From positions 809,578-873,577 of the forward strand of contig NZ_CP026995.1 in the NCBI RefSeq assembly GCF_013407185.1: a stretch of 64,000 nucleotides of DNA. The letters run 5' to 3'. A model generated the notes under the pieces. The model did not search any database, had not been told where the DNA came from, and saw only the letters and a program-made list of their open reading frames with translations. The stretch is from Nitrosopumilus ureiphilus. GTDB lineage: Archaea > Thermoproteota > Nitrososphaeria > Nitrososphaerales > Nitrosopumilaceae. The position numbers were made by a program, and so were the translations under genes. Positions 1 through 64,000 of this stretch are shown here, one piece after another (position 1 is the stretch's first letter; every line of letters starts with the position of its first letter).

Positions 1-613
1 AATTTTAATTCTGATTTCTGCATTGATTAATTTTATTCAAGAGGCATTTGGTATTGTAACCGTTCCTCCTCTTGATGATAATGATCTGATTCAGTTTTTT
101 TATGTCTCTCTTGCACCATTGATTGAAGAATTTGGATTTCGTCTAATTTTGATTGGCATCCCATTATTTGCCCTATATTCTCACAAATCTTCGCCCAAAT
201 ATTTTATCAAATGTTTGTGGACTCCTAGTTCACTACATATCGACAATTACAAAAAAGCCTTTTTGTTAATTGCGTTTGTAGGTGTCTTCTTTGGATTTGC
301 ACATATCGCATTTGCTGAATCTTGGAGTGAAGGAAAATTTGCTCAAGCTGCTGCTAGTGGCGTTGTTTTAGGATGGGTTTATCTAAGATATGGGTTTGTA
401 TCTTCACTTTTGATTCATTGGGCAATGAATTATTTTGTTTTTTCATACGCTAATTTTATTTCACAATTAAATTACATACCTATTCAGGAAGCGTTTTCTC
501 ATTCACTAATGTCTTCATTAGAAATATTGTTGTTGATATCTGGCGCTATATCCGTTTCAATTTTATTTGTAAATCGATTTTACTCAAAAAAAGAATCTAC
601 CTTAGAGGTTTAA
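1..613 (+). CDS. CPBP-family intramembrane metalloprotease, 5' end outside window
   Basis: C-terminal part of a multi-pass membrane protein of the CPBP/CAAX-protease (ABI) family. The reading frame is open to base 1, so the gene begins upstream. The family motifs are visible: an EE pair in EEFGFR, an FGFAHIAF segment carrying the motif-2 His, and a final HWAMNYFVF helix with the third His. These residues hold the catalytic metal in the membrane. The substrate cannot be told from sequence. The last codons overlap by 12 nt the 3' end of the convergent TFB gene. The apparent TTG start at position 23 is only the first possible start inside the window. Confidence 0.8.
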   Translation, partial: ILILISALINFIQEAFGIVTVPPLDDNDLIQFFYVSLAPLIEEFGFRLILIGIPLFALYSHKSSPKYFIKCLWTPSSLHIDNYKKAFLLIAFVGVFFGFAHIAFAESWSEGKFAQAAASGVVLGWVYLRYGFVSSLLIHWAMNYFVFSYANFISQLNYIPIQEAFSHSLMSSLEILLLISGAISVSILFVNRFYSKKESTLEV

Positions 614-1510
614 TGCTACTTTCAAACCTTTGTATCTATTTCTAATGGTAACTTCTGTAACTCCTGCAGCTTCTGCTACATCTCTTTGTGTTTTGTTTTC
701 TCCGTTTGTAACACATGCTACATAAAGTGCTGCTGCTGCTAATCCCATCGGATCTTTTCCTGCCGAAATTTTATTCTCTTCTGCAGTTTGTAAAATCTTT
801 GTTGCTTTTCTTTTTGTTTTTTCTGATAATCCTGCCTTGCTTGCAATTCTCGAAATACATTTGATTGGATCCACCACCGGCATCTTCAAATTCAATTCTC
901 TTAACAGAAGACGATAACATCTTGCGATATCTTTTCGTTTAATGTTGCTTGCCTGACCTATGTCTTTTAGTGTTCGTGGAGTTTCTGTATCCCTGCATGC
1001 CGCATAAAGTGCTGATGCAATCAAAGCTGAAATGGAACGACCTCGAACTAGTCCTTTTTCAAGTGCTTTTCTGTAAATGTAAGCTGCCTTTTCAATTACT
1101 GCATCTCCTACTGCAAGTTTGTCTTTTAACCTGTCTAACTCACTGAACGCTTGTCTAAAATTTCTATCAACTGGTTCATGTACTTGACTTCTACTATCCC
1201 AAGTCCTTAGTCTTTCAATTGTACTTTTCATAGAAGCAGTTAATGGCTTTCCTGTAGCATCTCGATTTTGTGGATTGATTACTGTGGCTAATCCCATATC
1301 GTGCATGGCAAGTGATGTTGGGACTCCTGCCCTGCTTTTGTTTTCACCTTCATTTGAAAATGATCTCCATTCAGGTCCTGCCTCTTCTACTTTATCAGTA
1401 ATTACAAAACCACACTTTCCACAAAAATTCTCACCCGTATTGGCATCAGTAACTACTGTGCCTTGTCCACATCTTGGACATCTGTCTTTTGGATTTGTTT
1501 TTTTAACCAT
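602..1510 (-). CDS. tfb: Transcription initiation factor B (TFB/TFIIB)
   Basis: Archaeal general transcription factor that binds the TBP-TATA complex and the BRE and recruits RNA polymerase. The 302-aa protein has an N-terminal zinc ribbon (Cys11, Cys14, Cys30, Cys33), a B-reader/linker region around residues 40-95 (WRSFSNEGE), and two cyclin-like repeats at about 105-200 and 205-302, the second ending in a helix-turn-helix (VTEVTIRNRYKGL). Length is normal for TFB. Thaumarchaeota usually carry several TFB paralogues, so this may be one of a set, and which promoters it serves cannot be told here. Confidence 0.96.
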   Translation of the reverse strand: MVKKTNPKDRCPRCGQGTVVTDANTGENFCGKCGFVITDKVEEAGPEWRSFSNEGENKSRAGVPTSLAMHDMGLATVINPQNRDATGKPLTASMKSTIERLRTWDSRSQVHEPVDRNFRQAFSELDRLKDKLAVGDAVIEKAAYIYRKALEKGLVRGRSISALIASALYAACRDTETPRTLKDIGQASNIKRKDIARCYRLLLRELNLKMPVVDPIKCISRIASKAGLSEKTKRKATKILQTAEENKISAGKDPMGLAAAALYVACVTNGENKTQRDVAEAAGVTEVTIRNRYKGLKVALNL

Positions 1511-1622
1511 TTTTATATCTCACAAAACCTTTTATGATACTATTTAAGAATTTCTAATTCATTATTTATAAGTCTGTTGGTGATCTCACTCTGAATTTTT
1601 TAATCTTGTAATTAATTTAAAT

Positions 1623-2261
1623 TTAATTGATTTCTAGAATTTTTTTAATTTTTTCAACAATATGCGGTTTTTCGTTTTGTTCTAATAAAAATTTCAAATC
1701 CTCAGAATTATCTACATCCAACATTATTCTTTTTACAAAAACCATTGCGACATTTAGTGTATGCTCTTTGGCAGTATTCATGTGAATTTTGTAACTATCC
1801 TCATTGTAATGGGTATTCATAAGATCAATTGGCATTCTTACAAGGGCATTTGTGCCATCAAATCTTCTTGATGGGATAATTATTGCAAAATTTGGAGGTG
1901 TCTTGTAGTTTAACATAAAATCAATATCTTGAGTTTTAATGTATGGAATGTCTTGAGGAAATACAATTGATGCATCATAATTATTCTCTAAAAGATATTT
2001 GTCTGCAATTGCAACTGCACTATTTACACTCTCTTCTTTCTCATCAATTAAGACTATTGCATTAAATTTTTTTCCAATCTCTTTTGCCTTTTCTTCTTTT
2101 GTCACTATGATTATTTTGTCAATTTGAGGCGAAATTGAAATTGTATGTAAAATTTCTTCTAACATTACCTTGCACAAATCTTCTATTTTCTTTGGAGGTA
2201 AATCTAAACGTGTCTTTGCATTAGAGAAAGTCTTTACAGGAATTATTGCAGCTATTTTCAA
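1623..2261 (-). CDS. cofC: 2-phospho-L-lactate guanylyltransferase CofC
   Basis: Activates 2-phospholactate (or a related 3-carbon phosphate) with GTP, giving the nucleotide-linked intermediate used by CofD to build coenzyme F420. The 212-aa protein starts with the family signature IIPVKTFSNAKTRL, the nucleotide-binding loop of this GT-A-like family, and has PQDIPY and DVDNSEDL further on. It begins 1 nt after cofD, so the two form a cofD-cofC operon on the minus strand. Thaumarchaeal F420 synthesis is supported by cofE at 36984. Confidence 0.92.
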   Translation of the reverse strand: MKIAAIIPVKTFSNAKTRLDLPPKKIEDLCKVMLEEILHTISISPQIDKIIIVTKEEKAKEIGKKFNAIVLIDEKEESVNSAVAIADKYLLENNYDASIVFPQDIPYIKTQDIDFMLNYKTPPNFAIIIPSRRFDGTNALVRMPIDLMNTHYNEDSYKIHMNTAKEHTLNVAMVFVKRIMLDVDNSEDLKFLLEQNEKPHIVEKIKKILEIN

Positions 2262-2262
2262 A

Positions 2263-3183
2263 TTAAACGTGTACTTGTTTTAAAATAAAATTCGCTAATG
2301 CGTCTTCAGCTAATTTATTTTTCATGGTAATTTTTGTTTCAAAAACTCTCATGTCTAAACTCTGAATTTTCTTTGTTAGCAGTCTGTCTTTAGAATCTAA
2401 TATGATGTTGGAGCAAACATCTGAATACATTTTTGCTAATCCATAAACATTCGATTCAATTCCTGCTGCTTGCATGTATTTTGCTGCAGGACCACTGATC
2501 GAATCTTCTCCAATTAATGGACTTACTGCAACAACTTTTTTCTTAATTTTTGATAGCTCTTTTCTAATGCCTTTTATCTGAAGCATTGGACCAATTGATG
2601 TCAGAGGATTTCCTGGAGCTATAATTACCATGTCTGCATCATGTATTGCATTTACTGCTTCAGGATTTGGACGAGCTTTATCTGCCCCGATATATTGGAT
2701 TCCTAAAACAGGATCTTTACCTCTATGCTTGACCCAGTATTCTTGTAAGTGCAATTCCCCTTTGTTTGTAGTTATTCTTGTTTCAATACTGTTATCAGTT
2801 ACTGGAATGATGTTTGCACTAACTGCAAATTTCTCGCACATCCATTTAGTAATATCACTTAGATTTTTTCCATTCTTTAACATGTTAGTTCTAATCAAAT
2901 GTGTTGCAGCATCTCTGTCTCCAACTCTGAACCATGTCTCTTCTCCAAAAACTTCCATTTGACGCAAAAAGTTGAACGTGTCTTTCTTCATTCCCCAACC
3001 TCTCTCTTGATCAAGCAAATCTGCTAAACCGTAAACAATAGTGTCAATATCTGGACAAACATAGAGTCCGTAAAGCCAATAATTGTCCCCTACATTACTT
3101 ATTACGTTAACTTTTGATTCTTGAGCCACCAGCCCTCTTACTAATTTGACTGAACCTGTTCCTCCTGCTAATACTGTGATCAT
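2263..3183 (-). CDS. cofD: 2-phospho-L-lactate transferase CofD
   Basis: Transfers the phospholactyl-type group from its guanylylated form to the deazaflavin FO, forming F420-0. The N-terminus MITVLAGGTGSVKLVRGL is the typical CofD nucleotide-binding start, and VIAPGNPLTSIGP lies near residue 200. A longer frame exists from a TTG at 3207, but the ATG at 3183 is preferred because it starts right at the conserved motif and has an AGGGGA-like ribosome site just upstream. That gives 306 aa, normal for the family. First gene of the cofD-cofC operon. Confidence 0.93.
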   Translation of the reverse strand: MITVLAGGTGSVKLVRGLVAQESKVNVISNVGDNYWLYGLYVCPDIDTIVYGLADLLDQERGWGMKKDTFNFLRQMEVFGEETWFRVGDRDAATHLIRTNMLKNGKNLSDITKWMCEKFAVSANIIPVTDNSIETRITTNKGELHLQEYWVKHRGKDPVLGIQYIGADKARPNPEAVNAIHDADMVIIAPGNPLTSIGPMLQIKGIRKELSKIKKKVVAVSPLIGEDSISGPAAKYMQAAGIESNVYGLAKMYSDVCSNIILDSKDRLLTKKIQSLDMRVFETKITMKNKLAEDALANFILKQVHV

Positions 3184-3270
3184 ACCATTTTCCCCTAAAA
3201 CTATCAAGTTTTGTTACATTACTCCATATTACTTTTTCAAAAAAATTGCGATCAGCAAAATTAGGATAAG

Positions 3271-3277
3271 TTTATTA
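3271..3277 (+). promoter_or_regulatory. Probable TATA box for the CxC-tail membrane protein
   Basis: TTTATTA, 30 nt before the GTG at 3301. This spacing suits a leaderless mRNA and favours the GTG over the upstream TTG at 3286. Confidence 0.45.
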
Positions 3278-3300
3278 CTGTTATTTTGTGGATTTTACTC

Positions 3301-4668
3301 GTGTCTAGGGCTGTAATCTTAACAGTTTTACTTGCGGGACTTGTTGTTATTGGTACAAGTAGTCCTGCTTGGGCCGCACAATTAGACGCTAAAATTAATC
3401 CTAATTCTGATTCATCCCCATTTTCGATGCATTATCTAAAAACTGTCTTCATTGAATACCCCAACGGTGGAAACCTCTTTGATGAATTGCGTGGAAAAGA
3501 ATGGACTGTTTCTGGAACTGCGGACTCTTCAAACCCTGGAGTTCAGGATCTAATGAAAAAATTAAATAAAAAATTATCTGATGATGGAAGTCATGCAAAA
3601 ATTTCAGACTTGAATGTATCTTATGAATTCTTACTCAAAGGAAGAAACATCAACACATCAATTGACTATAAAGTTCTACTAGAAGGAACATTATCTGGCT
3701 ATGTAATTACAAAAGATGCTCAAAAAACTTTAGTTGACTTGGGCTGGAGAGGAATGACCGTAAATGATGAAATAAACATTGACGGTGTGGAAATTAATAT
3801 TCCTATTAACATGCTGCGAGACCAAGAGCCCAATGTTTATGCTGTTTTTGCTGGAACTGAAGCTGAGCAAGTTCTTCATAGACCTATAATTAATGCAGAT
3901 TTCATTTTAGAGCAACCACTTACTAATTGGCACTTTTTGTTTGATCCTACTGGTATCAATGTAGATGCTGGTACATTTGGCCTAGACGAATCAATATCTG
4001 GATTTGTAGTATCTAGTTGGACAATGGGTGAAAGTAGTATTAGAGAAGGCCGACAAGTTGAGAGAGTCTTCACAGCTGATGTGACTGCAGATCAAAAATA
4101 TACTGTTAGAAGTGTCCAATCATCAGATCAGGCTAACTTAGCTATGATTGGTTTTGGAGCTTTAGATATTTTGGATGGTCTTGAAATTGCAGGTGTTACT
4201 CCAACTCCTCCAGAAGGATATGCTACAACTTCAACTGGTGATTTTCCTATTATGATAGTTTATGGAATGGCTGGAATGGCCGCAATTGCAGGAATTGCAT
4301 TTTTCATTGTAAGTAACAGATCCCTTAAAAATGAAAAAATTGGTCAACAAGGAATTGATCCAAGTAGATTAGTTGGTTATCAAACTAGTGCATCATCTGG
4401 TGGTTATCAAACCAATAGGGGTGAGGCACAATTAAGAGATGAAACTGATTATCAGCAAACTAGAAGTGTTTATGAAAATACAGCACCACAGGAAACAACT
4501 ACTCCTCCACCAACAACGGCTAATCGTGAAGAGGCAGCATGTGGATGTGCAGCATCTGCTGAAATGGGCTCTGAATGTGATTGTGAGATGCAAGGATCTT
4601 GTCTATGTGATGCATCCTGTGGATGTGCAGCAGAGATTTGTAAAGAAAATGCTCAATCAATGAGTTAG
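3301..4668 (+). CDS. Membrane-anchored extracellular protein with four CxC motifs in its cytoplasmic tail
   Basis: A 455-aa protein I do not recognise as a characterised family. It has an N-terminal signal peptide (hydrophobic run ending near SPAWA), a roughly 290-residue extracellular domain, one transmembrane helix at about residues 318-338 (MIVYGMAGMAAIAGIAFFIV), then a Gln/Thr/Pro-rich tail ending in nine cysteines arranged as CGC, CDC, CLC, CGC and a last single Cys. On the predicted topology the Cys-rich end lies inside the cell, where CxC clusters commonly bind soft metals such as Cu(I) or Zn(II). The GTG at 3301 is chosen over the TTG at 3286 because of the TATA box 30 nt upstream. 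Metal binding and role are inference. Confidence 0.75.
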   Translation: MSRAVILTVLLAGLVVIGTSSPAWAAQLDAKINPNSDSSPFSMHYLKTVFIEYPNGGNLFDELRGKEWTVSGTADSSNPGVQDLMKKLNKKLSDDGSHAKISDLNVSYEFLLKGRNINTSIDYKVLLEGTLSGYVITKDAQKTLVDLGWRGMTVNDEINIDGVEINIPINMLRDQEPNVYAVFAGTEAEQVLHRPIINADFILEQPLTNWHFLFDPTGINVDAGTFGLDESISGFVVSSWTMGESSIREGRQVERVFTADVTADQKYTVRSVQSSDQANLAMIGFGALDILDGLEIAGVTPTPPEGYATTSTGDFPIMIVYGMAGMAAIAGIAFFIVSNRSLKNEKIGQQGIDPSRLVGYQTSASSGGYQTNRGEAQLRDETDYQQTRSVYENTAPQETTTPPPTTANREEAACGCAASAEMGSECDCEMQGSCLCDASCGCAAEICKENAQSMS

Positions 4669-4669
4669 A

Positions 4670-4690
4670 ATTTCTAAAAATTTAAAAAAT
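4670..4690 (-). terminator. U-rich terminator of RNase P RNA
   Basis: On the minus strand the P1 helix of the RNA is followed at once by a run of U/A (ATTTTTTAAATTTTTAG), which fits archaeal poly-U termination. Confidence 0.4.
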
Positions 4691-4976
4691 GTGTGCTGGG
4701 AGTAACCCTCCTTCTGTTTTCACGATATTTCGCTTTGCAGCCTACCTGAACCTAGTACAGGAACTTTAAGTTCTGTTTGGCCTTGCTCCATGTGGGGCGG
4801 CTTTTTTCATTCCTTTTATGGAAACCTCAGGTTTTGCCATCATAGTGCGCCATATTGGATTTTTTTCTGCTCCGTTGCCAATCATCTCTGATTATCCATC
4901 TCCGGATCACATTTCCTGTATGGAGGGAGGAGTTTCCTCTGCCGTAGCAGCATGTCGTGCTCCAGCTCACATGATT
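4690..4976 (-). ncRNA. rnpB: RNase P RNA (archaeal)
   Basis: Catalytic RNA of RNase P, which matures tRNA 5' ends. Read on the minus strand, the region shows the universally conserved blocks in order: GAGGAAACUCC near the 5' end (about 4940-4928), GCAAGGCCAAA in the second half (about 4790-4780), and ACAGAAGGAGGGUUACUCCC near the 3' end (about 4720-4698). The two ends can pair as helix P1 (GUG..CUGG.AG with CU.CCAG.CAC). Length of about 285 nt fits archaeal examples. The 3' end runs into a U-rich stretch (4690-4670), a likely terminator. Exact ends are estimated from P1. Confidence 0.92.
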
Positions 4977-5003
4977 GGTGTATTTCTTGATTGAATTTGA
5001 GTA

Positions 5004-5633
5004 TTACCTTTGAGGCTTTGTGCCTATAATGAACAATGTACCAAATTCCCGTTTCCATTTTTTTCTGCTTTTCAAATCTTTGACTTGCTTTGTTTTTACT
5101 ATGAATCCTGTATTTTTAAAAAATTCCTTCCACTCTTTTTTTGAATGCAAATGCATCTGTATTTTCATTATTTTTGCCCATTTAGCAGTTACCTTGTTAT
5201 CAGAGTAAAAGTCCGTCCCGCAGAACAAACTTCCTCCTGGTTTTAGTAGTTTGAATATTTTTTTTAGTGCCACTTTAATTGAATCTGCATAATAAAGAGA
5301 TTCCATTGAGAATACAAAATCAAATTTTCCTTTATAATTCATTGATTCTATATCTGTATGAATGAATTCTTCTTTACTGCTATCTTTTTTTTGTTTAGCT
5401 TGAATGATCATTTTATTGCTTTTGTCAATCCCTACCACTTTTCTGCAGTTTTTCTCTCTAGCAATTTTCTTTACAACCCATCCATTTCCACACCCTACAT
5501 CTAAAAATGTAAATGGTTTGTCAAAGGATATTGTTTGCAAAAATTTTGAAACATTCTTTCCGTGCTCTAATTCCATTAATTCGGCCCTTCCATTTTGAGC
5601 CCACTCATCAAACGTTTTTCTAACTCTGTCCAT
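5004..5633 (-). CDS. Class I SAM-dependent methyltransferase
   Basis: A 209-aa methyltransferase of the small-molecule type (Methyltransf_11/25-like). SAM motif I is FLDVGCGNGW at about residues 43-52, the acidic residue after strand beta-2 is in VVGIDKS, and the post-motif region FDFVFSMESLYYAD and LLKPGGSLFCGTDFY are typical. The substrate is not evident. It lies upstream of RNase P RNA on the same strand, with no gene in between. Confidence 0.85.
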   Translation of the reverse strand: MDRVRKTFDEWAQNGRAELMELEHGKNVSKFLQTISFDKPFTFLDVGCGNGWVVKKIAREKNCRKVVGIDKSNKMIIQAKQKKDSSKEEFIHTDIESMNYKGKFDFVFSMESLYYADSIKVALKKIFKLLKPGGSLFCGTDFYSDNKVTAKWAKIMKIQMHLHSKKEWKEFFKNTGFIVKTKQVKDLKSRKKWKREFGTLFIIGTKPQR

Positions 5634-5745
5634 ATTTATTGTGCTCTTTTCATTTCCATTATAATCTTCGTTTCGCTGATGATTAGTATGAATGAATTCT
5701 ACGTGCTTCTTATATTTTATTTCTAATAATTTAGTTTGAAAAGAA

Positions 5746-5958
5746 TTGCCTGATGAATCGTGCAGAAACTGTGGTGGAAAATTATATGAGTATACTAAAT
5801 GCTCTTATTGTTTGAAGCCTAACAGTATGATTTGTAAAAACTGTGCCATTTGCACAACAGAGCAATTTCATTCAATTTGTATGTCGCAAAATACCAACCG
5901 TGCTAACACTATGCCAAAAATCAAGTCTGGCAATTACATGGTAGTTACCATGGCTTGA
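5746..5958 (+). CDS. Small zinc-ribbon protein
   Basis: A 70-aa protein with seven cysteines in CxxC-type pairs (Cys6/9, Cys19/22, Cys30/33 and Cys36) in the first half, and a short basic C-terminal tail. It probably folds around one or two zinc ions. Starts at TTG. No specific family is recognised. Small zinc-ribbon proteins are common in this genome and often act in nucleic-acid or protein binding, but the role here is unknown. Confidence 0.6.
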   Translation: MPDESCRNCGGKLYEYTKCSYCLKPNSMICKNCAICTTEQFHSICMSQNTNRANTMPKIKSGNYMVVTMA

Positions 5959-6031
5959 TAATAGAAATCTTAAATTTCACATATCATAGCTACTCAAGTT
6001 TTAAGTATGATTAGCATCGGTTTGTATCTTT

Positions 6032-8989
6032 ATGGGGCAAATTCCGGTCATTTTGAGCCTAATTGTTCTTTTATTGATGCCTGTCTATGCGTCTGCTCAA
6101 AGCCCTGACAGAATTACAATTCTTGATGATTTTGGAAATTATAACAGTGGTGAACCTCTGTTCATTTATGGACAAATAGCAAGCATTACTGATGGCTCTT
6201 TTTTAATAATGCAAATTTTTAATCCTGAAGGCGATCTATGTCAAATCCAACAACTCATGCCTTTATCAAATGGAGTATTCATCACAGATGTAATTCCACT
6301 AAAAGGTAGAATTTGTGGACTTTCTGGTGAATATGAAATTAAATTATTCTATGGGGATTATTCCAAATCAACAACATTTACTGTTTCATCATCAACTTTC
6401 TCTGAACCAAACAATGAAGAAAAGATTTCTCTGGCACAAAATTTGGTAAATGATCAAGCATTATCAATAAGTACATTATTTGATATTTCATCACCTGTAT
6501 CTAATCAAACATCAAATAATTTGTCTGAATTAGAATCCACTTATGTTGATTTGTGGAGTGAATTTTTTGTAGATGACTTGATTCTTGAGGTTGATCCCTT
6601 AATTAGACCTGCAGTATCTTCTTCACTTGATTCTGTTCAGAAATTATTAGATGGAGATGAAATATCTTTTGATATTGCAAAGTCAATTGACAGAACAATA
6701 TATTCTGCAATATTTAATTACCAAATTGGTGATAAAACAAAGGCAATAGATTTGTTAACTGATGTCTTTGTTGACATTAGAAATGTAAATCCTGAAAAGA
6801 CAACCACTCAAAGAACTCCTACTTTTGATGAATTAGAAGAGACGCTGCTTAACTTGATGAAAAAATCTGACACTGTAATGAGTAAACCTGTGAAAAATGA
6901 AGTGGGTTTTATTTTTGCAAGAGGAACTGCTCCTGTTTATTCTGATGAATTAGGCGAACTAATTGACATTCTTTCAAAATCTAGATATCTTGATGTTGTG
7001 TCTAGAAAAGAAAGTGATCTTTACAGACTAGTTCAAAATGATTGGGACTCCCTCAAACCCTCTTTAATGGGTAAAGAATCAATAGATGAATTAATTGAAT
7101 CTAAAACACGTGTTTCAGAATTACATCAAGCCGCAATATTGTTGCGAGAATTAGATGCTGTTGAGAGGTTCATTTCAAATGATTCTGATGAAAACAGTGA
7201 TCTTGCTAATATAATCATGCCTGATTGGGATGATTTGGAATCTGATTTGGCCCTGGCAACATCAGTCCAAAGCATTTTGGATTCAGAATCTGAGATAAAA
7301 CAAATGGTTCAGATAATAGATATTTCTTCAAGGATTAACAAGAGCGTTGAGATTTCGCAATCAAGTGGTGTTGATTCTGCCCTTGTATCTGATTGGAAAT
7401 CACTTTTAGAAAGAGTAGAAAATGCTGAATCAACTGATGAGATCTTAGAAATTGTCTCAGAGTTTGATCAATCCATTACTGAACTAAGAGAAAAACGAAA
7501 TCCATTGGTAGTTTTAGAATTTCAATATAAGACCATGAAAGAAAAGGCTGAACTTCAAGCCGATTATCAAAATCTCTTTTTGATTGATAACGCTCTTAAG
7601 ATTTTAGATACGGCCAAACAAATGGAATCTGGTAATCCTTCAATTACACGAATTGATAGGATTGAAGTTTTGCTGACTTGGGTAAGTGAAAAAGCACCTC
7701 AAATAAAATCCGATTTGGATTCTTATGATAAAGATGCATTCAAAGTACGAGCAAGTGATATTTTACAGCGTGCAAAATCTCTTGAAAATTTGGTTGATCT
7801 TAGTTTGACTAAGAATCGCTTCTTGCCAAATTATATTGAATTCACTGAAAAATTTAATGAAAAAATTGATGATGTAAGAGATCTTGTAATTAAAAATGAT
7901 CTTGATCAAGCTGATGTATTGGTAAGAGAATTATTTAGTGAGTGGACTGATGTTTCACAAGCTTATGCAAATGATCCTTTTGGTTCTGATGTTGGATATA
8001 CTGCAGATGAAATAAAGCGAATCGAATTCCGTAAAAAACTTGATACTTTCTCAAACATGGTGTCTACTTTCTACAACAGTGAATTTTCTGCATATGTTGA
8101 CAATTACAACAAAATGATGGATGATGCTAATGAATTAATTGATATTGCAAATTTCGTTGATGCAGAATCCAAAATTTTAGAAATTGGTAATTATCTAAGT
8201 GAATACTTGGTTCTAAAAAATCCAAAACTTATCTATGATATTTACTATGATGCTGAAAAAAATATCTGGGTTCTTAATGGTGCTACTGACAAATCTATCT
8301 TTGATAGACGTGAAAATCTTTATGTGACTATTTTCAATATGGATGGCAGCACTCACAGTAGTTTGAAATTTACTGATACTAAACAAGGTGATTTTTACAC
8401 TCAATGGATTGCGCCAACAGATCCTGGCCTCTATGTTGTAATGCTACAATATCAAAATTCCAAGGCTACTCAGATTGTCCATGTTGAAGAAAAATTTGAT
8501 TACAAATACAGTACATCTGATTTGAGTATGGTTGAATTGGCACGTGAATTTGAAGATCTAGAATCATTTGCAGAAAAATTTGGCGGTGAGAATTTTGTTA
8601 GTAATTCAAGATTTGCATCTGTAATAAATGAAATCAAATCTGGTTTTACTGACAAGAATGCTAAAAGTGTGGATGAAAACATTGATGAACTAAAAATGAT
8701 CATTGAAAGATATCTTCCAATACGTTCACGTACTGCAGTGATTGAAGCCTCATATAATGACGATAAATTAATAGTGTCAGGAGCAATTCAGAAGACAATT
8801 GCGTTTAGAGAGGATCTGTTTGTTGACATTTTTGATCAGAGAGGAAATTTGATAGATGAAATAGCGCTGAAAGATAGTTCTTCAGGATTGTTCTCTGAAG
8901 TCATATCCGAGCCATTTGATCCTGGTCTTTATGTCATTCAATTAGAATATCATGATGTACGCGTAACTGACTTTTTTAATGTAAAGTGA
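6032..8989 (+). CDS. Large secreted protein with long helical region and two C-terminal beta domains
   Basis: A 985-aa protein with a signal peptide (residues 1-22, cleavage near ASAQS). It begins with a beta domain (ITILDDFGNYNSGEPLFIYG), followed by about 600 residues rich in Glu, Asp, Ser, Leu and Lys and predicted mostly helical or coiled, then two related C-terminal beta domains at about 730-815 and 905-985. Both copies contain a D-R/F-x-E-(N/D)-L-(Y/F)-V motif and end in DPGLYV(V/I)xLxY. There is no C-terminal transmembrane helix or sorting signal. It is probably a cell-surface or periplasmic structural protein. TATA-like GTTTTAAG lies about 30 nt before the ATG. Function unknown. Confidence 0.75.
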   Translation: MGQIPVILSLIVLLLMPVYASAQSPDRITILDDFGNYNSGEPLFIYGQIASITDGSFLIMQIFNPEGDLCQIQQLMPLSNGVFITDVIPLKGRICGLSGEYEIKLFYGDYSKSTTFTVSSSTFSEPNNEEKISLAQNLVNDQALSISTLFDISSPVSNQTSNNLSELESTYVDLWSEFFVDDLILEVDPLIRPAVSSSLDSVQKLLDGDEISFDIAKSIDRTIYSAIFNYQIGDKTKAIDLLTDVFVDIRNVNPEKTTTQRTPTFDELEETLLNLMKKSDTVMSKPVKNEVGFIFARGTAPVYSDELGELIDILSKSRYLDVVSRKESDLYRLVQNDWDSLKPSLMGKESIDELIESKTRVSELHQAAILLRELDAVERFISNDSDENSDLANIIMPDWDDLESDLALATSVQSILDSESEIKQMVQIIDISSRINKSVEISQSSGVDSALVSDWKSLLERVENAESTDEILEIVSEFDQSITELREKRNPLVVLEFQYKTMKEKAELQADYQNLFLIDNALKILDTAKQMESGNPSITRIDRIEVLLTWVSEKAPQIKSDLDSYDKDAFKVRASDILQRAKSLENLVDLSLTKNRFLPNYIEFTEKFNEKIDDVRDLVIKNDLDQADVLVRELFSEWTDVSQAYANDPFGSDVGYTADEIKRIEFRKKLDTFSNMVSTFYNSEFSAYVDNYNKMMDDANELIDIANFVDAESKILEIGNYLSEYLVLKNPKLIYDIYYDAEKNIWVLNGATDKSIFDRRENLYVTIFNMDGSTHSSLKFTDTKQGDFYTQWIAPTDPGLYVVMLQYQNSKATQIVHVEEKFDYKYSTSDLSMVELAREFEDLESFAEKFGGENFVSNSRFASVINEIKSGFTDKNAKSVDENIDELKMIIERYLPIRSRTAVIEASYNDDKLIVSGAIQKTIAFREDLFVDIFDQRGNLIDEIALKDSSSGLFSEVISEPFDPGLYVIQLEYHDVRVTDFFNVK

Positions 8990-10204
8990 TTATTTTTTTC
9001 CTTTCACTAAATTAAAGAGTTGTCTTACGGCAAGTTTTGGATGGTGGGTTGCCAGCTTTATCATATTTGATAATCCAAATTCTGCTTTTATAAAATCGAT
9101 AAACTCTTCAGGTTTCAATTCTTTAATAATGTCTAACTCTCTATCCCACTCTTCATCTGATAACCCAATCCATCTATTCTGCACTTTTCCTGCAGAATTA
9201 ATTTTTGATTCAATCTCTTTTCTCCAATTTTCTTCATAGGGATTTAATGCAGTTTTGTCTGTATTTCCTGATTTTATTGCATCTGATGCGACTTTTCCCG
9301 CGACTCTGCCGAATTTTATTGCATATCTTATTCCTTCCAAAACCAAAGGATTTGCTTGGCCTGCAGAATCTCCAACTAAAATCAAATTGTTAAACACAGT
9401 TTTTCTTGACAAGCCATCATTTGGAATTAATCCATAATGAAACTCCATTGGTGATATTTTTCCTAGTTTTTTAATTGGGCCTATCTTTGAATCCATTAAT
9501 TCTTTGAGTCTTTGAGTTGGGTCTATATCTGATTCTGGTTTTCCAACACCTACTCCAATTCTAACAATGTTGTTTCCTAAAGGAAAAATCCACGCATATC
9601 CAGCTGGTGAGTATTGCTGACCTACCATCAACCACCATGTATCTGATTCTACATTTTCTACTTTCACCTCGTATTCTGCTCCTGCACCGAATCTTTTCCA
9701 TTGAGTTGCAAACCCCATTGCTTTGCACACTGTAGATGGAAAGCCGCTTGCGTCAATCACTACTTTTGAATGAAACGTAATTTTTCCATTTGGCCCAATT
9801 CCACTAACTCCTACAATATCTCCCCTCTTATTTTTAATTACATCCTTGACATTAATTTTCACAAAGATGTCTGCACCTGCCTGCTTTGCTTGTTGTGCTA
9901 ACCATCTGTATGTTTTTCTCACATCTAAAACAGCCGCCCGTGGAACTGAATCCCTAATTGTAACTTCATTGCTTGGTGAACAAAATGAGAAATTTTTAAT
10001 TGGATTAAAACAATCATCTGGAATTCCAAACTCTTTGATATTTTGAATCCATGTGACTCCGCTTGTTCTAACAGTTTCTGCAATTGAATTTTCTTTTTCT
10101 AATAGAGCAACTTTAATTCCATTTTTTGCAGATGCAAATGCTGCTGATGACCCTGCTGGCCCTCCTCCTACTATAACTAAATCATAGTGATGTTCTTCAG
10201 ACAA
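8990..10204 (-). CDS. Geranylgeranyl reductase family FAD protein
   Basis: Flavoprotein of the geranylgeranyl reductase family, which saturates the isoprenoid chains of archaeal membrane lipids (or reduces related polyprenyl groups). The 404-aa protein opens with the dinucleotide-binding motif DLVIVGGGPAGSSAA, has the family LVGDSAGQANPLVLEGIRYA segment with the second FAD motif near residue 285, and PAGYAWIFPLG. Length is normal. Its stop codon abuts that of the convergent secreted-protein gene with no gap. Archaea have several paralogues, so the exact substrate (phospholipid tail or quinone) is not certain. Confidence 0.9.
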   Translation of the reverse strand: MSEEHHYDLVIVGGGPAGSSAAFASAKNGIKVALLEKENSIAETVRTSGVTWIQNIKEFGIPDDCFNPIKNFSFCSPSNEVTIRDSVPRAAVLDVRKTYRWLAQQAKQAGADIFVKINVKDVIKNKRGDIVGVSGIGPNGKITFHSKVVIDASGFPSTVCKAMGFATQWKRFGAGAEYEVKVENVESDTWWLMVGQQYSPAGYAWIFPLGNNIVRIGVGVGKPESDIDPTQRLKELMDSKIGPIKKLGKISPMEFHYGLIPNDGLSRKTVFNNLILVGDSAGQANPLVLEGIRYAIKFGRVAGKVASDAIKSGNTDKTALNPYEENWRKEIESKINSAGKVQNRWIGLSDEEWDRELDIIKELKPEEFIDFIKAEFGLSNMIKLATHHPKLAVRQLFNLVKGKK

Positions 10205-10255
10205 CTTAACTCAATCAGCAGTCCTAGGATATAATTTTGAGGAATTTCTGTGAAA

Positions 10256-10465
10256 TCATTTCTTTAAAACTGGTGTGCCTGATGCATCGTTTTCTCTTTC
10301 TGAATCAAAGGTTTGCATATGTCCTGGATCTCTATGCATGTAACTATGAGTCTCCCCTTCACTCTTTCTGCAGAATTTTGAATGAATTGTCTCCTCTATC
10401 TTTAATGTTGTTTCATTTTCATGAAATAAGCGTTTTCCACAGTCGGGGCATATGAATTCAGGCAT
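10256..10465 (-). CDS. Small C2HC zinc-finger protein
   Basis: A 69-aa protein starting MPEFICPDCGKRLF, with a CxxC pair followed about 20 residues later by H-x3-C (HSKFC), a likely zinc finger. The rest is polar with several His residues. A longer frame from 10483 adds six residues, but the internal ATG begins at the conserved part. Function unknown. Confidence 0.55.
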   Translation of the reverse strand: MPEFICPDCGKRLFHENETTLKIEETIHSKFCRKSEGETHSYMHRDPGHMQTFDSERENDASGTPVLKK

Positions 10466-10569
10466 AAATTCCGTTTGTATCAAATCTATTTAGATGTTTC
10501 AGGCAATATTGAATTGACTGTTTTATTCTGGAACCGAAACTTTAGATGTTTACAACTTTGTAATTATTT

Positions 10570-10695
10570 ATGGATGAATCTCAAATCTCGTCTTTTGTTA
10601 TGTGGTCTGCCATTACTGGAATTATTATGGTGATTACTGGACTAAGTTACCGTGCATATTTGAGGACAAAGAACGATGAGATCTCTTCATCTTGA
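10570..10695 (+). CDS. 41-aa single-pass membrane protein
   Basis: A short ATG-initiated frame coding MDESQISSF then a hydrophobic helix (VMWSAITGIIMVITGLSY) and a short basic tail ending in NDEISSS. The stop overlaps the start of the DUF99 gene by 20 nt in another frame, the tight packing seen in co-transcribed genes. Helix plus positively charged tail suggests one membrane span. Function unknown; real status is likely but unproven. Confidence 0.5.
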   Translation: MDESQISSFVMWSAITGIIMVITGLSYRAYLRTKNDEISSS

Positions 10696-11257
10696 AAAAA
10701 AAGGATTAAGGGGACTTGCTATTGCTGAAAGCTTTGCACCAAACTCCTCAAAATCTATCTTGTCTGGAATTGTGATGAGGCGAGATTTCATTATTGATGA
10801 TTTTGTATTCGGAAGTGCAACATTAGGTGGCAATGATGCTACTGATTCTATTCTAAAGATGTACGATGAACTTGATAGACCTGACGTCAGTTATGTGTTG
10901 ATCTCTGGCTTGATAGTTTCCATGTATAATATTATAGATATCCGAAAATTATTTGATTCTCTAAAAATTCCAATTATTGGAGTTTCGTATAACGATTCTC
11001 TTGGAATTGAAGGTGCTCTTAAACATCATTTTCCAAATTCATTTGAATCCAAAATTTCTGAATATCATAAATTAGGTAAACGAGAAAAAATTACTCTACA
11101 CACATGTCATGATATTTTTGTTAGGAGGGAAGGTTGCACATTAAATGATGTGAAACATCTTCTTGATGATTTAACATTAAATGGTTCAATTCCAGAACCT
11201 ATTCGTGTATCTCAATTACTTGCAAAAACGTTACTTGAAAAAGGATTATCCTTCTGA
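10676..11257 (+). CDS. DUF99 (UPF0215) family protein
   Basis: A 193-aa member of the archaeal DUF99 family, related in fold to endonuclease V/RNase H-like proteins. The N-terminal HLEKKGLRGLAIAESF and central VSYVLISGLIVSMYNIIDI and IPIIGVSY segments are the family hallmarks. No biochemical role is established for DUF99. Its start overlaps the 41-aa membrane protein and its 3' end overlaps the convergent SDR gene by 12 nt. Confidence 0.88.
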   Translation: MRSLHLEKKGLRGLAIAESFAPNSSKSILSGIVMRRDFIIDDFVFGSATLGGNDATDSILKMYDELDRPDVSYVLISGLIVSMYNIIDIRKLFDSLKIPIIGVSYNDSLGIEGALKHHFPNSFESKISEYHKLGKREKITLHTCHDIFVRREGCTLNDVKHLLDDLTLNGSIPEPIRVSQLLAKTLLEKGLSF

Positions 11258-12007
11258 AGCGGTCTTGCCACCATCTACATTTAGAATGGTTCCTGTTACC
11301 CAATTTGCTTCATCTGATGCTAAATAGAGTACAGCATTTGCAACATCTACTGGTTCACCAACTCTTGCAAGAGGTAATCTTTCTTCAAGAACTTTTCTTG
11401 CTTGAGGATCATCAAGATATGGTTTAATCATTCCTGAGTTGATAATTCCTGGATTTACACAATTGCATCTGATGTTTCTTCTTGCATATTCTACTGCAAT
11501 TGATTTTGTAAACATGGAAATTGCTGCTTTGGTTGCAGAATATGCTGCTAAATGTACTCTTGGTATTGCTCTTTCACTTGAAATCGACCCTATATTCACA
11601 ATGACTCCACTTTTTACATCTGACATTTTTGAAAGAACTGCTTTTGTCATATGAAACACTCCTAACAAATTGACATCAATGAGTTTTTTAATTTCAGAAT
11701 CTTTCATTTCATGAAAGTGCACTGGATCATTAATTGCTCCTGCATTATTTACTAAAATATCTATTTTACCATATGTGTCCATGATTTGATTAACAGCTTG
11801 GAGTGCTTGTGATTCATCAGTCAAATCACATGTTACTGATGCTGTTGATTCTTCATTCCCAATCTCTTTTCTTGCCTTTTCTAATCCTTCTAGGCTTCTT
11901 GCAACAAGAACAACCTTTGCTCCTTCTTCAGTAAATCTTTTGACGATTCCTTTACCTATATCACTTGATGCCCCTGTAACTATGGCGACTTTATCACTTA
12001 ATCTCAT
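11246..12007 (-). CDS. Short-chain dehydrogenase/reductase (SDR)
   Basis: NAD(P)-dependent oxidoreductase of the classical SDR family, 253 aa. The cofactor motif is [10 protein letters not shown] at about residue 11, with NNAG near 89, a catalytic Ser region (NIGSISS), and YSATK (Tyr and Lys). The C-terminus carries the usual [18 protein letters not shown]. It resembles 3-oxoacyl-ACP reductases and glucose dehydrogenase-like SDRs, but the substrate cannot be told. It is followed on the same strand by a 3-hydroxyacid dehydrogenase, suggesting related acyl or hydroxyacid metabolism. Confidence 0.9.
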
Positions 12008-12068
12008 ACTAACACAAATAACTCATAACTTATAGAATTTTTGTTTAACTTTATTCGTGGTTTTAGTT

Positions 12069-12947
12069 TTATTTGGAATCATTAATTTTTTTGATGTGTT
12101 CAATTATTCCTGTATAGTCTATTTCGCCTAGTCCTTCTTTAAGAGCGTCACTGTACACTTGTTCTGCTTTTTCAATCATTGGTAGTTTTATTCCTAAAGA
12201 TTTGGCAGTTTCTGTAATTGTACTGATATCTTTTTTTAGATTTGCAAGGGTAAATGTTGCCTCATATTTACCCTCTGCCATTTTGTATGCCTTTTTTTCA
12301 CTCATTCCTGTTTTAAAGTACGTAGAGTTTAAAATTTCAAGAAATATTCTAGGATCAACATTTAATTTCTTAACAAGAGTGATTCCCTCTGATAGCGCCA
12401 GTGCAAGCATAGTTATTTGAAGATTCATGGCAAGCTTGACTGAATGTGCAACCCCACTTTCTCCTAAGAAAAATACTTTGTTTGCAATATTGTATAAGAC
12501 ATTTTTACAACTCTCAAAAGTACTCTTGTCTCCTGACACCATCATGACTAAATCTCCAGTAATTGCAACATTTGGTCCTCCCATTACTGGGATGTCTAAT
12601 TTCTGAATGTTATGCTCTAGAAATTTTTCTGAAATGTTTTTTGATTCTGATGGACTAATCGTGCTCATATCTGCAACAATTAATTTTTCATTTTTACCCT
12701 CAATTATTCCATCTTTTTCAAAAGATATTTGTTTTATTGCATCTGCATCTTTTACTACAATAATGACAAGTTCTACATCCTCTGCAATTTCTTTAGGTGA
12801 TGATACAACCTTAGCTCCTTTCTTTTTGATTTGCGTTGTTTTTTCTTTTGTTCGATTGTACACTGTAACGTCAAAACCTGAATCCAACAAATGCAGCGCT
12901 ACTGCATTTCCTAACATTCCTAAACCCACAATGCCTATTTTTTTCAT
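12069..12947 (-). CDS. 3-hydroxyisobutyrate dehydrogenase-family NAD(P)-dependent oxidoreductase
   Basis: A 292-aa beta-hydroxyacid dehydrogenase. The Rossmann motif is GIVGLGMLGNAVA at the N-terminus, and the NAD-binding beta-strand continues as VTVYNRTKEK (Asn-Arg-Thr suggests NADP). VMGGPNVAITGDLVMMVSG is the substrate-binding region, and the helix GVAHSVKLAMNLQ carries the catalytic Lys. Possible substrates include 3-hydroxyisobutyrate, glyoxylate or succinic semialdehyde; the family does not settle this. It lies between the SDR gene and a small hypothetical gene on the same strand. Confidence 0.9.
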   Translation of the reverse strand: MKKIGIVGLGMLGNAVALHLLDSGFDVTVYNRTKEKTTQIKKKGAKVVSSPKEIAEDVELVIIVVKDADAIKQISFEKDGIIEGKNEKLIVADMSTISPSESKNISEKFLEHNIQKLDIPVMGGPNVAITGDLVMMVSGDKSTFESCKNVLYNIANKVFFLGESGVAHSVKLAMNLQITMLALALSEGITLVKKLNVDPRIFLEILNSTYFKTGMSEKKAYKMAEGKYEATFTLANLKKDISTITETAKSLGIKLPMIEKAEQVYSDALKEGLGEIDYTGIIEHIKKINDSK

Positions 12948-12974
12948 TTTTTATCATTACTTGGAATTAATATT

Positions 12975-13361
12975 TTAATGACGTTCTTCATTTTGAATCT
13001 CCCATTGATTATTTCCAAATCTTGATGAGACAAATTCTAATTGTCCTATTGTCTTGTCGCCTTTTTTAACTTTGGCAAAATCAAATTTTTTCAATCTTAG
13101 TAGTTTCTCTTTTGGTTTGTATCCTCCTTCAATTACTTTTACCTTGAATCTTTTACTTGCTTTGATAATCATCTTCCTTGCAATTTGAACATCGCCCATC
13201 CATGAAAACATTTCAAAATCTCCAAAATTTTTACTGGAAATCTCATATCCATATAGTCTAGCTTCAAGTTTCACTCCTTGAACTTTTGCCTGATTATTTA
13301 ACCATGATACAATCTCTTCTCCGTGACCCTTCTCAACCCCAAATGTTTCTGAATCCCTCAT
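12975..13361 (-). CDS. Hypothetical protein, probably conserved in Thaumarchaeota
   Basis: A 128-aa basic soluble protein with no family I can name. It has a Lys-rich middle (RKMIIKASKRFKVKV) and ends in a short charged tail. It sits 27 nt upstream of the 3-hydroxyacid dehydrogenase on the same strand, so the two are probably co-transcribed. Function unknown. Confidence 0.65.
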   Translation of the reverse strand: MRDSETFGVEKGHGEEIVSWLNNQAKVQGVKLEARLYGYEISSKNFGDFEMFSWMGDVQIARKMIIKASKRFKVKVIEGGYKPKEKLLRLKKFDFAKVKKGDKTIGQLEFVSSRFGNNQWEIQNEERH

Positions 13362-13444
13362 CTATTCAAACTCACATTATCAAACCATAATAATCATTTT
13401 CAAATCACTGTTAGACTAAAATATTGACTAGTTCTTCAAATTTC

Positions 13445-13813
13445 ATGCTCACAATTGATTGCAAAGATGTTTTATCAATAAAAAATGAATTACTTGTATA
13501 TGTTGCAGATAAAGTAGCAGCTATTCCTACCCTCAAACAACATCAATTCACACTCTCTACTTTTGATGATGATGACATTATTGATGCTGATTTAGTAATT
13601 TCTGCCATTAAAGAATACTTGGACTCGATAGATGAAGGAAAAAACTTTGCTGTAATTTCAAATGATAGAAAAATTAACATCACATCTATTTCAGGCAGAG
13701 TGATAGAACGAGAATCTGTAGAACAATCTGAAATGTTTACTTGCACTCATTGTGGTTTTGTCACAAGATACCAAGTTGAATTAAATGTCCACATGAGAAT
13801 TCACTATCTTTGA
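13445..13813 (+). CDS. Protein with a C-terminal C2H2 zinc finger
   Basis: A 122-aa protein with an acidic alpha/beta N-terminal part and a C2H2 zinc finger at the end (CTHCGFVTRY...HMRIHYL, with C-x2-C-x12-H-x3-H spacing). This is the classical finger pattern, uncommon in archaea except in small proteins. A TTG at 13424 would add seven residues. The ATG at 13445 is preferred because an AAAATATT box lies about 26 nt upstream. A DNA-binding role is possible but unproven. Confidence 0.6.
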   Translation: MLTIDCKDVLSIKNELLVYVADKVAAIPTLKQHQFTLSTFDDDDIIDADLVISAIKEYLDSIDEGKNFAVISNDRKINITSISGRVIERESVEQSEMFTCTHCGFVTRYQVELNVHMRIHYL

Positions 13814-14169
13814 GTTTTATTAAAAATTCTAAAACTTGGATTTTTAATTATGGGCATTTCTTGAGCCATTGAAAAATTATGACTTTCAAAGCGTTTTTGG
13901 TATTCTGAAATGTAACTTTGTGCCACTTGTATTATTTTAAATCTAGTTCTTATTCCGTCAATCTCTGATTGCTTCCCAAACACATCATAGACTACAACTG
14001 TGTACTGACTTGGTTTAACCTGATACTTTGAACTACAATGCCACAAAATTCCCAATGTCACTACAAAAAACCCTGTGACAAATTTATCTAGAATTTTAAT
14101 TACATTTTGATTTTTAACAGGATCTTTATAAGCACTAGTTACACAAAAAAATTGTGAAAAAATCGTCAA
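13804..14169 (-). CDS. Hypothetical single-pass membrane protein
   Basis: A frame of up to 121 aa with one hydrophobic helix (FVTGFFVVTLGILWHC) and a polar C-terminal part (YTVVVYDVFGKQSE, RTRFKIIQVAQSYISEYQKRF). The start is unclear: the only TTG lies inside the divergent gene, and no ATG or GTG precedes the helix. The protein may use an unusual start, or its 5' end may be damaged. The last 10 nt overlap the zinc-finger gene. Function unknown. Confidence 0.5.
   Translation of the reverse strand: MTIFSQFFCVTSAYKDPVKNQNVIKILDKFVTGFFVVTLGILWHCSSKYQVKPSQYTVVVYDVFGKQSEIDGIRTRFKIIQVAQSYISEYQKRFESHNFSMAQEMPIIKNPSFRIFNKTQR
14124..14131 (+). promoter_or_regulatory. TATA box for the small zinc-finger gene
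   Basis: TTTATAAG, 30 nt before the GTG at 14154, a strong archaeal TATA match at leaderless spacing. Confidence 0.5.
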
Positions 14170-14351
14170 AGAATAATGTGAATAAAGTTTATTGTGAAAA
14201 ATGTGATCTTGTTTTTGAATCTAGAGAAAGATTTGAAAAACATCTTGACGGACATTCATCAAATATTGCATGTGAAATGTGTCCTATTGACACTGTAATT
14301 GCAAAATTTGTAAATTTGTTTAAACGAAAGCCATCACGTAATTTGGAATAA
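14154..14351 (+). CDS. Small C2H2 zinc-finger protein
   Basis: A 65-aa basic protein with a C2H2 finger (CEKCDLVFESRERFEKHLDGH), a further CEMC pair and a Lys/Arg-rich tail. Starts at GTG with a TATA box 30 nt upstream. This is the second short C2H2 protein within 1 kb, suggesting a small family. It is a candidate nucleic-acid-binding protein. Confidence 0.6.
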   Translation: MKKSSKNNVNKVYCEKCDLVFESRERFEKHLDGHSSNIACEMCPIDTVIAKFVNLFKRKPSRNLE

Positions 14352-14382
14352 GTTTTTTTAAACAATTCCATCTTTTTGAAAT

Positions 14383-15045
14383 ATGCATAAAAAAGCTGTA
14401 ATTTTAGGCGTCATTGTTGTAGCAATAGTCGCCGGTATTGCAGCATCTATTTCATCATCTACATCAGAAACCGTTAATCTTGATATGGGTAGAACACATG
14501 GTACAATCTCTACTGCTATGGGTTCTGCAATTTTAGGTGATCCTTCTGCTCCAATCACAATTGTTGAATTTGGTGATTATCAATGTCATCAATACTATAA
14601 TTGGTTTCACAATACAAAACCTGCAATAACACGTGATTATATTGAAACTGGAAAAGCAAATTTAGTTTTTGTTGATTTGGCCGTTTTGGGAAATGATTCC
14701 CCCAAAGCAGCTCAGGCTTCATATTGTGCTGAAGATCAAGGGATGTACTGGGATTATCATGGCCTTCTTTACAATTCACAAGAACCAAAAATAGATGGAG
14801 GTTGGGCAAATTCTGAAAGGCTAAAGGCATTTGCATTTACTTTGAGTCTTGATATGGGCCTTTTTGAAAGTTGTCTTGATTCAGGAAAATATTCAAAACG
14901 TGTTCAGTACAACATACAACAAGCAAGAGACAATGGTGTACATGGAACTCCTGGGTTCTTCATTGTAGGTTCTGATGGACAACAACAAATCAGTGGGGCA
15001 CAACCATTTTCTGTTTTTAAACAAATGCTGGATCCTATGATCTAA
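14383..15045 (+). CDS. DsbA-like thioredoxin-fold protein lacking the second active-site Cys
   Basis: A 220-aa membrane-anchored or secreted DsbA-family protein. Residues 5-25 form a signal or anchor helix; the DsbA core begins with ILGDPSAPITIVEFGDYQC, and the cis-Pro loop is VHGTPGFFIVG. The usual CxxC is C68-H-Q-Y71, so the second Cys is missing. Two other Cys (in ASYCAED and ESCLDSG) are conserved-looking. A single reactive Cys suggests an isomerase, a mixed-disulfide carrier or a non-redox role. It is followed directly by a frameshifted membrane protein with a CxC motif, possibly its redox partner. Confidence 0.85.
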   Translation: MHKKAVILGVIVVAIVAGIAASISSSTSETVNLDMGRTHGTISTAMGSAILGDPSAPITIVEFGDYQCHQYYNWFHNTKPAITRDYIETGKANLVFVDLAVLGNDSPKAAQASYCAEDQGMYWDYHGLLYNSQEPKIDGGWANSERLKAFAFTLSLDMGLFESCLDSGKYSKRVQYNIQQARDNGVHGTPGFFIVGSDGQQQISGAQPFSVFKQMLDPMI

Positions 15046-15526
15046 ATGATACAACCAATCAAACTTGTATTTTCAAATTTCAAATATGTTCTCTTATCTA
15101 CTGTCATTTTTGTATCTATGATGATTGGCTTACTGATATTATCTGAATATGTTTTCTTATACCCCTATATTGTAAGTCATTTACCTTCTGGAACTGAATT
15201 GGGATTTGTATTAATCTTAACACTTTCAGCACTGTCTGCATTGGTAATTCCAATGAATATTTTTCGAATTAATATTTTAAAAAGTTCAAAACAAAAAATG
15301 GGTGGCGGTGCTATTGGTTCTATCATGGGTGCTATTGCTGATGCATGCAGTTGTGGCCCTGTGGGGGTTTGCAGTGATCTCAACTTTTGGCTCAGTAGGT
15401 GCTACTGCAACTGTGTTTCTAACAAATTATGAAATCCCCATCCGAATCATTGCAATTGCTATTTTGATTGTAACTTATTTCACTACTGTAAAATCCCTCA
15501 AAATCGAGTGTAACGTCAATTCTTGA
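15046..15526 (+). pseudogene. Four-helix membrane protein with apparent frameshift
   Basis: Two overlapping frames encode one protein of about 159 aa if a base is removed from a run of five G at 15363-15367. The joined product has four hydrophobic helices, a central CSCGPVG motif, and continues FAVISTFGSVGATATVFL. It starts at the base after the DsbA-like gene's stop, so the two are co-transcribed, and the CxC motif suggests thiol redox exchange with it (inference). The break in a homopolymer could be a sequencing error, real decay or slippage. I do not recognise a named family. Confidence 0.7.
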
Positions 15527-15605
15527 TCTTGATGTATTAGAAATTACTAATTAGACAAATATTTGCAACCTTGGAATGTATGTTATAGTCATCTGAATAG
15601 ATTCT

Positions 15606-15683
15606 ATGACATTCATTTATGTTCCAATTCGGCCTAGTAGGAGAGATCCAGAGGCAGATGAAATAGAAGATGCAGAGGATTAG
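15606..15683 (+). CDS. Possible 25-aa peptide
   Basis: An ATG frame coding MTFIYVPIRPSRRDPEADEI and a short acidic end, isolated between two membrane-protein genes. Basic-then-acidic composition is unusual for chance, but there is no homology evidence. Weak call. Confidence 0.25.
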   Translation: MTFIYVPIRPSRRDPEADEIEDAED

Positions 15684-15766
15684 AGTTTTTTTGAATTTTA
15701 ATGAATAAATTAATTTTAAAATTTACAAAGTTGAGATATTTATTTGCCATTTTTTAGGTTTAACTA

Positions 15767-16684
15767 ATGCAGAATTGGAATCTTATTTTCGGAATTTTCA
15801 TAATTGCAAGTCCAATTCTTTTTTCAATGATTGCATATCCTGACTCAATAGCTTGGAGTTGGAATGAAGGTAGGGGGGGTTATTTCTTTGCACTTGTTTT
15901 CATAGTAGCTGAATTAATTGGTCTTAAAATTGTCATATCTAGAAAAAGACTGCTTGCCGTAATTCCAATGGCACTTCTAACTATTGCATATCTAATTTCA
16001 TTAGAGTATGGTCTTAGAGATTACATTATTGAATCTGCAGAGCAGTTTGATGTACAATTAATTTATTCATGGACATGGATGTGGGATTTTATTGTCATGG
16101 CAATTTTTATTGTTGCAGTATTGACAATTTTCTTTGGTAAACGATGGATTAGAATTGCACCTGCTGGACCTATATTTCTAATTGGCACTGCAATAATTCT
16201 CTCGCTTGATGCATTTTTCCCATACGATACTTTGGGTCCTTTACAATATGTTGTTCCATACTTTGTTCAAACTAATGTATGGATTATTACAATGCTTGAT
16301 CTTGGAACGGCAGTAGCTAAAGATAATGTCATGTTCTTACGAGGTGAACATGGTTCTATGGCTCTTCAGGTATTTTGGCCATCTGCGGGAGTTCATAGTA
16401 TTATTATTTTTTCATTAGTCATTGGTGCATTCATGTTAAAATTGAATATTCTAAGACATCGAAAAGCAATGTATTTTGTTTTAGGTATTGTAGGTACAAT
16501 CACAGTTAATCTGATTCGAATATTTTCATTATCCTGGTATGCCCTTAAAGTAACAACAGATCCTGTGGCATGGGAAGAATATCACAAGATTGCAGGTGAA
16601 ATCATGTTTTTGCCGTGGTTATTTGCATTCATCCTTGTAGTAATTTTGATAGAATCAAGACGCATGAAAAAACTTGGACAATAA
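15767..16684 (+). CDS. artE: Thaumarchaeosortase-like (exosortase/archaeosortase family) protein
   Basis: A 305-aa protein with about eight membrane helices. It matches the archaeosortase/exosortase fold, which processes proteins carrying C-terminal sorting signals (in Thaumarchaeota the PEFG-CTERM type). The active-site blocks are W204-P-S206-A-G, where most family members have Cys; N248-L-I-R251 with the catalytic Arg; and His273 in the next loop. A Ser therefore stands at the usual Cys site. I recall the thaumarchaeal branch differs here, but this should be checked. No PEFG-CTERM substrate was seen in this window. The gene symbol is tentative. Confidence 0.75.
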   Translation: MQNWNLIFGIFIIASPILFSMIAYPDSIAWSWNEGRGGYFFALVFIVAELIGLKIVISRKRLLAVIPMALLTIAYLISLEYGLRDYIIESAEQFDVQLIYSWTWMWDFIVMAIFIVAVLTIFFGKRWIRIAPAGPIFLIGTAIILSLDAFFPYDTLGPLQYVVPYFVQTNVWIITMLDLGTAVAKDNVMFLRGEHGSMALQVFWPSAGVHSIIIFSLVIGAFMLKLNILRHRKAMYFVLGIVGTITVNLIRIFSLSWYALKVTTDPVAWEEYHKIAGEIMFLPWLFAFILVVILIESRRMKKLGQ

Positions 16685-16693
16685 TTTTTCTAT

Positions 16694-17788
16694 TTAGAAA
16701 TAATTTGTAATGCTGCTTTGTCCTTGAACTTCTGAAAGTTCTGCAACTTTGACTCCTAATCTTCTAATTGTATCTGTCTGGTTTTCTAATGCTTCTTTTA
16801 GTAACTGATCAGCATTTTTTTGTAATTCCTCAAGACTTGTGGTTGGATTTCTTAGCATTCTTGATTTTGATTTGCTTGATAAATCAGATTGAACAAGATG
16901 AATTCCAACAGATTTGAATGTTCGATTATTTTTCAGTAATACATTGTGCACTTCTTTACATAATTCAACAATATTTTCCGATAGAAATTGATAATCTTTT
17001 GAGTCTTTTTTCAATGTTGAAATTTTACTATATTGTATACTTGCTTCTCTTTCTTTGACTGGTTCGTTATCTATCCCCCTTACTGCATTGTAGATGTAAG
17101 TTCCACTCTTTCTTCCAAATTCTTTATTCAAAGTAAAAACATCTAATTTTTTTAAATCTTGTATTGTTTCTAATTTCATTTCAGAAAACCTCTCTTCAGT
17201 TTTTTTCCCTATGCCTGGAATTACCCTAATTTTTAATGGTTCTAAAAATTCATTCATCTTATCTGGAGTTACAACTGTGAGACCATCTGGTTTTCGAAAA
17301 TCAGATGCAATTTTAGAAATTAACTTGTTAGGTGAAATTCCAATTGAACAACTGAGTTTAATTTTTTCTCGAATAGAATTTTTGATTTGTTGTGCAAGGT
17401 GACTAGCTTTCTTAAAATCACCTTCAACTCTTTTTGTTACATCCAAATATGCCTCATCTCTTCCAACATATTCAAAAACATCTGCATTAGATTTCATAAT
17501 CTCCATTGCTTTTTCAGAAATTTCTGAATAGAAATCAAAATCTACAGACAAAAATACTGCATCTTTTCTATCTTCCAGTCTTTTTTTTGCAAATGCTATT
17601 GGCATTCCTGCCTTGACCCCATATTTTCTTGCAGTATAGTTGGCCGTAGCTATTGCCCCACTACCACCCCCTCTGTCTGAGAAAACACAAACACATACTG
17701 GCTTTGTTTTTAATTCAGGTGATCTTGTCTCCTCACATTGAGCATAAAAATAATCAAAATCTACGTGGAAAACTACTCTTGTTTCCAA
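16694..17788 (-). CDS. dinB: DNA polymerase IV (Y family, DinB/Dpo4)
   Basis: Translesion DNA polymerase of 364 aa. The catalytic acidic residues lie in HVDFDYFYAQ (N-terminus) and VGRDEAYLDVT, followed by two HhH-like motifs (PGIGKKTEERF) and the little-finger domain (about 240-345). The protein ends in QSSITNYF, a PCNA-interacting (PIP) box at the extreme C-terminus, as in other archaeal Y polymerases. Length and motif order are normal. Confidence 0.95.
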   Translation of the reverse strand: METRVVFHVDFDYFYAQCEETRSPELKTKPVCVCVFSDRGGGSGAIATANYTARKYGVKAGMPIAFAKKRLEDRKDAVFLSVDFDFYSEISEKAMEIMKSNADVFEYVGRDEAYLDVTKRVEGDFKKASHLAQQIKNSIREKIKLSCSIGISPNKLISKIASDFRKPDGLTVVTPDKMNEFLEPLKIRVIPGIGKKTEERFSEMKLETIQDLKKLDVFTLNKEFGRKSGTYIYNAVRGIDNEPVKEREASIQYSKISTLKKDSKDYQFLSENIVELCKEVHNVLLKNNRTFKSVGIHLVQSDLSSKSKSRMLRNPTTSLEELQKNADQLLKEALENQTDTIRRLGVKVAELSEVQGQSSITNYF

Positions 17789-17971
17789 TACTTTTCAATA
17801 TTGTTTTGATTATTATTATATTGTGTATTCATCTAAAGTGGATGTCATAACATCATTCATTTCTACTACATTCCAAATTTACTGGGAATTGAATTATGGT
17901 TGAATTTACTAAGATTGTTTGTATTTTTATTACAAACATCATTTCATGTATTGATCTGATGTGATGAAATC

Positions 17972-18343
17972 ATGGAATTAAGTGTGCTTATGGTAGATGA
18001 CTCTAAATTTATGAGAGAGAATATAAAAAATACGCTCTCATATTTGAAAATTAATTCAATTATGGAGGCTAAAAATGGGATTGAGGGAGTTAGAGCATTC
18101 ATGAAATACAAACCATCCTTGGTAACTATTGATTATGAAATGCCAGGACTAAATGGCATTGAAACTGCAATGAATATTAGAGAAATCGATAAGAATGCCA
18201 AGATGATAATTGCCACATCCATCAAATCAAACATTATGGCCGTCAAGGGTGGTAAGATTCCAAATTTAGGATATGTAACAAAGTCCATTGATCCAATCAT
18301 GATTAAAGAAGCAATTACAAAACTTCAGGACAACGGGAATTAA
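17972..18343 (+). CDS. CheY-like response regulator receiver
   Basis: A 123-aa stand-alone receiver domain. The acidic pair is in VLMVDDSKF, the phospho-acceptor Asp in VTIDYEMPG (about residue 52), the Thr/Ser switch in IIATS, and the Lys in YVTKSID. There is no output domain. It lies 5 nt upstream of a second receiver, so the two are co-transcribed. No histidine kinase is visible in the window. Confidence 0.92.
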   Translation: MELSVLMVDDSKFMRENIKNTLSYLKINSIMEAKNGIEGVRAFMKYKPSLVTIDYEMPGLNGIETAMNIREIDKNAKMIIATSIKSNIMAVKGGKIPNLGYVTKSIDPIMIKEAITKLQDNGN

Positions 18344-18348
18344 TTGAT

Positions 18349-18774
18349 GTGACAATGAGTGTGAAAACAATGAATCCGTTACGATTTAGTAAAATTCTCA
18401 TAGTTGATGATTCTGCATTTATGAGAACGTTTGTAAAAAGAACTCTCAAAGAAGCACAGATTGGAAGTAGATATTACGAAGCAAATGATGGAAAGGAAGC
18501 AATTTCCAAGTATGTTGCTTTTAGACCTGATGTTACAATCATGGACATTGTAATGCCTAATGTCGACGGAGTAAAAGCCACAATGGCAATCAAACAATAT
18601 GATCCTAATGCAAGAATCATTGTTATTTCATCAAAAGACAATAAAGAAACAGTACAAGATGTAGTAGAGAAAGGTGGGGCAAGGGACTATCTTCTCAAAC
18701 CATGTGATTCTAGTGCAATAGTGATGGCAGTGTCAAAACAAATAGTCGTTAGCAGACATAAAAAAAAACAATAA
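18349..18774 (+). CDS. CheY-like response regulator receiver
   Basis: A receiver domain of up to 141 aa with ILIVDDSAFM, the phospho-acceptor Asp in TIMDIVMPN, IVISS and YLLKPCD (Lys-Pro). Ends in a short basic tail (VSRHKKKQ). Starts possible at GTG 18349, ATG 18355 or ATG 18370; the domain needs only the last of these. Paired with the preceding receiver, possibly acting in one relay. Confidence 0.92.
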   Translation: MTMSVKTMNPLRFSKILIVDDSAFMRTFVKRTLKEAQIGSRYYEANDGKEAISKYVAFRPDVTIMDIVMPNVDGVKATMAIKQYDPNARIIVISSKDNKETVQDVVEKGGARDYLLKPCDSSAIVMAVSKQIVVSRHKKKQ

Positions 18775-18874
18775 TTTGAAATTCAGTACACGCCAGAAAT
18801 TTTTCTATGTGATTTTGAATATTGGTAAAATTTATTCTAAATTAATTAATACAAAACTGAATACAATCATTTTG

Positions 18875-19236
18875 CTATATCTTGTTAATTGTATCAACTA
18901 ATTTGTTCATGCTACATGGTTTTTGGAGTATGGCAGTAACACCTAATTCTTCTAAATATGTAAATGAACTTCCATCATTACCAGTCACCATGATTATTTT
19001 GGCATTGGGATTTATTTTGTGTATATTTTCTGTTGCGTATATGCCATCAAATTTTGGCGTCACAGAATCTATTGTCACTATGTCTGGTTTGTGTTTTTCA
19101 TACAAATCTACTGCTTCCTTACCATTATGCCCAGTTCCCAAAACATCTATTGAGCAGAGTTCAAGAAACTCTGAAATACCTTCTGTAACTCCATGTAATC
19201 ATCAATTACAATAACTTGTGGCTTTACCTTCATCAT
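18875..19236 (-). pseudogene. Response regulator receiver, frameshifted
   Basis: On the minus strand the frame from ATG 19236 gives MMKVKPQVIVIDDYM, the correct start of a receiver, but then runs into a stop. A second frame, open from about 19199, continues as VTEGISEFLELCSIDVLGTG and runs through the phospho-acceptor region (DIVTID), IIMVTGND and AILQKPCS to the end at 18875. The two parts join if a one-base shift lies near 19189-19200. Converges on the pair of receivers at 17972-18774. Either a decayed gene or a base-calling error. Confidence 0.75.
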
Positions 19237-19430
19237 TAGTTATGAATTCTTACATGCTAATACTGATTGTTTGTAATGATTTACAAACAATTCCAACATA
19301 TCAGATAATCTAAATCTCCAATAACGATTCACATCTCTGTAGAATTGTACTTGAAATCATGATCTTACAAAAAATACTGTCGAATAATTGATACTATTCA
19401 TCTAAATACTGATGTTACATCATAATTCTT

Positions 19431-19679
19431 ATGGGCTATCCAGTTTCTGCTGACGAAAACGGAATCAATTTGAAACCTGAAAAAATGGAAAAAGAAAAAC
19501 TCTATCATTGTATTTTTAAAAATAAAGCAATGCTGGTTTTCAAAGATTCTCAAGATGTCTTAAATTGCTATGAGATTGAACAAGAGGATTTAGTTGAGAA
19601 AATTAGAAAAGCTAGTAATGAAGATGATCTTGAAAAATTATTTGAAGACTATCTTAATGGGCAAAACCTGAAAAATTAA
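19431..19679 (+). CDS. Small acidic hypothetical protein
   Basis: An 82-aa charged protein (start [11 protein letters not shown]) with a short beta-rich part ([14 protein letters not shown]) and a helical acidic C-terminus (EEDL-like repeats of E, D, K). No family recognised. It is 40 nt upstream of the Alba-repeat gene on the same strand and could be co-transcribed. Confidence 0.6.
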
Positions 19680-19719
19680 TAAAAGCCGGAGAAAGTTTTG
19701 TTATAACAGGAATTCAAAA

Positions 19720-20382
19720 TTGAGCGACCCTAAAAAATTAAAAGATGCAGAAGATATTTTGTCTGAATTTGACTCTAGAACTAAACCTGAACCAACACCA
19801 GAACCTGAACCAACACCAGAACCTGAACCAACACCAGAACCTGAACCAACACCAGAACCTGAACCAACACCAGAACCTGAACCAACACCAGAACCTGAAC
19901 CAACACCAGAACCTGAACCACAATTATCCGCACCAGAACCTGAACCACAATTATCCGCACCAGAACCTGAACCACAATTATCCGCACCAGAACCTGAACC
20001 ACAATTATCCGCACCAGAACCTGAACCACAATTATCCGCACCAGAACCTGAACCACAATTATCCGCACCAGAACCAACAAGTGAAACTTCTGAAACCCAT
20101 CATCCTCCTGAAGAACGTGATGTGATTTTTGTTGGCACTAAACCTATTATGACTTATGTCTCGGCAACTTTAACTCAACTTTCTACAAGACCTACTGTGA
20201 CAATTAAAGCCAGAGGGAAAAGAATTACTCAAGCAGTTGATGTGTCTCAAATGATTGTAAAAAGAATGGATTCAGTGGGATATGTTATTAGTGACGTAAG
20301 AATTTCATCTGATTCTCTTACTTCACAAGATGGGAAACAACGTAATGTTTCCACTATGGAAATTGATATTTCAAAAAATTAG
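19720..20382 (+). CDS. Alba-domain protein with N-terminal Pro/Glu tandem repeats
   Basis: A 220-aa protein in three parts: a short N-terminal helix ([13 protein letters not shown]), a repeat region of seven PTPEPE units followed by six PQLSAPEPE units (about residues 24-118), and a C-terminal Alba domain ([34 protein letters not shown]). Alba binds DNA or RNA and organises archaeal chromatin. Ordinary Alba is only about 90 aa, so the long acidic proline-rich arm is unusual; such arms are stiff and could act as a spacer or a charge shield. Starts at TTG. Confidence 0.9.
19789..20079 (+). repeat. Coding tandem repeats, 18 bp x7 then 27 bp x6
   Basis: Seven near-identical 18-bp units (PTPEPE) followed by six 27-bp units (PQLSAPEPE) inside the Alba gene. 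The high DNA-level identity points to recent expansion, so copy number probably varies between strains. Confidence 0.95.
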
Positions 20383-20602
20383 TTTAAAAAAAATAATTCT
20401 AATTGTATCTTTAGTTTCTATTATCATTTTACTTCTTAGTTTTACTGGAAATTCCTGCGGTATACAACATATGTTGATTTTAAATGACGTTTTCTCCTAC
20501 GAGGACTCACTTGATCCTGAATTATGTGAAATGATTGTTGAAAAAATTGATTTTTTCAATGATTCATGTGAACCTCAAATTGAAATTTTGGATTGTGGTT
20601 AA
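20345..20602 (+). CDS. Small secreted or membrane-anchored Cys protein
   Basis: An 85-aa protein with one N-terminal hydrophobic helix ([17 protein letters not shown]) and a short outer domain with four Cys. The start is uncertain: the ATG at 20345 overlaps the Alba gene by 38 nt, and no better start lies before the helix. Function unknown. Confidence 0.5.
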
Positions 20603-21219
20603 TAGACGGTGTCCATCAAAAATATTATTCCAAAATAAACTAATACGAAACTTAGACTGACCATCAAAATTTTGTAATTCTTATTGGATAGGATCATTGA
20701 ACTTTTTGAGGCAAGAAATGAAACTATGCCCAACCATGCAAAATCCATCCAAATATGTAATGCAAACAAAATTAGAATTCCTGCAAATGCCCAAATCAGC
20801 ATTGCATCTGAAATTAATTTAAAACCAATTGTAACCCACCAGATAATAAAAAATGGGTTTAATGCACTAAGTAAAATTCCTGTAATTAATGGACTTTGTT
20901 TAGGCCTTATCTCTGAAATTTCTTTTTTTGAAAATACTGTTTTAATCTGAAGAATTGCAAATACAAAAAGTGTAATTGCACCTAAAATAGAAATTATTGT
21001 TCTAAATTCTGGAAATATTTCTAAAGAAAATACACCTACTCCCAATAGTATGATTAATGGAAATTCTACAATTGAATGGCCAATTGCCATCTTAATCCCA
21101 GACCTTGCACCTTCTCTTAATCCGTATGATATATTGGCTGCAAAAAGTGGTCCTGGTGCCATTACTCCTGATGCTGAAATGGCAATAACTAACACTGCAA
21201 ATTCTAAAAACTGTTCCAT
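20599..21219 (-). CDS. LysE-family exporter
   Basis: A 206-aa protein with six membrane helices and the LysE/RhtB pattern (APGPLFAANISYGLREGARSGIKMAIGHSIVE near the N-terminus). Such proteins export amino acids or their analogues. The substrate is not known. Convergent with the small Cys protein, overlapping by 4 nt. Confidence 0.85.
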   Translation of the reverse strand: MEQFLEFAVLVIAISASGVMAPGPLFAANISYGLREGARSGIKMAIGHSIVEFPLIILLGVGVFSLEIFPEFRTIISILGAITLFVFAILQIKTVFSKKEISEIRPKQSPLITGILLSALNPFFIIWWVTIGFKLISDAMLIWAFAGILILFALHIWMDFAWLGIVSFLASKSSMILSNKNYKILMVSLSFVLVYFGIIFLMDTVY

Positions 21220-21270
21220 TATCTATGAATTACAAGTAGTTTCATAATGAAATAAACATAATTGAAATTT

Positions 21271-21984
21271 TTATCTATACATAGAATCTTTGAGATGTTT
21301 TGATTCTTCATGTGCTTCTTTAATCACTTCTTCAGCTTTTTCTGCTTCTTTTTGTAATGATGGTATGTTACATGAAGCTCCTGGAATCAATTTTGACATT
21401 GCCATGCAAAGATTTGCACTTGATTTGAAGTCTGGCCCTTTTCCATTTGTATGAAAAATTATGACAATTACATCCTGCTTTGTGATGCTTCCTTCATTTA
21501 ACAGGATTCCTGGAATTCCTGGAACTGTTCCATGTTCTAACACTTTCAATCCTGCATCTCTGATTTTTTTTCTAGCAGACTCGGTACTACCAATCCCAAT
21601 CATCTCCTCATTTCCTTTAGGATCTTTTATTGCGACACTGCTGACGATTAGTCCTATTCTGTGTTTTTTAGCCCATCCCAACATTGCGTTAGCTGCAACT
21701 CTATGCAAAGACTGTTCAAGAGTTAGATATGATAAAAACACCCCCACTTTCAAACTTTCATTAACAAAAATTCTAGTTGGAAAATTTGGCTTTCCATTTT
21801 TAATGATGCTTATTGGCGGAAAACTCTCAGAATCTATTATTCCTGCTAATTCAAAACTTGATGTGTGTATCATTGATTCTGTTGCAATTGCACTACTAAA
21901 TCCTACTGATGGGAAACCATCAATTAGATACCCTCCTTCCAATTTCAATGATTTGATCTCTTTAATTTTAATTTCAGGAATCAA
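21271..21984 (-). CDS. PAC2-family protein (proteasome assembly chaperone-like)
   Basis: A 237-aa member of the PAC2 family. Conserved parts are YLIDGFPSVGFSSAIATES near the N-terminus and IIVSSVAIKD in the core, and the C-terminus is helical and charged. Eukaryotic PAC2 and archaeal homologues help assemble the proteasome core, though archaeal evidence is limited. It is followed on the same strand by lysE. Confidence 0.85.
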   Translation of the reverse strand: MIPEIKIKEIKSLKLEGGYLIDGFPSVGFSSAIATESMIHTSSFELAGIIDSESFPPISIIKNGKPNFPTRIFVNESLKVGVFLSYLTLEQSLHRVAANAMLGWAKKHRIGLIVSSVAIKDPKGNEEMIGIGSTESARKKIRDAGLKVLEHGTVPGIPGILLNEGSITKQDVIVIIFHTNGKGPDFKSSANLCMAMSKLIPGASCNIPSLQKEAEKAEEVIKEAHEESKHLKDSMYR

Positions 21985-22033
21985 TAGACTATCTTTGTCT
22001 TGATTAGATAATATCTTTTATCTAGTTTCTAAT

Positions 22034-22996
22034 CTATTCTTGTAATTTTCTAATTAATGCCGCATAAATAAATGGCAAGATTGTGGTTACTTCTGCATGC
22101 AGTGTTGATTGTTTAGCTTTTTGTGTAACTTTGCCCCATGAAATTGCTTCTCTAACTAATGCCCCACTAAGACTTCCGTCAAATTCTTGTGCAGTTGTTA
22201 TGTAAAACGCGTAATCTAGTCCTTCTCTATATTGATTCCACCATAACGTGTGGTGTTTTGAAATCCCACCCCCAATCATAAAGGCACCTGATTTTTCAGC
22301 TTTAAAAATAAACCCCGAAAGTAAATCTGCATCTCCTGTCATGTTTAGTTTAAAATCACTGTGTTTTTGTGCAAAAAGCCAAATTTGACTGCCCACTGCT
22401 CCATCCATAATTCCTGGAACAACTACGCTTACATTGTTTTTATGTGCCCAATAAAGAAATGAATCTTCTCCTAAATGCTTTCCAATCATCTTGCAAATCT
22501 CTGCAGTAGTCATCTCTTTTGTCCCGTTTTGATACTCTTCTTCTAAAAATGCCTGCATTTTCTCTTCAATGAGTGGTCCGTAACTATCCATTGGAACAAG
22601 CACATTTCCTAATCTGTGAATGTTTTGATTTGCCAATTCCATATCATCCATCGTAAATGATCCTTCTTTGTAATGTGAAAAATGTCTTGCAATATCATGA
22701 TCAAGTGCACCACAAGTAGTTATTGCAACATCAAACCATTTATTTTTGATCATATTTTTTATAATTCCTCTTAGTCCTGTTGAAACAACAGCTCCCACAA
22801 ATGATACAAATCTAAGACATTGTTTATCTAAAATCATTTCAGTTAAAATCTCTAAACCGTCAGAAAGATTTACTGATTCAAATCCCCCTGATTTAGATAA
22901 TTCTTCAAAAATATTTTCTATTGTTGTATTAGAATCAATTTCAATATCTTTTACTGGACGACCAGGTTCTATCATGATTTTATTCGTTGATGGCAA
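22034..22996 (-). CDS. dys: Deoxyhypusine synthase
   Basis: Transfers the aminobutyl group of spermidine to a Lys of aIF5A, the first step of hypusine formation. The 320-aa protein has the NAD-binding fold and the catalytic Lys248 in the MIGGGISKHH motif, plus the conserved FVGAVVSTGLRG and TTCGALDHDIARHF. All key residues appear intact. Archaeal enzymes of this size are normal. An ATG a few codons later is an alternative start. Confidence 0.93.
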   Translation of the reverse strand: MPSTNKIMIEPGRPVKDIEIDSNTTIENIFEELSKSGGFESVNLSDGLEILTEMILDKQCLRFVSFVGAVVSTGLRGIIKNMIKNKWFDVAITTCGALDHDIARHFSHYKEGSFTMDDMELANQNIHRLGNVLVPMDSYGPLIEEKMQAFLEEEYQNGTKEMTTAEICKMIGKHLGEDSFLYWAHKNNVSVVVPGIMDGAVGSQIWLFAQKHSDFKLNMTGDADLLSGFIFKAEKSGAFMIGGGISKHHTLWWNQYREGLDYAFYITTAQEFDGSLSGALVREAISWGKVTQKAKQSTLHAEVTTILPFIYAALIRKLQE

Positions 22997-23041
22997 GTAT
23001 AAAATTCTGCCTTAATTGAAACGTTTTCTATTCCTTCTAAG

Positions 23042-23056
23042 AAAACTTTAAACCCG
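23042..23056 (+). promoter_or_regulatory. Probable BRE/TATA promoter of inositol-phosphate synthase
   Basis: GAAAACTTTAAACCC lies about 25-35 nt before the ATG at 23078, fitting a purine-rich BRE plus AT-rich box at leaderless spacing. Confidence 0.4.
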
Positions 23057-23077
23057 TCTAATAACACCAATTTTCAA

Positions 23078-24172
23078 ATGGTTGATAGAATTAAAGTTGG
23101 TTTGGTAGGTATTGGTAATTGTTTTGCAGGATTAATACAAGGAATAGAATACTATCGTCGAAACCCCTCTCAAGAAGTTACAGGAATTATTCATGATAAA
23201 TTAGCCGGTTATGGAATTCATGATATTGATTTTGTTTGTGGATTTGATGTGGGTGAAAATAAAGTTGGAAAACTACTCAATGAAGCTATTTATGAATACC
23301 CAAACATGGTTGACTGGATTTCTAGAGATGAAATGCCAAAAACCGATGCTAAAGTCTATGAAAGCCCAATATTAGATGGTGTTGGGGTATGGGTTGAAAA
23401 TAGAATCAAGCCCATTGAAAGCTCTAAAACACCTGAACAGATTGCTGATGAGGTAAAAAAAATAATCAAAGACTCTGGTGTTGAAATTATTGTATCTTAT
23501 TTGCCTGTGGGCTCAGACAAAGTAACTGAATTTTGGGCTCAAATCTGCCTTGACACTAGTACTGCTTTTGTTAATTGCATTCCGTCCTTTATTGCATCTG
23601 ATGAAAAATGGGCAAAAAAGTTTGAAGAAAAAAATATTCCATGTATTGGTGATGATATCAAAGGACAAGTAGGTGCAACTATTGTACATAGAACATTAGC
23701 AAAATTATGCAGTGACAGAGGAACTAAAATTGAAAAAACTTACCAAATCAACGTTGGTGGAAATACTGATTTTCTAAATATGAAAGAACAAGATAGATTG
23801 GCTTCAAAAAGAATTTCAAAAACAGAAAGTGTTCAAAGTCAACTTCGTGAAAGATTGGATGATGATCAAATCTATGTGGGTCCTTCTGATTTCATTCCCT
23901 TCTTAGGTAATACTAAACTCATGTTTATGAGAATTGAAGGTCGCCAATGGGCAAACATTCCTTACAACATGGAAGTTCGTTTAGAAGTTGATGACAAAGC
24001 AAACTCTGCTGGAATTGTAATTGATGCAATTAGATTAGCTAGAATTGCACTTGATAGAGGTGTTGGTGGCCCAATTAAACCTGCTAGTGCTTATTTGATG
24101 AAACACCCAATAGAACAAACTTCAGATGTTAAAGCAAAAGATGAATGTGAAAAGTTTGTTGCTGGCGATTAA
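23078..24172 (+). CDS. ino1: myo-Inositol-1-phosphate synthase
   Basis: Converts glucose-6-phosphate to inositol-1-phosphate with internal NAD redox. The 364-aa protein starts with GLVGIGNCFAGLIQGIEYY (Rossmann motif) and contains the family DIKGQVGATIVHR motif near residue 205, NVGGNTDFLNM and the C-terminal GGPIKPASAYLMKHP. In archaea it supplies the inositol of inositol-phospholipids. Stops one base before the convergent nitrilase stop. Confidence 0.93.
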   Translation: MVDRIKVGLVGIGNCFAGLIQGIEYYRRNPSQEVTGIIHDKLAGYGIHDIDFVCGFDVGENKVGKLLNEAIYEYPNMVDWISRDEMPKTDAKVYESPILDGVGVWVENRIKPIESSKTPEQIADEVKKIIKDSGVEIIVSYLPVGSDKVTEFWAQICLDTSTAFVNCIPSFIASDEKWAKKFEEKNIPCIGDDIKGQVGATIVHRTLAKLCSDRGTKIEKTYQINVGGNTDFLNMKEQDRLASKRISKTESVQSQLRERLDDDQIYVGPSDFIPFLGNTKLMFMRIEGRQWANIPYNMEVRLEVDDKANSAGIVIDAIRLARIALDRGVGGPIKPASAYLMKHPIEQTSDVKAKDECEKFVAGD

Positions 24173-24907
24173 TTACTGAAATGTGTTTGAATCTGAAAAT
24201 CTGATTTTTCTACTTGGCTCATATTTATCAAGTGTGAATTCTTTGCTTCTTTCACTCTCACCGTTTAATTTGATCATTTTTGTTGTTACAATTTTGTTGT
24301 TTTCTGACAAATCTACAATAACGCTGCTTCCGCCAAATCTTTGATTCTCTACATTTGCGGCAAGTATGGGTATTCTATTCTCCAATGCCCTGACCTGAAC
24401 ATACATCTGCCATGGTACAATGCCTCTTCTGACTATTCTACTTGGTGACAATAGAACTTGAGCTCCTTTTTTTGCTAGAACGTTGGCAACATTGGGAAAT
24501 ACCATGTCATAACAGATTATTATCCCAAACTTACATGCAGTATTGAAAATTTTAGCCTCTTTTCCTGGTTTTACATTGCCTCGTTCATAATCAAATGGGT
24601 GGATTTTTTCTTGCCTGCCTATGAATTCCCCATCAGGCCCAATAACTGGGGCGATTATTGATGTATTTTTTGTGATTTCGTAAAATGCTCCTGGAATAAT
24701 CGTCATTGCAAAATCTCTAGCAATTTTCTTAAATTCTAAAAACTCCAAATCAAAATCCTCAATCACGTTGTTCTTTAGCCATTGCTCAGGCAGGCATACA
24801 ATTTCTGTCTCTTTTCTTCCTAGTTTTTTTAAGATCTCTGAAACTCTTGATATTCCTTTTTGATTCGAATCGTATGATTTGGTTTGAATCAGTCCTAATT
24901 TAACCAT
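24173..24907 (-). CDS. Carbon-nitrogen hydrolase (nitrilase superfamily)
   Basis: A 244-aa amidase of the nitrilase superfamily. The Glu-Lys-Cys triad is seen as CLPEQW (Glu, about 41), GRQEKIHPF (Lys, about 105) and FGIIICYDMVFP (Cys, about 130). These enzymes hydrolyse non-peptide C-N bonds; the substrate cannot be assigned. Length is slightly short but normal for the omega-amidase-like group. Confidence 0.9.
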   Translation of the reverse strand: MVKLGLIQTKSYDSNQKGISRVSEILKKLGRKETEIVCLPEQWLKNNVIEDFDLEFLEFKKIARDFAMTIIPGAFYEITKNTSIIAPVIGPDGEFIGRQEKIHPFDYERGNVKPGKEAKIFNTACKFGIIICYDMVFPNVANVLAKKGAQVLLSPSRIVRRGIVPWQMYVQVRALENRIPILAANVENQRFGGSSVIVDLSENNKIVTTKMIKLNGESERSKEFTLDKYEPSRKIRFSDSNTFQ

Positions 24908-24935
24908 AAATTTAGAATTCCTAATCGGTAATTAT

Positions 24936-24985
24936 ACGATGTGAGCGGGAAAACTCATACCCTTCAGGGTTGGGATGAGAGCAAA
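24936..24985 (+). mobile_element. Candidate IS200/IS605 end hairpin
   Basis: CTCATACCCTTCAGGGTTGGGATGAG at about 24953-24978 folds into a hairpin with an ACCCT/AGGGT core, the form seen at right ends of archaeal IS605/IS1341 elements. It precedes the TnpB-like fragment but may belong to another copy. Confidence 0.45.
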
Positions 24986-25049
24986 CACACTACAACTCAA
25001 AACAAAACACAACTAAATACTCAAATCCAATACATATGTAATCAATCAC

Positions 25050-25211
25050 ATGTTAGAGTTAGGCAAATACGGTCGTATCATTGATATGAACATGTATCAT
25101 TTGTTACGTAAAGCTGAAAATGGATTGTGTTCAGATATACTACTGCGGGAGCCACAGGAATGTACGCCTGTGGAGATCAGAAACTCGGTTGTTGAAGTAG
25201 GGATAAATTAA
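25050..25211 (+). pseudogene. TnpB (IS200/IS605 OrfB) C-terminal fragment
   Basis: An ATG frame of 53 codons whose end reads REPQECTPVEIRNSVVEVGI, resembling the variable tails of archaeal TnpB proteins (often TPVE...SVVEAG). No catalytic domain is left. Followed within 60-90 nt by a typical end hairpin. With only a tail to judge, the assignment rests mainly on context. Confidence 0.5.
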
Positions 25212-25252
25212 CTACGGCAAAAAAAGAGAATATCTTGTGCGTGGTGAACTAC

Positions 25253-25291
25253 CAATGACTAAAGTCCATTGGCTTCTTCCTGTTCTATTGT
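25253..25291 (+). mobile_element. IS200/IS605 right-end hairpin
   Basis: GAACTACCAATGACTAAAGTCCATTGGCTTCTTCC folds as CCAATGac-TAAA-gtcCATTGG with flanks GAACTA and CTTCTTCC. This matches the usual layout of archaeal IS605 right ends just after tnpB, which also form the 3' part of the TnpB guide RNA. The element is no longer intact. Confidence 0.6.
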
Positions 25292-25299
25292 TTGTGTGC

Positions 25300-25569
25300 A
25301 TCAGACGTTCAAGGGAAAGCCCGAGAAAATCTGAAACCATTTTTTTAATTTAAAATAATGTGGACATCTTTGTGCCTAATCTTAGTTTTCAATTGATTAT
25401 GTGATATGCTCAAAAATTTTGTATTACGAACCAATTTATTTTTTTATAATTTGCGATGACTATCCTAACCGTTACGAAAAATATGATAACAAAACAAGAA
25501 AAATTACTCAATTATGTCAACTAAACTTGTTAACCATCGATTATCCTATCTAATGCAAAATTGTTGTTA
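25300..25569. other. Intergenic region before smc
   Basis: About 270 AT-rich bases between the IS relic and smc. No frame longer than about 30 codons or RNA structure is recognised. It probably holds the smc promoter, which I could not place. Confidence 0.4.
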
Positions 25570-28500
25570 TTGGTTCATGTAAAAAAAGTTGAGATCTTTG
25601 GTTTCAAATCATTTGGGTTTAAGAATACTACAGTTCAATTTGAACCTGGACTCGTTTCGATCTCCGGCCCAAATGGATCTGGTAAAAGTAACATTTTGGA
25701 TGCCATTATTTTTGCAATGGGGGAAAACAAACCCAAAGTGATGAGGGTCGATAAATTACGATCATTAATTCATGATATTGAGGGAAATCGCCGTGGACCC
25801 AAAATGGCAAGATCTAGTGTCCACTTTGATAATTCTGATAGAAAAATCCCTGTAGATTCTGATCTTGTTGAAATAACAAGAGAAATGGATGAAAATGGAG
25901 AAAATACATACTATCTAAATAAAAAGAAGACTAACCGAAGCCATATTCTTGATTTGCTCGATATGGCTAATGCCGGACTTGGTCAACTAAATGCTGTTCA
26001 ACAAGGAACTGTAACTAGAATTTCTGAGTTTACCTCAGAAGAGAAAAGGAAAACAATTGAGGATTTAATTGGTTTATCATATTTTGATGAAAAAAAGACT
26101 GAATCTATAAAACAACTTGATGAGGCAGACAGGCGATTAGAAATCGCACTTGCAAAAATGGGTGAAATTAAAAAAAGAATAGATGAACTTGAAGAAGAAC
26201 GAAACCAAAAATTACGGCATGACATTTTGGAACGTGAATTAAATCGGTACAAGGCAATCGCTGCTGCAAATAAAATGAAAATTATTTCAGGTCAAAAATC
26301 ATCTAAAGAATCTTCTTTGCATACACTTACTGCAGAAATTACAAAATTTGATGATGAAAGAAATACTTTACGAACAGAAATTGATTCTCTTGAAACTGAA
26401 AAATCTAAATTGATGGCAGAAGCTAATGATTATAGTCAAGCAAAAGCATCCCTTGATGTTGAAATAAGTTCTGCAATGGAACAATATGAAATTCATAATA
26501 GTGCAATCTCTGCATCAAAGAAAAGACTCGAGCAAATTGAAATTAGGATTCCAGAAATAAGAAATGAGATTGAAGAAATCAACCAAGTTAGAAATGATAT
26601 CAATTCACAGATCAATAGAATTAAGGAATCAATAGAAGAAACAAATTCAAAGAAAAATAAAATTAATGAGGATTTAGACCTTGTTGATTCTCAAAGAAAT
26701 GATGTTCTAAATGCACAATCAAAAGCTGCAGCTAAAAAATCTGAAATCGATAATAAAATCAAATCTTTAACAAATGAACTTAATCAATCTGAACTAAAAT
26801 TATCCAAAATCCAAAATGAAAAAGAAGAATCAACAATTAAAATTAAAACAAATTCTACAAAGTTTAATGAATTACAAGAAGATATAGCAAAACTATCTCA
26901 ATACAAATCTCAATTAGAATCTATGATTAATAATCACACTGCAACTATTTCTGAATTAAAATCTAGGATTTCAAAATTACGTGAAAGAAAATCCAAGATT
27001 AACAATGATATGGATGAATTAGGATTAATTTTAGAAAAATCTAGTAAAGCTGCAACTCAATACGAATCAAAAATTAAAACAGTAAAAGGATTCATGCACG
27101 AAGATTACACTGTTGCAAAATTAAAAGAAGATGCTGACAAACTTGGAATAGAAGGTTTAGTATATGAAATGATTTCATGGGACAAACAATACGAACGTTC
27201 TGTGATGGCTGTCAGTTCTGATTGGATTAAGGCAATTGTTGTAAAAGACTTTGCAACATTACTTGGGATTGCAGAAGTAGCTCGAAGTAAAAATCTACCA
27301 AAACTGAAAATTATCCCACTTGAAGCCATTCCACAATTCAAACTAAAATTACCTAAAGAATCAGGAGTGGTAGGCATTCTTGCAGATTATGTGACTTGTA
27401 TTCCTGCATATTCGGCACTTAAAACATTCTTGTTTGGAAATATTGTGCTTACTGAAACACGTGAATCTGGCTATAATGTATCTCAATTGGGTTACAAAGC
27501 AGTAACTATGGATGGTGAATTCTTTGAAGCAAAAGGAGGAACTGTTGTAATAGACATCAATTCAAAGATTTCAAAACTTACAAAATTAATTTCGATGAGC
27601 AGTGATATTGATGGTTTATTCCAATCTATTGGTTTGATCAAAAAATACATGCTAAAGAAAAAGCATTCTTTGAAGAAATTAGATGATTCTATCCAATCGT
27701 ATTCTGAAAGACTTTCTATCTCTGAAAACTCTCTTACTTCTGCAAATGAGAATTTTGCCAATTTGAAATCAAGAATTACTTCTGCAATTAATATGAAAGA
27801 TCAATTAACAAAAAGAATTTCTGAATTAACTTCAAGAAATGCAACCATTGAATCTGAGATATCTACAACTGAATCTCATGCAGAATCATTACGTCAACGT
27901 ATTGCAATTGTAGAGGAAAATTATGCTAGTGGAGAGCAAACTCGTATTGCAAATGAATTATCTAGAATTAATCTAAAGAAAGCGGAAATTGAAAAGCTTT
28001 ACACCACAATTATGAATGAATACCGTGATAAATCTTCTCAACAAACAACTTTACAAACTCAAGATAACCGAGAAAAATCTCAATCTGATCGTCTATATAA
28101 TGAAGAAAATTCTTTGAATTTGGAATACAAAGAATTAGAGGAAAAAATTCTAGACTTGGAAAAACAAAAAGAATCAAAGAGTGAAATTCTTATAAAATTA
28201 AGAGAAAAAGAGCAGGAACTCATATCTACATCTGGCTCATCAATTGAAAATCTAAAAGAATACGATGATAAACTCAAAATTCTGTCTGAAAAAGACAGAG
28301 AAATTACAAAACAAATCAATTCAGTGGAGCGCCAAACTGATTCCTTGAATAGGGATTTGCATGATTTAGTTGAAAACGAAGTCAAATTACAGCAAATTCT
28401 TTCCTCATTTGGCTTTGATAAAGACGTGGAAACCTTTGATGTTGAATCAATTGTTCAGGGGTTGACTGCAGAACTAAATACCCTTAATGCATTAAATGCC

Positions 28501-29094
28501 AAGGCTCCAGAAACCTATCTTGAAGTCTCTTATGGATATCGTTCAATGTCGACAAGAAAGAATTCTCTTGAGGAGGAAAGAAATTCCATTGTCAAATTCA
28601 TTGAAGATATAGAGAAAGATAAACGACAAACATTCTTGGATGCATTTGATAAAGTCGATAAAGAAATCCGTTTAATTTTCAATAAAATGACTGAGGGTAA
28701 TGCTTGGTTAGAATTACAAAATGAAGATGACATCTTTAATTCTGGAATTTCTTATCTAATTCAATTCCCTAACAAACCAAAAAGAGAATCAACATCAATT
28801 AGTGGTGGTGAGAAAACATTGGCAGCTATTGTATTTGTACTTGCATTACAAAAACTAAAACCTTCTCCATTTTACCTGTTTGATGAAGTAGATGCACATC
28901 TTGATGCTCCAAACTCTGCAAGATTGGCAAAAATTTTAGAAGAAAGATCTCAAGAAAGTCAATTCATTATGGTTTCTCTAAAAGACTCTGTAATACAGAA
29001 AGCCAAATTGATCTATGGTGTTTTCCCAAAGAATGGGGTTTCAAATGTTGTTATTTACAAAGATAAACGAATGCCATCTGTACATACTTCCTAG
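25570..29094 (+). CDS. smc: Chromosome segregation protein SMC
   Basis: Condensin-type ATPase of about 1,174 aa that organises and helps separate chromosomes. The N-terminal head has VKKVEIFGFKSFGFKN and Walker A GPNGSGKSN (about residue 33); two long coiled coils flank a hinge at about 500-660; the C-terminal head has the signature SISGGEKTLAAI and Walker B FYLFDEVDAHLD. The frame extends to a TTG at 25561, but the TTG at 25570 gives MVHVKKVE, the usual start. No ScpA/ScpB gene adjoins it. Its 3' end overlaps the convergent ABC ATPase by 4 nt. Confidence 0.96.
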   Translation: MVHVKKVEIFGFKSFGFKNTTVQFEPGLVSISGPNGSGKSNILDAIIFAMGENKPKVMRVDKLRSLIHDIEGNRRGPKMARSSVHFDNSDRKIPVDSDLVEITREMDENGENTYYLNKKKTNRSHILDLLDMANAGLGQLNAVQQGTVTRISEFTSEEKRKTIEDLIGLSYFDEKKTESIKQLDEADRRLEIALAKMGEIKKRIDELEEERNQKLRHDILERELNRYKAIAAANKMKIISGQKSSKESSLHTLTAEITKFDDERNTLRTEIDSLETEKSKLMAEANDYSQAKASLDVEISSAMEQYEIHNSAISASKKRLEQIEIRIPEIRNEIEEINQVRNDINSQINRIKESIEETNSKKNKINEDLDLVDSQRNDVLNAQSKAAAKKSEIDNKIKSLTNELNQSELKLSKIQNEKEESTIKIKTNSTKFNELQEDIAKLSQYKSQLESMINNHTATISELKSRISKLRERKSKINNDMDELGLILEKSSKAATQYESKIKTVKGFMHEDYTVAKLKEDADKLGIEGLVYEMISWDKQYERSVMAVSSDWIKAIVVKDFATLLGIAEVARSKNLPKLKIIPLEAIPQFKLKLPKESGVVGILADYVTCIPAYSALKTFLFGNIVLTETRESGYNVSQLGYKAVTMDGEFFEAKGGTVVIDINSKISKLTKLISMSSDIDGLFQSIGLIKKYMLKKKHSLKKLDDSIQSYSERLSISENSLTSANENFANLKSRITSAINMKDQLTKRISELTSRNATIESEISTTESHAESLRQRIAIVEENYASGEQTRIANELSRINLKKAEIEKLYTTIMNEYRDKSSQQTTLQTQDNREKSQSDRLYNEENSLNLEYKELEEKILDLEKQKESKSEILIKLREKEQELISTSGSSIENLKEYDDKLKILSEKDREITKQINSVERQTDSLNRDLHDLVENEVKLQQILSSFGFDKDVETFDVESIVQGLTAELNTLNALNAKAPETYLEVSYGYRSMSTRKNSLEEERNSIVKFIEDIEKDKRQTFLDAFDKVDKEIRLIFNKMTEGNAWLELQNEDDIFNSGISYLIQFPNKPKRESTSISGGEKTLAAIVFVLALQKLKPSPFYLFDEVDAHLDAPNSARLAKILEERSQESQFIMVSLKDSVIQKAKLIYGVFPKNGVSNVVIYKDKRMPSVHTS

Positions 29095-30056
29095 TCTAGT
29101 TTTACGTGACATGCAGAATAATGTCCATCGATAATTTCAACTAAATCTGGTTCTTCAATGCATTTTTCAATGACGTAAGGACATCTTGCTCTGAATCTAC
29201 ATCCTTGGAAAACGTCTTCATCTGTTGCATCTTTGATTCGAATTTTCTTTTCTTTCTTTAGATTGTCCGGATCTGGCTCTGAAATTGCATCAATTAATGC
29301 TTGAGTGTAAGGATGCTTGGGTTTCAGTAAAACTTGGTTAATTAGTCCTATCTCCACAATTTTCCCCATATACAAGACCCCTATTCTTTGACCAAAATAT
29401 CTGGCAGTTGCCAAATCATGAGTGATATAGATAAATGAAATATTGTATTTTTTCTGTAAATCCTGCATTAATTCCAGCATCTCTGCTCTAATTGAAACAT
29501 CCAACATCGAGACTGGCTCATCTGCAATGATGATCTTTGGCTTTAATGATAATGCTCGTGCAAGAACTACTCTTTGTCTTTGCCCTCCCGATAACATATG
29601 TGGGTACTTTTTTATAATTTCATCAGCAGGTTCTAGTTTTACTTCTTGTAGAACTTCAATTACTCTCTTTAATCTGTCTTGTTTGTTTCCAACATTGTGG
29701 ATTTCAAGAGGTTCTGATATAATATCTCCAATTTTCATTCTCGGATTAATTGAATCATATGGATCTTGATGAATCATTTGACAATTCATTCTAATTTTTT
29801 CTAAATTCTTCTTTTTATTGTCAATTTCATATCCTTCAAAAAAGATCTTTCCCGAATCAGGTTGAATTGATCTAAGAATTAATTTTGCAATAGTTGACTT
29901 TCCTGAACCTGATTCTCCAGCTAACACCAATACTTCTCCCATTTTAAGTGAAAATGAAACATCATCTGTAGCTCTGACTGTTGCTGTTTTTCCACCAAAC
30001 ATTCCTTTTTTATCAAAATATTTCTTCAAATGTTCTACTTTTAGAATTTCAGTCAT
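29091..30056 (-). CDS. Peptide/nickel-type ABC transporter ATP-binding protein
   Basis: A 321-aa ATPase of the Opp/Dpp group: Walker A GESGSGKST, Q-loop MIHQDPYDSINPR, signature LSGGQRQRV, Walker B IIADEPVSMLD, and the C-terminal oligo_HPY domain with CRFRARCPY and ACH cysteines. The partner permeases, second ATPase and binding protein are not next to it, so it is an orphan in this window and probably works with components encoded elsewhere. Confidence 0.92.
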   Translation of the reverse strand: MTEILKVEHLKKYFDKKGMFGGKTATVRATDDVSFSLKMGEVLVLAGESGSGKSTIAKLILRSIQPDSGKIFFEGYEIDNKKKNLEKIRMNCQMIHQDPYDSINPRMKIGDIISEPLEIHNVGNKQDRLKRVIEVLQEVKLEPADEIIKKYPHMLSGGQRQRVVLARALSLKPKIIIADEPVSMLDVSIRAEMLELMQDLQKKYNISFIYITHDLATARYFGQRIGVLYMGKIVEIGLINQVLLKPKHPYTQALIDAISEPDPDNLKKEKKIRIKDATDEDVFQGCRFRARCPYVIEKCIEEPDLVEIIDGHYSACHVKLD

Positions 30057-30151
30057 TGATTATTGTTGAATTAAGAAGTATATCAAGAAATATGATTTAT
30101 GCGTAAAATTTGGGATAACGCATTTATGTTAAAAAATGACGGAATTAATAC

Positions 30152-31174
30152 TTGAGCAACACTTTACAAAAAAATCTAGATTACAAAAAATATGTAATAG
30201 ATGATAGACTCCGATACTTTAAACCTCATGCCAGTAAAATTGAAAAAACATTTGCTGAAGAGATATTTTTTAGTTTGAACAGATGTTGTAAATTCATACA
30301 TCCTAAATTCTTTTATGATAAAAAAGGTTCAGATTTGTTTGAAAAAATTTGCACGTTGCCTGAGTATTATCCTACTAAAACAGAAATTGAGATTTTAAAA
30401 CAACTCCAAGATGAATTGCCTCCCTATCTTGACAAAACTTTTCGGGTTGTTGAATTAGGTAGTGGTGCATCTGTAAAGACAAGAATAATTCTTGATATTT
30501 TCACAAAATTGTGTGGTCATGTTGAATACTTCCCTATTGATATATCTGAGATTCTTACAGAGAGTTCTGAGAATCTCTTAAAGGATTATGAACATTTGCA
30601 TATAACTGGAATAATCGATACCTATGAAGGTGGTTTAGAATTTCTAAAAAATTATGACGATAAAAAAAATTTAATTCTATTTTTAGGGTCTAGTTTTGGC
30701 AATTTCTCTCCAATGGATGGGCATGAATTTTTACAAAAAATAAATTCTACAATGAAACCAGGTGATCTCTTTCTCATTGGACTTGATTTAGTCAAGGATA
30801 AACAGATTTTAGAATCTGCCTATGATGATTCACAAGGTGTAACTGCAGAATTCAACCTAAATATTCTTTCTAGAATCAATGATGAACTTGATGCTGATTT
30901 TAATTTGAACAATTTCTCACATCATTCACTTTACAATGAAAGTGATCAAAGAATTGAGATGTATTTGAAATCTCTAGTTAATCAATCAGTAGTAATTTCC
31001 AAATCGAATCTTTTGTTGAATTTAAAAAAAGATGAATTAATTCACACTGAATATTCTCACAAGTATAGATTATCTCAAATCCGCAAACTTCTTGATGATG
31101 TAGGCTTTGAAATTAAACATACGTGGTTAGATGACAAGAATCATTTTTCATTAACTTTGGTATCAAAAATTTAG
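30152..31174 (+). CDS. egtD: L-histidine N-alpha-methyltransferase EgtD
   Basis: Makes hercynine (trimethylhistidine) from His and SAM, the first step of ergothioneine synthesis. The 340-aa protein has the EgtD hallmarks FYDKKGSDLFEKICTLPEYY near residue 55 and the SAM motif VVELGSGASVKTRIILD near 100, then LFLGSSFGNFSPMDG. Starts at TTG 30152. It converges on egtB with a 4-nt overlap, so the two pathway enzymes are side by side but transcribed toward each other. Confidence 0.93.
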   Translation: MSNTLQKNLDYKKYVIDDRLRYFKPHASKIEKTFAEEIFFSLNRCCKFIHPKFFYDKKGSDLFEKICTLPEYYPTKTEIEILKQLQDELPPYLDKTFRVVELGSGASVKTRIILDIFTKLCGHVEYFPIDISEILTESSENLLKDYEHLHITGIIDTYEGGLEFLKNYDDKKNLILFLGSSFGNFSPMDGHEFLQKINSTMKPGDLFLIGLDLVKDKQILESAYDDSQGVTAEFNLNILSRINDELDADFNLNNFSHHSLYNESDQRIEMYLKSLVNQSVVISKSNLLLNLKKDELIHTEYSHKYRLSQIRKLLDDVGFEIKHTWLDDKNHFSLTLVSKI

Positions 31175-32481
31175 ATATTTTCTGCGCATCTAAAGCCTGA
31201 GAATAGCCAACGTTCATCCAGTCTGAAAAAATTCCTATAACTTCCTCTGATTGACATTTTTGGAGTTGCAAAGGAGCCCCCTCTCAAAACTTTTTGATTT
31301 GTAAACCATTTGTCATTATACTCATCAAATCCTGATTTGAATCCTGGATATCCTGTAAATTCTGATGAAGTCCATTCCCAAACATCGCCGATCATCTGCT
31401 GGCATCCTGATGGACTAACTCCATTTGGAAATGCTCCAATTTCAGAACATTTCCAATAATACAATTCAAGTAAATTGCATTTGTCATTAGTTGGTTCGTC
31501 GTTTCCCCATGGGTAGATTGTCTTTTCTTGTTTTTCTTCATTCCAACAAGCAGCTTTTTCCCATTCTGCTTCTGTAGAGAGTCTTTTTCCTGCCCATTTA
31601 CAATATGCATCGGCCTCATAATAGCTAACATGGCATACTGGCTCATCTGGATTGATTTTCCTAATTCCTAAAAAATCTCTAACATTCCACTCATCATTAA
31701 TTTTTTCCCAATACATTGGTGAATTCCATTTGTTTGCTTTTACTTTCTCCCATCCGTCAGATAGCCAATATTTGTATGTCTCATACCCTCCATCTTCCAT
31801 AAATTTTAGGTATTGCTGATTAGTAACTGGAAAAATATCTATCTTGTAATCTTTTAGGTACACTTTGTGTTCTGGAAGTTCAATGTCATAACAAAAGTTT
31901 TTTCCATTATATCCCATTTCATATAGTCCGCCCTTAATGCATGCTGATTTTTTATCCGTCTCATTTGGTTTTGCCACTTTGTTTTTTCTTATTGGTCTAT
32001 ATTGTTCAGCCAGAAGATGTTGCAAATCATATACTAGGAGTTCTTGATGCTGACATTCGTGATGAAATCCCATTGTAATTACTTTGATTGCATGTTCATC
32101 TAACGTTTGAGATTCAATAAATCTCTCTACTCTCTGATTAATTGTATTAAAGTATTGAAAAATTTGATCAACAGTTGGTCTTGAAATAACTCCTCTCAAT
32201 CCTTTGTCATGAGGAACTCCAAATTGTTGATAATACGAATTTAGATACTCTGAGAATTCTTTTGAATAAAATTCATAGTTTTTATCTAATTTGCTCATAA
32301 TTGCTTCATATATCCAACTAACATGACCAATATGCCATTTAGGAGGACTCATAAAAAATGCAGTTTGAACAACAAAATCATCTTTTTCTAAAGTTTTAAC
32401 AAGTTCTAATGTTCTACTTCGAGTTTCTCTAAACTGTTCCAATAATGCTCCTTTTTGATCTAATTCTTGATTAGATGACAT
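31171..32481 (-). CDS. egtB: Ergothioneine biosynthesis protein EgtB (hercynine sulfoxide synthase)
   Basis: Non-haem iron enzyme joining a thiol (gamma-Glu-Cys or Cys) to hercynine with O2. The 436-aa protein has an N-terminal DinB-like domain with the iron-binding His in WHIGH and the HHECQHQELL pair at about residue 160, and a C-terminal formylglycine-generating-enzyme-like domain (about 185-436; GGLYEMGYNG, RLSTEAEWEKAAC, FSGFRC). Needs O2, consistent with an aerobic ammonia oxidiser. No egtC or egtE is visible nearby, so which thiol is used cannot be told. Confidence 0.92.
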   Translation of the reverse strand: MSSNQELDQKGALLEQFRETRSRTLELVKTLEKDDFVVQTAFFMSPPKWHIGHVSWIYEAIMSKLDKNYEFYSKEFSEYLNSYYQQFGVPHDKGLRGVISRPTVDQIFQYFNTINQRVERFIESQTLDEHAIKVITMGFHHECQHQELLVYDLQHLLAEQYRPIRKNKVAKPNETDKKSACIKGGLYEMGYNGKNFCYDIELPEHKVYLKDYKIDIFPVTNQQYLKFMEDGGYETYKYWLSDGWEKVKANKWNSPMYWEKINDEWNVRDFLGIRKINPDEPVCHVSYYEADAYCKWAGKRLSTEAEWEKAACWNEEKQEKTIYPWGNDEPTNDKCNLLELYYWKCSEIGAFPNGVSPSGCQQMIGDVWEWTSSEFTGYPGFKSGFDEYNDKWFTNQKVLRGGSFATPKMSIRGSYRNFFRLDERWLFSGFRCAENI

Positions 32482-32531
32482 TATTGAGAAATTATCTTTT
32501 TTCTATTATTATATTTGTGGCTAAATTTCAT

Positions 32532-33974
32532 CTAATACCCTCTGGCAAAAATAGGAATTGACACACTTTGTTCTTGACAGTATACACATTTTAGATTCGA
32601 ATTTTCACTGCCAAATGGAATAACTCGGATATCTGCACCTGTCTCTTCTTTGATTTTTTCCTCACATTCTAACTTTCCACACCATGGTGCGTTAAGGAAA
32701 CCCCCGTCCTCAATTTTAGATTTGAATTCTATATATTCTGAAATATCTGTGGTATTTTTTCTTGCTTGTTCTTTGGCATTTTTTAGCATCTCTTTTTGAA
32801 TTTCATCCAAAATTGTGGATATTTTTTCAACTTCATTACAACTCAAAGCTGCTTTTTCTCTATTGTATCTCTTTGCAACTACCATGCTTTGTTTTTCAAT
32901 ATCTTTGGGGCCTATCTCGATTCTTAACGGAACTCCCTTTAATTCCCAATCATTAAATTTGTAACCTGGAGATAATTCACTTCTGTCATCAACATATACT
33001 CTGATTCCTTTTGATTCTAAATTATTTTTGATTTCATCTACTTTGAATAGGACTTTTTCTTTACCTTCATCATTTTTATAAATTGGAACAATCACAACTT
33101 GTGTTGGTGCTACATTTGGTGGTAATACCAGACCTTTGTCGTCTCCGTGTGTCATGATCATTGCACCTATTAATCTCCATGAAACTCCCCATGACGTCTG
33201 CCAAGCAAAATGTTCTACATTGTCTTTATCTGCAAATTTGACTTCAAATGGTTTTGAAAAATTTTGTCCTAGAAAATGAGATGTGCCCATTTGCAGTGCT
33301 TTTCCATCTGGCATGATTGATTCCATTGTGGTTGTATATACTGCACCTACAAATTTCTCTTTTTCACTTTTCTTTCCTATTGTTACGGGAATTGCTAATT
33401 CCTCTTCTACAGTATTTTTGTAAATCTCTAAAATTTTCATTACTTCTTTTTCTGCTTCTTCTTGAGTTGTGTGAACAGTATGGCCTTCTTGCCACAAAAA
33501 TTCTGATGTTCTAAGAAATGGTTTTGTTGCTTTAATTTCAGCTCTTAAGGCTGTGTTCCAAAAATTGATTTTTAATGGCAAATCTCTCCAACTTTGGATC
33601 CATTTGGAATACATTGTATATGCCAAGGTTTCTGATGTTGGTCTTAGAGCAAGTTTGTCCCCAATTACATTTGTTCCTGAATGAGTTACCCAAAATACTT
33701 CTGGATTAAATCCTGCAAAATGTTTTTGTTCTTTTCCTAACAACGATTCTGGAATCAAAATTGGTAGAAATCCATTTCTGATGCCATTTTTTGCAAATTT
33801 TTTATCAAATGTACTTCTCAATGATTCCCAAATGGAATAACCATCCGGTCTTAGCACGATTAATCCTTTAACCGGTGCATAATCTGCAAGTTTTGCTTTT
33901 AGGACTACCTGAGTATACCACTCACTAAAATCTTCATTTTTTGAAACTGTGATCCCTACGTCTTCTTTACTCAA
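32532..33974 (-). CDS. proS: Prolyl-tRNA synthetase
   Basis: Class II aminoacyl-tRNA synthetase, 480 aa, of the archaeal/eukaryotic type without the bacterial editing insertion. Motif 2-like LRPTSETLAYTMYSKWIQSW and motif 3-like TSWGVSWRLIGAMIMTHGDDKGLVLPP are present, and the C-terminal extra domain has the zinc-binding Cys (CGKLEC and CVYC) and ends in Tyr. Length is normal. 50 nt downstream of egtB's start on the same strand. Confidence 0.95.
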   Translation of the reverse strand: MSKEDVGITVSKNEDFSEWYTQVVLKAKLADYAPVKGLIVLRPDGYSIWESLRSTFDKKFAKNGIRNGFLPILIPESLLGKEQKHFAGFNPEVFWVTHSGTNVIGDKLALRPTSETLAYTMYSKWIQSWRDLPLKINFWNTALRAEIKATKPFLRTSEFLWQEGHTVHTTQEEAEKEVMKILEIYKNTVEEELAIPVTIGKKSEKEKFVGAVYTTTMESIMPDGKALQMGTSHFLGQNFSKPFEVKFADKDNVEHFAWQTSWGVSWRLIGAMIMTHGDDKGLVLPPNVAPTQVVIVPIYKNDEGKEKVLFKVDEIKNNLESKGIRVYVDDRSELSPGYKFNDWELKGVPLRIEIGPKDIEKQSMVVAKRYNREKAALSCNEVEKISTILDEIQKEMLKNAKEQARKNTTDISEYIEFKSKIEDGGFLNAPWCGKLECEEKIKEETGADIRVIPFGSENSNLKCVYCQEQSVSIPIFARGY

Positions 33975-34049
33975 ACTAAAACTCCAAGAATTAATTTAAC
34001 TAATGAGCCTTTCGTGAGAATTTTAACGTTGTAGCTTTATTTCAGAATT

Positions 34050-34334
34050 TTAAAGAGAATCCCCTTTACAGAGAACTTTGCCCATTACTCTACTTTGGAA
34101 ATTTGGACACACAAAACACTGGATGAATTGGATTTCTTCTTTCAATACTGGACAATCTACATACTCTTGTTTCATTTTTTTGAGCATTTTTGGACTAACG
34201 CCTTTTAGTTTTAATTTTCCTTTTTCATCCATCATGCCTGATGTTTTTAATTCATCTTTGACTTCTTGTGGCAGCTTTTGTCTTCCTTCTTTTTCATTAA
34301 TCTCTACTTCGTATTTGTGTTCTAGTTCTGCCAT
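34050..34334 (-). CDS. Small four-Cys protein
   Basis: A 94-aa charged protein with an acidic/basic helical N-terminal half and a C-terminal part with CPVL, QCFVCPNF and LCKGDSL cysteines, a probable zinc site. No named family. It may be co-transcribed with proS, which lies 75 nt downstream on the same strand. Confidence 0.6.
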   Translation of the reverse strand: MAELEHKYEVEINEKEGRQKLPQEVKDELKTSGMMDEKGKLKLKGVSPKMLKKMKQEYVDCPVLKEEIQFIQCFVCPNFQSRVMGKVLCKGDSL

Positions 34335-34381
34335 GTTTAATCATAAAACATACGGTGATTTATTACTAGCGTTTTTTGGAT

Positions 34382-34439
34382 CTCAAAAAAGTTTAAACTT
34401 TAATTAAAAGAACCAAAAGAGGGTTTAAACCCTTTTGAG
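34382..34439. repeat. Large imperfect inverted repeat with two palindromes
   Basis: Arms of 17 bp (34382-34398 and 34423-34439) pair with two mismatches; inside them are the perfect palindromes AAAGTTTAAACTTT (34388-34401) and GGGTTTAAACCC (34421-34432). It lies between the four-Cys gene and the integrase fragment. It could be a protein-binding site, an attachment-site remnant or a bidirectional terminator. Confidence 0.7.
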
Positions 34440-34453
34440 TTTATAACTATACA

Positions 34454-34621
34454 ATGAAATCCAGATCAATTACAGTATTTGAGCAGTATATTCAAAGCCC
34501 AAATACTAGAGAGCAGTACTTATACCATTTAACCAAATTTACACAACATTACAAACTCCAATCAATAGACTCAATCTTGGAATTTGAAACCAATGAACTT
34601 AAAGAGAAAATGCTAAATTAA
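34454..34621 (+). pseudogene. Tyrosine recombinase (integrase) N-terminal fragment
   Basis: An ATG frame of 55 codons including VFEQYIQSPNTREQYLYHL, which matches the N-terminal SAM-like DNA-binding domain of thaumarchaeal phage-type integrases. It stops early. The following bases to about 34780 contain short stretches that read like integrase in changing frames (KIINYAIKN), but the catalytic domain is gone. It indicates an old integrated element. Confidence 0.6.
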
Positions 34622-34925
34622 TTCTCAGCATATGAAATTAAGATCAAGTTTTTATCTGTCAAAGATTAACTGTGCAGACAATATTTCAATCAGTCAGTCT
34701 CAAAGATCATCAATTATGCCATCAAAAATGTAGTCTACTTTTACAAGAACCTGAAATTAGATTTGCTGCATTTTTGGATATCCTAGGGAGCCACATCCAT
34801 GGATGACAGGCAAAGTCATAGTGTTGGACGAATAGGAAATAAAAATTAGACTTTTGATAATTATTGGACTTGCTATAATTTCAATTTAACAAATAGAAAA
34901 ATACAGGTCAGAGAACTAGACAATA
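34622..34925. other. Decayed sequence after the integrase fragment
   Basis: About 300 bases with no intact frame. The first 160 look like frameshifted integrase sequence; the rest is unrecognised. Confidence 0.4.
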
Positions 34926-35126
34926 ATGGTAAATCCACTTGATTTAACACTTGAATCTTTGCAGAGTGCACAGGATGCAATAGATGAGATAAAGGTGAGA
35001 AAAAACATCACATCAGAAAAACAAACGCTTTAAGACTATGGCCAGATCATAAAACATCTAGAGGATTCTATAGCCTATATGATTAATGCTGTTGTAATAT
35101 TTCAGAAGTATGAAAAGGCTTTGTAA
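34926..35126 (+). pseudogene. Small conserved-looking protein with an internal stop
   Basis: The frame begins MVNPLDLTLESLQSAQDAI and runs 35 codons to a TAA at 35031, then continues in the same frame through DYGQIIKHLEDSIAYMINAV to a second stop. Read through, it would be a 66-aa helical protein. One point change (for example CAA or GAA to TAA) explains it. Its last bases overlap the convergent gene at 35083. Confidence 0.55.
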
Positions 35127-35271
35127 ATGACTCTATTGTCCCAAAATAATTACAGTTTTTGCACCTATAAAATGCAGTTCCGCTTGAATGTGTTGCAATC
35201 ACCTCAGGTTCGTTCTTTGAGCAATCCTGTTTGAAATAGTCATGCTTGCTTATCATGTTTGTTCTGTACAA
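35083..35271 (-). CDS. Small zinc-ribbon-like protein
   Basis: Up to 62 aa with RCKNCNYFG (CxxC) and a single earlier Cys; two possible starts (MYRTN or MISKH five residues on). Function unknown; placed in a decayed region, so its integrity is uncertain. Confidence 0.45.
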   Translation of the reverse strand: MYRTNMISKHDYFKQDCSKNEPEVIATHSSGTAFYRCKNCNYFGTIESFTKPFHTSEILQQH

Positions 35272-35299
35272 AATTTGTATTTAATCTTGATCATAATCT

Positions 35300-35455
35300 A
35301 TGTTTACTAGAACACAACAATACAATACACTTAGAAATGATTTTTTCCTTCTAGGCATTGCAAATCTGTATGGTTCTATCAATTCAAATCCTAATGGATT
35401 CAACCCAGTATGTTTGACTATACAAACCAAAATTCATCAATTCCCAAAATTATAG
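35300..35455 (+). CDS. Possible 51-aa protein
   Basis: An ATG frame (MFTRTQQYNTL ... KIHQFPKL) in the accessory patch. No motif; could be a chance frame. Confidence 0.25.
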   Translation: MFTRTQQYNTLRNDFFLLGIANLYGSINSNPNGFNPVCLTIQTKIHQFPKL

Positions 35456-35520
35456 AAATAGTTACAATGAATAATAAGAGTCTAGTTTTCATTTTCTAAT
35501 TTTCCAGAAATCTAAAACGA

Positions 35521-35682
35521 TCAATCATAATCTACAGTTACTCGTAGATCAATTTTGATTGGAACAGGATTACCATTTTCATCAATTAAATTAGAAGGCG
35601 CATCAACAAGGCCATAACCACTTAAACAATTCACTTTCTCAATAAACTGTACTACCAAGGTCCCTCGAATGTAATAATTTGG
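35521..35682 (-). pseudogene. C-terminal remnant of a secreted-type protein
   Basis: The minus strand is open for 54 codons (RGTLVVQFIEKVNCLSGYG ... LRVTVDYD) with protein-like composition but no start codon; a stop precedes it. It looks like the 3' end of a truncated gene. Confidence 0.4.
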
Positions 35683-35712
35683 TTATTTTTCTGATTCTCA
35701 CATCTGACTTGT

Positions 35713-36042
35713 TCATCTTATGGAATTAGTTCTTCTATCATATTCTAAACTTAATTGTAATGTATTGTATGACTCAAAATTCATTGCAGTAATTTCCAAT
35801 CTCCCATAACCATCCCCATACGAATCAAAATATTCTCCATTTTCAGGATATTTGTCAATAAACGCCTTGTAAGATTTGGTTTCATAAAACAGCGCTTTTA
35901 TTTCTTCATCAGACTTGCCAGGAAGTACATCATCCCAATTATTTTCTATTTGGTTTACAATATGAGGCATGATACTGATTACAAACAATACAAAAATTGA
36001 ACAAGCAATTGCCATTCCCATGTAAATTGCAATTTTAGACAA
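35713..36042 (-). CDS. Membrane-anchored hypothetical protein
   Basis: A 109-aa protein with an N-terminal helix (IYMGMAIACSIFVLFVISIM) and an outer or inner polar domain rich in Tyr and acidic residues (YPENGEYFDSYGDGYGRLEIT). Probably membrane-anchored. No family recognised. Confidence 0.6.
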   Translation of the reverse strand: MSKIAIYMGMAIACSIFVLFVISIMPHIVNQIENNWDDVLPGKSDEEIKALFYETKSYKAFIDKYPENGEYFDSYGDGYGRLEITAMNFESYNTLQLSLEYDRRTNSIR

Positions 36043-36202
36043 TGTTTCCGTATATCATAACATCCTAGAGAAATGATTATTCATGTGCATGATGACTAAA
36101 AATATTTTTTATAACGTTTGATAAAATCTCAATTTTATCAAATCCATACAGATTTGTAACATGCAGTTACAAGTACTAACTGATTCAAATTAATCGAGAG
36201 AT

Positions 36203-36949
36203 ATGAATCTACGATCAGATCTCTTAACAAGGTTTAGTTGGCAAAAGTGTAGACACTACTTTAATATAATTAGCAATTTTTTCCAAATCAGAAACCCATT
36301 GCTTGTAATTTTTGACGTTGAAGGTGTTTTATATGATGAAGAATATCTTCCCATTCTCGCAGAAAAACTCCACAAAGAATCTGAGATATGGGAAATTACT
36401 AAACAAGGAATTCAAGGTAAAATCAATTGGGAAGATGGTTTGAGAACAAGAGTTGCTGCTCTTAGGGGTCTTGATGAAAAAACATGTCAGGAAGTTGCTG
36501 ACGCATTACCAATTATGACTGGTGCAAAAGAGTTGTGTAGAGTCTTAAAATCTGCTGGTTGGAAACTCATGGCAGTTTCTGGAGGTTTTACATTAATGAT
36601 GGATAGATTACAAAAAGAATTGGACCTTGATTATGTTTTTGCAAATGAATTAAAATTCAAAGATGGAAAACTAGATGACGTTGTAATCCATGTTGATTCT
36701 GATAAATCCAAATCTGCCAAAATAAAAATTGCAGAATGGGGAGAGAAAAAAGAAGATATTGTCTGTGTGGTGGATGGGGCAAATGATGTTAAATTATTTG
36801 ACATTTGTGGCTTGGGCATTGCTTATAGAGCTCAGGATTTAGTAAAGGATTTGGCTACCACTACTTTGGAAGAAAAAGATCTCTCAAAGGTTTTAGATAT
36901 TATTAACAAACATTACAAAATGGAATTGGAAACAATCACTCCTGCCTAA
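36203..36949 (+). CDS. HAD-family phosphatase, phosphoserine phosphatase-like
   Basis: A 248-aa HAD hydrolase resembling SerB. Motif I is FDVEGVL (Asp38, Glu40): the nucleophile Asp is kept but the second Asp of DxD is Glu. Motif II is MAVSGGFT, and motif III/IV is KKEDIVCVVDGANDVKLF. The Ser-Gly-Gly-Phe and cap region fit phosphoserine phosphatase. It has a 33-residue N-terminal extension compared with usual SerB. The Glu may lower activity or be a normal variant in this lineage. Confidence 0.8.
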   Translation: MNLRSDLLTRFSWQKCRHYFNIISNFFQIRNPLLVIFDVEGVLYDEEYLPILAEKLHKESEIWEITKQGIQGKINWEDGLRTRVAALRGLDEKTCQEVADALPIMTGAKELCRVLKSAGWKLMAVSGGFTLMMDRLQKELDLDYVFANELKFKDGKLDDVVIHVDSDKSKSAKIKIAEWGEKKEDIVCVVDGANDVKLFDICGLGIAYRAQDLVKDLATTTLEEKDLSKVLDIINKHYKMELETITPA

Positions 36950-36983
36950 ACAATTTTTTAGGTCGTCTTTTTAGTTATTTTAC

Positions 36984-37709
36984 TTGCAAATTATCCCAAT
37001 TCTCATTGAAAAAGAAATTGAACCCTTAGATGATATATCTGAACTAGTCTTGAAATCTTGCGAATTAAATGATGGTGACATAATTGTTATTGCACAAAAA
37101 ATAATTTCAAAACAAGAAGGAAGAATTGTTAATTTATCTACTGTAGTTCCTTCATTACTATCCCAAGGAATTGGGTCTCAATATCAAAAGGATCCTCGCT
37201 TAATTGAATTAATTTTATCTGAAACAAAACGAATAGTCAGAATGAAAAACGGGATATTGATTGTTGAAACAAAAAATGGATTTATTTGTGCAAATGCAGG
37301 TATTGATGAAAGTAATGTACAAAAAGGATATGCTACTTTATTGCCCATAAATTCTGATATTTCTGCAGAATCAATTCGTTACAATATACTAAAACAAACT
37401 AACAAAAATGTGGCAGTCATTATTTCTGATACTTTTGGTAGGCCTTTCCGCATGGGTCAAACTAATTGTGCAATAGGCATTTCTGGATTAAATCCCATAA
37501 TTGATTATGCTGGAACATTTGATTCTTTTCAAAAGATTCTACGTGTTACTGCAATTGCTGTAGCAGATGAGCTTTCTTCTGCAGCAGAATTGGTGATGGG
37601 AAAAGCCTTGAAATCCCCAATCGCAATAATTCGTAATTATTCATTTGAAATTGAAGAACATGTTATTGATGAATTAATTCGTCCAGAACACGAGGATCTT
37701 TTTAGATAA
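36984..37709 (+). CDS. cofE: Coenzyme F420-0:L-glutamate ligase CofE
   Basis: Adds glutamates to F420-0 using GTP, the last step of F420 synthesis. The 241-aa protein has VIAQKIISKQEGRIV near residue 35, ICANAGIDESNV near 110 and ISDTFGRPFRMGQTN near 150, all typical CofE motifs. Starts at TTG 36984. It completes the F420 set with cofD-cofC at 1623-3183; cofG/cofH are not in the window. Confidence 0.93.
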   Translation: MQIIPILIEKEIEPLDDISELVLKSCELNDGDIIVIAQKIISKQEGRIVNLSTVVPSLLSQGIGSQYQKDPRLIELILSETKRIVRMKNGILIVETKNGFICANAGIDESNVQKGYATLLPINSDISAESIRYNILKQTNKNVAVIISDTFGRPFRMGQTNCAIGISGLNPIIDYAGTFDSFQKILRVTAIAVADELSSAAELVMGKALKSPIAIIRNYSFEIEEHVIDELIRPEHEDLFR

Positions 37710-37755
37710 TTCCTTTGTTTTCAATAGGATTATAATCTAAAGAAGAAAATTTCAT

Positions 37756-38676
37756 ATGAAAATGACAATTAATGCTGAATTACACTGTCATAATTCATTT
37801 TCAAATTTTCATGTTGGTGAAGAAGAGCCTCCATACGATTGTAATGTCTCAATAAGAGATCAACTTGATCGTTCATATAATTTAGGATTAGATGCAATTT
37901 TTGTAACAAATCATAACACCCTTGATGGATATCATCAATTACTTGAATACAAAAATGATCATGAAAAATTCAAAAAAATGGATGTTTTTCCAGCTGAGGA
38001 GATTACAATCGATAATGGGGCACATGTCTTGGCCTATGGAATTCATGATCAAATCCCTGCAGGAATTTCTCTTGAAGAAGTTATTGATAAAGTAAGAGAT
38101 CAGGGTGGAGTGTCATCTGCCCCTCATCCGTTTAGTCTTCTGGATGCATTACGCGATAATGCAAAAAAATGTGATATGGTTGAAGTTTTCAATAGTAACA
38201 ATGTTGACATCTTATCTAATGCTCGAGCAACCCAATTTGCATTGGATAACAACATGATTCAAGTTGCAGGTAGCGATTCACATGTCTTATCGACTCTTGG
38301 AAGATGTGTTAATGTAATTGATTCTGAAAATAATCTTGATGATATTTTACAAGCAATGAAACATGGAAAAATCCATGTTTCTCAAACAGGGTATGCATTA
38401 CAATCAGAAACACTAGATCATCTGAAATACAAAATCAACAATTCCAAAGAATACTTGATTGACTATATTTCTGAACATTATCCAAATACAAAATGGCTTT
38501 TAACATTATTACTGAGAGTTTATGATTCAAATCAAAATAGTCACATGTGGTCTTTATTCTACAAAATTGCAATCTATTTGATGAGAAGAATTTCACAAAA
38601 AATCAATTTTCAAAATCAGGATCCAAGTTTTATGAAAGATAGACATCTGGCTACCATGTTCAAAATGGCATTGTGA
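37756..38676 (+). CDS. PHP-domain metal-dependent phosphoesterase
   Basis: A 306-aa protein with a complete PHP metal site: ELHCHNSFS (His-x-His), FVTNHNT, FPAEEIT, SAPHPF and AGSDSHV. PHP enzymes hydrolyse phosphoesters, but the substrate is unknown. The last 90 residues are a Lys/Asn-rich helical extension not typical of the domain. A TTATAATC box lies about 28 nt before the ATG. Confidence 0.85.
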   Translation: MKMTINAELHCHNSFSNFHVGEEEPPYDCNVSIRDQLDRSYNLGLDAIFVTNHNTLDGYHQLLEYKNDHEKFKKMDVFPAEEITIDNGAHVLAYGIHDQIPAGISLEEVIDKVRDQGGVSSAPHPFSLLDALRDNAKKCDMVEVFNSNNVDILSNARATQFALDNNMIQVAGSDSHVLSTLGRCVNVIDSENNLDDILQAMKHGKIHVSQTGYALQSETLDHLKYKINNSKEYLIDYISEHYPNTKWLLTLLLRVYDSNQNSHMWSLFYKIAIYLMRRISQKINFQNQDPSFMKDRHLATMFKMAL

Positions 38677-38746
38677 ATTAAAGTAGGACAAGCTAAACTC
38701 AAATAGATTTTAATATGACAAAACGTCCTTGATGAATTAGATATCG

Positions 38747-38983
38747 ATGTCTGAATCTACTGAAAAAAAATTAGACGCAACTGGATTGTTTTGCCCAGAA
38801 CCTGTGTTTAGAACAAAAATTGAAATCGAACGAATGCAAGTTGGTGAAACATTAACTGTGTCTGCAGATGATCCTGCTGCTGAAGATGATATCTCTAGAT
38901 GGGTTACAAGAAACGGTCATGAATTATTACATTTATCCAAAGATGGCGATGTTATAACATTTCAAATTAAAAAGGTGAAATAG
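38747..38983 (+). CDS. tusA: TusA-like sulfurtransferase
   Basis: A 78-aa sulfur carrier of the TusA/SirA family with the CPEP motif (Cys16 carries persulfide) in LDATGLFCPEPVFRTKIEIE. It passes sulfur in tRNA thiolation and cofactor assembly. Only 8 nt separate it from the downstream cysteine synthase, so the pair is an operon. Symbol is by family. Confidence 0.9.
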   Translation: MSESTEKKLDATGLFCPEPVFRTKIEIERMQVGETLTVSADDPAAEDDISRWVTRNGHELLHLSKDGDVITFQIKKVK

Positions 38984-38991
38984 CCAGAATA

Positions 38992-39984
38992 ATGACTACT
39001 GTAACTGATACAGATGTCTTGAGTCGTGTGGGAAATACTCCACTTGTAAAACTGAATTCCCTTTCTCATGGTAATGTTGAATATTTTGCAAAACTGGAAG
39101 GTCATAATCCATTTGGTTCTGTAAAGGACAGAGCGGCATATTGGATGATTAAAGACGGTGAAGAACGAGGAATTTTAACAAAAGGGAAAAGCATAATCAT
39201 TGAACCAACTTCTGGTAATACTGGAATTGCGTTAACTGGTATTGCAAATGTATTGGGTTACAAAGTTGAGATAGTAATTCCTGAAAAAGCCAGCAATGAA
39301 ACCAAGGATATCATTAGAAGTCTTGGCGCAAAAGTATTTGAGACAAGTGATGATTTATGTCCTAAAGTTGGGGCTGGAACAGATCAAAGTATTGCATTAG
39401 CTACATCCATTGCATCATCCAGACCTGATACATATTATTCTCCCAATCAATATGCAAACGAGGCAAATTTCAAGGGTCATTATGTTGGAACTGGTCCTGA
39501 AATTTGGAAACAAACTGAGGGAAAAGTGACTCATTTCTTTACAGGTGTTGGTACTGGTGGGACCATTACAGGTATTGGTACTTTTCTTAAAGAAAAAAAT
39601 CCTAATGTAAAGATCATTGGTTGTCAACCCCAGCAAAATCATTTGATTCAGGGATGGAGAAACTTTGAAGAGTCTGCAAAACCCGATTTGTTTTTAAAAC
39701 GAGAAGATGTTGTAGATGATTGGGTTTCTGTTGATAACAAAGAAGCATTTTCTGTAGTAAAAGAAGTATTTGAAAAAGATCGACTCTTGATTAGTCCTTC
39801 ATCTGCAGCAGTTTATGCATGTATGAAGAAATATCCTATTGAAGGCACTGCATGTGTGGTAGGAATTTTTGCTGATGATGGGCGAAAGTTCAAGAGTGTT
39901 TATGCTGCACAAAATGTCATGTCTGAAGAAGAATTTGAACATTCTTTGAAAGAGGCAAAATACATGTCTGATTTAGCATATTAG
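38992..39984 (+). CDS. Cysteine synthase family (O-acetylserine/O-phosphoserine sulfhydrylase)
   Basis: A 330-aa PLP enzyme making Cys from an activated Ser and sulfide (or a sulfur carrier). The PLP Lys45 is in FGSVKDRA, the substrate loop is PTSGNTG, and the phosphate loop is GVGTGGTITG. Archaeal members may use O-phosphoserine; the residues seen do not settle which. Its pairing with TusA suggests carrier-bound sulfur as a possible donor (inference). Confidence 0.92.
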   Translation: MTTVTDTDVLSRVGNTPLVKLNSLSHGNVEYFAKLEGHNPFGSVKDRAAYWMIKDGEERGILTKGKSIIIEPTSGNTGIALTGIANVLGYKVEIVIPEKASNETKDIIRSLGAKVFETSDDLCPKVGAGTDQSIALATSIASSRPDTYYSPNQYANEANFKGHYVGTGPEIWKQTEGKVTHFFTGVGTGGTITGIGTFLKEKNPNVKIIGCQPQQNHLIQGWRNFEESAKPDLFLKREDVVDDWVSVDNKEAFSVVKEVFEKDRLLISPSSAAVYACMKKYPIEGTACVVGIFADDGRKFKSVYAAQNVMSEEEFEHSLKEAKYMSDLAY

Positions 39985-39987
39985 GTG

Positions 39988-40458
39988 TTATTCTACTATT
40001 CTCTTTAATTCATTTTGATAAAAATCCCTAAATGATGTGTTCATTTCTCTTTCATGATTGAGGCATTTGTTGCTTTGTTCAGTGATTTTGTTTTTAATAT
40101 CTTTACTCCATTGACTTTGCTGTTTGTCTTTAGGATCTGTAATTGATGGGTTATCTTTGATTTTCTGCATGATTTCTAATAATTCTAATCCGAGTTGTCT
40201 AAATTTACTTGTACGTAAAAGAAACATTTGAGATTCTTCTGTGTTAATCAAATTCATCATGGCGTGAACTTGATTATAATATTCTAAAGATTTATCATTA
40301 TATTTTCTGAATTCATTCATTCTTTGCTCCCAATATTCTTTGGATGGTTTTGCTTCTACCTTGTAACTGAACTTAATTTCTGCTAATTCTACTCCTAATT
40401 CTGCTAGTTTTCCACTAATTTTATTAATTGATTTTTTTAGATTCTCTGTATCACTCAT
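39988..40458 (-). CDS. Coiled-coil hypothetical protein
   Basis: A 156-aa helical, charged protein (MSDTENLKKSINKISGKLAEL ...), probably coiled-coil. The ATG at 40458 is preferred over the in-frame start 24 nt upstream. It ends 3 nt after the convergent cysteine synthase and shares a strand with the next two genes. No family recognised. Confidence 0.6.
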   Translation of the reverse strand: MSDTENLKKSINKISGKLAELGVELAEIKFSYKVEAKPSKEYWEQRMNEFRKYNDKSLEYYNQVHAMMNLINTEESQMFLLRTSKFRQLGLELLEIMQKIKDNPSITDPKDKQQSQWSKDIKNKITEQSNKCLNHEREMNTSFRDFYQNELKRIVE

Positions 40459-40488
40459 AGTATGCTGTCTCTTTACTTGCAAAATAGT

Positions 40489-40704
40489 TTAAACTTTTAA
40501 TTTGTTCCATTCTTCTCTAGATTTTTTAGAATATTCTATCATACAATTTTCACAGAGTGAATCCCATTCATCAATTCCTAATTTTTTAAAATACTCTAGA
40601 GACCATTTGTATGTTGGAATTTTTCTATATTGGAATTGCTGAATTGTAAAGATATTTTTCTGTTGAAATTTTTTTAGACATTTTTTACATTGTGCATTTT
40701 TCAT
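40489..40704 (-). CDS. Small Cys-rich protein
   Basis: A 71-aa protein with CKKC and CENC pairs about 40 residues apart, separated by an aromatic-rich helical part (FQYRKIPTYKWSLEYFKKLG). A zinc site is likely. Its start overlaps the trxB stop by 4 nt, so it is co-transcribed with thioredoxin reductase. Confidence 0.6.
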   Translation of the reverse strand: MKNAQCKKCLKKFQQKNIFTIQQFQYRKIPTYKWSLEYFKKLGIDEWDSLCENCMIEYSKKSREEWNKLKV

Positions 40705-41705
40705 TCTTTCTTATCTGCACTTTCTGTTAGATATTTGTCAACATCAATTGCTGCCATACATCCATACCCTGCAGCAGTAACTGCTTGTCTATAATTTCTA
40801 TCGTGGACATCCCCCGCTGCAAAAACCCCTTCAATATTTGTATGGGTTTTATTTTTTAAGACAATATAACCTTCATCATCTAAATCAATTTGATCTTTGA
40901 ATAATTTTGTATTTGGCTCATGGCCTATTGCAATAAAAAGACCTCCAGCATCAATTGTTGTTTCTTCATTTGTTTTTAGATTTTTTAGAATCACTTGTTG
41001 CATTTTCTGATCTCCTTTGATGTCTATTACTACTGAGTCCCAATGAATTCTTATTTTTTCATTATTCAATGCACGCTCTTGCATTACTTTGCTTGCACGC
41101 AATTCATCTCTTCTATGTACAATGTGGACAGTTGTGGCAAATTTTGTAAGGAATGTTGCTTCTTCTATGGCGGAATCTCCTCCGCCAACTACGACTATTT
41201 CTTGATTTCTAAAGAATGGTCCATCACATGTTGCACAATACGAAACACCTTTCCCTGCAAATGTTTGCTCTCCGGCTAATCCCATTTTTCTTGGATTGGC
41301 ACCCGTTGCAATAATCACTGCACGTCCCTCATATTCCTCAGAAGCTGTTAAAACTTTGAACGGGCTTCGTCTAAAATCTATATCCACTGCTTCATCATCA
41401 ATAATTGTTGTTCCCATTCTTTGAGATTGTTTTCTCATGTCTATCATTAAATCTGGGCCCATAATCCCATTTTCAAATCCAGGATAATTTTCCACTTCTG
41501 TAGTGTTTACCAATTGACCTCCTGGAAGTATTCCTGATAAAATTAAAGTGTCATAACCTGCCCTGGAGCAATAAATTCCTGCAGTATAACCTGATGGCCC
41601 TGCACCAATAATGATTACATCGAACTTTGTTCTGGTTTTGTCTGGTTTCATCGGATCGCTATCATTTGTTTCTAGTACCGTTGCACCTGCACCTGCTGCC
41701 ATCAT
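40701..41705 (-). CDS. trxB: Thioredoxin reductase
   Basis: A 334-aa FAD/NAD(P)H enzyme that reduces thioredoxin. FAD motif FDVIIIGAGPSGYTAGIY, active-site CATC in GVSYCATCDGPFF (a redox disulfide), NADPH motif VVVGGGDSAIEEA, and the C-terminal VFAAGDVHDRNYRQ. The N-terminal 25 residues before the FAD motif are extra; a start at the ATG in SDPMKPD is an alternative. Confidence 0.95.
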   Translation of the reverse strand: MMAAGAGATVLETNDSDPMKPDKTRTKFDVIIIGAGPSGYTAGIYCSRAGYDTLILSGILPGGQLVNTTEVENYPGFENGIMGPDLMIDMRKQSQRMGTTIIDDEAVDIDFRRSPFKVLTASEEYEGRAVIIATGANPRKMGLAGEQTFAGKGVSYCATCDGPFFRNQEIVVVGGGDSAIEEATFLTKFATTVHIVHRRDELRASKVMQERALNNEKIRIHWDSVVIDIKGDQKMQQVILKNLKTNEETTIDAGGLFIAIGHEPNTKLFKDQIDLDDEGYIVLKNKTHTNIEGVFAAGDVHDRNYRQAVTAAGYGCMAAIDVDKYLTESADKKE

Positions 41706-41755
41706 GATATTTGATAACTCTGTTTCAATAATTTAAGTGAATATCCTTTTTTTGA

Positions 41756-42193
41756 TTATTCATCTTTCATTCTCATAATAATTTGATCACATATTCTGCG
41801 CATTTCAGAGTCTGATCCGACACTAGATATTTTTACAATATCTGTAGTAGTCACTATTCCCACAATCTGATTGTTTTCTTTGACTGGGAGTTTGTGAATT
41901 AATTTTTCTTTCATCATTTCTGAAGCTTCCCAAATTGTTTCTTCAGGATCTATTGTAATTAATGGTGATGACATTACTTCTGAGATCTCTGTAAATAATG
42001 GTCTTCCTTCAGCAGCAACTTTTGTGACGAAATCTCGCTCAGTAATTATCCCAATTGGTTTGGAATTTTCTGTGACAATGACACAACCTATGTTTAATTT
42101 AGTCATGTTTTGTGCTGCTTCTTGTAATGATGTTGACTTGTCAGCGGTTAGCACATTTTTACTCATAATTTGATTTACAAATGTACTGTCCAT
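41756..42193 (-). CDS. CBS-domain pair protein
   Basis: A 145-aa stand-alone pair of CBS domains (MSKNVLTADKSTSLQEAAQN; VMSSPLITIDPEETIWEAS). CBS pairs bind adenosine nucleotides and sense energy state or redox signals. No partner domain. Near a USP and a larger CBS protein, suggesting a stress-sensing group. Confidence 0.9.
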   Translation of the reverse strand: MDSTFVNQIMSKNVLTADKSTSLQEAAQNMTKLNIGCVIVTENSKPIGIITERDFVTKVAAEGRPLFTEISEVMSSPLITIDPEETIWEASEMMKEKLIHKLPVKENNQIVGIVTTTDIVKISSVGSDSEMRRICDQIIMRMKDE

Positions 42194-42292
42194 AGTATTT
42201 TGTCATAATCCAATTATATGAGATAAATTCTAAATTATCACGATTGAAAATCAGTCAAGATAATCATTATGGTGTTATAAATTCCAAGTAGT

Positions 42293-42736
42293 TTGTGGAA
42301 GAATGTGGCAATTAAAACTAAGAAAATTCTAGTTCCACTTGATGGCTCAAAAAATTCAATTCGTGGTTTAGATATGGCCATTCATATTGCAAGACAATCT
42401 CATGGTACAATCGTTGCATTATCTATAAAATCTGTCCCTGGAATTTATGCAATTCATCCACTTGGTTTCTTGGATTTTAATTCAATGACTGAAGTAAAAA
42501 AAACTCTTGATGATGCAAAAATAAGATCTGCTAAAAAGGGAATTCAATTAACTGGAAAGGCAATAACAGGTGATCCTGGATATGATATTGCAAAATTTGC
42601 TAATAACAAGAAAAATGGAATTGATTTGGTTGTAATTGGAGCTCGTGGAAGAGGTTCTGCCAAAGAACTTTTCTTGGGAAGTGTCTCAAATTACGTTTTA
42701 CATAAATCCAAAAAGCCAATCTTGATTGTAAAATAA
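42293..42736 (+). CDS. Universal stress protein
   Basis: A 147-aa UspA-family protein with KKILVPLDGSKNSIRGLDMA and the ATP-binding loop VIGARGRGSAKELFLGSVSNYVL. The nucleotide-binding G-2x-G-9x-G(S/T) pattern is intact, so it probably binds ATP. It lies between two CBS-protein genes. Confidence 0.93.
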   Translation: MWKNVAIKTKKILVPLDGSKNSIRGLDMAIHIARQSHGTIVALSIKSVPGIYAIHPLGFLDFNSMTEVKKTLDDAKIRSAKKGIQLTGKAITGDPGYDIAKFANNKKNGIDLVVIGARGRGSAKELFLGSVSNYVLHKSKKPILIVK

Positions 42737-42738
42737 AT

Positions 42739-43596
42739 TTACACAGCTAATGCTGCTACTATGTCTGATTTTGTAATTATTCCTACCAATTTTGATTTTT
42801 TGACAACTGGCAAACCACTAATGTCATTTTTGATCATGCTGGTTATTGCATTTTTGACATCGTCATCCATATCGACTGTGATGGGGTTTGTTGCCATTAT
42901 GTCTGTGGCATGGAATGGAAAAAGATAACTCATTTGATTTGAATGAATTTCTTCCAAGCCCTTTTTGAATTTGTATTCTTGAACTTCTTTAGGGTCTGCT
43001 GATTCTGCAATCCATTGTGGTATTTTTGCAGGCACAAAATCTCTGAATGTAATGATTCCTACTGGCATTTGATTTCTTTGAATAATTACTCTTGATATGC
43101 CGTATTTTAGCAATAGGCTTTCTACGTGTAATATTGGATCGCTAGGGGAGGCAGTGATTAGATCTTTTTTCATAATTTTTGAAACTTTGAATGATGTTGA
43201 CTCTTTTGTAAGGAATGCTTTTACAAGATCTGTCTCAGTTACAATTCCTCGTAATGTGTTGTCATTATTTGTAATGATTACTAGGCTGATTCTGTGTTTC
43301 TTCATCATCTTTGCACATTCATTTACGGTATTGTCTCCAGTTAAGGTAAATAATTTCTTAGGGATGAACTCTTTTGCTTTTACAGAATTGATTGGTTTTG
43401 AACCTAATTCATAAATTTTTTTTGCAATGTCTTTTTCAGTAATTACTCCAATGGGTCTTTTCTTATCAACAACAATTACGCGTTTTACTTTGTTTTTTAA
43501 TAGGTGCTCCCTAGTTTTTAATAATGTGGCATTTGGATTAATTGTAATTGGCTTTGTGATTAATTCTGATAATTTTATATTTTTGACATCCAACAT
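42739..43596 (-). CDS. Four-CBS-domain protein
   Basis: A 285-aa protein with four CBS repeats (begins LITKPITINPNATLLKTREHL and ends DIMATNPITVDMDDDVKNA). Two Bateman modules would bind up to four nucleotides. No catalytic domain. Convergent with the USP gene with 2 bases between. Confidence 0.9.
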   Translation of the reverse strand: MLDVKNIKLSELITKPITINPNATLLKTREHLLKNKVKRVIVVDKKRPIGVITEKDIAKKIYELGSKPINSVKAKEFIPKKLFTLTGDNTVNECAKMMKKHRISLVIITNNDNTLRGIVTETDLVKAFLTKESTSFKVSKIMKKDLITASPSDPILHVESLLLKYGISRVIIQRNQMPVGIITFRDFVPAKIPQWIAESADPKEVQEYKFKKGLEEIHSNQMSYLFPFHATDIMATNPITVDMDDDVKNAITSMIKNDISGLPVVKKSKLVGIITKSDIVAALAV

Positions 43597-43703
43597 GTCT
43601 CTATTTTTGTATTTCTTAATTAAGTCTTAATACAATCATCATTGAATTTCATATTTGGTAATTACTGCGAAATATATTTACTTCTAGTTTACATGAATAT
43701 TAT

Positions 43704-44048
43704 ATGGCTGAACCAGTTCCTTTGTACGTAGTAGGATTATCTAAAGATGAACCTGCAAATGAAGTACTTTCTTCAAAGTTTGGTGCCGCTCTAGAAAAAG
43801 TCCAAAAAGTACTATCTCATATTATTGAGGCAAAAATTACAGTAGAATCTCAAAACCCTGAGGGATCAAGAACTCATTATGATGTTACTGCATCTGTCAA
43901 AACTTCTCAAAATACCCTAGTTTACACTGATTCTGGTTGGGATATTCTAAAAATAGCCGATGAATTGAGCCGGAAATTAGAAGGCGAATTATCAAAACGT
44001 GATGATAAACGTCAGAGAGAAAGTATTCGTAAAAAGGAAGAATTCTGA
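43704..44048 (+). CDS. HPF/S30EA-like ribosome-associated protein
   Basis: A 114-aa protein whose pattern (LEKVQKVLSHIIEAKITVE ... YDVTASVKTSQNTLVYTDSG ... KLEGELSKRDDKR) resembles the sigma-54 modulation/hibernation-promoting factor fold. Such factors stall ribosomes in resting cells. Its neighbours are USP and CBS genes, which fits a stress role. Assignment is by pattern only. Confidence 0.5.
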   Translation: MAEPVPLYVVGLSKDEPANEVLSSKFGAALEKVQKVLSHIIEAKITVESQNPEGSRTHYDVTASVKTSQNTLVYTDSGWDILKIADELSRKLEGELSKRDDKRQRESIRKKEEF

Positions 44049-44049
44049 A

Positions 44050-44481
44050 ATGTTTCAAAATATTCTTGTTCCTTTTGATCTGTCTGATCAATCGACTCGG
44101 GCCTTTAAAGTGGCTTTAGATGTGGCAAAAAAATATCAATCTAAAGTTACTCTTCTGACCTGCCTCGAGGGCGATGCGTGGCATCACAAATATTATGATT
44201 CAAGAGCAGATAAAGAGTTAATTAAAAAACAAAGCAAGGTTACAAAAAAGCATATTGAAAAACTCGAATCTTTTGCAGAAAAAAATAGCATTGCTATCAA
44301 ATCTCAAATTATTACTTCAAAATCTGTTGTAAATGATATTGTGACTTATGCAAAATCACGAAAACATGATCTTATTGTAATTGGTTCTCATGGAAGAAGT
44401 GGTTTTGACAAAGTTCTCTTAGGTAGTGTTGCAAATGGAGTATCTCAGAAAACTCGCTGCCCTGTTTTGATTGTAAAATAA
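44050..44481 (+). CDS. Universal stress protein
   Basis: A 143-aa USP (MFQNILVPFDLSDQSTRAF; ATP loop VIGSHGRSGFDKVLLGSVANGV). The ATG at 44050 lies 1 nt after the HPF-like stop; an upstream in-frame start would overlap that gene and adds no domain. Probably co-transcribed with the HPF-like gene. Confidence 0.93.
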   Translation: MFQNILVPFDLSDQSTRAFKVALDVAKKYQSKVTLLTCLEGDAWHHKYYDSRADKELIKKQSKVTKKHIEKLESFAEKNSIAIKSQIITSKSVVNDIVTYAKSRKHDLIVIGSHGRSGFDKVLLGSVANGVSQKTRCPVLIVK

Positions 44482-44497
44482 ACAGGTTGTATTTTAC

Positions 44498-45406
44498 TTG
44501 ATTTCAATTATTGGTAGCGGTAGAGTCGGCGCATCTATTGCATTTCTTTGTGTATCTAATGCCTTGGATGATGTTTTACTAATCAATCGCACTAAAGACA
44601 AAGCAATAGGCGAATCATTGGATATTGCAAATTCCATTCCACCAACTTCAAAATTTTCTATTCATGGGACTGATGATTATTCTACATTATCTGGTTCTGA
44701 TATTGTTGTGATTGCTGCAAGTACCGGACTTTATTTTAAAGATAGAACAGAAAACATGGTTTCACAAATTGCCATGATTAAAGAAATTGCAGAAAAAATT
44801 AAACAATATTGTCCATCTACCATTGTTCTATTGGTTTCAAATCCACTTGATGTGCTGACTTATTTTTTCCAAAAAGAATCTGGATTTTCAAGATTCAAAG
44901 TAATTGGAATTGCATCTAGTCTTGATTCTAGCAGATTTCGATATTTGATTTCAGAAAAATTCTCTGTTCCTCAATCTTCAATTGCTGGAGCATTAGTTCT
45001 AGGTGAGCATGGAAATTCCATGGTTCCTATATTTTCTAATGCTAGGATTGATGGTAAATCTCTTTCTTCTATGTTAAATGATGATGAAAAGAATGTGATT
45101 AGAACTGAAATTAGAAATTACTGGAAAAAATTAAGAAAATTCAAAAGCAGATCTCAGTTTGGCATCGCAAAAAATACCTATGACGTTTTAGAAACAATTA
45201 TTCAGAAAAAAGAATTCTCTGTTCCTGCATCTGTCGTTCTCCAAGGAGAGTATGGTGCAAATAATGTGGCAATGGGTGTGCCTATGAAAATTAATCAAAA
45301 CGGGGTTTCTGAAATAAAGGAAATTGAGCTAGACAAATCTGAAACCGAATTATTGATGAATTCCTCACAAAAAATACAAAATCAAATAAAATCTGCTCAA
45401 AGTTGA
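44498..45406 (+). CDS. mdh: Malate/lactate dehydrogenase
   Basis: A 302-aa NAD-dependent 2-hydroxyacid dehydrogenase. NAD motif ISIIGSGRVGASIAF, and catalytic His in GEHGNSMVPIFS. The family separates malate from lactate enzymes by a substrate-loop Arg; here YFKDRTENMVSQIA has Arg in a loop consistent with malate. Starts at TTG 44498. It would serve the TCA branch of an autotroph. Confidence 0.9.
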   Translation: MISIIGSGRVGASIAFLCVSNALDDVLLINRTKDKAIGESLDIANSIPPTSKFSIHGTDDYSTLSGSDIVVIAASTGLYFKDRTENMVSQIAMIKEIAEKIKQYCPSTIVLLVSNPLDVLTYFFQKESGFSRFKVIGIASSLDSSRFRYLISEKFSVPQSSIAGALVLGEHGNSMVPIFSNARIDGKSLSSMLNDDEKNVIRTEIRNYWKKLRKFKSRSQFGIAKNTYDVLETIIQKKEFSVPASVVLQGEYGANNVAMGVPMKINQNGVSEIKEIELDKSETELLMNSSQKIQNQIKSAQS

Positions 45407-46173
45407 TTTTTTAGTACTTTTAGAATTTCTTCATGCTTATTGCACAATTTTCTATTTTCTAATTGAGTGTAAATTAATTCCTCCTGCCAATGTGCATTAA
45501 ACAGTCTACAGTTTTTATCTGTGCAAAATACATCGCCTGTTTCATAATAAAAGATGGATTGTAGAAGGTATCCTTCAACAATTTCTGACATTCGCAAATC
45601 GTGATATTCTAAAAATTTTCCACTGTATTTTTTCTTGATTTCATCAATTCTTTCTTTTGAACCATTTGTGATTAAATCTAAATAGTATTGTTTTGGTTTT
45701 GCAGGAGCTTCCACTATGCCTGTGGTTGAAATGATTGTTGGGTTGGAGCCAATAATTACTCTTGCATGATATCTGAAATCACTTTCATCAAACGTACAGA
45801 TAAGCTTGTTTGTAAAAATTACATTTAGAATATCTGATCTATTTTCATTTTTTGGTATTGATTCTGAAATGATCTTCTGAAATTCAATTCCATCGTATAG
45901 TGGCATTTCCTCTATTTTAGACATGTAGGTGTTTTCTTTTTCAGTTAAAACATCTTTAACTGATGGATCATGTTTTTGAAATGGTTTTTTTATGTCTAAA
46001 ATTTTGATGCTTGCAATTTTCTCATATGTTTTATCATCTAAATTACTGAAGAAGTTTTTTCTTGTTTCAATTTTTATTGGAAATGTCTCTGTGAGAAATT
46101 TCCCTAATCTGTCTAATTGAATTTCAGGAATTGTGGGTTCATCATATAGAATAATTTTAGAAATTTTCAACAT
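45397..46173 (-). CDS. Putative metallopeptidase-like protein (DUF6775-type)
   Basis: A 258-aa soluble protein that I associate with a thaumarchaeal family annotated as putative metallopeptidase. Features seen are FDESDFRYHARVII, HDLRMSEIVEGYLLQSIFYYE, and FCTDKNCRLFNAHWQEELIY with several Cys and His near the end. No HExxH is visible, so protease activity is unproven. Convergent with mdh, overlapping 10 nt. Confidence 0.55.
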   Translation of the reverse strand: MLKISKIILYDEPTIPEIQLDRLGKFLTETFPIKIETRKNFFSNLDDKTYEKIASIKILDIKKPFQKHDPSVKDVLTEKENTYMSKIEEMPLYDGIEFQKIISESIPKNENRSDILNVIFTNKLICTFDESDFRYHARVIIGSNPTIISTTGIVEAPAKPKQYYLDLITNGSKERIDEIKKKYSGKFLEYHDLRMSEIVEGYLLQSIFYYETGDVFCTDKNCRLFNAHWQEELIYTQLENRKLCNKHEEILKVLKNQL

Positions 46174-46339
46174 AAAAGATGTGTCTTGATTACTTATCTT
46201 TCTAACGTTTAATTTTTTTAAAGGCTTAACGAATTTTTAGGCGTCATTGAGAGCATTATTTCATTATCTTACTATGATTATTCCAGTCAGTAAATTAGTT
46301 CAAATCTTATAGGAATTGAATCAAATTTTTGATATATTT

Positions 46340-47239
46340 CTAGACAGGGCTAATTACTGATTCTTTTCTACTTACAAGATAAACTCCAAATATCATAATT
46401 CCTGCAGCAACAATCTGGTGGAAACCAATCTGTTCTGATAAAAATATTGAAGCTGCAACTAGACCAAATATTGATGACATTGAAAATATGGTTATAGTTC
46501 TAACTGTACCTATTCTCTTTAGTCCCTGCAAGAAAAAATAAAGTGATGCTGCAAAACCAACAGTGCCCAACAACAAAATTGGGATTATCTGCTCTACTTC
46601 TATGTTAATATCTACTCTAAATACCAATAAAGCAATTACAAACAGCATTATTCCTCCTATGGCAGATTTTATCTGAACAATATTTGCAACATCCATTTTT
46701 TGTGCAAGGTATCTACTGAGATTATTATCGAGTGCCCAAAACAACATTGAGAAAATTAGTAACATATCCTTGTAGTGTATCTGCTGCAAGGTAAAAGTTG
46801 TAAAATCCAAATTTGTAGTAATAATCACCATGCCCGCCAGAACTAGAAGAACTGCAATTCCCCCAACTAGTTTTAACCTCTCTCTAAAAAACATCACTGC
46901 AAGTAAAACAGAAAAAAATACTTCTCCATTAGCAATCAAGGCTGCATCTGATGCACTCGCATGAGTCAATCCTACAAAATACAGACTTGGTGCAATAACG
47001 GCGCCACAAATTGCGATTGAAAAAACCAACAAAAGATCTTTTTTTGTAAGACTCTTCTTTTTCTTTTGTGCAAAAGGACTCAAAGTAATGGCAGATATGA
47101 TGTAAACCAAAGATGCCAGCAAGATAGGATCAACTGATGATACAAGTGGTTTTGCTATAACAGACACTGAACCAAACATGACAGCAGCTAATATTGCAAA
47201 TACATATCCTAACTGTGACTGATCATATTTTTGCAGCAT
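46340..47239 (-). CDS. EamA/DMT-family transporter
   Basis: A 299-aa protein with ten membrane helices in two EamA repeats (first LGYVFAILAAVMFGSVSVIAK; second MLLIFSMLFWALDNNLSRYL). Drug/metabolite transporters of this kind move small metabolites; the substrate is unknown. Confidence 0.9.
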   Translation of the reverse strand: MLQKYDQSQLGYVFAILAAVMFGSVSVIAKPLVSSVDPILLASLVYIISAITLSPFAQKKKKSLTKKDLLLVFSIAICGAVIAPSLYFVGLTHASASDAALIANGEVFFSVLLAVMFFRERLKLVGGIAVLLVLAGMVIITTNLDFTTFTLQQIHYKDMLLIFSMLFWALDNNLSRYLAQKMDVANIVQIKSAIGGIMLFVIALLVFRVDINIEVEQIIPILLLGTVGFAASLYFFLQGLKRIGTVRTITIFSMSSIFGLVAASIFLSEQIGFHQIVAAGIMIFGVYLVSRKESVISPV

Positions 47240-47384
47240 AAATTGACATCTACTTTATTGTACTAGCTAAATATTTCTAGTATATTCATGCTTATTTGGT
47301 GCCAAAATAATCCATAAACACATTCTAAACCTGCCTGAGTTGAATTCAAGTATTAAGAAACTAACCATTTAGAAAATTATTTTA

Positions 47385-48227
47385 CTATCTTTCTAACTCT
47401 TTGATTTTTGCCGCTGTTATCTCAGCTGCCTTTTTTCCAGAGTATAACATAGAACCAAATGTTGGGCCCATTCTTGCTAATCCATGTGTTTCAGTAACTG
47501 ACATTCCTGCTGCAATTAATCCTGGATAAACTTCTCCTGTTTTGTGAACTACGTGTTCTTCCCCATCATTGACATGCATTGGCTCCATTCCTTTCCATTT
47601 TGCTAATCCTCTATCTACTAGTCTTTTTACAGCAACTGAATCATGACCTGATGCATCGATAATTATTTTTGCTTCTAGTGCAACTGGATCTACACATGTA
47701 ATGTTTCGTGGTAATGCTGAAACTGGCATCCAATTAACAACAATCCCTACTACTCTGCCATTTTTCAATACTAGGTCGTCAAATTTTGTTAGTTGAAGGA
47801 ATTTCACTCCTGCATCGCATGCTGCTGCAATTAATTTTGATACTGCATGAGGTCCTGGAGTTAGATACAAACCATCTGCCACTTTTTTGTATGGTACTCC
47901 TAACTCATCCCAAAATTTCTGTGCAGGTTCTCTAACTGTCACTGGATTCATCATATATCCACCTAACCAATAACCTCCACCAAGGTAGTTGTTTTGTTCA
48001 ATTACGAGAACTTTGAAACCCATGTTTGAAAGTTCTCTACTTGCTGTTAATCCTGCAGGACCTGCTCCTATGATAATAACGTCTGAATCTGCTCTGTCAA
48101 TTAACACGTCATGAAATTCATTTGCAATTGCACGTGTAATTTCAACTTCACGTACATCGGTAAATATTTTGTTAGATTGCTCTGCTACTGTTGCTTCTTG
48201 CATGTCGTGTTTTGATTCTCTGAACAA
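47385..48227 (-). CDS. thi4: Thiamine thiazole synthase Thi4
   Basis: Makes the adenylated thiazole of thiamine from NAD and Gly. The 280-aa protein has the FAD/NAD-type motif VIIIGAGPAGLTASREL, a Gly-rich LGGGYWLGGYMMN loop, and the conserved GPTFGSMLYSGKKAAE end. Cys178 in NITCVDP aligns with the sulfur-donor Cys of eukaryotic-type enzymes, suggesting the suicidal Cys mechanism rather than the sulfide-dependent one with His. No TPP riboswitch was recognised upstream. Confidence 0.93.
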   Translation of the reverse strand: MFRESKHDMQEATVAEQSNKIFTDVREVEITRAIANEFHDVLIDRADSDVIIIGAGPAGLTASRELSNMGFKVLVIEQNNYLGGGYWLGGYMMNPVTVREPAQKFWDELGVPYKKVADGLYLTPGPHAVSKLIAAACDAGVKFLQLTKFDDLVLKNGRVVGIVVNWMPVSALPRNITCVDPVALEAKIIIDASGHDSVAVKRLVDRGLAKWKGMEPMHVNDGEEHVVHKTGEVYPGLIAAGMSVTETHGLARMGPTFGSMLYSGKKAAEITAAKIKELER

Positions 48228-48292
48228 TTAATACTTTCCCACATTTTTAAAAAATTAGGTATAACTAATTCTATTACTATGAATTATAGAAA

Positions 48293-48331
48293 AGTAGGAA
48301 AATTATGTATACTCTCAAAATTTTTCCTACT
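48293..48331. promoter_or_regulatory. Inverted repeat between thi4 and nirA-like gene
   Basis: AGTAGGAAAA (48293-48302) and its exact complement TTTTCCTACT (48322-48331) with a 19-nt spacer, in the divergent intergenic region. A candidate operator for one or both genes. Confidence 0.5.
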
Positions 48332-48384
48332 AAAACATCCCTATATCAAAAATTTATAACCAAACTAAATGGAATTTCTTTATA

Positions 48385-50193
48385 TTGACAATATCCAATT
48401 TTAAACAATCATTTCCTGATTCTATCAAACCTAAAATTAATTGGGCTAGAACTGAAGAGGCTGATAATTTTGCTAAAACAGTAAAGCTGTTCCGCCAAGG
48501 CAAGTATGATGCTGATAGCTTTAGGCGATTTAGACTCCAACATGGTGCATATGGTACCCGAATGACTGGTGATTACGCAATGGTTAGAATCAAACTACCT
48601 GCAGGAGAAATTTATCCACATCAATTTGAAAAAATATCTCAATTAAGTGAACAGTATTCTATTGGCAGTGCACATTTTTCAACTAGAGAAAATATTCAAT
48701 TGCATTGGGTTATTCTTGAAGATGTATCTGAGATTTTTAGAGGTCTTGCTGAAGTTGGCCTAACATCCAGAGAAGCATGTGGTAATTCTATACGTAATGT
48801 TATGTGTAGTCCATTATCTGGTGTTTGTCCTGATGAAGAATTTGATTCCACTCCGTATGCACTTGCAACTGCACGATTCTTTTTAAGAAATCCAATGGCT
48901 CAAAACCTTCCACGCAAATTTAAATTCAATTTCACTTGTTGTGAGAAACATGGAATGGTAAGAATGGTTGATGTTGGACTAATCCCACAAATTAGAGAAA
49001 TTGATGGCTCTTCTCAAAGGGGTTTCAAAATATTCCTTGGTGGTGGATTGGGTAACAAATCATATGTTGGACATCAATTAGAAGAATTTACTCCTGAAGA
49101 AGATTTACTCTACACTTCGATTGCTGTAATTAGAATATTTGATAGACTTGGCGATAGAAAAAATCTTGCAAGAAATAGAATGCGTTATCTAGTAAACGAT
49201 ATGGGCTGGGAGAAATTCCAAAATCTTGTATTCAAAGAAAGAGCAATTGTTAGGGCCACTCAATCTATTGTAACACAACTTGATGTTGACACAACACCTA
49301 ATGAAATAAAACGACCAATTAGAATTACAGATGAAAGTGGCAGTTCAATTCCTGATGGCTATGCAAGATGGCTAAAAAACAACACTGTAAAGCAAAAACA
49401 ATCTGATTACCGTTCTGCATTTATCACTCTTGAAGCGGGTGATATTACTGCAAATCAACTAAATGCATTAGGTGATCTTATTCGTTACTTTTCTTCAGAA
49501 GGCAAGGCTCGTTGTGGATTTGTGCAAAATGTTGCATTGCGTTATGTGTTAGAAGATGATTTGCCGCGATTATATTCCAAATTGCTTGAGGTAGGACTGG
49601 CAAAATCTGGTGCATTGACTATGACTGCTCCTATTGGATGTTCTGGAACTACCTCGTGCAATCTTGCCTTGACAAACTCTCATAGATTAGCAAAAGAAAT
49701 ACAGAGAAAATTCCTAGAATTAAAACTCGATGAAGATGATGATCTTAGTGATTCCTCAATTAAAATAAGTGGTTGTCCGAATTCGTGTGGGCAACATGGT
49801 ATTGCAACAATTGGTTTCTTTGGAGGGGGTGCACGTGTTGGAAAAGACATGTATCCAAATTATCAGATGTCCTTAGGAGGTCGTTCTGATGGTGATACGA
49901 TGCTTGGAGAAATATGCCTTAGAGTTCCAGCAAAACGAGTTATCCCTGTTATTTTGAAAATCATTGACCTGTTTAAAGAAAAAAAGAAACCTGGTGACAC
50001 TCTCAAATCATGGATTCATAGAGTTGTAAATGGTAATGAGGATTATGATATAAAATCAATCAACGATATCAAAAAAATCTTAGAACCACTAATTATTCCT
50101 CCAACAAAAGAAGAAGATCCTGATTTCTATCTTGATTATGGTAGTGATACGAGTTATCACACAAAAACTGGAAAGGGTGAATGTGCTGCTTGA
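48385..50193 (+). CDS. nirA: Ferredoxin-dependent nitrite/sulfite reductase
   Basis: A 602-aa sirohaem/[4Fe-4S] reductase. The cluster ligands are Cys419 and Cys425 (CSGTTSC) and Cys464 and Cys468 (CPNSC), and the duplicated ferrodoxin-like halves are intact (GNSIRNVMCSPLSGV). In ammonia oxidisers this type is annotated as nitrite or sulfite reductase; the sequence alone does not settle which. The rhodanese that overlaps it by 13 nt and the sulfur genes elsewhere favour a sulfur role (inference). Starts at TTG 48385. Confidence 0.88.
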   Translation: MTISNFKQSFPDSIKPKINWARTEEADNFAKTVKLFRQGKYDADSFRRFRLQHGAYGTRMTGDYAMVRIKLPAGEIYPHQFEKISQLSEQYSIGSAHFSTRENIQLHWVILEDVSEIFRGLAEVGLTSREACGNSIRNVMCSPLSGVCPDEEFDSTPYALATARFFLRNPMAQNLPRKFKFNFTCCEKHGMVRMVDVGLIPQIREIDGSSQRGFKIFLGGGLGNKSYVGHQLEEFTPEEDLLYTSIAVIRIFDRLGDRKNLARNRMRYLVNDMGWEKFQNLVFKERAIVRATQSIVTQLDVDTTPNEIKRPIRITDESGSSIPDGYARWLKNNTVKQKQSDYRSAFITLEAGDITANQLNALGDLIRYFSSEGKARCGFVQNVALRYVLEDDLPRLYSKLLEVGLAKSGALTMTAPIGCSGTTSCNLALTNSHRLAKEIQRKFLELKLDEDDDLSDSSIKISGCPNSCGQHGIATIGFFGGGARVGKDMYPNYQMSLGGRSDGDTMLGEICLRVPAKRVIPVILKIIDLFKEKKKPGDTLKSWIHRVVNGNEDYDIKSINDIKKILEPLIIPPTKEEDPDFYLDYGSDTSYHTKTGKGECAA

Positions 50194-50987
50194 CAGAATC
50201 TGGTAAAATCACGACTGATGTTGATTCACTACGTTCAGAAATACGTGACAAAAGCGTTCGAGTTATTGATGTTAGACGTGAGAATGATTACAAACAAGAT
50301 CACATCCCCTCTGCAGTTAATTTGCCCCTAGCAAATCTTTTGTCTGACGATAGTCCTGAACGTGTTTTAAAACTCGTAAACTCTATGGGAATTGATGATG
50401 AGACCCCTGTTGTAGTCTATGATGATACATTTGGTGCATTAGCATCAAGAGTTGCCTGGACCTTGGAATATCTTGGACATTCAAATGTAACATTACTTGA
50501 AACCACTTATAGTCATTGGAAATCCCTTGGTTTGGAAAATGATTCACAAACTCCTGAAATACAAAGCAAAGTGCACTCTATGCACTTGCGACCTGAGATT
50601 TTAGCAACATCTGATTATCTGGAAAATGCAAAAACCAGAGATGATGTCATACTAATTGATAATCGCGAACGACTAAATTTTCTTGAACAACATATTCCTG
50701 GAGCGATTAGTCTTCCTTATAGGACTCTTGCTAGCAATGACAATATTTTACGCTCAAAAGAGGATATGAAACGACTACTTGATAATCGAGGAATTACTGG
50801 GGATTCAGAAATCATTACTTATTGTGGAAGTGTAGGTACTCTTTCTGGGTTGGCATATTATGCACTAAAATCAGTGGGTCTACCTAATGCAAAATTATAT
50901 GTTCGCTCATTTAAGGAATGGAAAAGTCTTCAAAAACCTACAGAAAAACAAGAAGATGCAAGTTACTGGGATTTATCTGCAGAATAA
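50181..50987 (+). CDS. Two-domain rhodanese (sulfurtransferase)
   Basis: A 268-aa thiosulfate/mercaptopyruvate sulfurtransferase with two rhodanese domains. The first (VIDVRRENDYKQDHIPSAVNL) has Asp where the catalytic Cys would be (VYDDTFG), so it is structural. The second has Cys215 in ITYCGSVGT and is the active one. The ATG at 50181 overlaps the nirA-like stop by 13 nt. It may supply or handle sulfane sulfur for the reductase's operon. Confidence 0.92.
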   Translation: MCCLTESGKITTDVDSLRSEIRDKSVRVIDVRRENDYKQDHIPSAVNLPLANLLSDDSPERVLKLVNSMGIDDETPVVVYDDTFGALASRVAWTLEYLGHSNVTLLETTYSHWKSLGLENDSQTPEIQSKVHSMHLRPEILATSDYLENAKTRDDVILIDNRERLNFLEQHIPGAISLPYRTLASNDNILRSKEDMKRLLDNRGITGDSEIITYCGSVGTLSGLAYYALKSVGLPNAKLYVRSFKEWKSLQKPTEKQEDASYWDLSAE

Positions 50988-52105
50988 TTAATTTCATTTC
51001 TAAGCTTTTTAGTAATTGTTACTTCAATGTTATCAAATAGAACTAACATTTTTTCTTTATTTTCAATTAGATAATCTTCGCCTCTATCATTTAGTCTAAT
51101 TTTCCATAATCTTATTTCTCTGTGTTCATCAAAGAAATTCTCTATCATTTGTTCGCCTGATTTTGCAGGGTTTATGAATATGTCAAAAGTATCTATTGTC
51201 TTTTCAATGTCTTCTTCTTCTATTGCTTCTCTAACTGATTGAATTGCATGACTTAGTTCTTTCAAATTCTTTACTGGTTTTGGCAAAGTCTTTCTTGTAA
51301 TTCCAAACAATCCTTTCTTTTCTTTTCCCATTTTTTCTGCAACATTTGGTGCAAGATCATAAATTGGAATTTTACTTAGACCGTCACGTTTTTCATTTTG
51401 CACAATTAATCCTTTTTCTAATAATTTTCTCAAAGCAGTTTCTGCATCTGCCTTATCTAGAAATGTTGTCCATACAATTGAACCCAATGTGTGATACCCT
51501 TGTCTGACTGATTCTAAAACTACAACCTCTTGAATTCTTTTGAATCCTTCCTCAATTCTAACATTCGCAAAATCTTTGTCTCGAATTGATCTTCTTGCAT
51601 TTTTTACATCAATCTCAATGGAACGTTTCAAGGCTTCCAATGATTCTGGTACTTGATTAAGTAATGACAAGAAACAAGCTTTGTTGTACCATGCCATTGC
51701 ATATGTTGGATCTGATTCAATTGCTTTATCGACTGAATCTAATGCTTTTGAAAAATTTTTTTGCTCATAATGTACTAGTCCTTTTAGATTCCAAGCTTCT
51801 GGATTTGTAACATCTATTTCCAGAATTTTATCATATACTTTTAGTGCTTCTCCATGATCTTCTAGATGGAATCTTGCATATCCTAATTTCATCAATGTTT
51901 CTATGTTATCTGGTTCAATTCGTAATGCTTGTTCAAATACAACTACTGCATCTTCTAATTTTTCGTCTGCCATCAAATTGATTCCTTTTTTAAACAACTT
52001 CTTGCGATTATAGTCTGAATCAACTAGGCTTGTCTCTTCGACTTTATCCTTTTTTACTTTGGATTCTTCTATTTCCTTTGATTTTTTCCCGAAAGGTTTC
52101 TTCAC
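50963..52105 (-). CDS. TPR-repeat protein
   Basis: A 380-aa protein with about four TPR motifs at residues 35-170 (ALRIEPDNIETLMKLGYARF, AIESDPTYAMAWYNKACFL), a basic Lys-rich N-terminus and a C-terminal part with a winged-helix-like segment (LRKLLEKGLIVQNEKRDGLS). TPRs mediate protein binding, and the end could bind nucleic acid. Convergent with the rhodanese, overlapping 25 nt. Confidence 0.8.
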   Translation of the reverse strand: MKKPFGKKSKEIEESKVKKDKVEETSLVDSDYNRKKLFKKGINLMADEKLEDAVVVFEQALRIEPDNIETLMKLGYARFHLEDHGEALKVYDKILEIDVTNPEAWNLKGLVHYEQKNFSKALDSVDKAIESDPTYAMAWYNKACFLSLLNQVPESLEALKRSIEIDVKNARRSIRDKDFANVRIEEGFKRIQEVVVLESVRQGYHTLGSIVWTTFLDKADAETALRKLLEKGLIVQNEKRDGLSKIPIYDLAPNVAEKMGKEKKGLFGITRKTLPKPVKNLKELSHAIQSVREAIEEEDIEKTIDTFDIFINPAKSGEQMIENFFDEHREIRLWKIRLNDRGEDYLIENKEKMLVLFDNIEVTITKKLRNEINYSADKSQ

Positions 52106-52226
52106 TAGCTCAAATTGGCATTTTATCTAGATAAATACCATCCTTAATTGAGCCTAATCCTGTTTCTATGTCTGTATGGATTCAAGCATCTAAATACAGA
52201 AATACTTGAAATATACACAAACGAAT

Positions 52227-53849
52227 GTGTCATCTCAATCTCGAATCGAAATTCAAGGACAGGCGCCTTTTAAACAATCAGGAGTCTATGAAGTTCAAAT
52301 TTCGATTGCTGATAACAAGCCCTCTGATGATGCAATCCGTACCAAACAATTCTCTGCTTTGTGGCGTGGAAACTTTCACCTAAGAGTAAAAGATGGCATA
52401 TTTTCTGAGAAAATCGGCTCTCCTGATAATCCACTTCCATCGTCAATTGAAACGCTTGACACTATTTGGATCGTTGTAACTGATCTGTTTTCTTCATTAC
52501 ATTCTGTATTTGATGTTCCATTGAAAAAATCCTCAACACAAATGCCAACTGAAACTCGAACTGAAACTAAAACAATTTCTGAAAATCAAAAAACCGAACA
52601 ACCCTCAAAACCAACTGTAAAATCTACACGTTCTACAAATTTTCCTGGTGACAAAGGGCCCACTGGTCCACCAGGGCCTATTGGTGACAAAGGTCCACTA
52701 GGACCTCCTGGACCACCTGGACCTATTGGAAATAAAGGACCTGATGGTCCACCAGGACCTTCTGGTGACAAAGGAGCAACTGGTGACAAAGGTCCTCAAG
52801 GTGACAAGGGTATTTCTGGTGACAAAGGAGCAACTGGCGACAAAGGATCAACAGGTGACAAAGGTGACAAAGGTGACAAAGGAATTGTGGGGCCTCCTGG
52901 CGACAAAGGAGAAAAAGGTTCAACTGGTCCACTCGGTGACAAAGGAGCAACTGGATTAAAAGGTCCACTCGGTGACAAGGGAGAAACAGGTCCAACTGGA
53001 TCTCCTGGTGACAAAGGACTTTCTGGATTAAGAGGATCGCCTGGAGAAAAAGGTGACAAGGGTCAACAAGGACCTCCTGGTGACAAAGGATTAACTGGTC
53101 CTACTGGACCACCAGGAGAAAAAGGCCCTACTGGTTTATCTGGTGTACAAGGAGAAAAAGGTCTTCAAGGTCCATCTGGACCAATTGGAGAAAAAGGTCC
53201 ATCAGGTCCACTCGGTGACAAAGGACCCATTGGCCCACCTGGCCCACATGGTGACAAAGGATTAACTGGTTCAACAGGTCCACTAGGTGACAAAGGACCC
53301 ACTGGTCCACCCGGACCGATTGGAGAAAAAGGTAATCGTGGTGTTGAAGGACCAATTGGAGAAAAAGGTCCACAAGGTCCGCAAGGTCCTGCCGGAGCTA
53401 AAGGTCTGACAGGAGTGCCAGGTCCACAAGGTGAGAAAGGACCTACTGGTCCACCCGGACCAATTGGAGAAAAAGGTCCTACTGGTCCAATAGGTTCTAC
53501 TGGAGAAAAAGGTCCACAAGGTCCGCAAGGATCACAAGGTGAACGTGGAACTACAGGCCCTTCTGGAGAAAAAGGTCCACAAGGTCCACAAGGAATCCAA
53601 GGTCCACAAGGTGAACGTGGCCCTACTGGTCCAATAGGACCGATTGGAGAACAAGGCCCAGTAGGAGGTCAAGGCCCAGTCGGTCCTGCAGGTCCAAGAG
53701 GACCACCGGGACCACCAGGAGAAAAAGGACCATCAGGCGGAATGTCGTCTGAACAAAAAGCACTATTCAAAGATTTGTTAGAAATTTTAACAAACAAAAA
53801 TGTAATCTCTACTGAAGAACAAATTAAATTGATGAGTTATCTTTATTGA
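52227..53849 (+). CDS. Collagen-like Gly-X-Y repeat protein
   Basis: A 540-aa protein in three parts. An N-terminal domain of about 120 residues ([20 protein letters not shown]) is predicted beta-rich. It is followed by a spacer and about 120 uninterrupted Gly-X-Y triplets, many of them GDK, GEK and GPP, and a short helical C-terminus ([18 protein letters not shown]). Charged KGD/KGE triplets stabilise collagen helices without hydroxyproline. No signal peptide is obvious. GTG 52227 is preferred over TTG 52206. Collagen-like proteins occur in bacteria and phages, but are rare in archaea. Function unknown. Confidence 0.9.
52645..53740 (+). repeat. Collagen-type Gly-X-Y coding repeats
   Basis: A 9-bp-periodic coding repeat (Gly at every third codon) with variable X and Y. 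Larger blocks such as the [13 protein letters not shown] unit recur, showing expansion by duplication. Confidence 0.93.
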
Positions 53850-53872
53850 TAATTTTTTTCAAAAATTCTACT

Positions 53873-53965
53873 TTATTCAGGAACCAAAATATGTAATTGG
53901 TGTTTAATGAATCGACATTTTGATGTTTCATACCAAGTTGTACCTATTGGACATTTGCGTTTCAT
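53873..53965 (-). CDS. Possible 30-aa peptide
   Basis: An ATG frame MKRKCPIGTTWYETSKCRFI ... LVPE with two Cys and high basic content, in the 600-nt gap after the collagen-like gene. Protein-like, but no homology evidence. Confidence 0.35.
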   Translation of the reverse strand: MKRKCPIGTTWYETSKCRFIKHQLHILVPE

Positions 53966-54012
53966 AATTAATCACTAGCAGTATTTTCAAAACTTGAATT
54001 CCATTGTTTTGA

Positions 54013-54135
54013 TCAACGTCTTATCATGAAAACTGCAACTAACACTATTCCAATTTGAACTGCAACAGAGAAAATAAACTCGTTATTGTCAACTCCATAA
54101 TAAAATATCAAAAGATTTGAAAATTCTTCAGTCAA
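54013..54135 (-). CDS. 40-aa single-pass membrane peptide
   Basis: Starts at TTG 54135 with a GAGAGGAG ribosome site just upstream; acidic N-terminus (TEEFSNLL), one helix (FSVAVQIGIVLVAVFMI) and RR end. A longer frame extends to 54243 but lacks support. Tail-positive topology suggests the C-terminus is cytoplasmic. Confidence 0.45.
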   Translation of the reverse strand: MTEEFSNLLIFYYGVDNNEFIFSVAVQIGIVLVAVFMIRR

Positions 54136-54450
54136 CTCCTCTCGCTTGCAAAAATAACCGAATCTATGATTGTTACTGGAACTACGACTGTCAAAATAAT
54201 GATAAGAATCTATTTTCTCAATTTTTAATGTGATATGCTGCATACATATCCATAATTTGAATGATTCAAAATATGGTTTGAGTTTTCAGATTAACTTTAT
54301 CCTTTGCAGGCATGAATTTATGATATTATGAGGCTTAATTAGAATTGCTAATCAAAACAATGTTTGAAAACTCGTGTATAGTTTTCACTAATCAATTTAG
54401 AAAAATGGAAAACAATTCGTCTCTATATGACGATTGTTAGTTTGACGCGA

Positions 54451-54780
54451 TTATCGTCTTTTTGCAGTTTTTCTCTTTGGAGCTGCTTTCTTAACAGTAC
54501 GTTTTGCTTTACTTGCAGTTTTTCTCTTTGGAGCTGCTTTCTTAACAGTACGTTTTGCTTTACTTGCAGTTTTTCTCTTTGGAGCTGCTTTCTTAACAGT
54601 ACGTTTTGCTTTAGCTGCAGTTCTTTTTACTGCTTTCTTAACAGTACGTTTTGCTTTAGCTGCAGTTTTTCTCTTTGGAGCTGCTTTCTTAACAGTACGT
54701 TTTGCTTTAGCTGCAGTTCTTTTTACTGCTTTCTTAACAGTACGTTTTGCTTTACTTGCAGCTTTTCTTTTTGTAGCCAT
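54451..54780 (-). CDS. Histone H1-like Lys/Ala-rich repeat protein
   Basis: A 109-aa protein, almost only Lys, Ala, Arg, Thr, Val and Pro, made of repeats of AKRTVKKA with AAPKRKTA or VKRTAAK inserts (six copies of AKRTVKK). This resembles the tails of eukaryotic H1 and bacterial HC1/AlgP-type DNA-condensing proteins. It should bind DNA by charge. ATG 54780 is used; the ORF could begin six nt upstream. It may act with Alba and SMC in chromosome packing (inference). Confidence 0.85.
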   Translation of the reverse strand: MATKRKAASKAKRTVKKAVKRTAAKAKRTVKKAAPKRKTAAKAKRTVKKAVKRTAAKAKRTVKKAAPKRKTASKAKRTVKKAAPKRKTASKAKRTVKKAAPKRKTAKRR

Positions 54781-54786
54781 TAACAA

Positions 54787-55081
54787 ATCGACATTTTCAT
54801 TGTTTTTCAGTGGTTAAACTAAACAAATTTACACAATTTGATTACAATTTGTCAAGTAATTTTATCGCCAAAAATTTTATTGATCGTTAAATTTTCAAAA
54901 ATATTTTCTATTGGGAAATATCTGTCTTCAAATTAATTGCATTTCTTATATTTCTACTCTATTTTACGCTTGTATGTTGACAATTCTGCATGAAAAAAAT
55001 ATTTTTTATTTTATTTTGTTATTAAAAATAAATTATTTCTTCATCCTTTGTTGATCTGATTTTGTATTTTTAAAAATAAAC
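54787..55081. other. Intergenic region without recognised features
   Basis: About 295 very AT-rich bases between the H1-like gene and the GTPase. It must hold the H1-like promoter and terminator, but no clear box was placed. Confidence 0.4.
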
Positions 55082-56185
55082 TCAACGTCTTTTAATAATT
55101 GTCAAAACATCTTCGTCTAATAAAATATGATTCAAACCCACTCTCTGTCCGCCAAATTTTACACTTTTGCCCCATACCAAACCATATCTGAATTCTCTTT
55201 TTAATCTACGATGTAGCTTGTTACAAATATCTTCAACAGTATCTCCTTCTCTTGCAATTAATGGTTCTTTGAAATCTGTTTCTCCGCCTTTTGGCCTCAT
55301 GTAGATTCTGATGAATTTTAATTTCTCATAGATCTTTTCTTGAAGTAAATCAATATTGATATCTGAGTTTGCTGATACCTCTATCACATCTGATTTTATT
55401 TTTGTCTTTAAATCTGTTAGAAATTCTTTGTCAACTAAATCAATTTTATTCAAAATAGTAAGTGCTTTTGAATAACTGATATTTCCTGCAATATGATCTG
55501 CTAGTTGTTCTGATGTTAGATCTTCTCTTACTACAACACGTGCGCTAACTATACCATAAAGATGTAAAATATCTTTGAGATGTTTCTCTGTGATTTTTGT
55601 TAGTTTTACTTGCTGTGCAATTGCAATTCCGCCCATTGATGCTTTTTCTATTGTAATATTTGGCGGTAATTGATTGAGTCTAATTCCTATGTTTCCTAAT
55701 TCATTGACTAGCACATCTTCATGAAATGGCTGAAACACATCCAATACCAATAACACAAGATCTGCTGTTCTTGCAACAGATAAAATTCTCTTTCCTAACC
55801 CCTTTCCTGTAGATGCTCCTTTGATAATTCCTGGGAGGTCTAATACTTGGATTTTTGCCCCTCTGTATTCCATCATACCTGGAACAACTGTAAGTGTAGT
55901 AAATTGAAAAGCTCCAACTGCTGATTTTGCCCCTGTCATTTTGTTTAGCAGTGTTGATTTTCCAACACTTGGTAATCCAATAAACACCACTGTTGCATCT
56001 CCACTTCTCCTAACATCAAACCCATCTTGCTTCATTCCAGATTTTTTAGTAATGTCTGCTTCTTGCTCTCTTTTCAGCTTTGCAATCTTTGCTTTTAGTA
56101 GACCAATATGATGTTCTGTAGCTTTGTTAATCTGAGTTTTTGCCATCTCATCTTGAATGGCTTTAATTTTTTCAGGAATCCCCAA
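55082..56185 (-). CDS. DRG/Rbg-type GTPase
   Basis: A 367-aa Obg-superfamily GTPase. G1 GLPSVGKSTLLNK, G3 DLPGIIKGAS, G4 NKID and a C-terminal TGS domain (about 290-367, RPKGGETDFKEPLIARE) are present. The family works with ribosomes or translation in archaea and eukaryotes. A helical N-terminus (KIAKLKREQE) precedes the G domain. Directly follows the DUF504-like gene on the same strand, 2 nt apart. Confidence 0.93.
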   Translation of the reverse strand: MGIPEKIKAIQDEMAKTQINKATEHHIGLLKAKIAKLKREQEADITKKSGMKQDGFDVRRSGDATVVFIGLPSVGKSTLLNKMTGAKSAVGAFQFTTLTVVPGMMEYRGAKIQVLDLPGIIKGASTGKGLGKRILSVARTADLVLLVLDVFQPFHEDVLVNELGNIGIRLNQLPPNITIEKASMGGIAIAQQVKLTKITEKHLKDILHLYGIVSARVVVREDLTSEQLADHIAGNISYSKALTILNKIDLVDKEFLTDLKTKIKSDVIEVSANSDINIDLLQEKIYEKLKFIRIYMRPKGGETDFKEPLIAREGDTVEDICNKLHRRLKREFRYGLVWGKSVKFGGQRVGLNHILLDEDVLTIIKRR

Positions 56186-56187
56186 TA

Positions 56188-56415
56188 CTATTCATCATTT
56201 GTTACATTCTTTTCAAATAAAATCGTATTACTTTTCTTAATTTTCTTAATTCTGCTTATTGGGATAGTTTGAAAATTATTTGATTGAATTAAAAATTCTG
56301 GCAATGATGATTCTTTAATTTTGTGAAAATCTCTATAGTAAATTCTATATGATTTTGGTTCATCTGCAAACAGTGCTTTACTGAATATTTCTTCTATTGC
56401 CCCCTTCTTTACCAT
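56188..56415 (-). CDS. DUF504-like small protein
   Basis: A 75-aa protein resembling DUF504 (IEEIFSKALF ... YRIYYRDFHKIKES ... IPISRIKKIKK). Some members are linked with RNA 2',3'-cyclic end processing. It precedes the DRG GTPase by 2 nt, so the pair may act in RNA or translation. Confidence 0.65.
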   Translation of the reverse strand: MVKKGAIEEIFSKALFADEPKSYRIYYRDFHKIKESSLPEFLIQSNNFQTIPISRIKKIKKSNTILFEKNVTNDE

Positions 56416-56671
56416 GTTTTCAATTTTATTTCTCTTCTAATAAGATGTCTTTGAATTTTTGATTAGTACTCTTGCTTATCATTTTTTAACAGTGGTTGAT
56501 TTTTAGATTGTGTGAGAAAAATTTTCATTTATTCGATAATTGCATTTTTCATCATTCTTTATTTTAGTTTGACAATTTTTATTTTGCCGGGAAAATACCT
56601 TTCAAATGAATAACTAGATCCCCACCCTACTTTGAGGTAATTTTGTCCGATTCGGAGATTTCATTGGGTGA
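56416..56671. other. Gap before TnpB relic
   Basis: About 250 bases with no intact gene. Part of it may be decayed IS sequence (a CCCCACCCT run near 56620), but nothing is certain. Confidence 0.3.
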
Positions 56672-57125
56672 TTCTTTTCGATTGAGCATGGTTTCAGAAA
56701 AAGGGGAATTAGAAAAAACAAAAAGCATTCTCGCTCATTTAGATATTCTCTGAACTCTTGGTCATACTACCAGATTCAGCAATTTGTACAGTGCAAGGCC
56801 AAAAAGCAGGGAATAGAGGTTGCCTGTGTCGTACCAGTATATACAAGTCAGACTTGCAGTGGATGCGGGTCTCTAGGGAATAGTAATAAAAAAAATTTTC
56901 AATGTGTCCACAGACACACCTACTATGCAGATGTCAATTGTATCGTTTAATATTGGAAATCCAGTATCGCATTGTCTCATAGATCCTGCAAGGATTAAAA
57001 GCAAGAGTCAGTTATACAAAGAAAGTGATTTGTGCAAGGGTAACACTGATACCCCATTGTGCCCAAGGCACTGTAAAACGGCAATGTCAACAATGATGGT
57101 AACCGTAGAGCCTGCAAATCTTTAG
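56672..57125 (+). pseudogene. TnpB (IS200/IS605 OrfB) relic
   Basis: A 5'-truncated frame (56672-56950) without a start codon reads GIRKNKKHSRSFRYSLNSWS, then QIQQFVQCKAKKQGIE and the zinc-finger region VYTSQTCSGCGSLGN ... NFQC, followed by YYADVNC, the TnpB DVN motif. A frameshift near 56940 moves to a second frame that continues SFNIGNPVSHCLIDPA to GNTDTP and ends near 57125. RuvC residues in the missing 5' part are gone. A dead IS605-type transposon. Confidence 0.9.
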
Positions 57126-57177
57126 TGAGTGGCGTATGTTGGGTAGCAAATATTATTCGGTTCAAAAAACCAATTTT

Positions 57178-57876
57178 GTGAAAAAGAAGACCTTTGCAGT
57201 GGATATTGATGGCACGATTACTGAAAATGGTGGGGGTAGAATTCATTTGGATGCTCTAGACGCACTAAGACGTTTGACCAATATGGGCCATGATGTGATT
57301 TTTGTCACTGGCAGATCATCTATAGAAGGATATTTGCTTTCAGTGTTTGGAGGAACAACAAAAATCGCCGTTGGTGAGAATGGTGGATGTATCACTCTTG
57401 ATTCAAATGATCATGTTTTGTTGGGAAATATTGAAGAATGTAAAACTGCATTAGAAATAATCAAAAACAATGTTGATGATGTTAAAGAAAAACTTGTTTT
57501 TCCTAGAATGACTGAAGTTGTTTTAGAAAGAACATTTGATTTAGATGCTGCTAGAAAAATACTCTCTAAAAATAACATTAATGTGGAATTATCTGATAGT
57601 CAATATGCGTTTCACATTAATTCTTCAGGAATTAACAAGGGTACGGGGTTTTCAAAAATCATGGAAAAATATTCTATTTTAAGAGATGATGTTATAGCAA
57701 TTGGTGATAGCGCAACAGATATTCCTTTATTCAAAGTGGCTAAAACAAGCATTGCACTTGGAAATGCTTCTAATCTAGTCAAATCTGAGGCTACGATGAC
57801 TGTATCTGCTAATGCAGGAGATGGGGTAATTGAGGCATTAGATAAACTTGCCTTTACCGATTTGAATCAACAGTGA
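57178..57876 (+). CDS. Phosphoglycolate phosphatase-type HAD hydrolase
   Basis: A 232-aa archaeal-type HAD phosphatase (TA0175-like, phosphoglycolate phosphatase). Motif I is FAVDIDGTITENGG (DxDGT), motif II FVTGRS, and the C-terminal motif GDSATDIPLF. The GTG at 57178 gives MKKKTFAVDIDG; an upstream TTG start (57136) would add 14 residues that overlap the TnpB relic. Could remove 2-phosphoglycolate, but HAD specificity is uncertain. Confidence 0.88.
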   Translation: MKKKTFAVDIDGTITENGGGRIHLDALDALRRLTNMGHDVIFVTGRSSIEGYLLSVFGGTTKIAVGENGGCITLDSNDHVLLGNIEECKTALEIIKNNVDDVKEKLVFPRMTEVVLERTFDLDAARKILSKNNINVELSDSQYAFHINSSGINKGTGFSKIMEKYSILRDDVIAIGDSATDIPLFKVAKTSIALGNASNLVKSEATMTVSANAGDGVIEALDKLAFTDLNQQ

Positions 57877-58097
57877 AAACTTGTTCGTAAAAACACTCTG
57901 ATGATATTTCCCTTACAAAAACAGTTCTTTTGAAACTATTTTTTGATCATTCCTCTTTAATCTAGTGAATGCTTGTTCATTAAGATTTCTTTTCTCAAGT
58001 CCTGACTTTGTCAATAATAAAATCACATCATTCAAGCCCTATCAGTAAAATGAAAAATCTGAATCAAGTAATTAATCTATTAGAATTTGAATCATTC

Positions 58098-58141
58098 ATT
58101 AGAACACTTTATGAACATCTCGTTATTCTGTTAGTCATATT
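58098..58141 (+). promoter_or_regulatory. Repeated upstream element, copy 1
   Basis: ATTAGAACACTTTATGAACA, with TTAGTCATATT directly before the ATG at 58142. TTTATGA looks like a TATA box about 34 nt upstream. Also found at 60197, 61038 and 62974. Confidence 0.75.
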
Positions 58142-59197
58142 ATGAAATATTTTGTGATTTTGTTGTCCTTGATAGGAGTTACAGGGATGGCATTTGCTTC
58201 AGAGTATACAGGAGAAACTCCGCTGTATCTTTTTGATTATCTTGGTGACCTACCAATAGCTTACATTATTGATTATGACATAGACGGCTATCTAAGAAAT
58301 GCTGTAGTGGATTTTGGTTCTAATACAGTAATATTTGAAATAAAAGACAGTGGAGTTTTAACAGTGGAGATTCCAAAAACTCATTTTTTACCCAATGATT
58401 ATTTTCCCACATTATTGATAAACAGAGTAAATGAAGATCCCAAAGAATTTTTGACAAAGGATGAAGAATGTTTCAAAGAATATGAATTTTCAGTCAACCA
58501 AAATACTATGATAGAACTGATCATGGACAAATCTTCTGATGATTTATCCATCATGAATAAGAATATTCTTGCCAATTGTCAGAACAAAATAAACAATGAA
58601 ATTACAAGTACGTTTGATTTTAATATGATTTTTGTAGATGGTCTGGAATATACAATCATTGATGGCAAACAATATCTGAGTAAAACAATCAGATCATCTT
58701 TATCTAATCTCACACATGATGAGACAGTCTTTGAGTTATCTGGAATTAAATTTCATTTCTATGATAAACGTGAAGATAGAATCGTTTATCCTGGAATGGG
58801 AATAATGGGAATGCGTACACCTGTTTTGTTTGAATTTCCAGATGACGTAGCAGAGACGATGTCAATCAAGACTGTTCGAACACCGCAAGATGTAATTGAC
58901 AAACAATTTACCGTCATGGAGACTTTTTCAAGGGAAGGATGGCCAGAGATTGGAATAATTACAGGTCTTACCCCCTCACACCAAATCACAAAACTCTTGG
59001 TATTTGAAAAAAACATCTCCCCCTATGAACAATTGCAATATGGAGTTGAACCATGGCAAGTTCAATGTGATGATGATCTGCATTTGTTGTTAAAACCGCA
59101 AGAATTTGAAACCCCAGTTTGTGTCAGTGAACAAACATCGGATAGACTATCTGATAGGGGATGGAGTGTTGTTGTATATGATTATGAAGATTGGTGA
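58142..59197 (+). CDS. Secreted protein with C-terminal Cys module, paralogue 1
   Basis: A 351-aa secreted protein: signal peptide MKYFVILLSLIGVTGMAFAS, a long beta-rich domain, and an end module SPYEQLQYG ... QCDDDLHLLLKPQEF ... PVCVSEQTSDRLSDRGW. The same module ends the proteins at 60241 and 61080. No transmembrane anchor. Function unknown; likely cell-surface or extracellular. Confidence 0.8.
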   Translation: MKYFVILLSLIGVTGMAFASEYTGETPLYLFDYLGDLPIAYIIDYDIDGYLRNAVVDFGSNTVIFEIKDSGVLTVEIPKTHFLPNDYFPTLLINRVNEDPKEFLTKDEECFKEYEFSVNQNTMIELIMDKSSDDLSIMNKNILANCQNKINNEITSTFDFNMIFVDGLEYTIIDGKQYLSKTIRSSLSNLTHDETVFELSGIKFHFYDKREDRIVYPGMGIMGMRTPVLFEFPDDVAETMSIKTVRTPQDVIDKQFTVMETFSREGWPEIGIITGLTPSHQITKLLVFEKNISPYEQLQYGVEPWQVQCDDDLHLLLKPQEFETPVCVSEQTSDRLSDRGWSVVVYDYEDW

Positions 59198-59205
59198 TAT
59201 AGAAA

Positions 59206-59502
59206 ATGAAGACTAGACTCTTGACAATAATTGGAATCATTGTAATTTTCATTGGAATTACAATGTGGGCGGCATATGATGACATGCCTTATTGTAAAGA
59301 TTGGTGTGATCAAAAAGAATTATTTCGTATTGGTTGTGACAAACTAATACTTGATCATCTTTACAAACATTCAAGTCTATTTGATGAAGAATTTGATGGG
59401 ACATACTTGATTGAAGAAATAGCGTTACCTGCCGAAGTATCTCAAGAATCTTTTGAGAAATGTGTGAATTTTATTTATGAAAAACGAATCTTAATGGGTT
59501 AG
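59206..59502 (+). CDS. Small membrane-anchored Cys protein, tandem copy 1
   Basis: A 98-aa protein with an N-terminal helix (MKTRLLTIIGIIVIFIGITM) and an outer part with CKDWC and further single Cys. It begins a three-gene tandem of small MK-R-type anchored proteins. Function unknown. Confidence 0.65.
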   Translation: MKTRLLTIIGIIVIFIGITMWAAYDDMPYCKDWCDQKELFRIGCDKLILDHLYKHSSLFDEEFDGTYLIEEIALPAEVSQESFEKCVNFIYEKRILMG

Positions 59503-59505
59503 AAA

Positions 59506-59844
59506 ATGAAAGCCAGATACAAAATAATTATTCTGATTTTGATTATTTGGATTCCTGTATCTCTGTTTTTTCCAGATATTTTTCTGATATTTCATCTAGA
59601 TAAATTTGAGACCAATAACAAGTGTGAAAAATTAAATGGAAATTGGGATTGGGTTAACAACATCTGTGAATTGCAGCATAATGGAATATCGGATCCTGAT
59701 TTGATGTGTATTGATGCTGGAGGAACTCCGACATGTGCCACTACTTGTGGCTCATATAATGTGTTTAATCCATGGTCTTTGGTACTGCCACTTGGATGTC
59801 TTGATTATTGTAAATTTGCGTGTGAGTTTGAAAATGAAAAGTAG
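59506..59844 (+). CDS. Small membrane-anchored Cys protein, tandem copy 2
   Basis: A 112-aa protein: N-terminal helix (KIIILILIIWIPVSLFF), then NKCEKLNGNWDWVNNICEL and several Cys near the end (ATTCGSYN, GCLDYCKFACEF). The C-x2-L-x-G-x-W-x5-N-x-C pattern recurs in copy 3. Starts 3 nt after copy 1. Confidence 0.65.
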   Translation: MKARYKIIILILIIWIPVSLFFPDIFLIFHLDKFETNNKCEKLNGNWDWVNNICELQHNGISDPDLMCIDAGGTPTCATTCGSYNVFNPWSLVLPLGCLDYCKFACEFENEK

Positions 59845-60149
59845 ACTTTTGATTATCTTGAGTGTGTTCATAATTTTCTCTCCTCTTACTTGCCACCACA
59901 ATTCCTGATTTATGGATGAATTATTTTTCATATCCTCAAGTTGATGCAGACATAGTTTGTAAAATGAATGGTGGTCAATGGAATGAGAATGGAAATTATT
60001 GTGATGGTATTTTTGATATTTGTGAACATGTTGGAGGTACTAAAATTTCATGGAATGTTACACCCGAATGTGAATCTCAGATAACCGAAGCTGGTGATTT
60101 AACTTGTTTGGATGTAGGTTTGATTCACATTTCATGTATATTCCAATAA
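59834..60149 (+). pseudogene. Small Cys protein, tandem copy 3, frameshifted
   Basis: Begins MKSRLLIILSVFIIFSPL at 59834 (overlapping copy 2) but stops at 59908. Another frame, open from about 59880, reads LLLATTIPDLWMNYF then VCKMNGGQWNENGNYC and continues to 60149. A one-base shift at about 59875-59886 joins them into one anchored Cys-rich protein. Either decay or a base error. Confidence 0.7.
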
Positions 60150-60167
60150 ACCCAGATACAGTAATGG

Positions 60168-60190
60168 TTCAAACCTGTATGGATTTGCTA
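60168..60190 (+). repeat. 24-bp direct repeat, copy A
   Basis: TTCAAACCTGTATGGATTTGCTA (the shared 24 bp also include a preceding G at 60167), identical to 61824-61846. Both follow secreted-protein genes, so it may be a 3' element or a recombination trace. Confidence 0.8.
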
Positions 60191-60196
60191 TGATGG

Positions 60197-60240
60197 ATTA
60201 GAACACTTTATGAATATCTCATTATTGATTTAATCATATT
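60197..60240 (+). promoter_or_regulatory. Repeated upstream element, copy 2
   Basis: ATTAGAACACTTTATGAATA, then TTTAATCATATT before the ATG at 60241. Same spacing (44 nt) as copy 1. Confidence 0.75.
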
Positions 60241-61011
60241 ATGAAACATTTTGTATTTTTGTTTGGGTTTTTGGTTTTAATTGGATTCTCTCTTGTCTTG
60301 GGACCACCTTGGATTGCATATGGACAATACTTGGGAGATAAACTTCCACCCAATACAATGATCATTGATGAAACAGGGGAGTATGTTTTTCCACCATCAT
60401 ATGTTGACTTTTACTATTCAAATCCAAGATTTGAAAAATATTCAGTAATTGCTGAACATTATAGATATGACATACCCTACATGATTTCAAATGGCACTAT
60501 TTCTAAAATGAGCATGGATTGTAACGATGTAGAATTGATTTTAGATATTGAACCTACTGCAAAACAAGGATGGCTAACATTAGCACTGCCACGACAGATA
60601 GTTGATTCACAAATTGGCAGTGACAGAGATGATACCTTCATTGTGTTACTGGATTCAAAAGAAACAAAGCACTCTGATATTGCATCTGAAAAACTACGAC
60701 TTTTAATAATTCCATTCTCAGACAATACTTCTCAAATTAACATAATCGGGGTAAATTATCCAGAACAGATGGGAGAAAATGCTTGCAATGGAAAACATGT
60801 TTCTCCATTTTCATACCTTCTTTCTCCACTAAAACAAATCAAATCAGGAATTACTTTAGACAAAATAAAGTGTAAAGAGGAGTTGGTATTTGCTCAAAAA
60901 AGAGACAGCGGTAAACCAATTTGCATAACACCTGAAACTAAGGATGTACTAGAAAAGAGAAATTGGGTGGAATTACCTCCACCTTACTCACCGTATCCTG
61001 ATCATAATTAG
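60241..61011 (+). CDS. Secreted protein with C-terminal Cys module, paralogue 2
   Basis: A 256-aa protein with signal peptide MKHFVFLFGFLVLIGFSLV, a domain with VIAEHYRYDIPYMISNGT and AKQGWLTLALPRQIV (like segments found in other thaumarchaeal secreted proteins), and the end module SPLKQIKSGITLDKIKCKEE ... KPICITPETKDVLEKRNW. Paralogue of 58142 and 61080 in its last 60 residues. Confidence 0.8.
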   Translation: MKHFVFLFGFLVLIGFSLVLGPPWIAYGQYLGDKLPPNTMIIDETGEYVFPPSYVDFYYSNPRFEKYSVIAEHYRYDIPYMISNGTISKMSMDCNDVELILDIEPTAKQGWLTLALPRQIVDSQIGSDRDDTFIVLLDSKETKHSDIASEKLRLLIIPFSDNTSQINIIGVNYPEQMGENACNGKHVSPFSYLLSPLKQIKSGITLDKIKCKEELVFAQKRDSGKPICITPETKDVLEKRNWVELPPPYSPYPDHN

Positions 61012-61037
61012 CAAACCGTAAAGGATTTGAACTATTC

Positions 61038-61079
61038 ATTAGAACACTTTATGAGTGTCTGTTTTGGTGTTTTGGATAA
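61038..61079 (+). promoter_or_regulatory. Repeated upstream element, copy 3
   Basis: ATTAGAACACTTTATGAGTG, 42 nt before the ATG at 61080. The part next to the ATG differs from the other copies. Confidence 0.7.
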
Positions 61080-61820
61080 ATGAAATATGTTGGAATTCTA
61101 TTTTCTTTTGTCATTATATCTGCACCTTTAGCATTTGCCCAACCACAAAATTTCACTCCAGGACAGATAGAGTTACCTGATAGGTGTTATTCACCAACAC
61201 AGATTGGAACTGCCAGAGTAATAGATCCGGATGCAAATACCGACTCAGAAAAAATAGAAACTGTTCAGATATCTGTTTGGTCTGACAGAGATTTAGAAAA
61301 AAGAACCCCAATGGCAACTGAGACGGGAACAAACACTGGAGTTTTTGAAGCATCCATATTTTTCAGAGTAACTGATGAGGCTGCCAGTCAAAGAATACGG
61401 GCATTTGAAGGAGACACAATATATGCACAATATTATGACTTGACATTGCCGTTTTCTACATCGGATGAATACACCATCATAGATGCTGCAATCATGGGAA
61501 GAGTGCAACCCGATTCATGGTGGGGAGAAAATTGGACTGATATGTTACTGCAAAATAATGTCAAAATTGTTTATGATCCATGTATGGCTGAATTCATGAA
61601 CAAAATAGGAAAAGACGATCCAAGATTTGACTTGATTGACATAGAATATCCTTCTCCATTAAAACAATTCAAATCTGGAATTCTGTTTAACGAAATTGTA
61701 TGCAAAGAAGATCACCATTTGATGCTAAAGCCTACAGAATTTCCAATACCTGTTTGTGTTACACAGTCAACATTTGCTGAATTGATTAAGCGGGGTTGGG
61801 GTATGACCCATAGAATTTAA
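61080..61820 (+). CDS. Secreted S-layer-like-domain protein with C-terminal Cys module, paralogue 3
   Basis: A 246-aa protein: signal peptide (MKYVGILFSFVIISAPLAFAQ), a beta-sandwich domain (ARVIDPDANTDSEKIETVQ ... TETGTNTGVFEASI) of the kind repeated in thaumarchaeal S-layer and surface proteins, and the end module SPLKQFKSGILFNEIVCKED ... PVCVTQSTFAELIKRGW. The beta domain is also present in the next anchored protein at 63016. Confidence 0.82.
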   Translation: MKYVGILFSFVIISAPLAFAQPQNFTPGQIELPDRCYSPTQIGTARVIDPDANTDSEKIETVQISVWSDRDLEKRTPMATETGTNTGVFEASIFFRVTDEAASQRIRAFEGDTIYAQYYDLTLPFSTSDEYTIIDAAIMGRVQPDSWWGENWTDMLLQNNVKIVYDPCMAEFMNKIGKDDPRFDLIDIEYPSPLKQFKSGILFNEIVCKEDHHLMLKPTEFPIPVCVTQSTFAELIKRGWGMTHRI

Positions 61821-61823
61821 CAG

Positions 61824-61846
61824 TTCAAACCTGTATGGATTTGCTA
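61824..61846 (+). repeat. 24-bp direct repeat, copy B
   Basis: Exact copy of 60168-60190, placed just after the stop of the 61080 gene; the shared 24 bp include the preceding G at 61823. Confidence 0.8.
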
Positions 61847-61871
61847 AAATCCAAATTTCATCAATCGTTAT

Positions 61872-62930
61872 ATGACAAACGTTTCTTGTAATGTTGTTTT
61901 GAAGACTAGGGTTTTCCTAATAATTATAATTGCCGTCATACTGTCAACGATTTTCTTTGTTTTGGGTCCTTCCCAAGGTCATATAGCTGAATATTTTCTA
62001 AATGATGAACAGTTTGAAGAAACGTTTCTGAGTAACAATGATGAACGATACTCAACATATGATCAGTCTTTAACAACTAACTTCTCTTCCCAACAATGCG
62101 CAGAATTGTTTGACAGGATTCATCAAGAATTCAAAGACAAACCCTGTGCATGTTGCAATCCTCCTCCTGGTGAACCTGTTTGTGAACCTGTAGGGTTTGA
62201 CACCGTTCTAGCAGGAAATAAAGAATTCCGTGATTCTGGATGCGAATATATTTACAAAGAATGGGCACACTTGACAAACGACATTGAAACTGCAAGCTGG
62301 TTGATGTATCCTACTTACTACAATATTGACATGCTCAAAACAAATTTTTCAAAAGAGATACCAATTGCAGTAGAATACCGGGGATATGATGAGTGCTTGT
62401 CATTCAAAGTAGTAATAAAACAACATGAAGGAAAAAGGCCTGTTATTGCTGAGAGGCTTTATGAGAATATATGTTCTGCAAACAAACAAGATGCGTACAG
62501 ATTACCCTCATACAGAGCAGAATTGACGGATCATGGAGAACCTATCATACTGTCTAAGGGGAATTACCAACTGTTGTTATACAATATAGTGGATAAAGAA
62601 GTAATAGATGAGGAAAGTAAACATGCAGGACAATTCTACTTTAGTTCACATTATGTTCCTGAGAAACAGTCAGAAAAACAAGGTTATGATTACACACAAC
62701 CAGCTTCTAAAGTATTAAGGGATACGAGATGCGCAGAATGGTTTGATAAAATTATGCAAACTGGAAAAGATCTTGACTCTGAATTTGGTTTGAAATACGA
62801 ACTAAGAGAAACTAACGTGTTCAGAGATCTCGAATGTGCAAGTTTTGTTACTGAATGGGGATTTTTGACTGATTATGATGTATGGAACATTGGAATTTCT
62901 TGGGAAGAAATTGCTTCTGGACATGATTAG
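61872..62930 (+). CDS. Membrane-anchored protein with duplicated Cys module
   Basis: A 352-aa protein with an N-terminal helix (VFLIIIIAVILSTIFFVLG) and an outer domain with two copies of a motif: CAELFDRIHQEF ... FRDSGCEYIYKEWAHLT and CAEWFDKIMQTGK ... FRDLECASFVTEWGFLT. Between them lies a long beta-rich part. It has also a CACCNPPPGEPVC cluster. Lacks the repeated upstream element. Function unknown. Confidence 0.75.
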   Translation: MTNVSCNVVLKTRVFLIIIIAVILSTIFFVLGPSQGHIAEYFLNDEQFEETFLSNNDERYSTYDQSLTTNFSSQQCAELFDRIHQEFKDKPCACCNPPPGEPVCEPVGFDTVLAGNKEFRDSGCEYIYKEWAHLTNDIETASWLMYPTYYNIDMLKTNFSKEIPIAVEYRGYDECLSFKVVIKQHEGKRPVIAERLYENICSANKQDAYRLPSYRAELTDHGEPIILSKGNYQLLLYNIVDKEVIDEESKHAGQFYFSSHYVPEKQSEKQGYDYTQPASKVLRDTRCAEWFDKIMQTGKDLDSEFGLKYELRETNVFRDLECASFVTEWGFLTDYDVWNIGISWEEIASGHD

Positions 62931-62973
62931 AAAATAAAGACCAAATTCAAATCTATTGGGGTTTAAACCAAAG

Positions 62974-63015
62974 ATTAGAACAATTTATGAACATCCTATA
63001 ATTCTTAGTCATATT
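62974..63015 (+). promoter_or_regulatory. Repeated upstream element, copy 4
   Basis: ATTAGAACAATTTATGAACA, then CTTAGTCATATT before the ATG at 63016; one base differs in the box (CAAT for CACT). Confidence 0.75.
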
Positions 63016-64000
63016 ATGAAGTATTTTGTAATTTTTCTAGTTTTGATTGGGATGGGAAGTATGGCATTTGCAGAAGAAATCCCAGTAAAAATTCAAACTC
63101 CAAACAATACGGACTTGATAATTACGGGTACTGTGGGGGATTTTCCTCCTCCAAGGGCCCCGCTTGTTACAATAATTATCGAAGACAAACTTGGCAAACC
63201 AATTTTAATTGAATCGACATATCCTGATGGAGTAGGCCATTTTTCATTAGAGATTAAAAGGCTTGGTACGTTATGGGAGGACGTAACAGAATTTTTTGTA
63301 AAGGCAAGAGTTGCAAAAACCACATCGTCTGATGCTGTGATAAAAGAACCAGAATATGGTGCGAAAAATCTAGGCAAAATTATCTGGAAGGAGGCATCAT
63401 ACCGCGGGCTTGAAGATGATGTTGGAACAATTCAGGTAATTGATCCTGACGTTAATCAGTTTAACAATGCAATAGACTTTCTCAGAGTAAAGGCATGGTC
63501 TGACAGTTCACCGCACAAAACTACGATTATACTCACAGAGACAGGAATGAACACCAACATCTTTGAAGGAGATGTAATCTTTTCTAACAAATACCATTTT
63601 TCAAGAGGTGTGCTTTTTGTGAGTAATGGGGATACTGCAACTGCGATGTATGCAGATACCACGCTCCCCGAATATATGGAATCTGATATCTACAAGTTAA
63701 ACGCCACTGCATTAATTGTTGGAAAGCGAGGGCCTCCAATGGAGAGAGCGCCAGCATCAAACTTTATGGTGCTAGATGTAGAAAAAATACCAATAGATGA
63801 TAATTTAATTTCAGTAGATCAACAAATTAGACTAGTGTCTGATCTGGAAAATCATATGGATAGAGTTCAACCGTTTGCATATTTGGTTCAAATACAAAAC
63901 AGTCAAAATCAGGTAGAGTCTTTATCTTGGCTTACTGGAAATCTTACCTCTTTTCAGAAAATAAATTTAGGAACCACTTGGATTCCATTAAAAGAAGGCA
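63016..64000 (+). CDS. Secreted S-layer-like-domain protein, 3' end outside window
   Basis: Open to the window end (at least 328 aa). Signal peptide MKYFVIFLVLIGMGSMAFAE nearly matches that of 58142. An N-terminal carboxypeptidase-like beta domain (IITGTVGDFPPPRAPLVTIIIE) is followed by the same sandwich domain as 61080 (VIDPDVNQFNNAIDF ... TETGMNTNIFEGDVIF). Probably a longer cell-surface protein. A C-terminal anchor or sorting signal would lie beyond the window. Confidence 0.85.
   Translation, partial: MKYFVIFLVLIGMGSMAFAEEIPVKIQTPNNTDLIITGTVGDFPPPRAPLVTIIIEDKLGKPILIESTYPDGVGHFSLEIKRLGTLWEDVTEFFVKARVAKTTSSDAVIKEPEYGAKNLGKIIWKEASYRGLEDDVGTIQVIDPDVNQFNNAIDFLRVKAWSDSSPHKTTIILTETGMNTNIFEGDVIFSNKYHFSRGVLFVSNGDTATAMYADTTLPEYMESDIYKLNATALIVGKRGPPMERAPASNFMVLDVEKIPIDDNLISVDQQIRLVSDLENHMDRVQPFAYLVQIQNSQNQVESLSWLTGNLTSFQKINLGTTWIPLKEG

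Follow-up and report, generated by a model that had tools for sequence, protein, structure and literature searches.

Collagen-like proteins in prokaryotes

In prokaryotes, the triple helices of collagen-like proteins are stable even though they lack hydroxyproline, and the well-studied bacterial examples are surface proteins (PMC8968730). Among the described systems, the streptococcal proteins Scl1 and Scl2 (NF038329 and NF038330) combine an N-terminal globular domain with a long unbroken Gly-X-Y rod lacking hydroxyproline, are predicted to be homotrimers, and are exported and named for their LPXTG anchor. Other systems are the Lcl adhesin (NF046116), the phage collagen-like tail fibres (PHROG 6320, 5073 and 819) and, in archaea, a collagen-like adhesin of Ca. 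Nitrosotenuis chungbukensis, reported as one of the surface proteins whose levels rise when salinity is low, and seen in the proteome (PMC13037477, 2026).

The protein described here is encoded in a 64,000-nucleotide stretch of the Nitrosopumilus ureiphilus genome (contig NZ_CP026995.1, positions 809,578 to 873,577), referred to below as the window. It shares with Scl1 and Scl2 the N-terminal globular domain, the long unbroken rod without hydroxyproline and the predicted homotrimeric state, but differs in its head, in an additional helical C-terminal tail and in having no anchor or signal peptide, and it falls below the NCBIfam cut-offs of both (217.3 of 325 and 193.8 of 400 bits). Neither the hydrophobic N-terminus nor the LPxTG motif of an LPXTG-anchored adhesin was found in it. 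The Lcl model is matched over the repeat only, at 240.1 bits against a cut-off of 500, the head and tail not being shared. Phage tail fibres likewise share the Gly-X-Y repeat but contain no relative of the head, and the context of the window gene is, unlike theirs, neither viral nor mobile. Exported collagen-like proteins from six loci of the same order also contain PF01391-type repeats; unlike the window protein they have a signal peptide or anchor and other domains, and their runs are shorter and mostly lack lysine. On the strength of its repeat the window protein belongs with the collagen-repeat proteins; it lies outside the named adhesin families and is a new variant.

Gene and domain architecture

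The gene spans 52227..53849 on the forward strand and encodes a 540-residue, 53-kDa protein from a GTG start. The ORF scan gives a longer frame, from TTG 52206 to 53849, but GTG 52227 is most likely the true start, since a GTG (28 loci) or ATG (2 loci, L019 and L022) is kept across 30 same-genus loci and an in-frame TAA lies just 5' of the start codon in several relatives; the frame and coordinates first assigned to the gene were therefore retained. The head gives a single match in its own genome, making the gene single copy, and every collagen-domain match of that genome falls within it. Upstream lies a conserved 22-bp promoter-like element, TCTAAATACAGAAATACTTGAA (52189..52210, forward strand; 17-38 nt 5' of the start codon), which is nearly identical upstream of the collagen-like gene across same-genus loci and whose position would suit an archaeal promoter of a leaderless transcript. 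A role for this element as a regulon box was ruled out because it occurs once in the window's own genome, with no second copy at up to three mismatches.

The repeat occupies aa 141-506 (52647..53744, forward strand) and comprises 122 consecutive Gly-X-Y triplets, close to the 120 or so estimated in the initial annotation, with a Pfam Collagen (PF01391) score of 194.3 bits against a gathering cut-off of 27.2. The most frequent residues are Pro (56), Asp (19) and Glu (16) among the 122 X positions, and Lys (34), Thr (20), Gln (16) and Pro (15) among the 122 Y positions. In complete relatives, defined as those including the tail (n = 67; 7,891 glycines in total), the run extends over 87-185 triplets (median 121) and is unbroken in 67/67. 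Five pairwise codon comparisons all gave a pN of 0.000 for the glycine codons, at a pS of 0.26-0.49, and a pN of 0.06-0.26 for the X and Y positions. The invariant glycines and the unbroken runs are strong evidence for translation of the repeat and for selection maintaining an uninterrupted Gly-X-Y run, which in turn suggests a triple helix.

The 0.8-Mb genomes of one genus (L142 and L184) keep the head and have an apparently shorter collagen run. L142 has a diverged tail, and unknown bases at an assembly gap interrupt its otherwise in-frame repeat; L184 stops at a contig edge. Degenerate collagen had been considered in this genus, and was partly withdrawn since the L142 repeat holds these unknown bases.

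The repeat is flanked by two very different segments. On its N-terminal side is a variable, polar and probably disordered linker (aa 101-140; 52527..52646, forward strand), with a pLDDT of 31-39 and a pN of 0.09-0.48 in the five pairs, the least constrained part of the protein. On its C-terminal side, two helices (aa 508-523 and aa 529-539) are predicted in the last 34 residues (aa 507-540; 53745..53846, forward strand), in agreement with the short helical end noticed earlier. This tail is nearly invariant among relatives (pN 0.01-0.06, five pairs), and may serve as a trimerization and registration cap.

The N-terminal head (aa 1-100; 52227..52526, forward strand) is strongly constrained at the codon level in the five pairwise comparisons, and head and tail are both under tighter constraint than the X and Y positions. 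An AlphaFold2 model built on a 59-sequence alignment gives a six-stranded beta-sandwich (pLDDT 90.9, pTM 0.83), confirming by prediction the beta-rich N-terminal domain proposed from the sequence. This confident model suggests an Ig/FnIII-like fold, and the domain appears to be an orphan, with no clear relative in the sequence or structure libraries. Searches of Pfam, PHROGs and NCBIfam gave nothing above threshold for the head; the only matches, sub-threshold ones to Pfam, were scattered among the 59 members and taken as chance. Searched against PDB sequences, the single sequence found nothing and the profile found 9zk0 alone, at E 0.54, while Foldseek searches of the model against PDB and BFVD gave nothing at E <= 0.001 (best E 0.038). 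The best solved structural match is SgrA (5fce_A; 3.3 Å over 89 aa), the ligand-binding region of an enterococcal surface adhesin, with a Z of 7.1 that lies within the noise range of the tool. A weak plasmid match was found in Runella, at E 0.3.

Distribution and inheritance

The Nitrosopumilaceae, ammonia-oxidising archaea of ocean and soil, are among the most abundant organisms of the sea. Within this family the collagen gene is near-universal and vertically inherited. A genus-level profile matched 128/151 family genomes, including 92 of the 97 of high quality and representing 22/22 genera, and a broader head profile matched 60/63 Nitrosopumilaceae versus 0/335 other genomes of the phylum (398 sampled). 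Named relatives belong to Nitrosopumilus, Nitrosarchaeum, Nitrosotenuis and other Nitrosopumilaceae; close ones are Nitrosopumilus, which supports the earlier placement of the DNA in an ammonia-oxidising archaeon. The accompanying statement that collagen helices are rare in archaea needs qualifying: 34/34 Nitrosopumilaceae genomes of one sample had collagen-domain matches, and other families of the order had them sporadically. Even genomes as small as 1.1-1.2 Mb retain the gene, with 87 triplets, and a rod kept in genomes of this size must repay its cost.

Six family genomes with no head match were examined for the divergent TPR gene that neighbours the collagen gene. In G014 and G544 this neighbour is absent too, and so the whole locus was not found; in three others the TPR gene lies at or near a contig end. 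In G181 an intact TPR gene is flanked by an unrelated methyltransferase-like gene and no collagen gene is present, making a true loss likely. The collagen gene would therefore not be strictly essential.

This pattern bears on the proposal, raised in the initial annotation, of a phage-derived tail fibre, and on the related one of a fibre from a contractile injection system. The matches to PHROG tail-fibre families that suggest such an origin fall on the repeat only. The search for phage relatives of the head that had been suggested alongside the proposal found none in viral contigs, phage records or PHROGs, and BFVD gave no confident fold match. The gene is moreover near-universal, single-copy, syntenic and vertically inherited, and the contractile sheath (PF04984) is absent from its own genome and from all 44 of the high-quality family genomes searched. 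Because there is no viral relative of the head, no confident structural neighbour and no sheath, both origins are considered highly improbable. A sheath-type PF04984 protein (L191, G151:C17:43238-43720; E 4.6e-17) occurs in a lower-quality Nitrosopumilaceae genome; that genome has no head match, and the protein may derive from a virus or from contamination.

Export signals and cellular location

Hydropathy analysis found neither a signal peptide nor a membrane segment, as had been judged by eye; the maximum Kyte-Doolittle value over 19 aa is 1.27 and lies inside the head. The 540-aa protein also contains no cysteine, no N-X-S/T N-glycosylation sequon and no LPXTG motif, and inspection of relatives, whose starts were assigned by homology, revealed no signal peptide either. 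Averaged over this signal-less collagen family, lysine makes up 13.8% of the X and Y residues, and the net charge of the repeat ranges from -8 to +10. The six exported-type proteins of the order (L177, L178, L180, L181, L182 and L186) have an N-terminal signal peptide or membrane anchor, recognised by eye and hydropathy, with runs of 14-52 triplets, a negative net repeat charge and, in 5/6, little or no repeat lysine. One of these, from the window's genus (L177, 2194 onwards, minus strand), is a 1189-aa protein with GEQ repeats and no repeat lysine, and co-occurs with the signal-less collagen gene in one genome.

The absence of a signal peptide, together with a lysine-rich, near-neutral repeat unlike that of the exported-type proteins, is modest evidence, given a comparison set of only six, that a cytoplasmic location is somewhat likelier than export, while absent signal peptides are also compatible with unconventional export. 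Of the three roles initially offered, the internal fibre would be compatible with these data, the exported adhesin would have to do without an export or anchor signal, and the phage fibre is disfavoured as described above.

The strongest competing explanation is a surface rod or adhesin that is exported without a cleavable signal peptide, is held at the S-layer through either its head or its tail, and extends outward for about 100 nm. Such a rod, and with it a role in attachment or envelope stability, is a real possibility, though put somewhat below an even chance. It would agree with the surface location of the well-studied bacterial proteins (PMC8968730), with the Ig-like fold modelled for the head, and with the identity of the head's weak, noise-level structural neighbour as a bacterial adhesin. 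It would also agree with the expression of the N. chungbukensis MY2 adhesin, which is up at low salinity and present in the proteome (PMC13037477). Of the MY2 proteins scanned, the homologue of the window gene (L139:6007-7371) scores highest against the adhesin model SclB (186.6 bits versus 48.9 and 43.7). However, MY2 encodes a second collagen-like protein, L174, with a signal-peptide-like N-terminus and a probable continuation in L173, and the published adhesin can therefore be assigned to neither gene. If it is the homologue of the window protein, the authors of that study place the protein at the surface. The surface explanation is further weakened by the lack of a signal peptide, transmembrane segment or LPXTG motif here and of recognised signals in the relatives inspected, by the absent glycosylation sequon, and by the contrast in lysine content and charge with the exported proteins of the order. 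L173 and L174 contain Ala/Lys-rich and FG-GAP-like repeats, and are probably one large gene split across two contig ends.

A proposed collagen rod

The reading preferred here is a family-wide core structural protein that forms a homotrimeric rod of about 105 nm, most likely a cytoplasmic scaffold; taken as a whole it is given an even chance. Three chains would associate, probably via the invariant two-helix tail, and zip into an unbroken triple helix. With the 0.286 nm rise per residue of the collagen triple helix, the 366 residues of the repeat would span about 105 nm. Flexible linkers would carry three Ig/FnIII-like heads at its end, and the rod would act as a stiff spacer or tether setting the distance at which the three binding heads are presented. 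It would remain cytoplasmic, serving as a scaffold or internal rod and possibly working together with the TPR protein encoded divergently beside it. We infer trimerization, rod length, cytoplasmic location, TPR partnership and tether function from the sequence.

The same internal location could serve a different purpose, with the Lys/Asp/Glu-rich triple helix, rather than the heads, as the working surface of a rod that organises nucleic acid or membrane. The lack of an export signal and the lysine content, about 14% of X and Y residues, are in keeping with this. That lysine is, however, roughly offset by Asp and Glu, and with a net repeat charge near zero there is no strong electrostatic case for DNA binding; the X and Y positions are also less constrained than the head and tail. 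This function is regarded as improbable.

For the cytoplasmic scaffold, a collagen acting inside the cell would, if true, be very unusual. The more far-reaching form of the proposal, in which a cytoplasmic collagen triple helix of about 100 nm is a near-universal cell-structural element of this archaeal family (e.g. a scaffold or cytoskeleton-like ruler), is advanced tentatively and is thought rather unlikely. If the protein is instead exported, it would point to an unrecognised export route in Nitrosopumilaceae archaea. As natural modules for the ends of a trimeric rod, the orphan head and the tail would also be new.

Gene neighbourhood

The divergent neighbour of the collagen gene (50963..52105, minus strand; 121 bp between the starts) encodes a protein with Pfam TPR matches, and adjoins it in 76/78 testable loci. 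Beyond it on the 5' side are genes for a rhodanese, a nitrite/sulphite reductase and a Thi4-family protein, and on the 3' side are a small Lys/Ala-rich ORF, a DRG-type GTPase (MMR_HSR1 and TGS domains) and a HAD phosphatase. This housekeeping gene order is conserved, with no viral or mobile features seen around the locus. The TPR protein is a possible partner of the collagen rod, but their adjacency may reflect only general gene-order conservation, because other neighbours are equally syntenic, the GTPase being kept in 35 of 36 loci. The TPR protein was found in family genomes and in one genome of another family (G060), which has no collagen-domain match, suggesting that the TPR gene is probably the older of the two and weakening its candidacy as an obligate partner. 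A 111-aa ORF of the window (54451-54786, minus strand) consists of near-identical KAKRTVKKA-type Lys/Ala/Arg repeats that have no Pfam match and resemble the tail of a histone H1-like or nucleoid protein.

Follow-up and report, generated by a model that had tools for sequence, protein, structure and literature searches.

WING-49, a lineage-restricted two-cysteine domain of exported Nitrosopumilaceae proteins and its possible role in surface retention

Small portable modules that bind the bacterial wall non-covalently and are placed N- or C-terminally on unrelated exported proteins are exemplified by the SLH and LysM domains; ammonia-oxidizing archaea are not known to contain peptidoglycan. The tails of the PEFG-CTERM/archaeosortase system (TIGR04296) in the latter organisms consist of a C-terminal motif and a helix. 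Proteomic work on Nitrosopumilus is reported to have detected PEFG-CTERM proteins, which are compared there to PEP-CTERM (PMC6593220). In another study, the S-layer of Nitrosopumilus maritimus is reported to consist of Ig-like domains and to have a strong negative charge; its authors speculate that the last Ig-like domain ties the S-layer to the cell, and they mention a SlaB homologue, a minor component, that has a C-terminal helix (PMC11153153). The family closest to the subject of the present work is NCBIfam NF058652, "WING-49", which represents the very same module, though its entry displays a name and a model and no function. WING-49 shares with SLH and LysM the proposed role of a portable envelope-holding module, but it is mostly present in a single copy, and a Pfam scan that covered 33 of the 34 hosts identified below (all but W1014403) listed neither of these two domains. 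It resembles the PEFG-CTERM tail in that both accompany the same kinds of exported domains in the same cells and share a partner domain. However, WING-49 is a folded, helix-free domain that may occupy any position, and the two were never detected in the same protein. The likeness to the SlaB-type S-layer anchors is limited to the proposed envelope attachment and the same phylum, since SlaB homologues are reported to carry a C-terminal membrane helix (PMC11153153), unlike the WING-49 hosts. The name WING-49 and the string SPACVKP were absent from the literature searched, the scope of which left out most subscription papers. Thus, the family is already catalogued, whereas its position independence, its mutual exclusivity with other anchors and the role proposed here were not found in that literature.

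The window, i.e. the whole stretch of 64,000 nucleotides of the Nitrosopumilus ureiphilus genome that was analyzed, encodes three proteins named here after their start positions (58142, 60241, and 61080; cf. Table 1). The first-pass annotation had claimed that they share a C-terminal module with two fixed Cys residues, placed behind differing secreted domains. A common module of about 48 amino acids with two Cys was indeed present in all of them, as they matched NF058652 at 5e-14, 4e-17, and 2e-16 (52.1, 62.2, and 60.1 bits, respectively, at a curated cut-off of 22 bits) and were recovered at 2e-17 to 3e-22 by a profile of 56 other WING-49 copies (the 59-copy set minus the three window copies), while the best of 3000 shuffled sequences reached 1.5e-4 with the same profile. 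Smith-Waterman alignments of the three tails scored 77, 119, and 94 in comparison with shuffle means of about 22 and maxima of 52, 43, and 40. The regions N-terminal to the module scored 31 to 38, close to the shuffle means of 30 to 33, and are therefore unrelated by this test, as had been proposed. The three-way alignment contains 11 invariant columns (S, P, Q, G, C, P, C, T, L, R, and W). The sequence pattern written for the module is in part too strict, as its "CV" is "CI" in protein 60241 and its middle L and K columns vary. Among the 59 copies, Q8, C20, and C37 were invariant and P5, G12, and L46 nearly so, and the closing motif had nearly invariant R and W residues in 60 hosts from named genome records. 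Both Cys residues were kept in 59 of 59 copies and in all 72 loci retrieved from such records (hereafter record loci).

Table 1. Coordinates of WING-49 proteins, module copies and related features in the window
Feature	Position	Strand	Basis or remark
Exported 351-aa protein (58142): signal peptide, domain without family, C-terminal WING-49	58142..59197	+	hydrophobicity, NF058652
WING-49 copy 1, residues 294-342 of protein 58142	59021..59167	+	net charge -7, an exception
Exported 256-aa protein (60241); first domain repeated elsewhere in the genome with varied tails	60241..61011	+	
WING-49 copy 2, residues 196-243 of protein 60241	60826..60969	+	copy used for structure prediction
Exported 246-aa protein (61080): S-layer-like domain, then WING-49	61080..61820	+	
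WING-49 copy 3, residues 193-241 of protein 61080	61656..61802	+	
Exported neighbour without the module, with the S-layer-like domain of protein 61080	63016..64000 (genome 872593-873669)	+	
DsbA-like thioredoxin with N-terminal membrane segment	14383..15042	+	Thioredoxin_4 6e-22, DSBA 1e-10

Protein 58142 gave no Pfam match at E<=1. The domain preceding the module in protein 61080 resembles a section of Kustd1514, an anammox S-layer protein, with E 4e-8, a match far under the full-length cut-off of that model. The neighbour starting at 63016 runs slightly past the window end, and the next gene, which starts about 100 bases past it, encodes a WING-49 host carrying an MG2 domain.

The structure of the module alone, whose prediction had been suggested in the first-pass annotation, was modeled with AlphaFold2 (59 sequences; copy of protein 60241), and this yielded a confident helix-strand-strand-helix fold (pLDDT 90.8). 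Foldseek found no match for the predicted module at E<=0.001 (best E 2.4), and the best structural match by VIA was weak (Z 3.1 over 42 aligned residues at an rmsd of 4.7), with GINS subunits and their B-domain-like fold being among such weak matches (Z 3.1 and lower). No relative of the module was found by a sequence search of the PDB (best E 0.25), and a Pfam scan of the 59 copies returned chance-level matches only. An assignment to a known structure or family by sequence was rejected, and the fold matches were too weak for use. Judging from the sequences, the Cys pair likely forms a disulfide bond, which is plausible given that the window encodes a DsbA-like protein, mentioned here for context as a candidate disulfide maker for exported proteins. 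The mean charge per 100 residues was +1.9 for the modules and -4.6 for the rest of the host, and the module charge exceeded that of the rest of the host in 89 of 95 cases. The copy in protein 58142 is, however, strongly acidic and several others have a charge of zero or below, and such copies weaken the idea of purely electrostatic binding, which was rejected for this reason.

In the N. ureiphilus genome (2.17 Mb, one contig), the module recurred in 34 matches, 33 of them above the cut-off. All 34 hosts possess an N-terminal hydrophobic export segment, as called by a simple hydrophobicity rule and after correction of one doubtful host start, in agreement with the secretion claimed previously; among the record loci, such a segment was present in 61 of 72, while eight had no detectable segment and three were cut off. 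The C-terminal location holds for the three window proteins and not for the family, in which the module is independent of position: 13 genome copies are C-terminal, seven directly follow the export segment and 14 are internal, the corresponding numbers for the record loci being 16, 7, and 49. With the module masked, most genome hosts were unrelated to one another, though some partner domains recurred around it in a different order, e.g. the first domain of protein 60241 lies N-terminal of the module at genome position 870403 and C-terminal of it at 1503280. Pfam partners over the cut-off in the genome hosts comprised two serpins, MG2 (an alpha-2-macroglobulin domain), DLH (dienelactone hydrolase), cupredoxin, and BNR_2, in addition to a weak matrixin-like domain. 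The 60 record hosts had cupredoxin and MG2 partners as well, together with NHL and BNR propellers and a weak Hint-like domain.

Secreted serpins are reported as expanded in sponge-associated relatives, and the accessible parts of these accounts contain no mention of a shared module (PMC6790972, PMC7848895). We examined 30 of 59 serpin matches across the family, 29 of which were usable after omission of locus L184 (wrong longest frame), and found WING-49 in 11. The module was present on 11 of 20 serpins with an N-terminal hydrophobic segment vs. none of nine without a detectable one, some of which may have a start missed by the hydrophobicity rule. The type of export segment (cleavable signal vs. 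signal anchor) was rejected as a predictor of the module in serpins, since the difference (10 of 11 vs. 6 of 10, the latter figure including L184) was not significant (p 0.15).

The scan of archaeal genomes recommended in the first-pass annotation also revealed other copies far beyond the window. Together with the 34 matches in the N. ureiphilus genome, they contradict the refuting condition named in that annotation, namely that a profile would find no other proteins. When 300 genomes from the phylum were scanned with the curated model, WING-49 was detected in 41, all within Nitrosopumilaceae, i.e. in 41 of 44 genomes of this family vs. 0 of 256 outside it; the three family members without the module indicate that it is not essential. 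A looser profile, applied to 400 genomes from the order, gave 189 positives, comprising 180 Nitrosopumilaceae and nine from outside the family, mostly with single copies and two of them only at E 0.008, and these few copies may result from transfer or contamination. The 72 record loci, which were retrieved by scanning named genome records with a sequence pattern, almost all bore the label Nitrosopumilus, Nitrosarchaeum, Nitrosotalea, Nitrosotenuis, or Thaumarchaeota, the exceptions being one Nitrososphaeraceae record and two bacterial ones. A bacterial origin of the latter was rejected: in our reading, genes on the "Alphaproteobacteria" contig (L100) resemble F420 biosynthesis genes, and the gene adjacent to the copy on the "Brocadia" contig (L159) has a counterpart with 97-99% identity in a Nitrosopumilaceae genome (one of 61 genomes), so both look like binning contamination. 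Viral spread was likewise discarded, as none of 12 pattern stretches in viral contigs encoded a relative. Larger genomes tended to contain more copies (Spearman 0.58, 44 genomes, the highest counts being at least 22). WING-49 is thus a real, lineage-restricted, shuffled extracellular domain, largely confined to Nitrosopumilaceae.

Membrane anchors were nearly absent from the WING-49 hosts. A later membrane helix was lacking in 33 of the 34 genome hosts. Two observations run against this trend: the remaining host, in which a degenerate 29-bit copy with the final W missing is combined with a C-terminal helix, and 4 of the 72 record loci, which have a later hydrophobic stretch. Among genes of the same stretches, a later helix was found in 1 of 27 hosts vs. 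24 of the 61 non-host proteins that have an export segment, a comparison that is approximate owing to simple ORF calling. Likewise, WING-49 and PEFG-CTERM never occurred in one frame among 148 and 127 matches, respectively, in 11 genomes, while 4.3 to 8.7 overlaps were expected on the assumption of 400 to 200 exported proteins per genome. An internal module ahead of a C-terminal PEFG-CTERM tail is mechanically possible. The three window proteins themselves contain neither a PEFG-CTERM tail nor a C-terminal helix. Furthermore, a whole-genome search located the first domain of protein 60241 at seven places, each with one type of tail and none bare: two with WING-49, three with PEFG-CTERM, one with a C-terminal membrane helix, and one with a tandem WWADG repeat. 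Homologous cupredoxin-type regions were similarly found with WING-49 at 541865 and elsewhere with PEFG-CTERM, though the counts in this comparison are biased because PEFG loci were included in the database by choice.

This architecture led us to infer that WING-49 binds to the cell surface, and among the functions put forward in the first-pass annotation (anchoring, disulfide linkage, or recognition), anchoring is the best supported and, as far as sequences can tell, the most likely one. The module would be a small autonomous alpha-beta-beta-alpha fold, probably closed by a disulfide, that would keep exported proteins on the surface of Nitrosopumilaceae cells via an envelope-fixed target. The putative target would most likely be the S-layer or its glycans, given that a helix-free exported protein has little else to hold on to than the lattice, the glycans, and lipid head groups. 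WING-49 would substitute for a PEFG-CTERM tail or a C-terminal helix on exported proteins without any other membrane segment, and it would be shuffled among partner domains at any position in the chain. Its partner domains are effectors of unrelated kinds, for which retention at the surface would be an advantage. Hence, we lean, with modest confidence, toward WING-49 being a portable, disulfide-stabilized surface-retention domain that replaces a membrane anchor in Nitrosopumilaceae.

Several other explanations were considered. WING-49 might be a docking domain that binds other secreted proteins, either a scaffold or further hosts, and builds extracellular complexes. Such a function would agree with the clustering of the hosts (31 successive pairs less than 5 kb apart vs. 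6.2 expected in 11 genomes) and with the weak structural resemblance to GINS subunits, since protein contacts in GINS are made through a domain of this kind. However, these 11 genomes yielded no scaffold built of several modules, the only frames with two matches being two in one genome (G126) with weak scores, and docking alone explains neither the exclusion of membrane anchors nor why one and the same domain carries alternative tails. We therefore regard it as rather unlikely. A still less probable alternative is a recognition domain that binds external targets, such as particles, organic matter, or surface glycans of hosts or prey, and thereby steers enzymes and inhibitors. The diversity of the effector partners and the growth of copy number with genome size, resembling that of an environment-facing repertoire, speak for it, yet a recognition domain could well coexist with a membrane anchor, whereas no overlap with PEFG-CTERM was found, and recognition surfaces usually diverge, whereas the motif with its Q and both Cys is strongly conserved across partners.

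The small disulfide-type fold and its placement anywhere in the chain would also fit a folding or linker module that has no binding partner and merely stabilizes exported proteins. The invariant Q, the near-invariant P, G, L, R, and W, and the absence of the module from anchored proteins are all unexpected for a passive linker, and we judge this improbable, slightly more so than recognition. The idea that a dedicated enzyme processes the module as a C-terminal signal for sorting or secretion was suggested by the location of the module in the three window proteins and the 13 C-terminal genome copies, but it hardly deserves credence: the three proteins have no tail helix after the module, and 21 of 34 genome copies and 56 of 72 record loci are N-terminal or internal, so that WING-49 is not a C-terminal sorting signal, and this reading was rejected.

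Returning to surface retention as the preferred reading, we tentatively propose, as a narrower version that we hold possible but would not count on, that WING-49 might constitute a third, non-membrane anchoring route, in which a disulfide-closed tag docks exported proteins on the S-layer, so that protease inhibitors, hydrolases, and copper proteins would decorate the ammonium-collecting lattice. Ammonia-oxidizing archaea are very abundant, and little is known about how they retain exported enzymes, given that the cell lacks a wall polymer outside its S-layer. As WING-49 is exchanged with membrane anchors, it flags dozens of proteins per genome, most of them unannotated, as probable surface proteins, and it puts the question of the receptor within reach of experiments with one 50-residue domain and S-layer sheets.

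Genes for proteins carrying WING-49, a two-Cys module of exported hosts, were generally clustered: in 11 genomes, 31 successive pairs lay less than 5 kb apart vs 6.2 expected. From window gene 58142 on (866-886 kb of the genome), about 17 kb holds seven such genes, including those for a serpin and an MG2-domain protein just past the window end. In the Nitrosotalea-type hosts L034, L096, and L153, WING-49 is followed by a C-terminal Hint-like (self-processing) domain, detected with E values of 6e-5 to 0.005, under Pfam's cut-off. Two frames of genome G126 each contained two partial WING-49 matches, possibly tandem or decayed copies. Nitrosopumilaceae-type sequence was also found in public contigs binned as Brocadia (L159) and Alphaproteobacteria (L100), where it is probably contamination.

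Another portable repeat of about 38 residues (IPSWIKNNAGWWADGQIDD...), frequently in tandem, gave 31 matches in the window's own genome (G000); none of the repeat matches shared a frame with WING-49, and a Pfam scan of one host returned no family. The window also encodes a lysine/alanine-rich repeat protein (KRTVKKAAPKRKTAAKA...) similar to histone H1 tails.

Coordinates of the features
Feature	Location	Strand
Divergent WING-49/PEFG-CTERM pair	G000 C1:1614597 and 1615353	
Frames with paired partial WING-49 matches	G126 C1:396881-397147 and 887082-887411	
About-38-residue IPSWIKNNAGWWADGQIDD repeat (L203)	G000 C1:1873283-1873543	
Lysine/alanine-rich repeat protein	window 54451-54786	-

Finally, six genomes (G000, G013, G045, G150, G156, and G162) contain a WING-49 protein (about 316-348 residues) and a PEFG-CTERM protein (about 200 residues) as divergent neighbours, at a distance of about 0.75-0.82 kb. 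This pair would bring both anchor types next to each other, WING-49 being the putative one.
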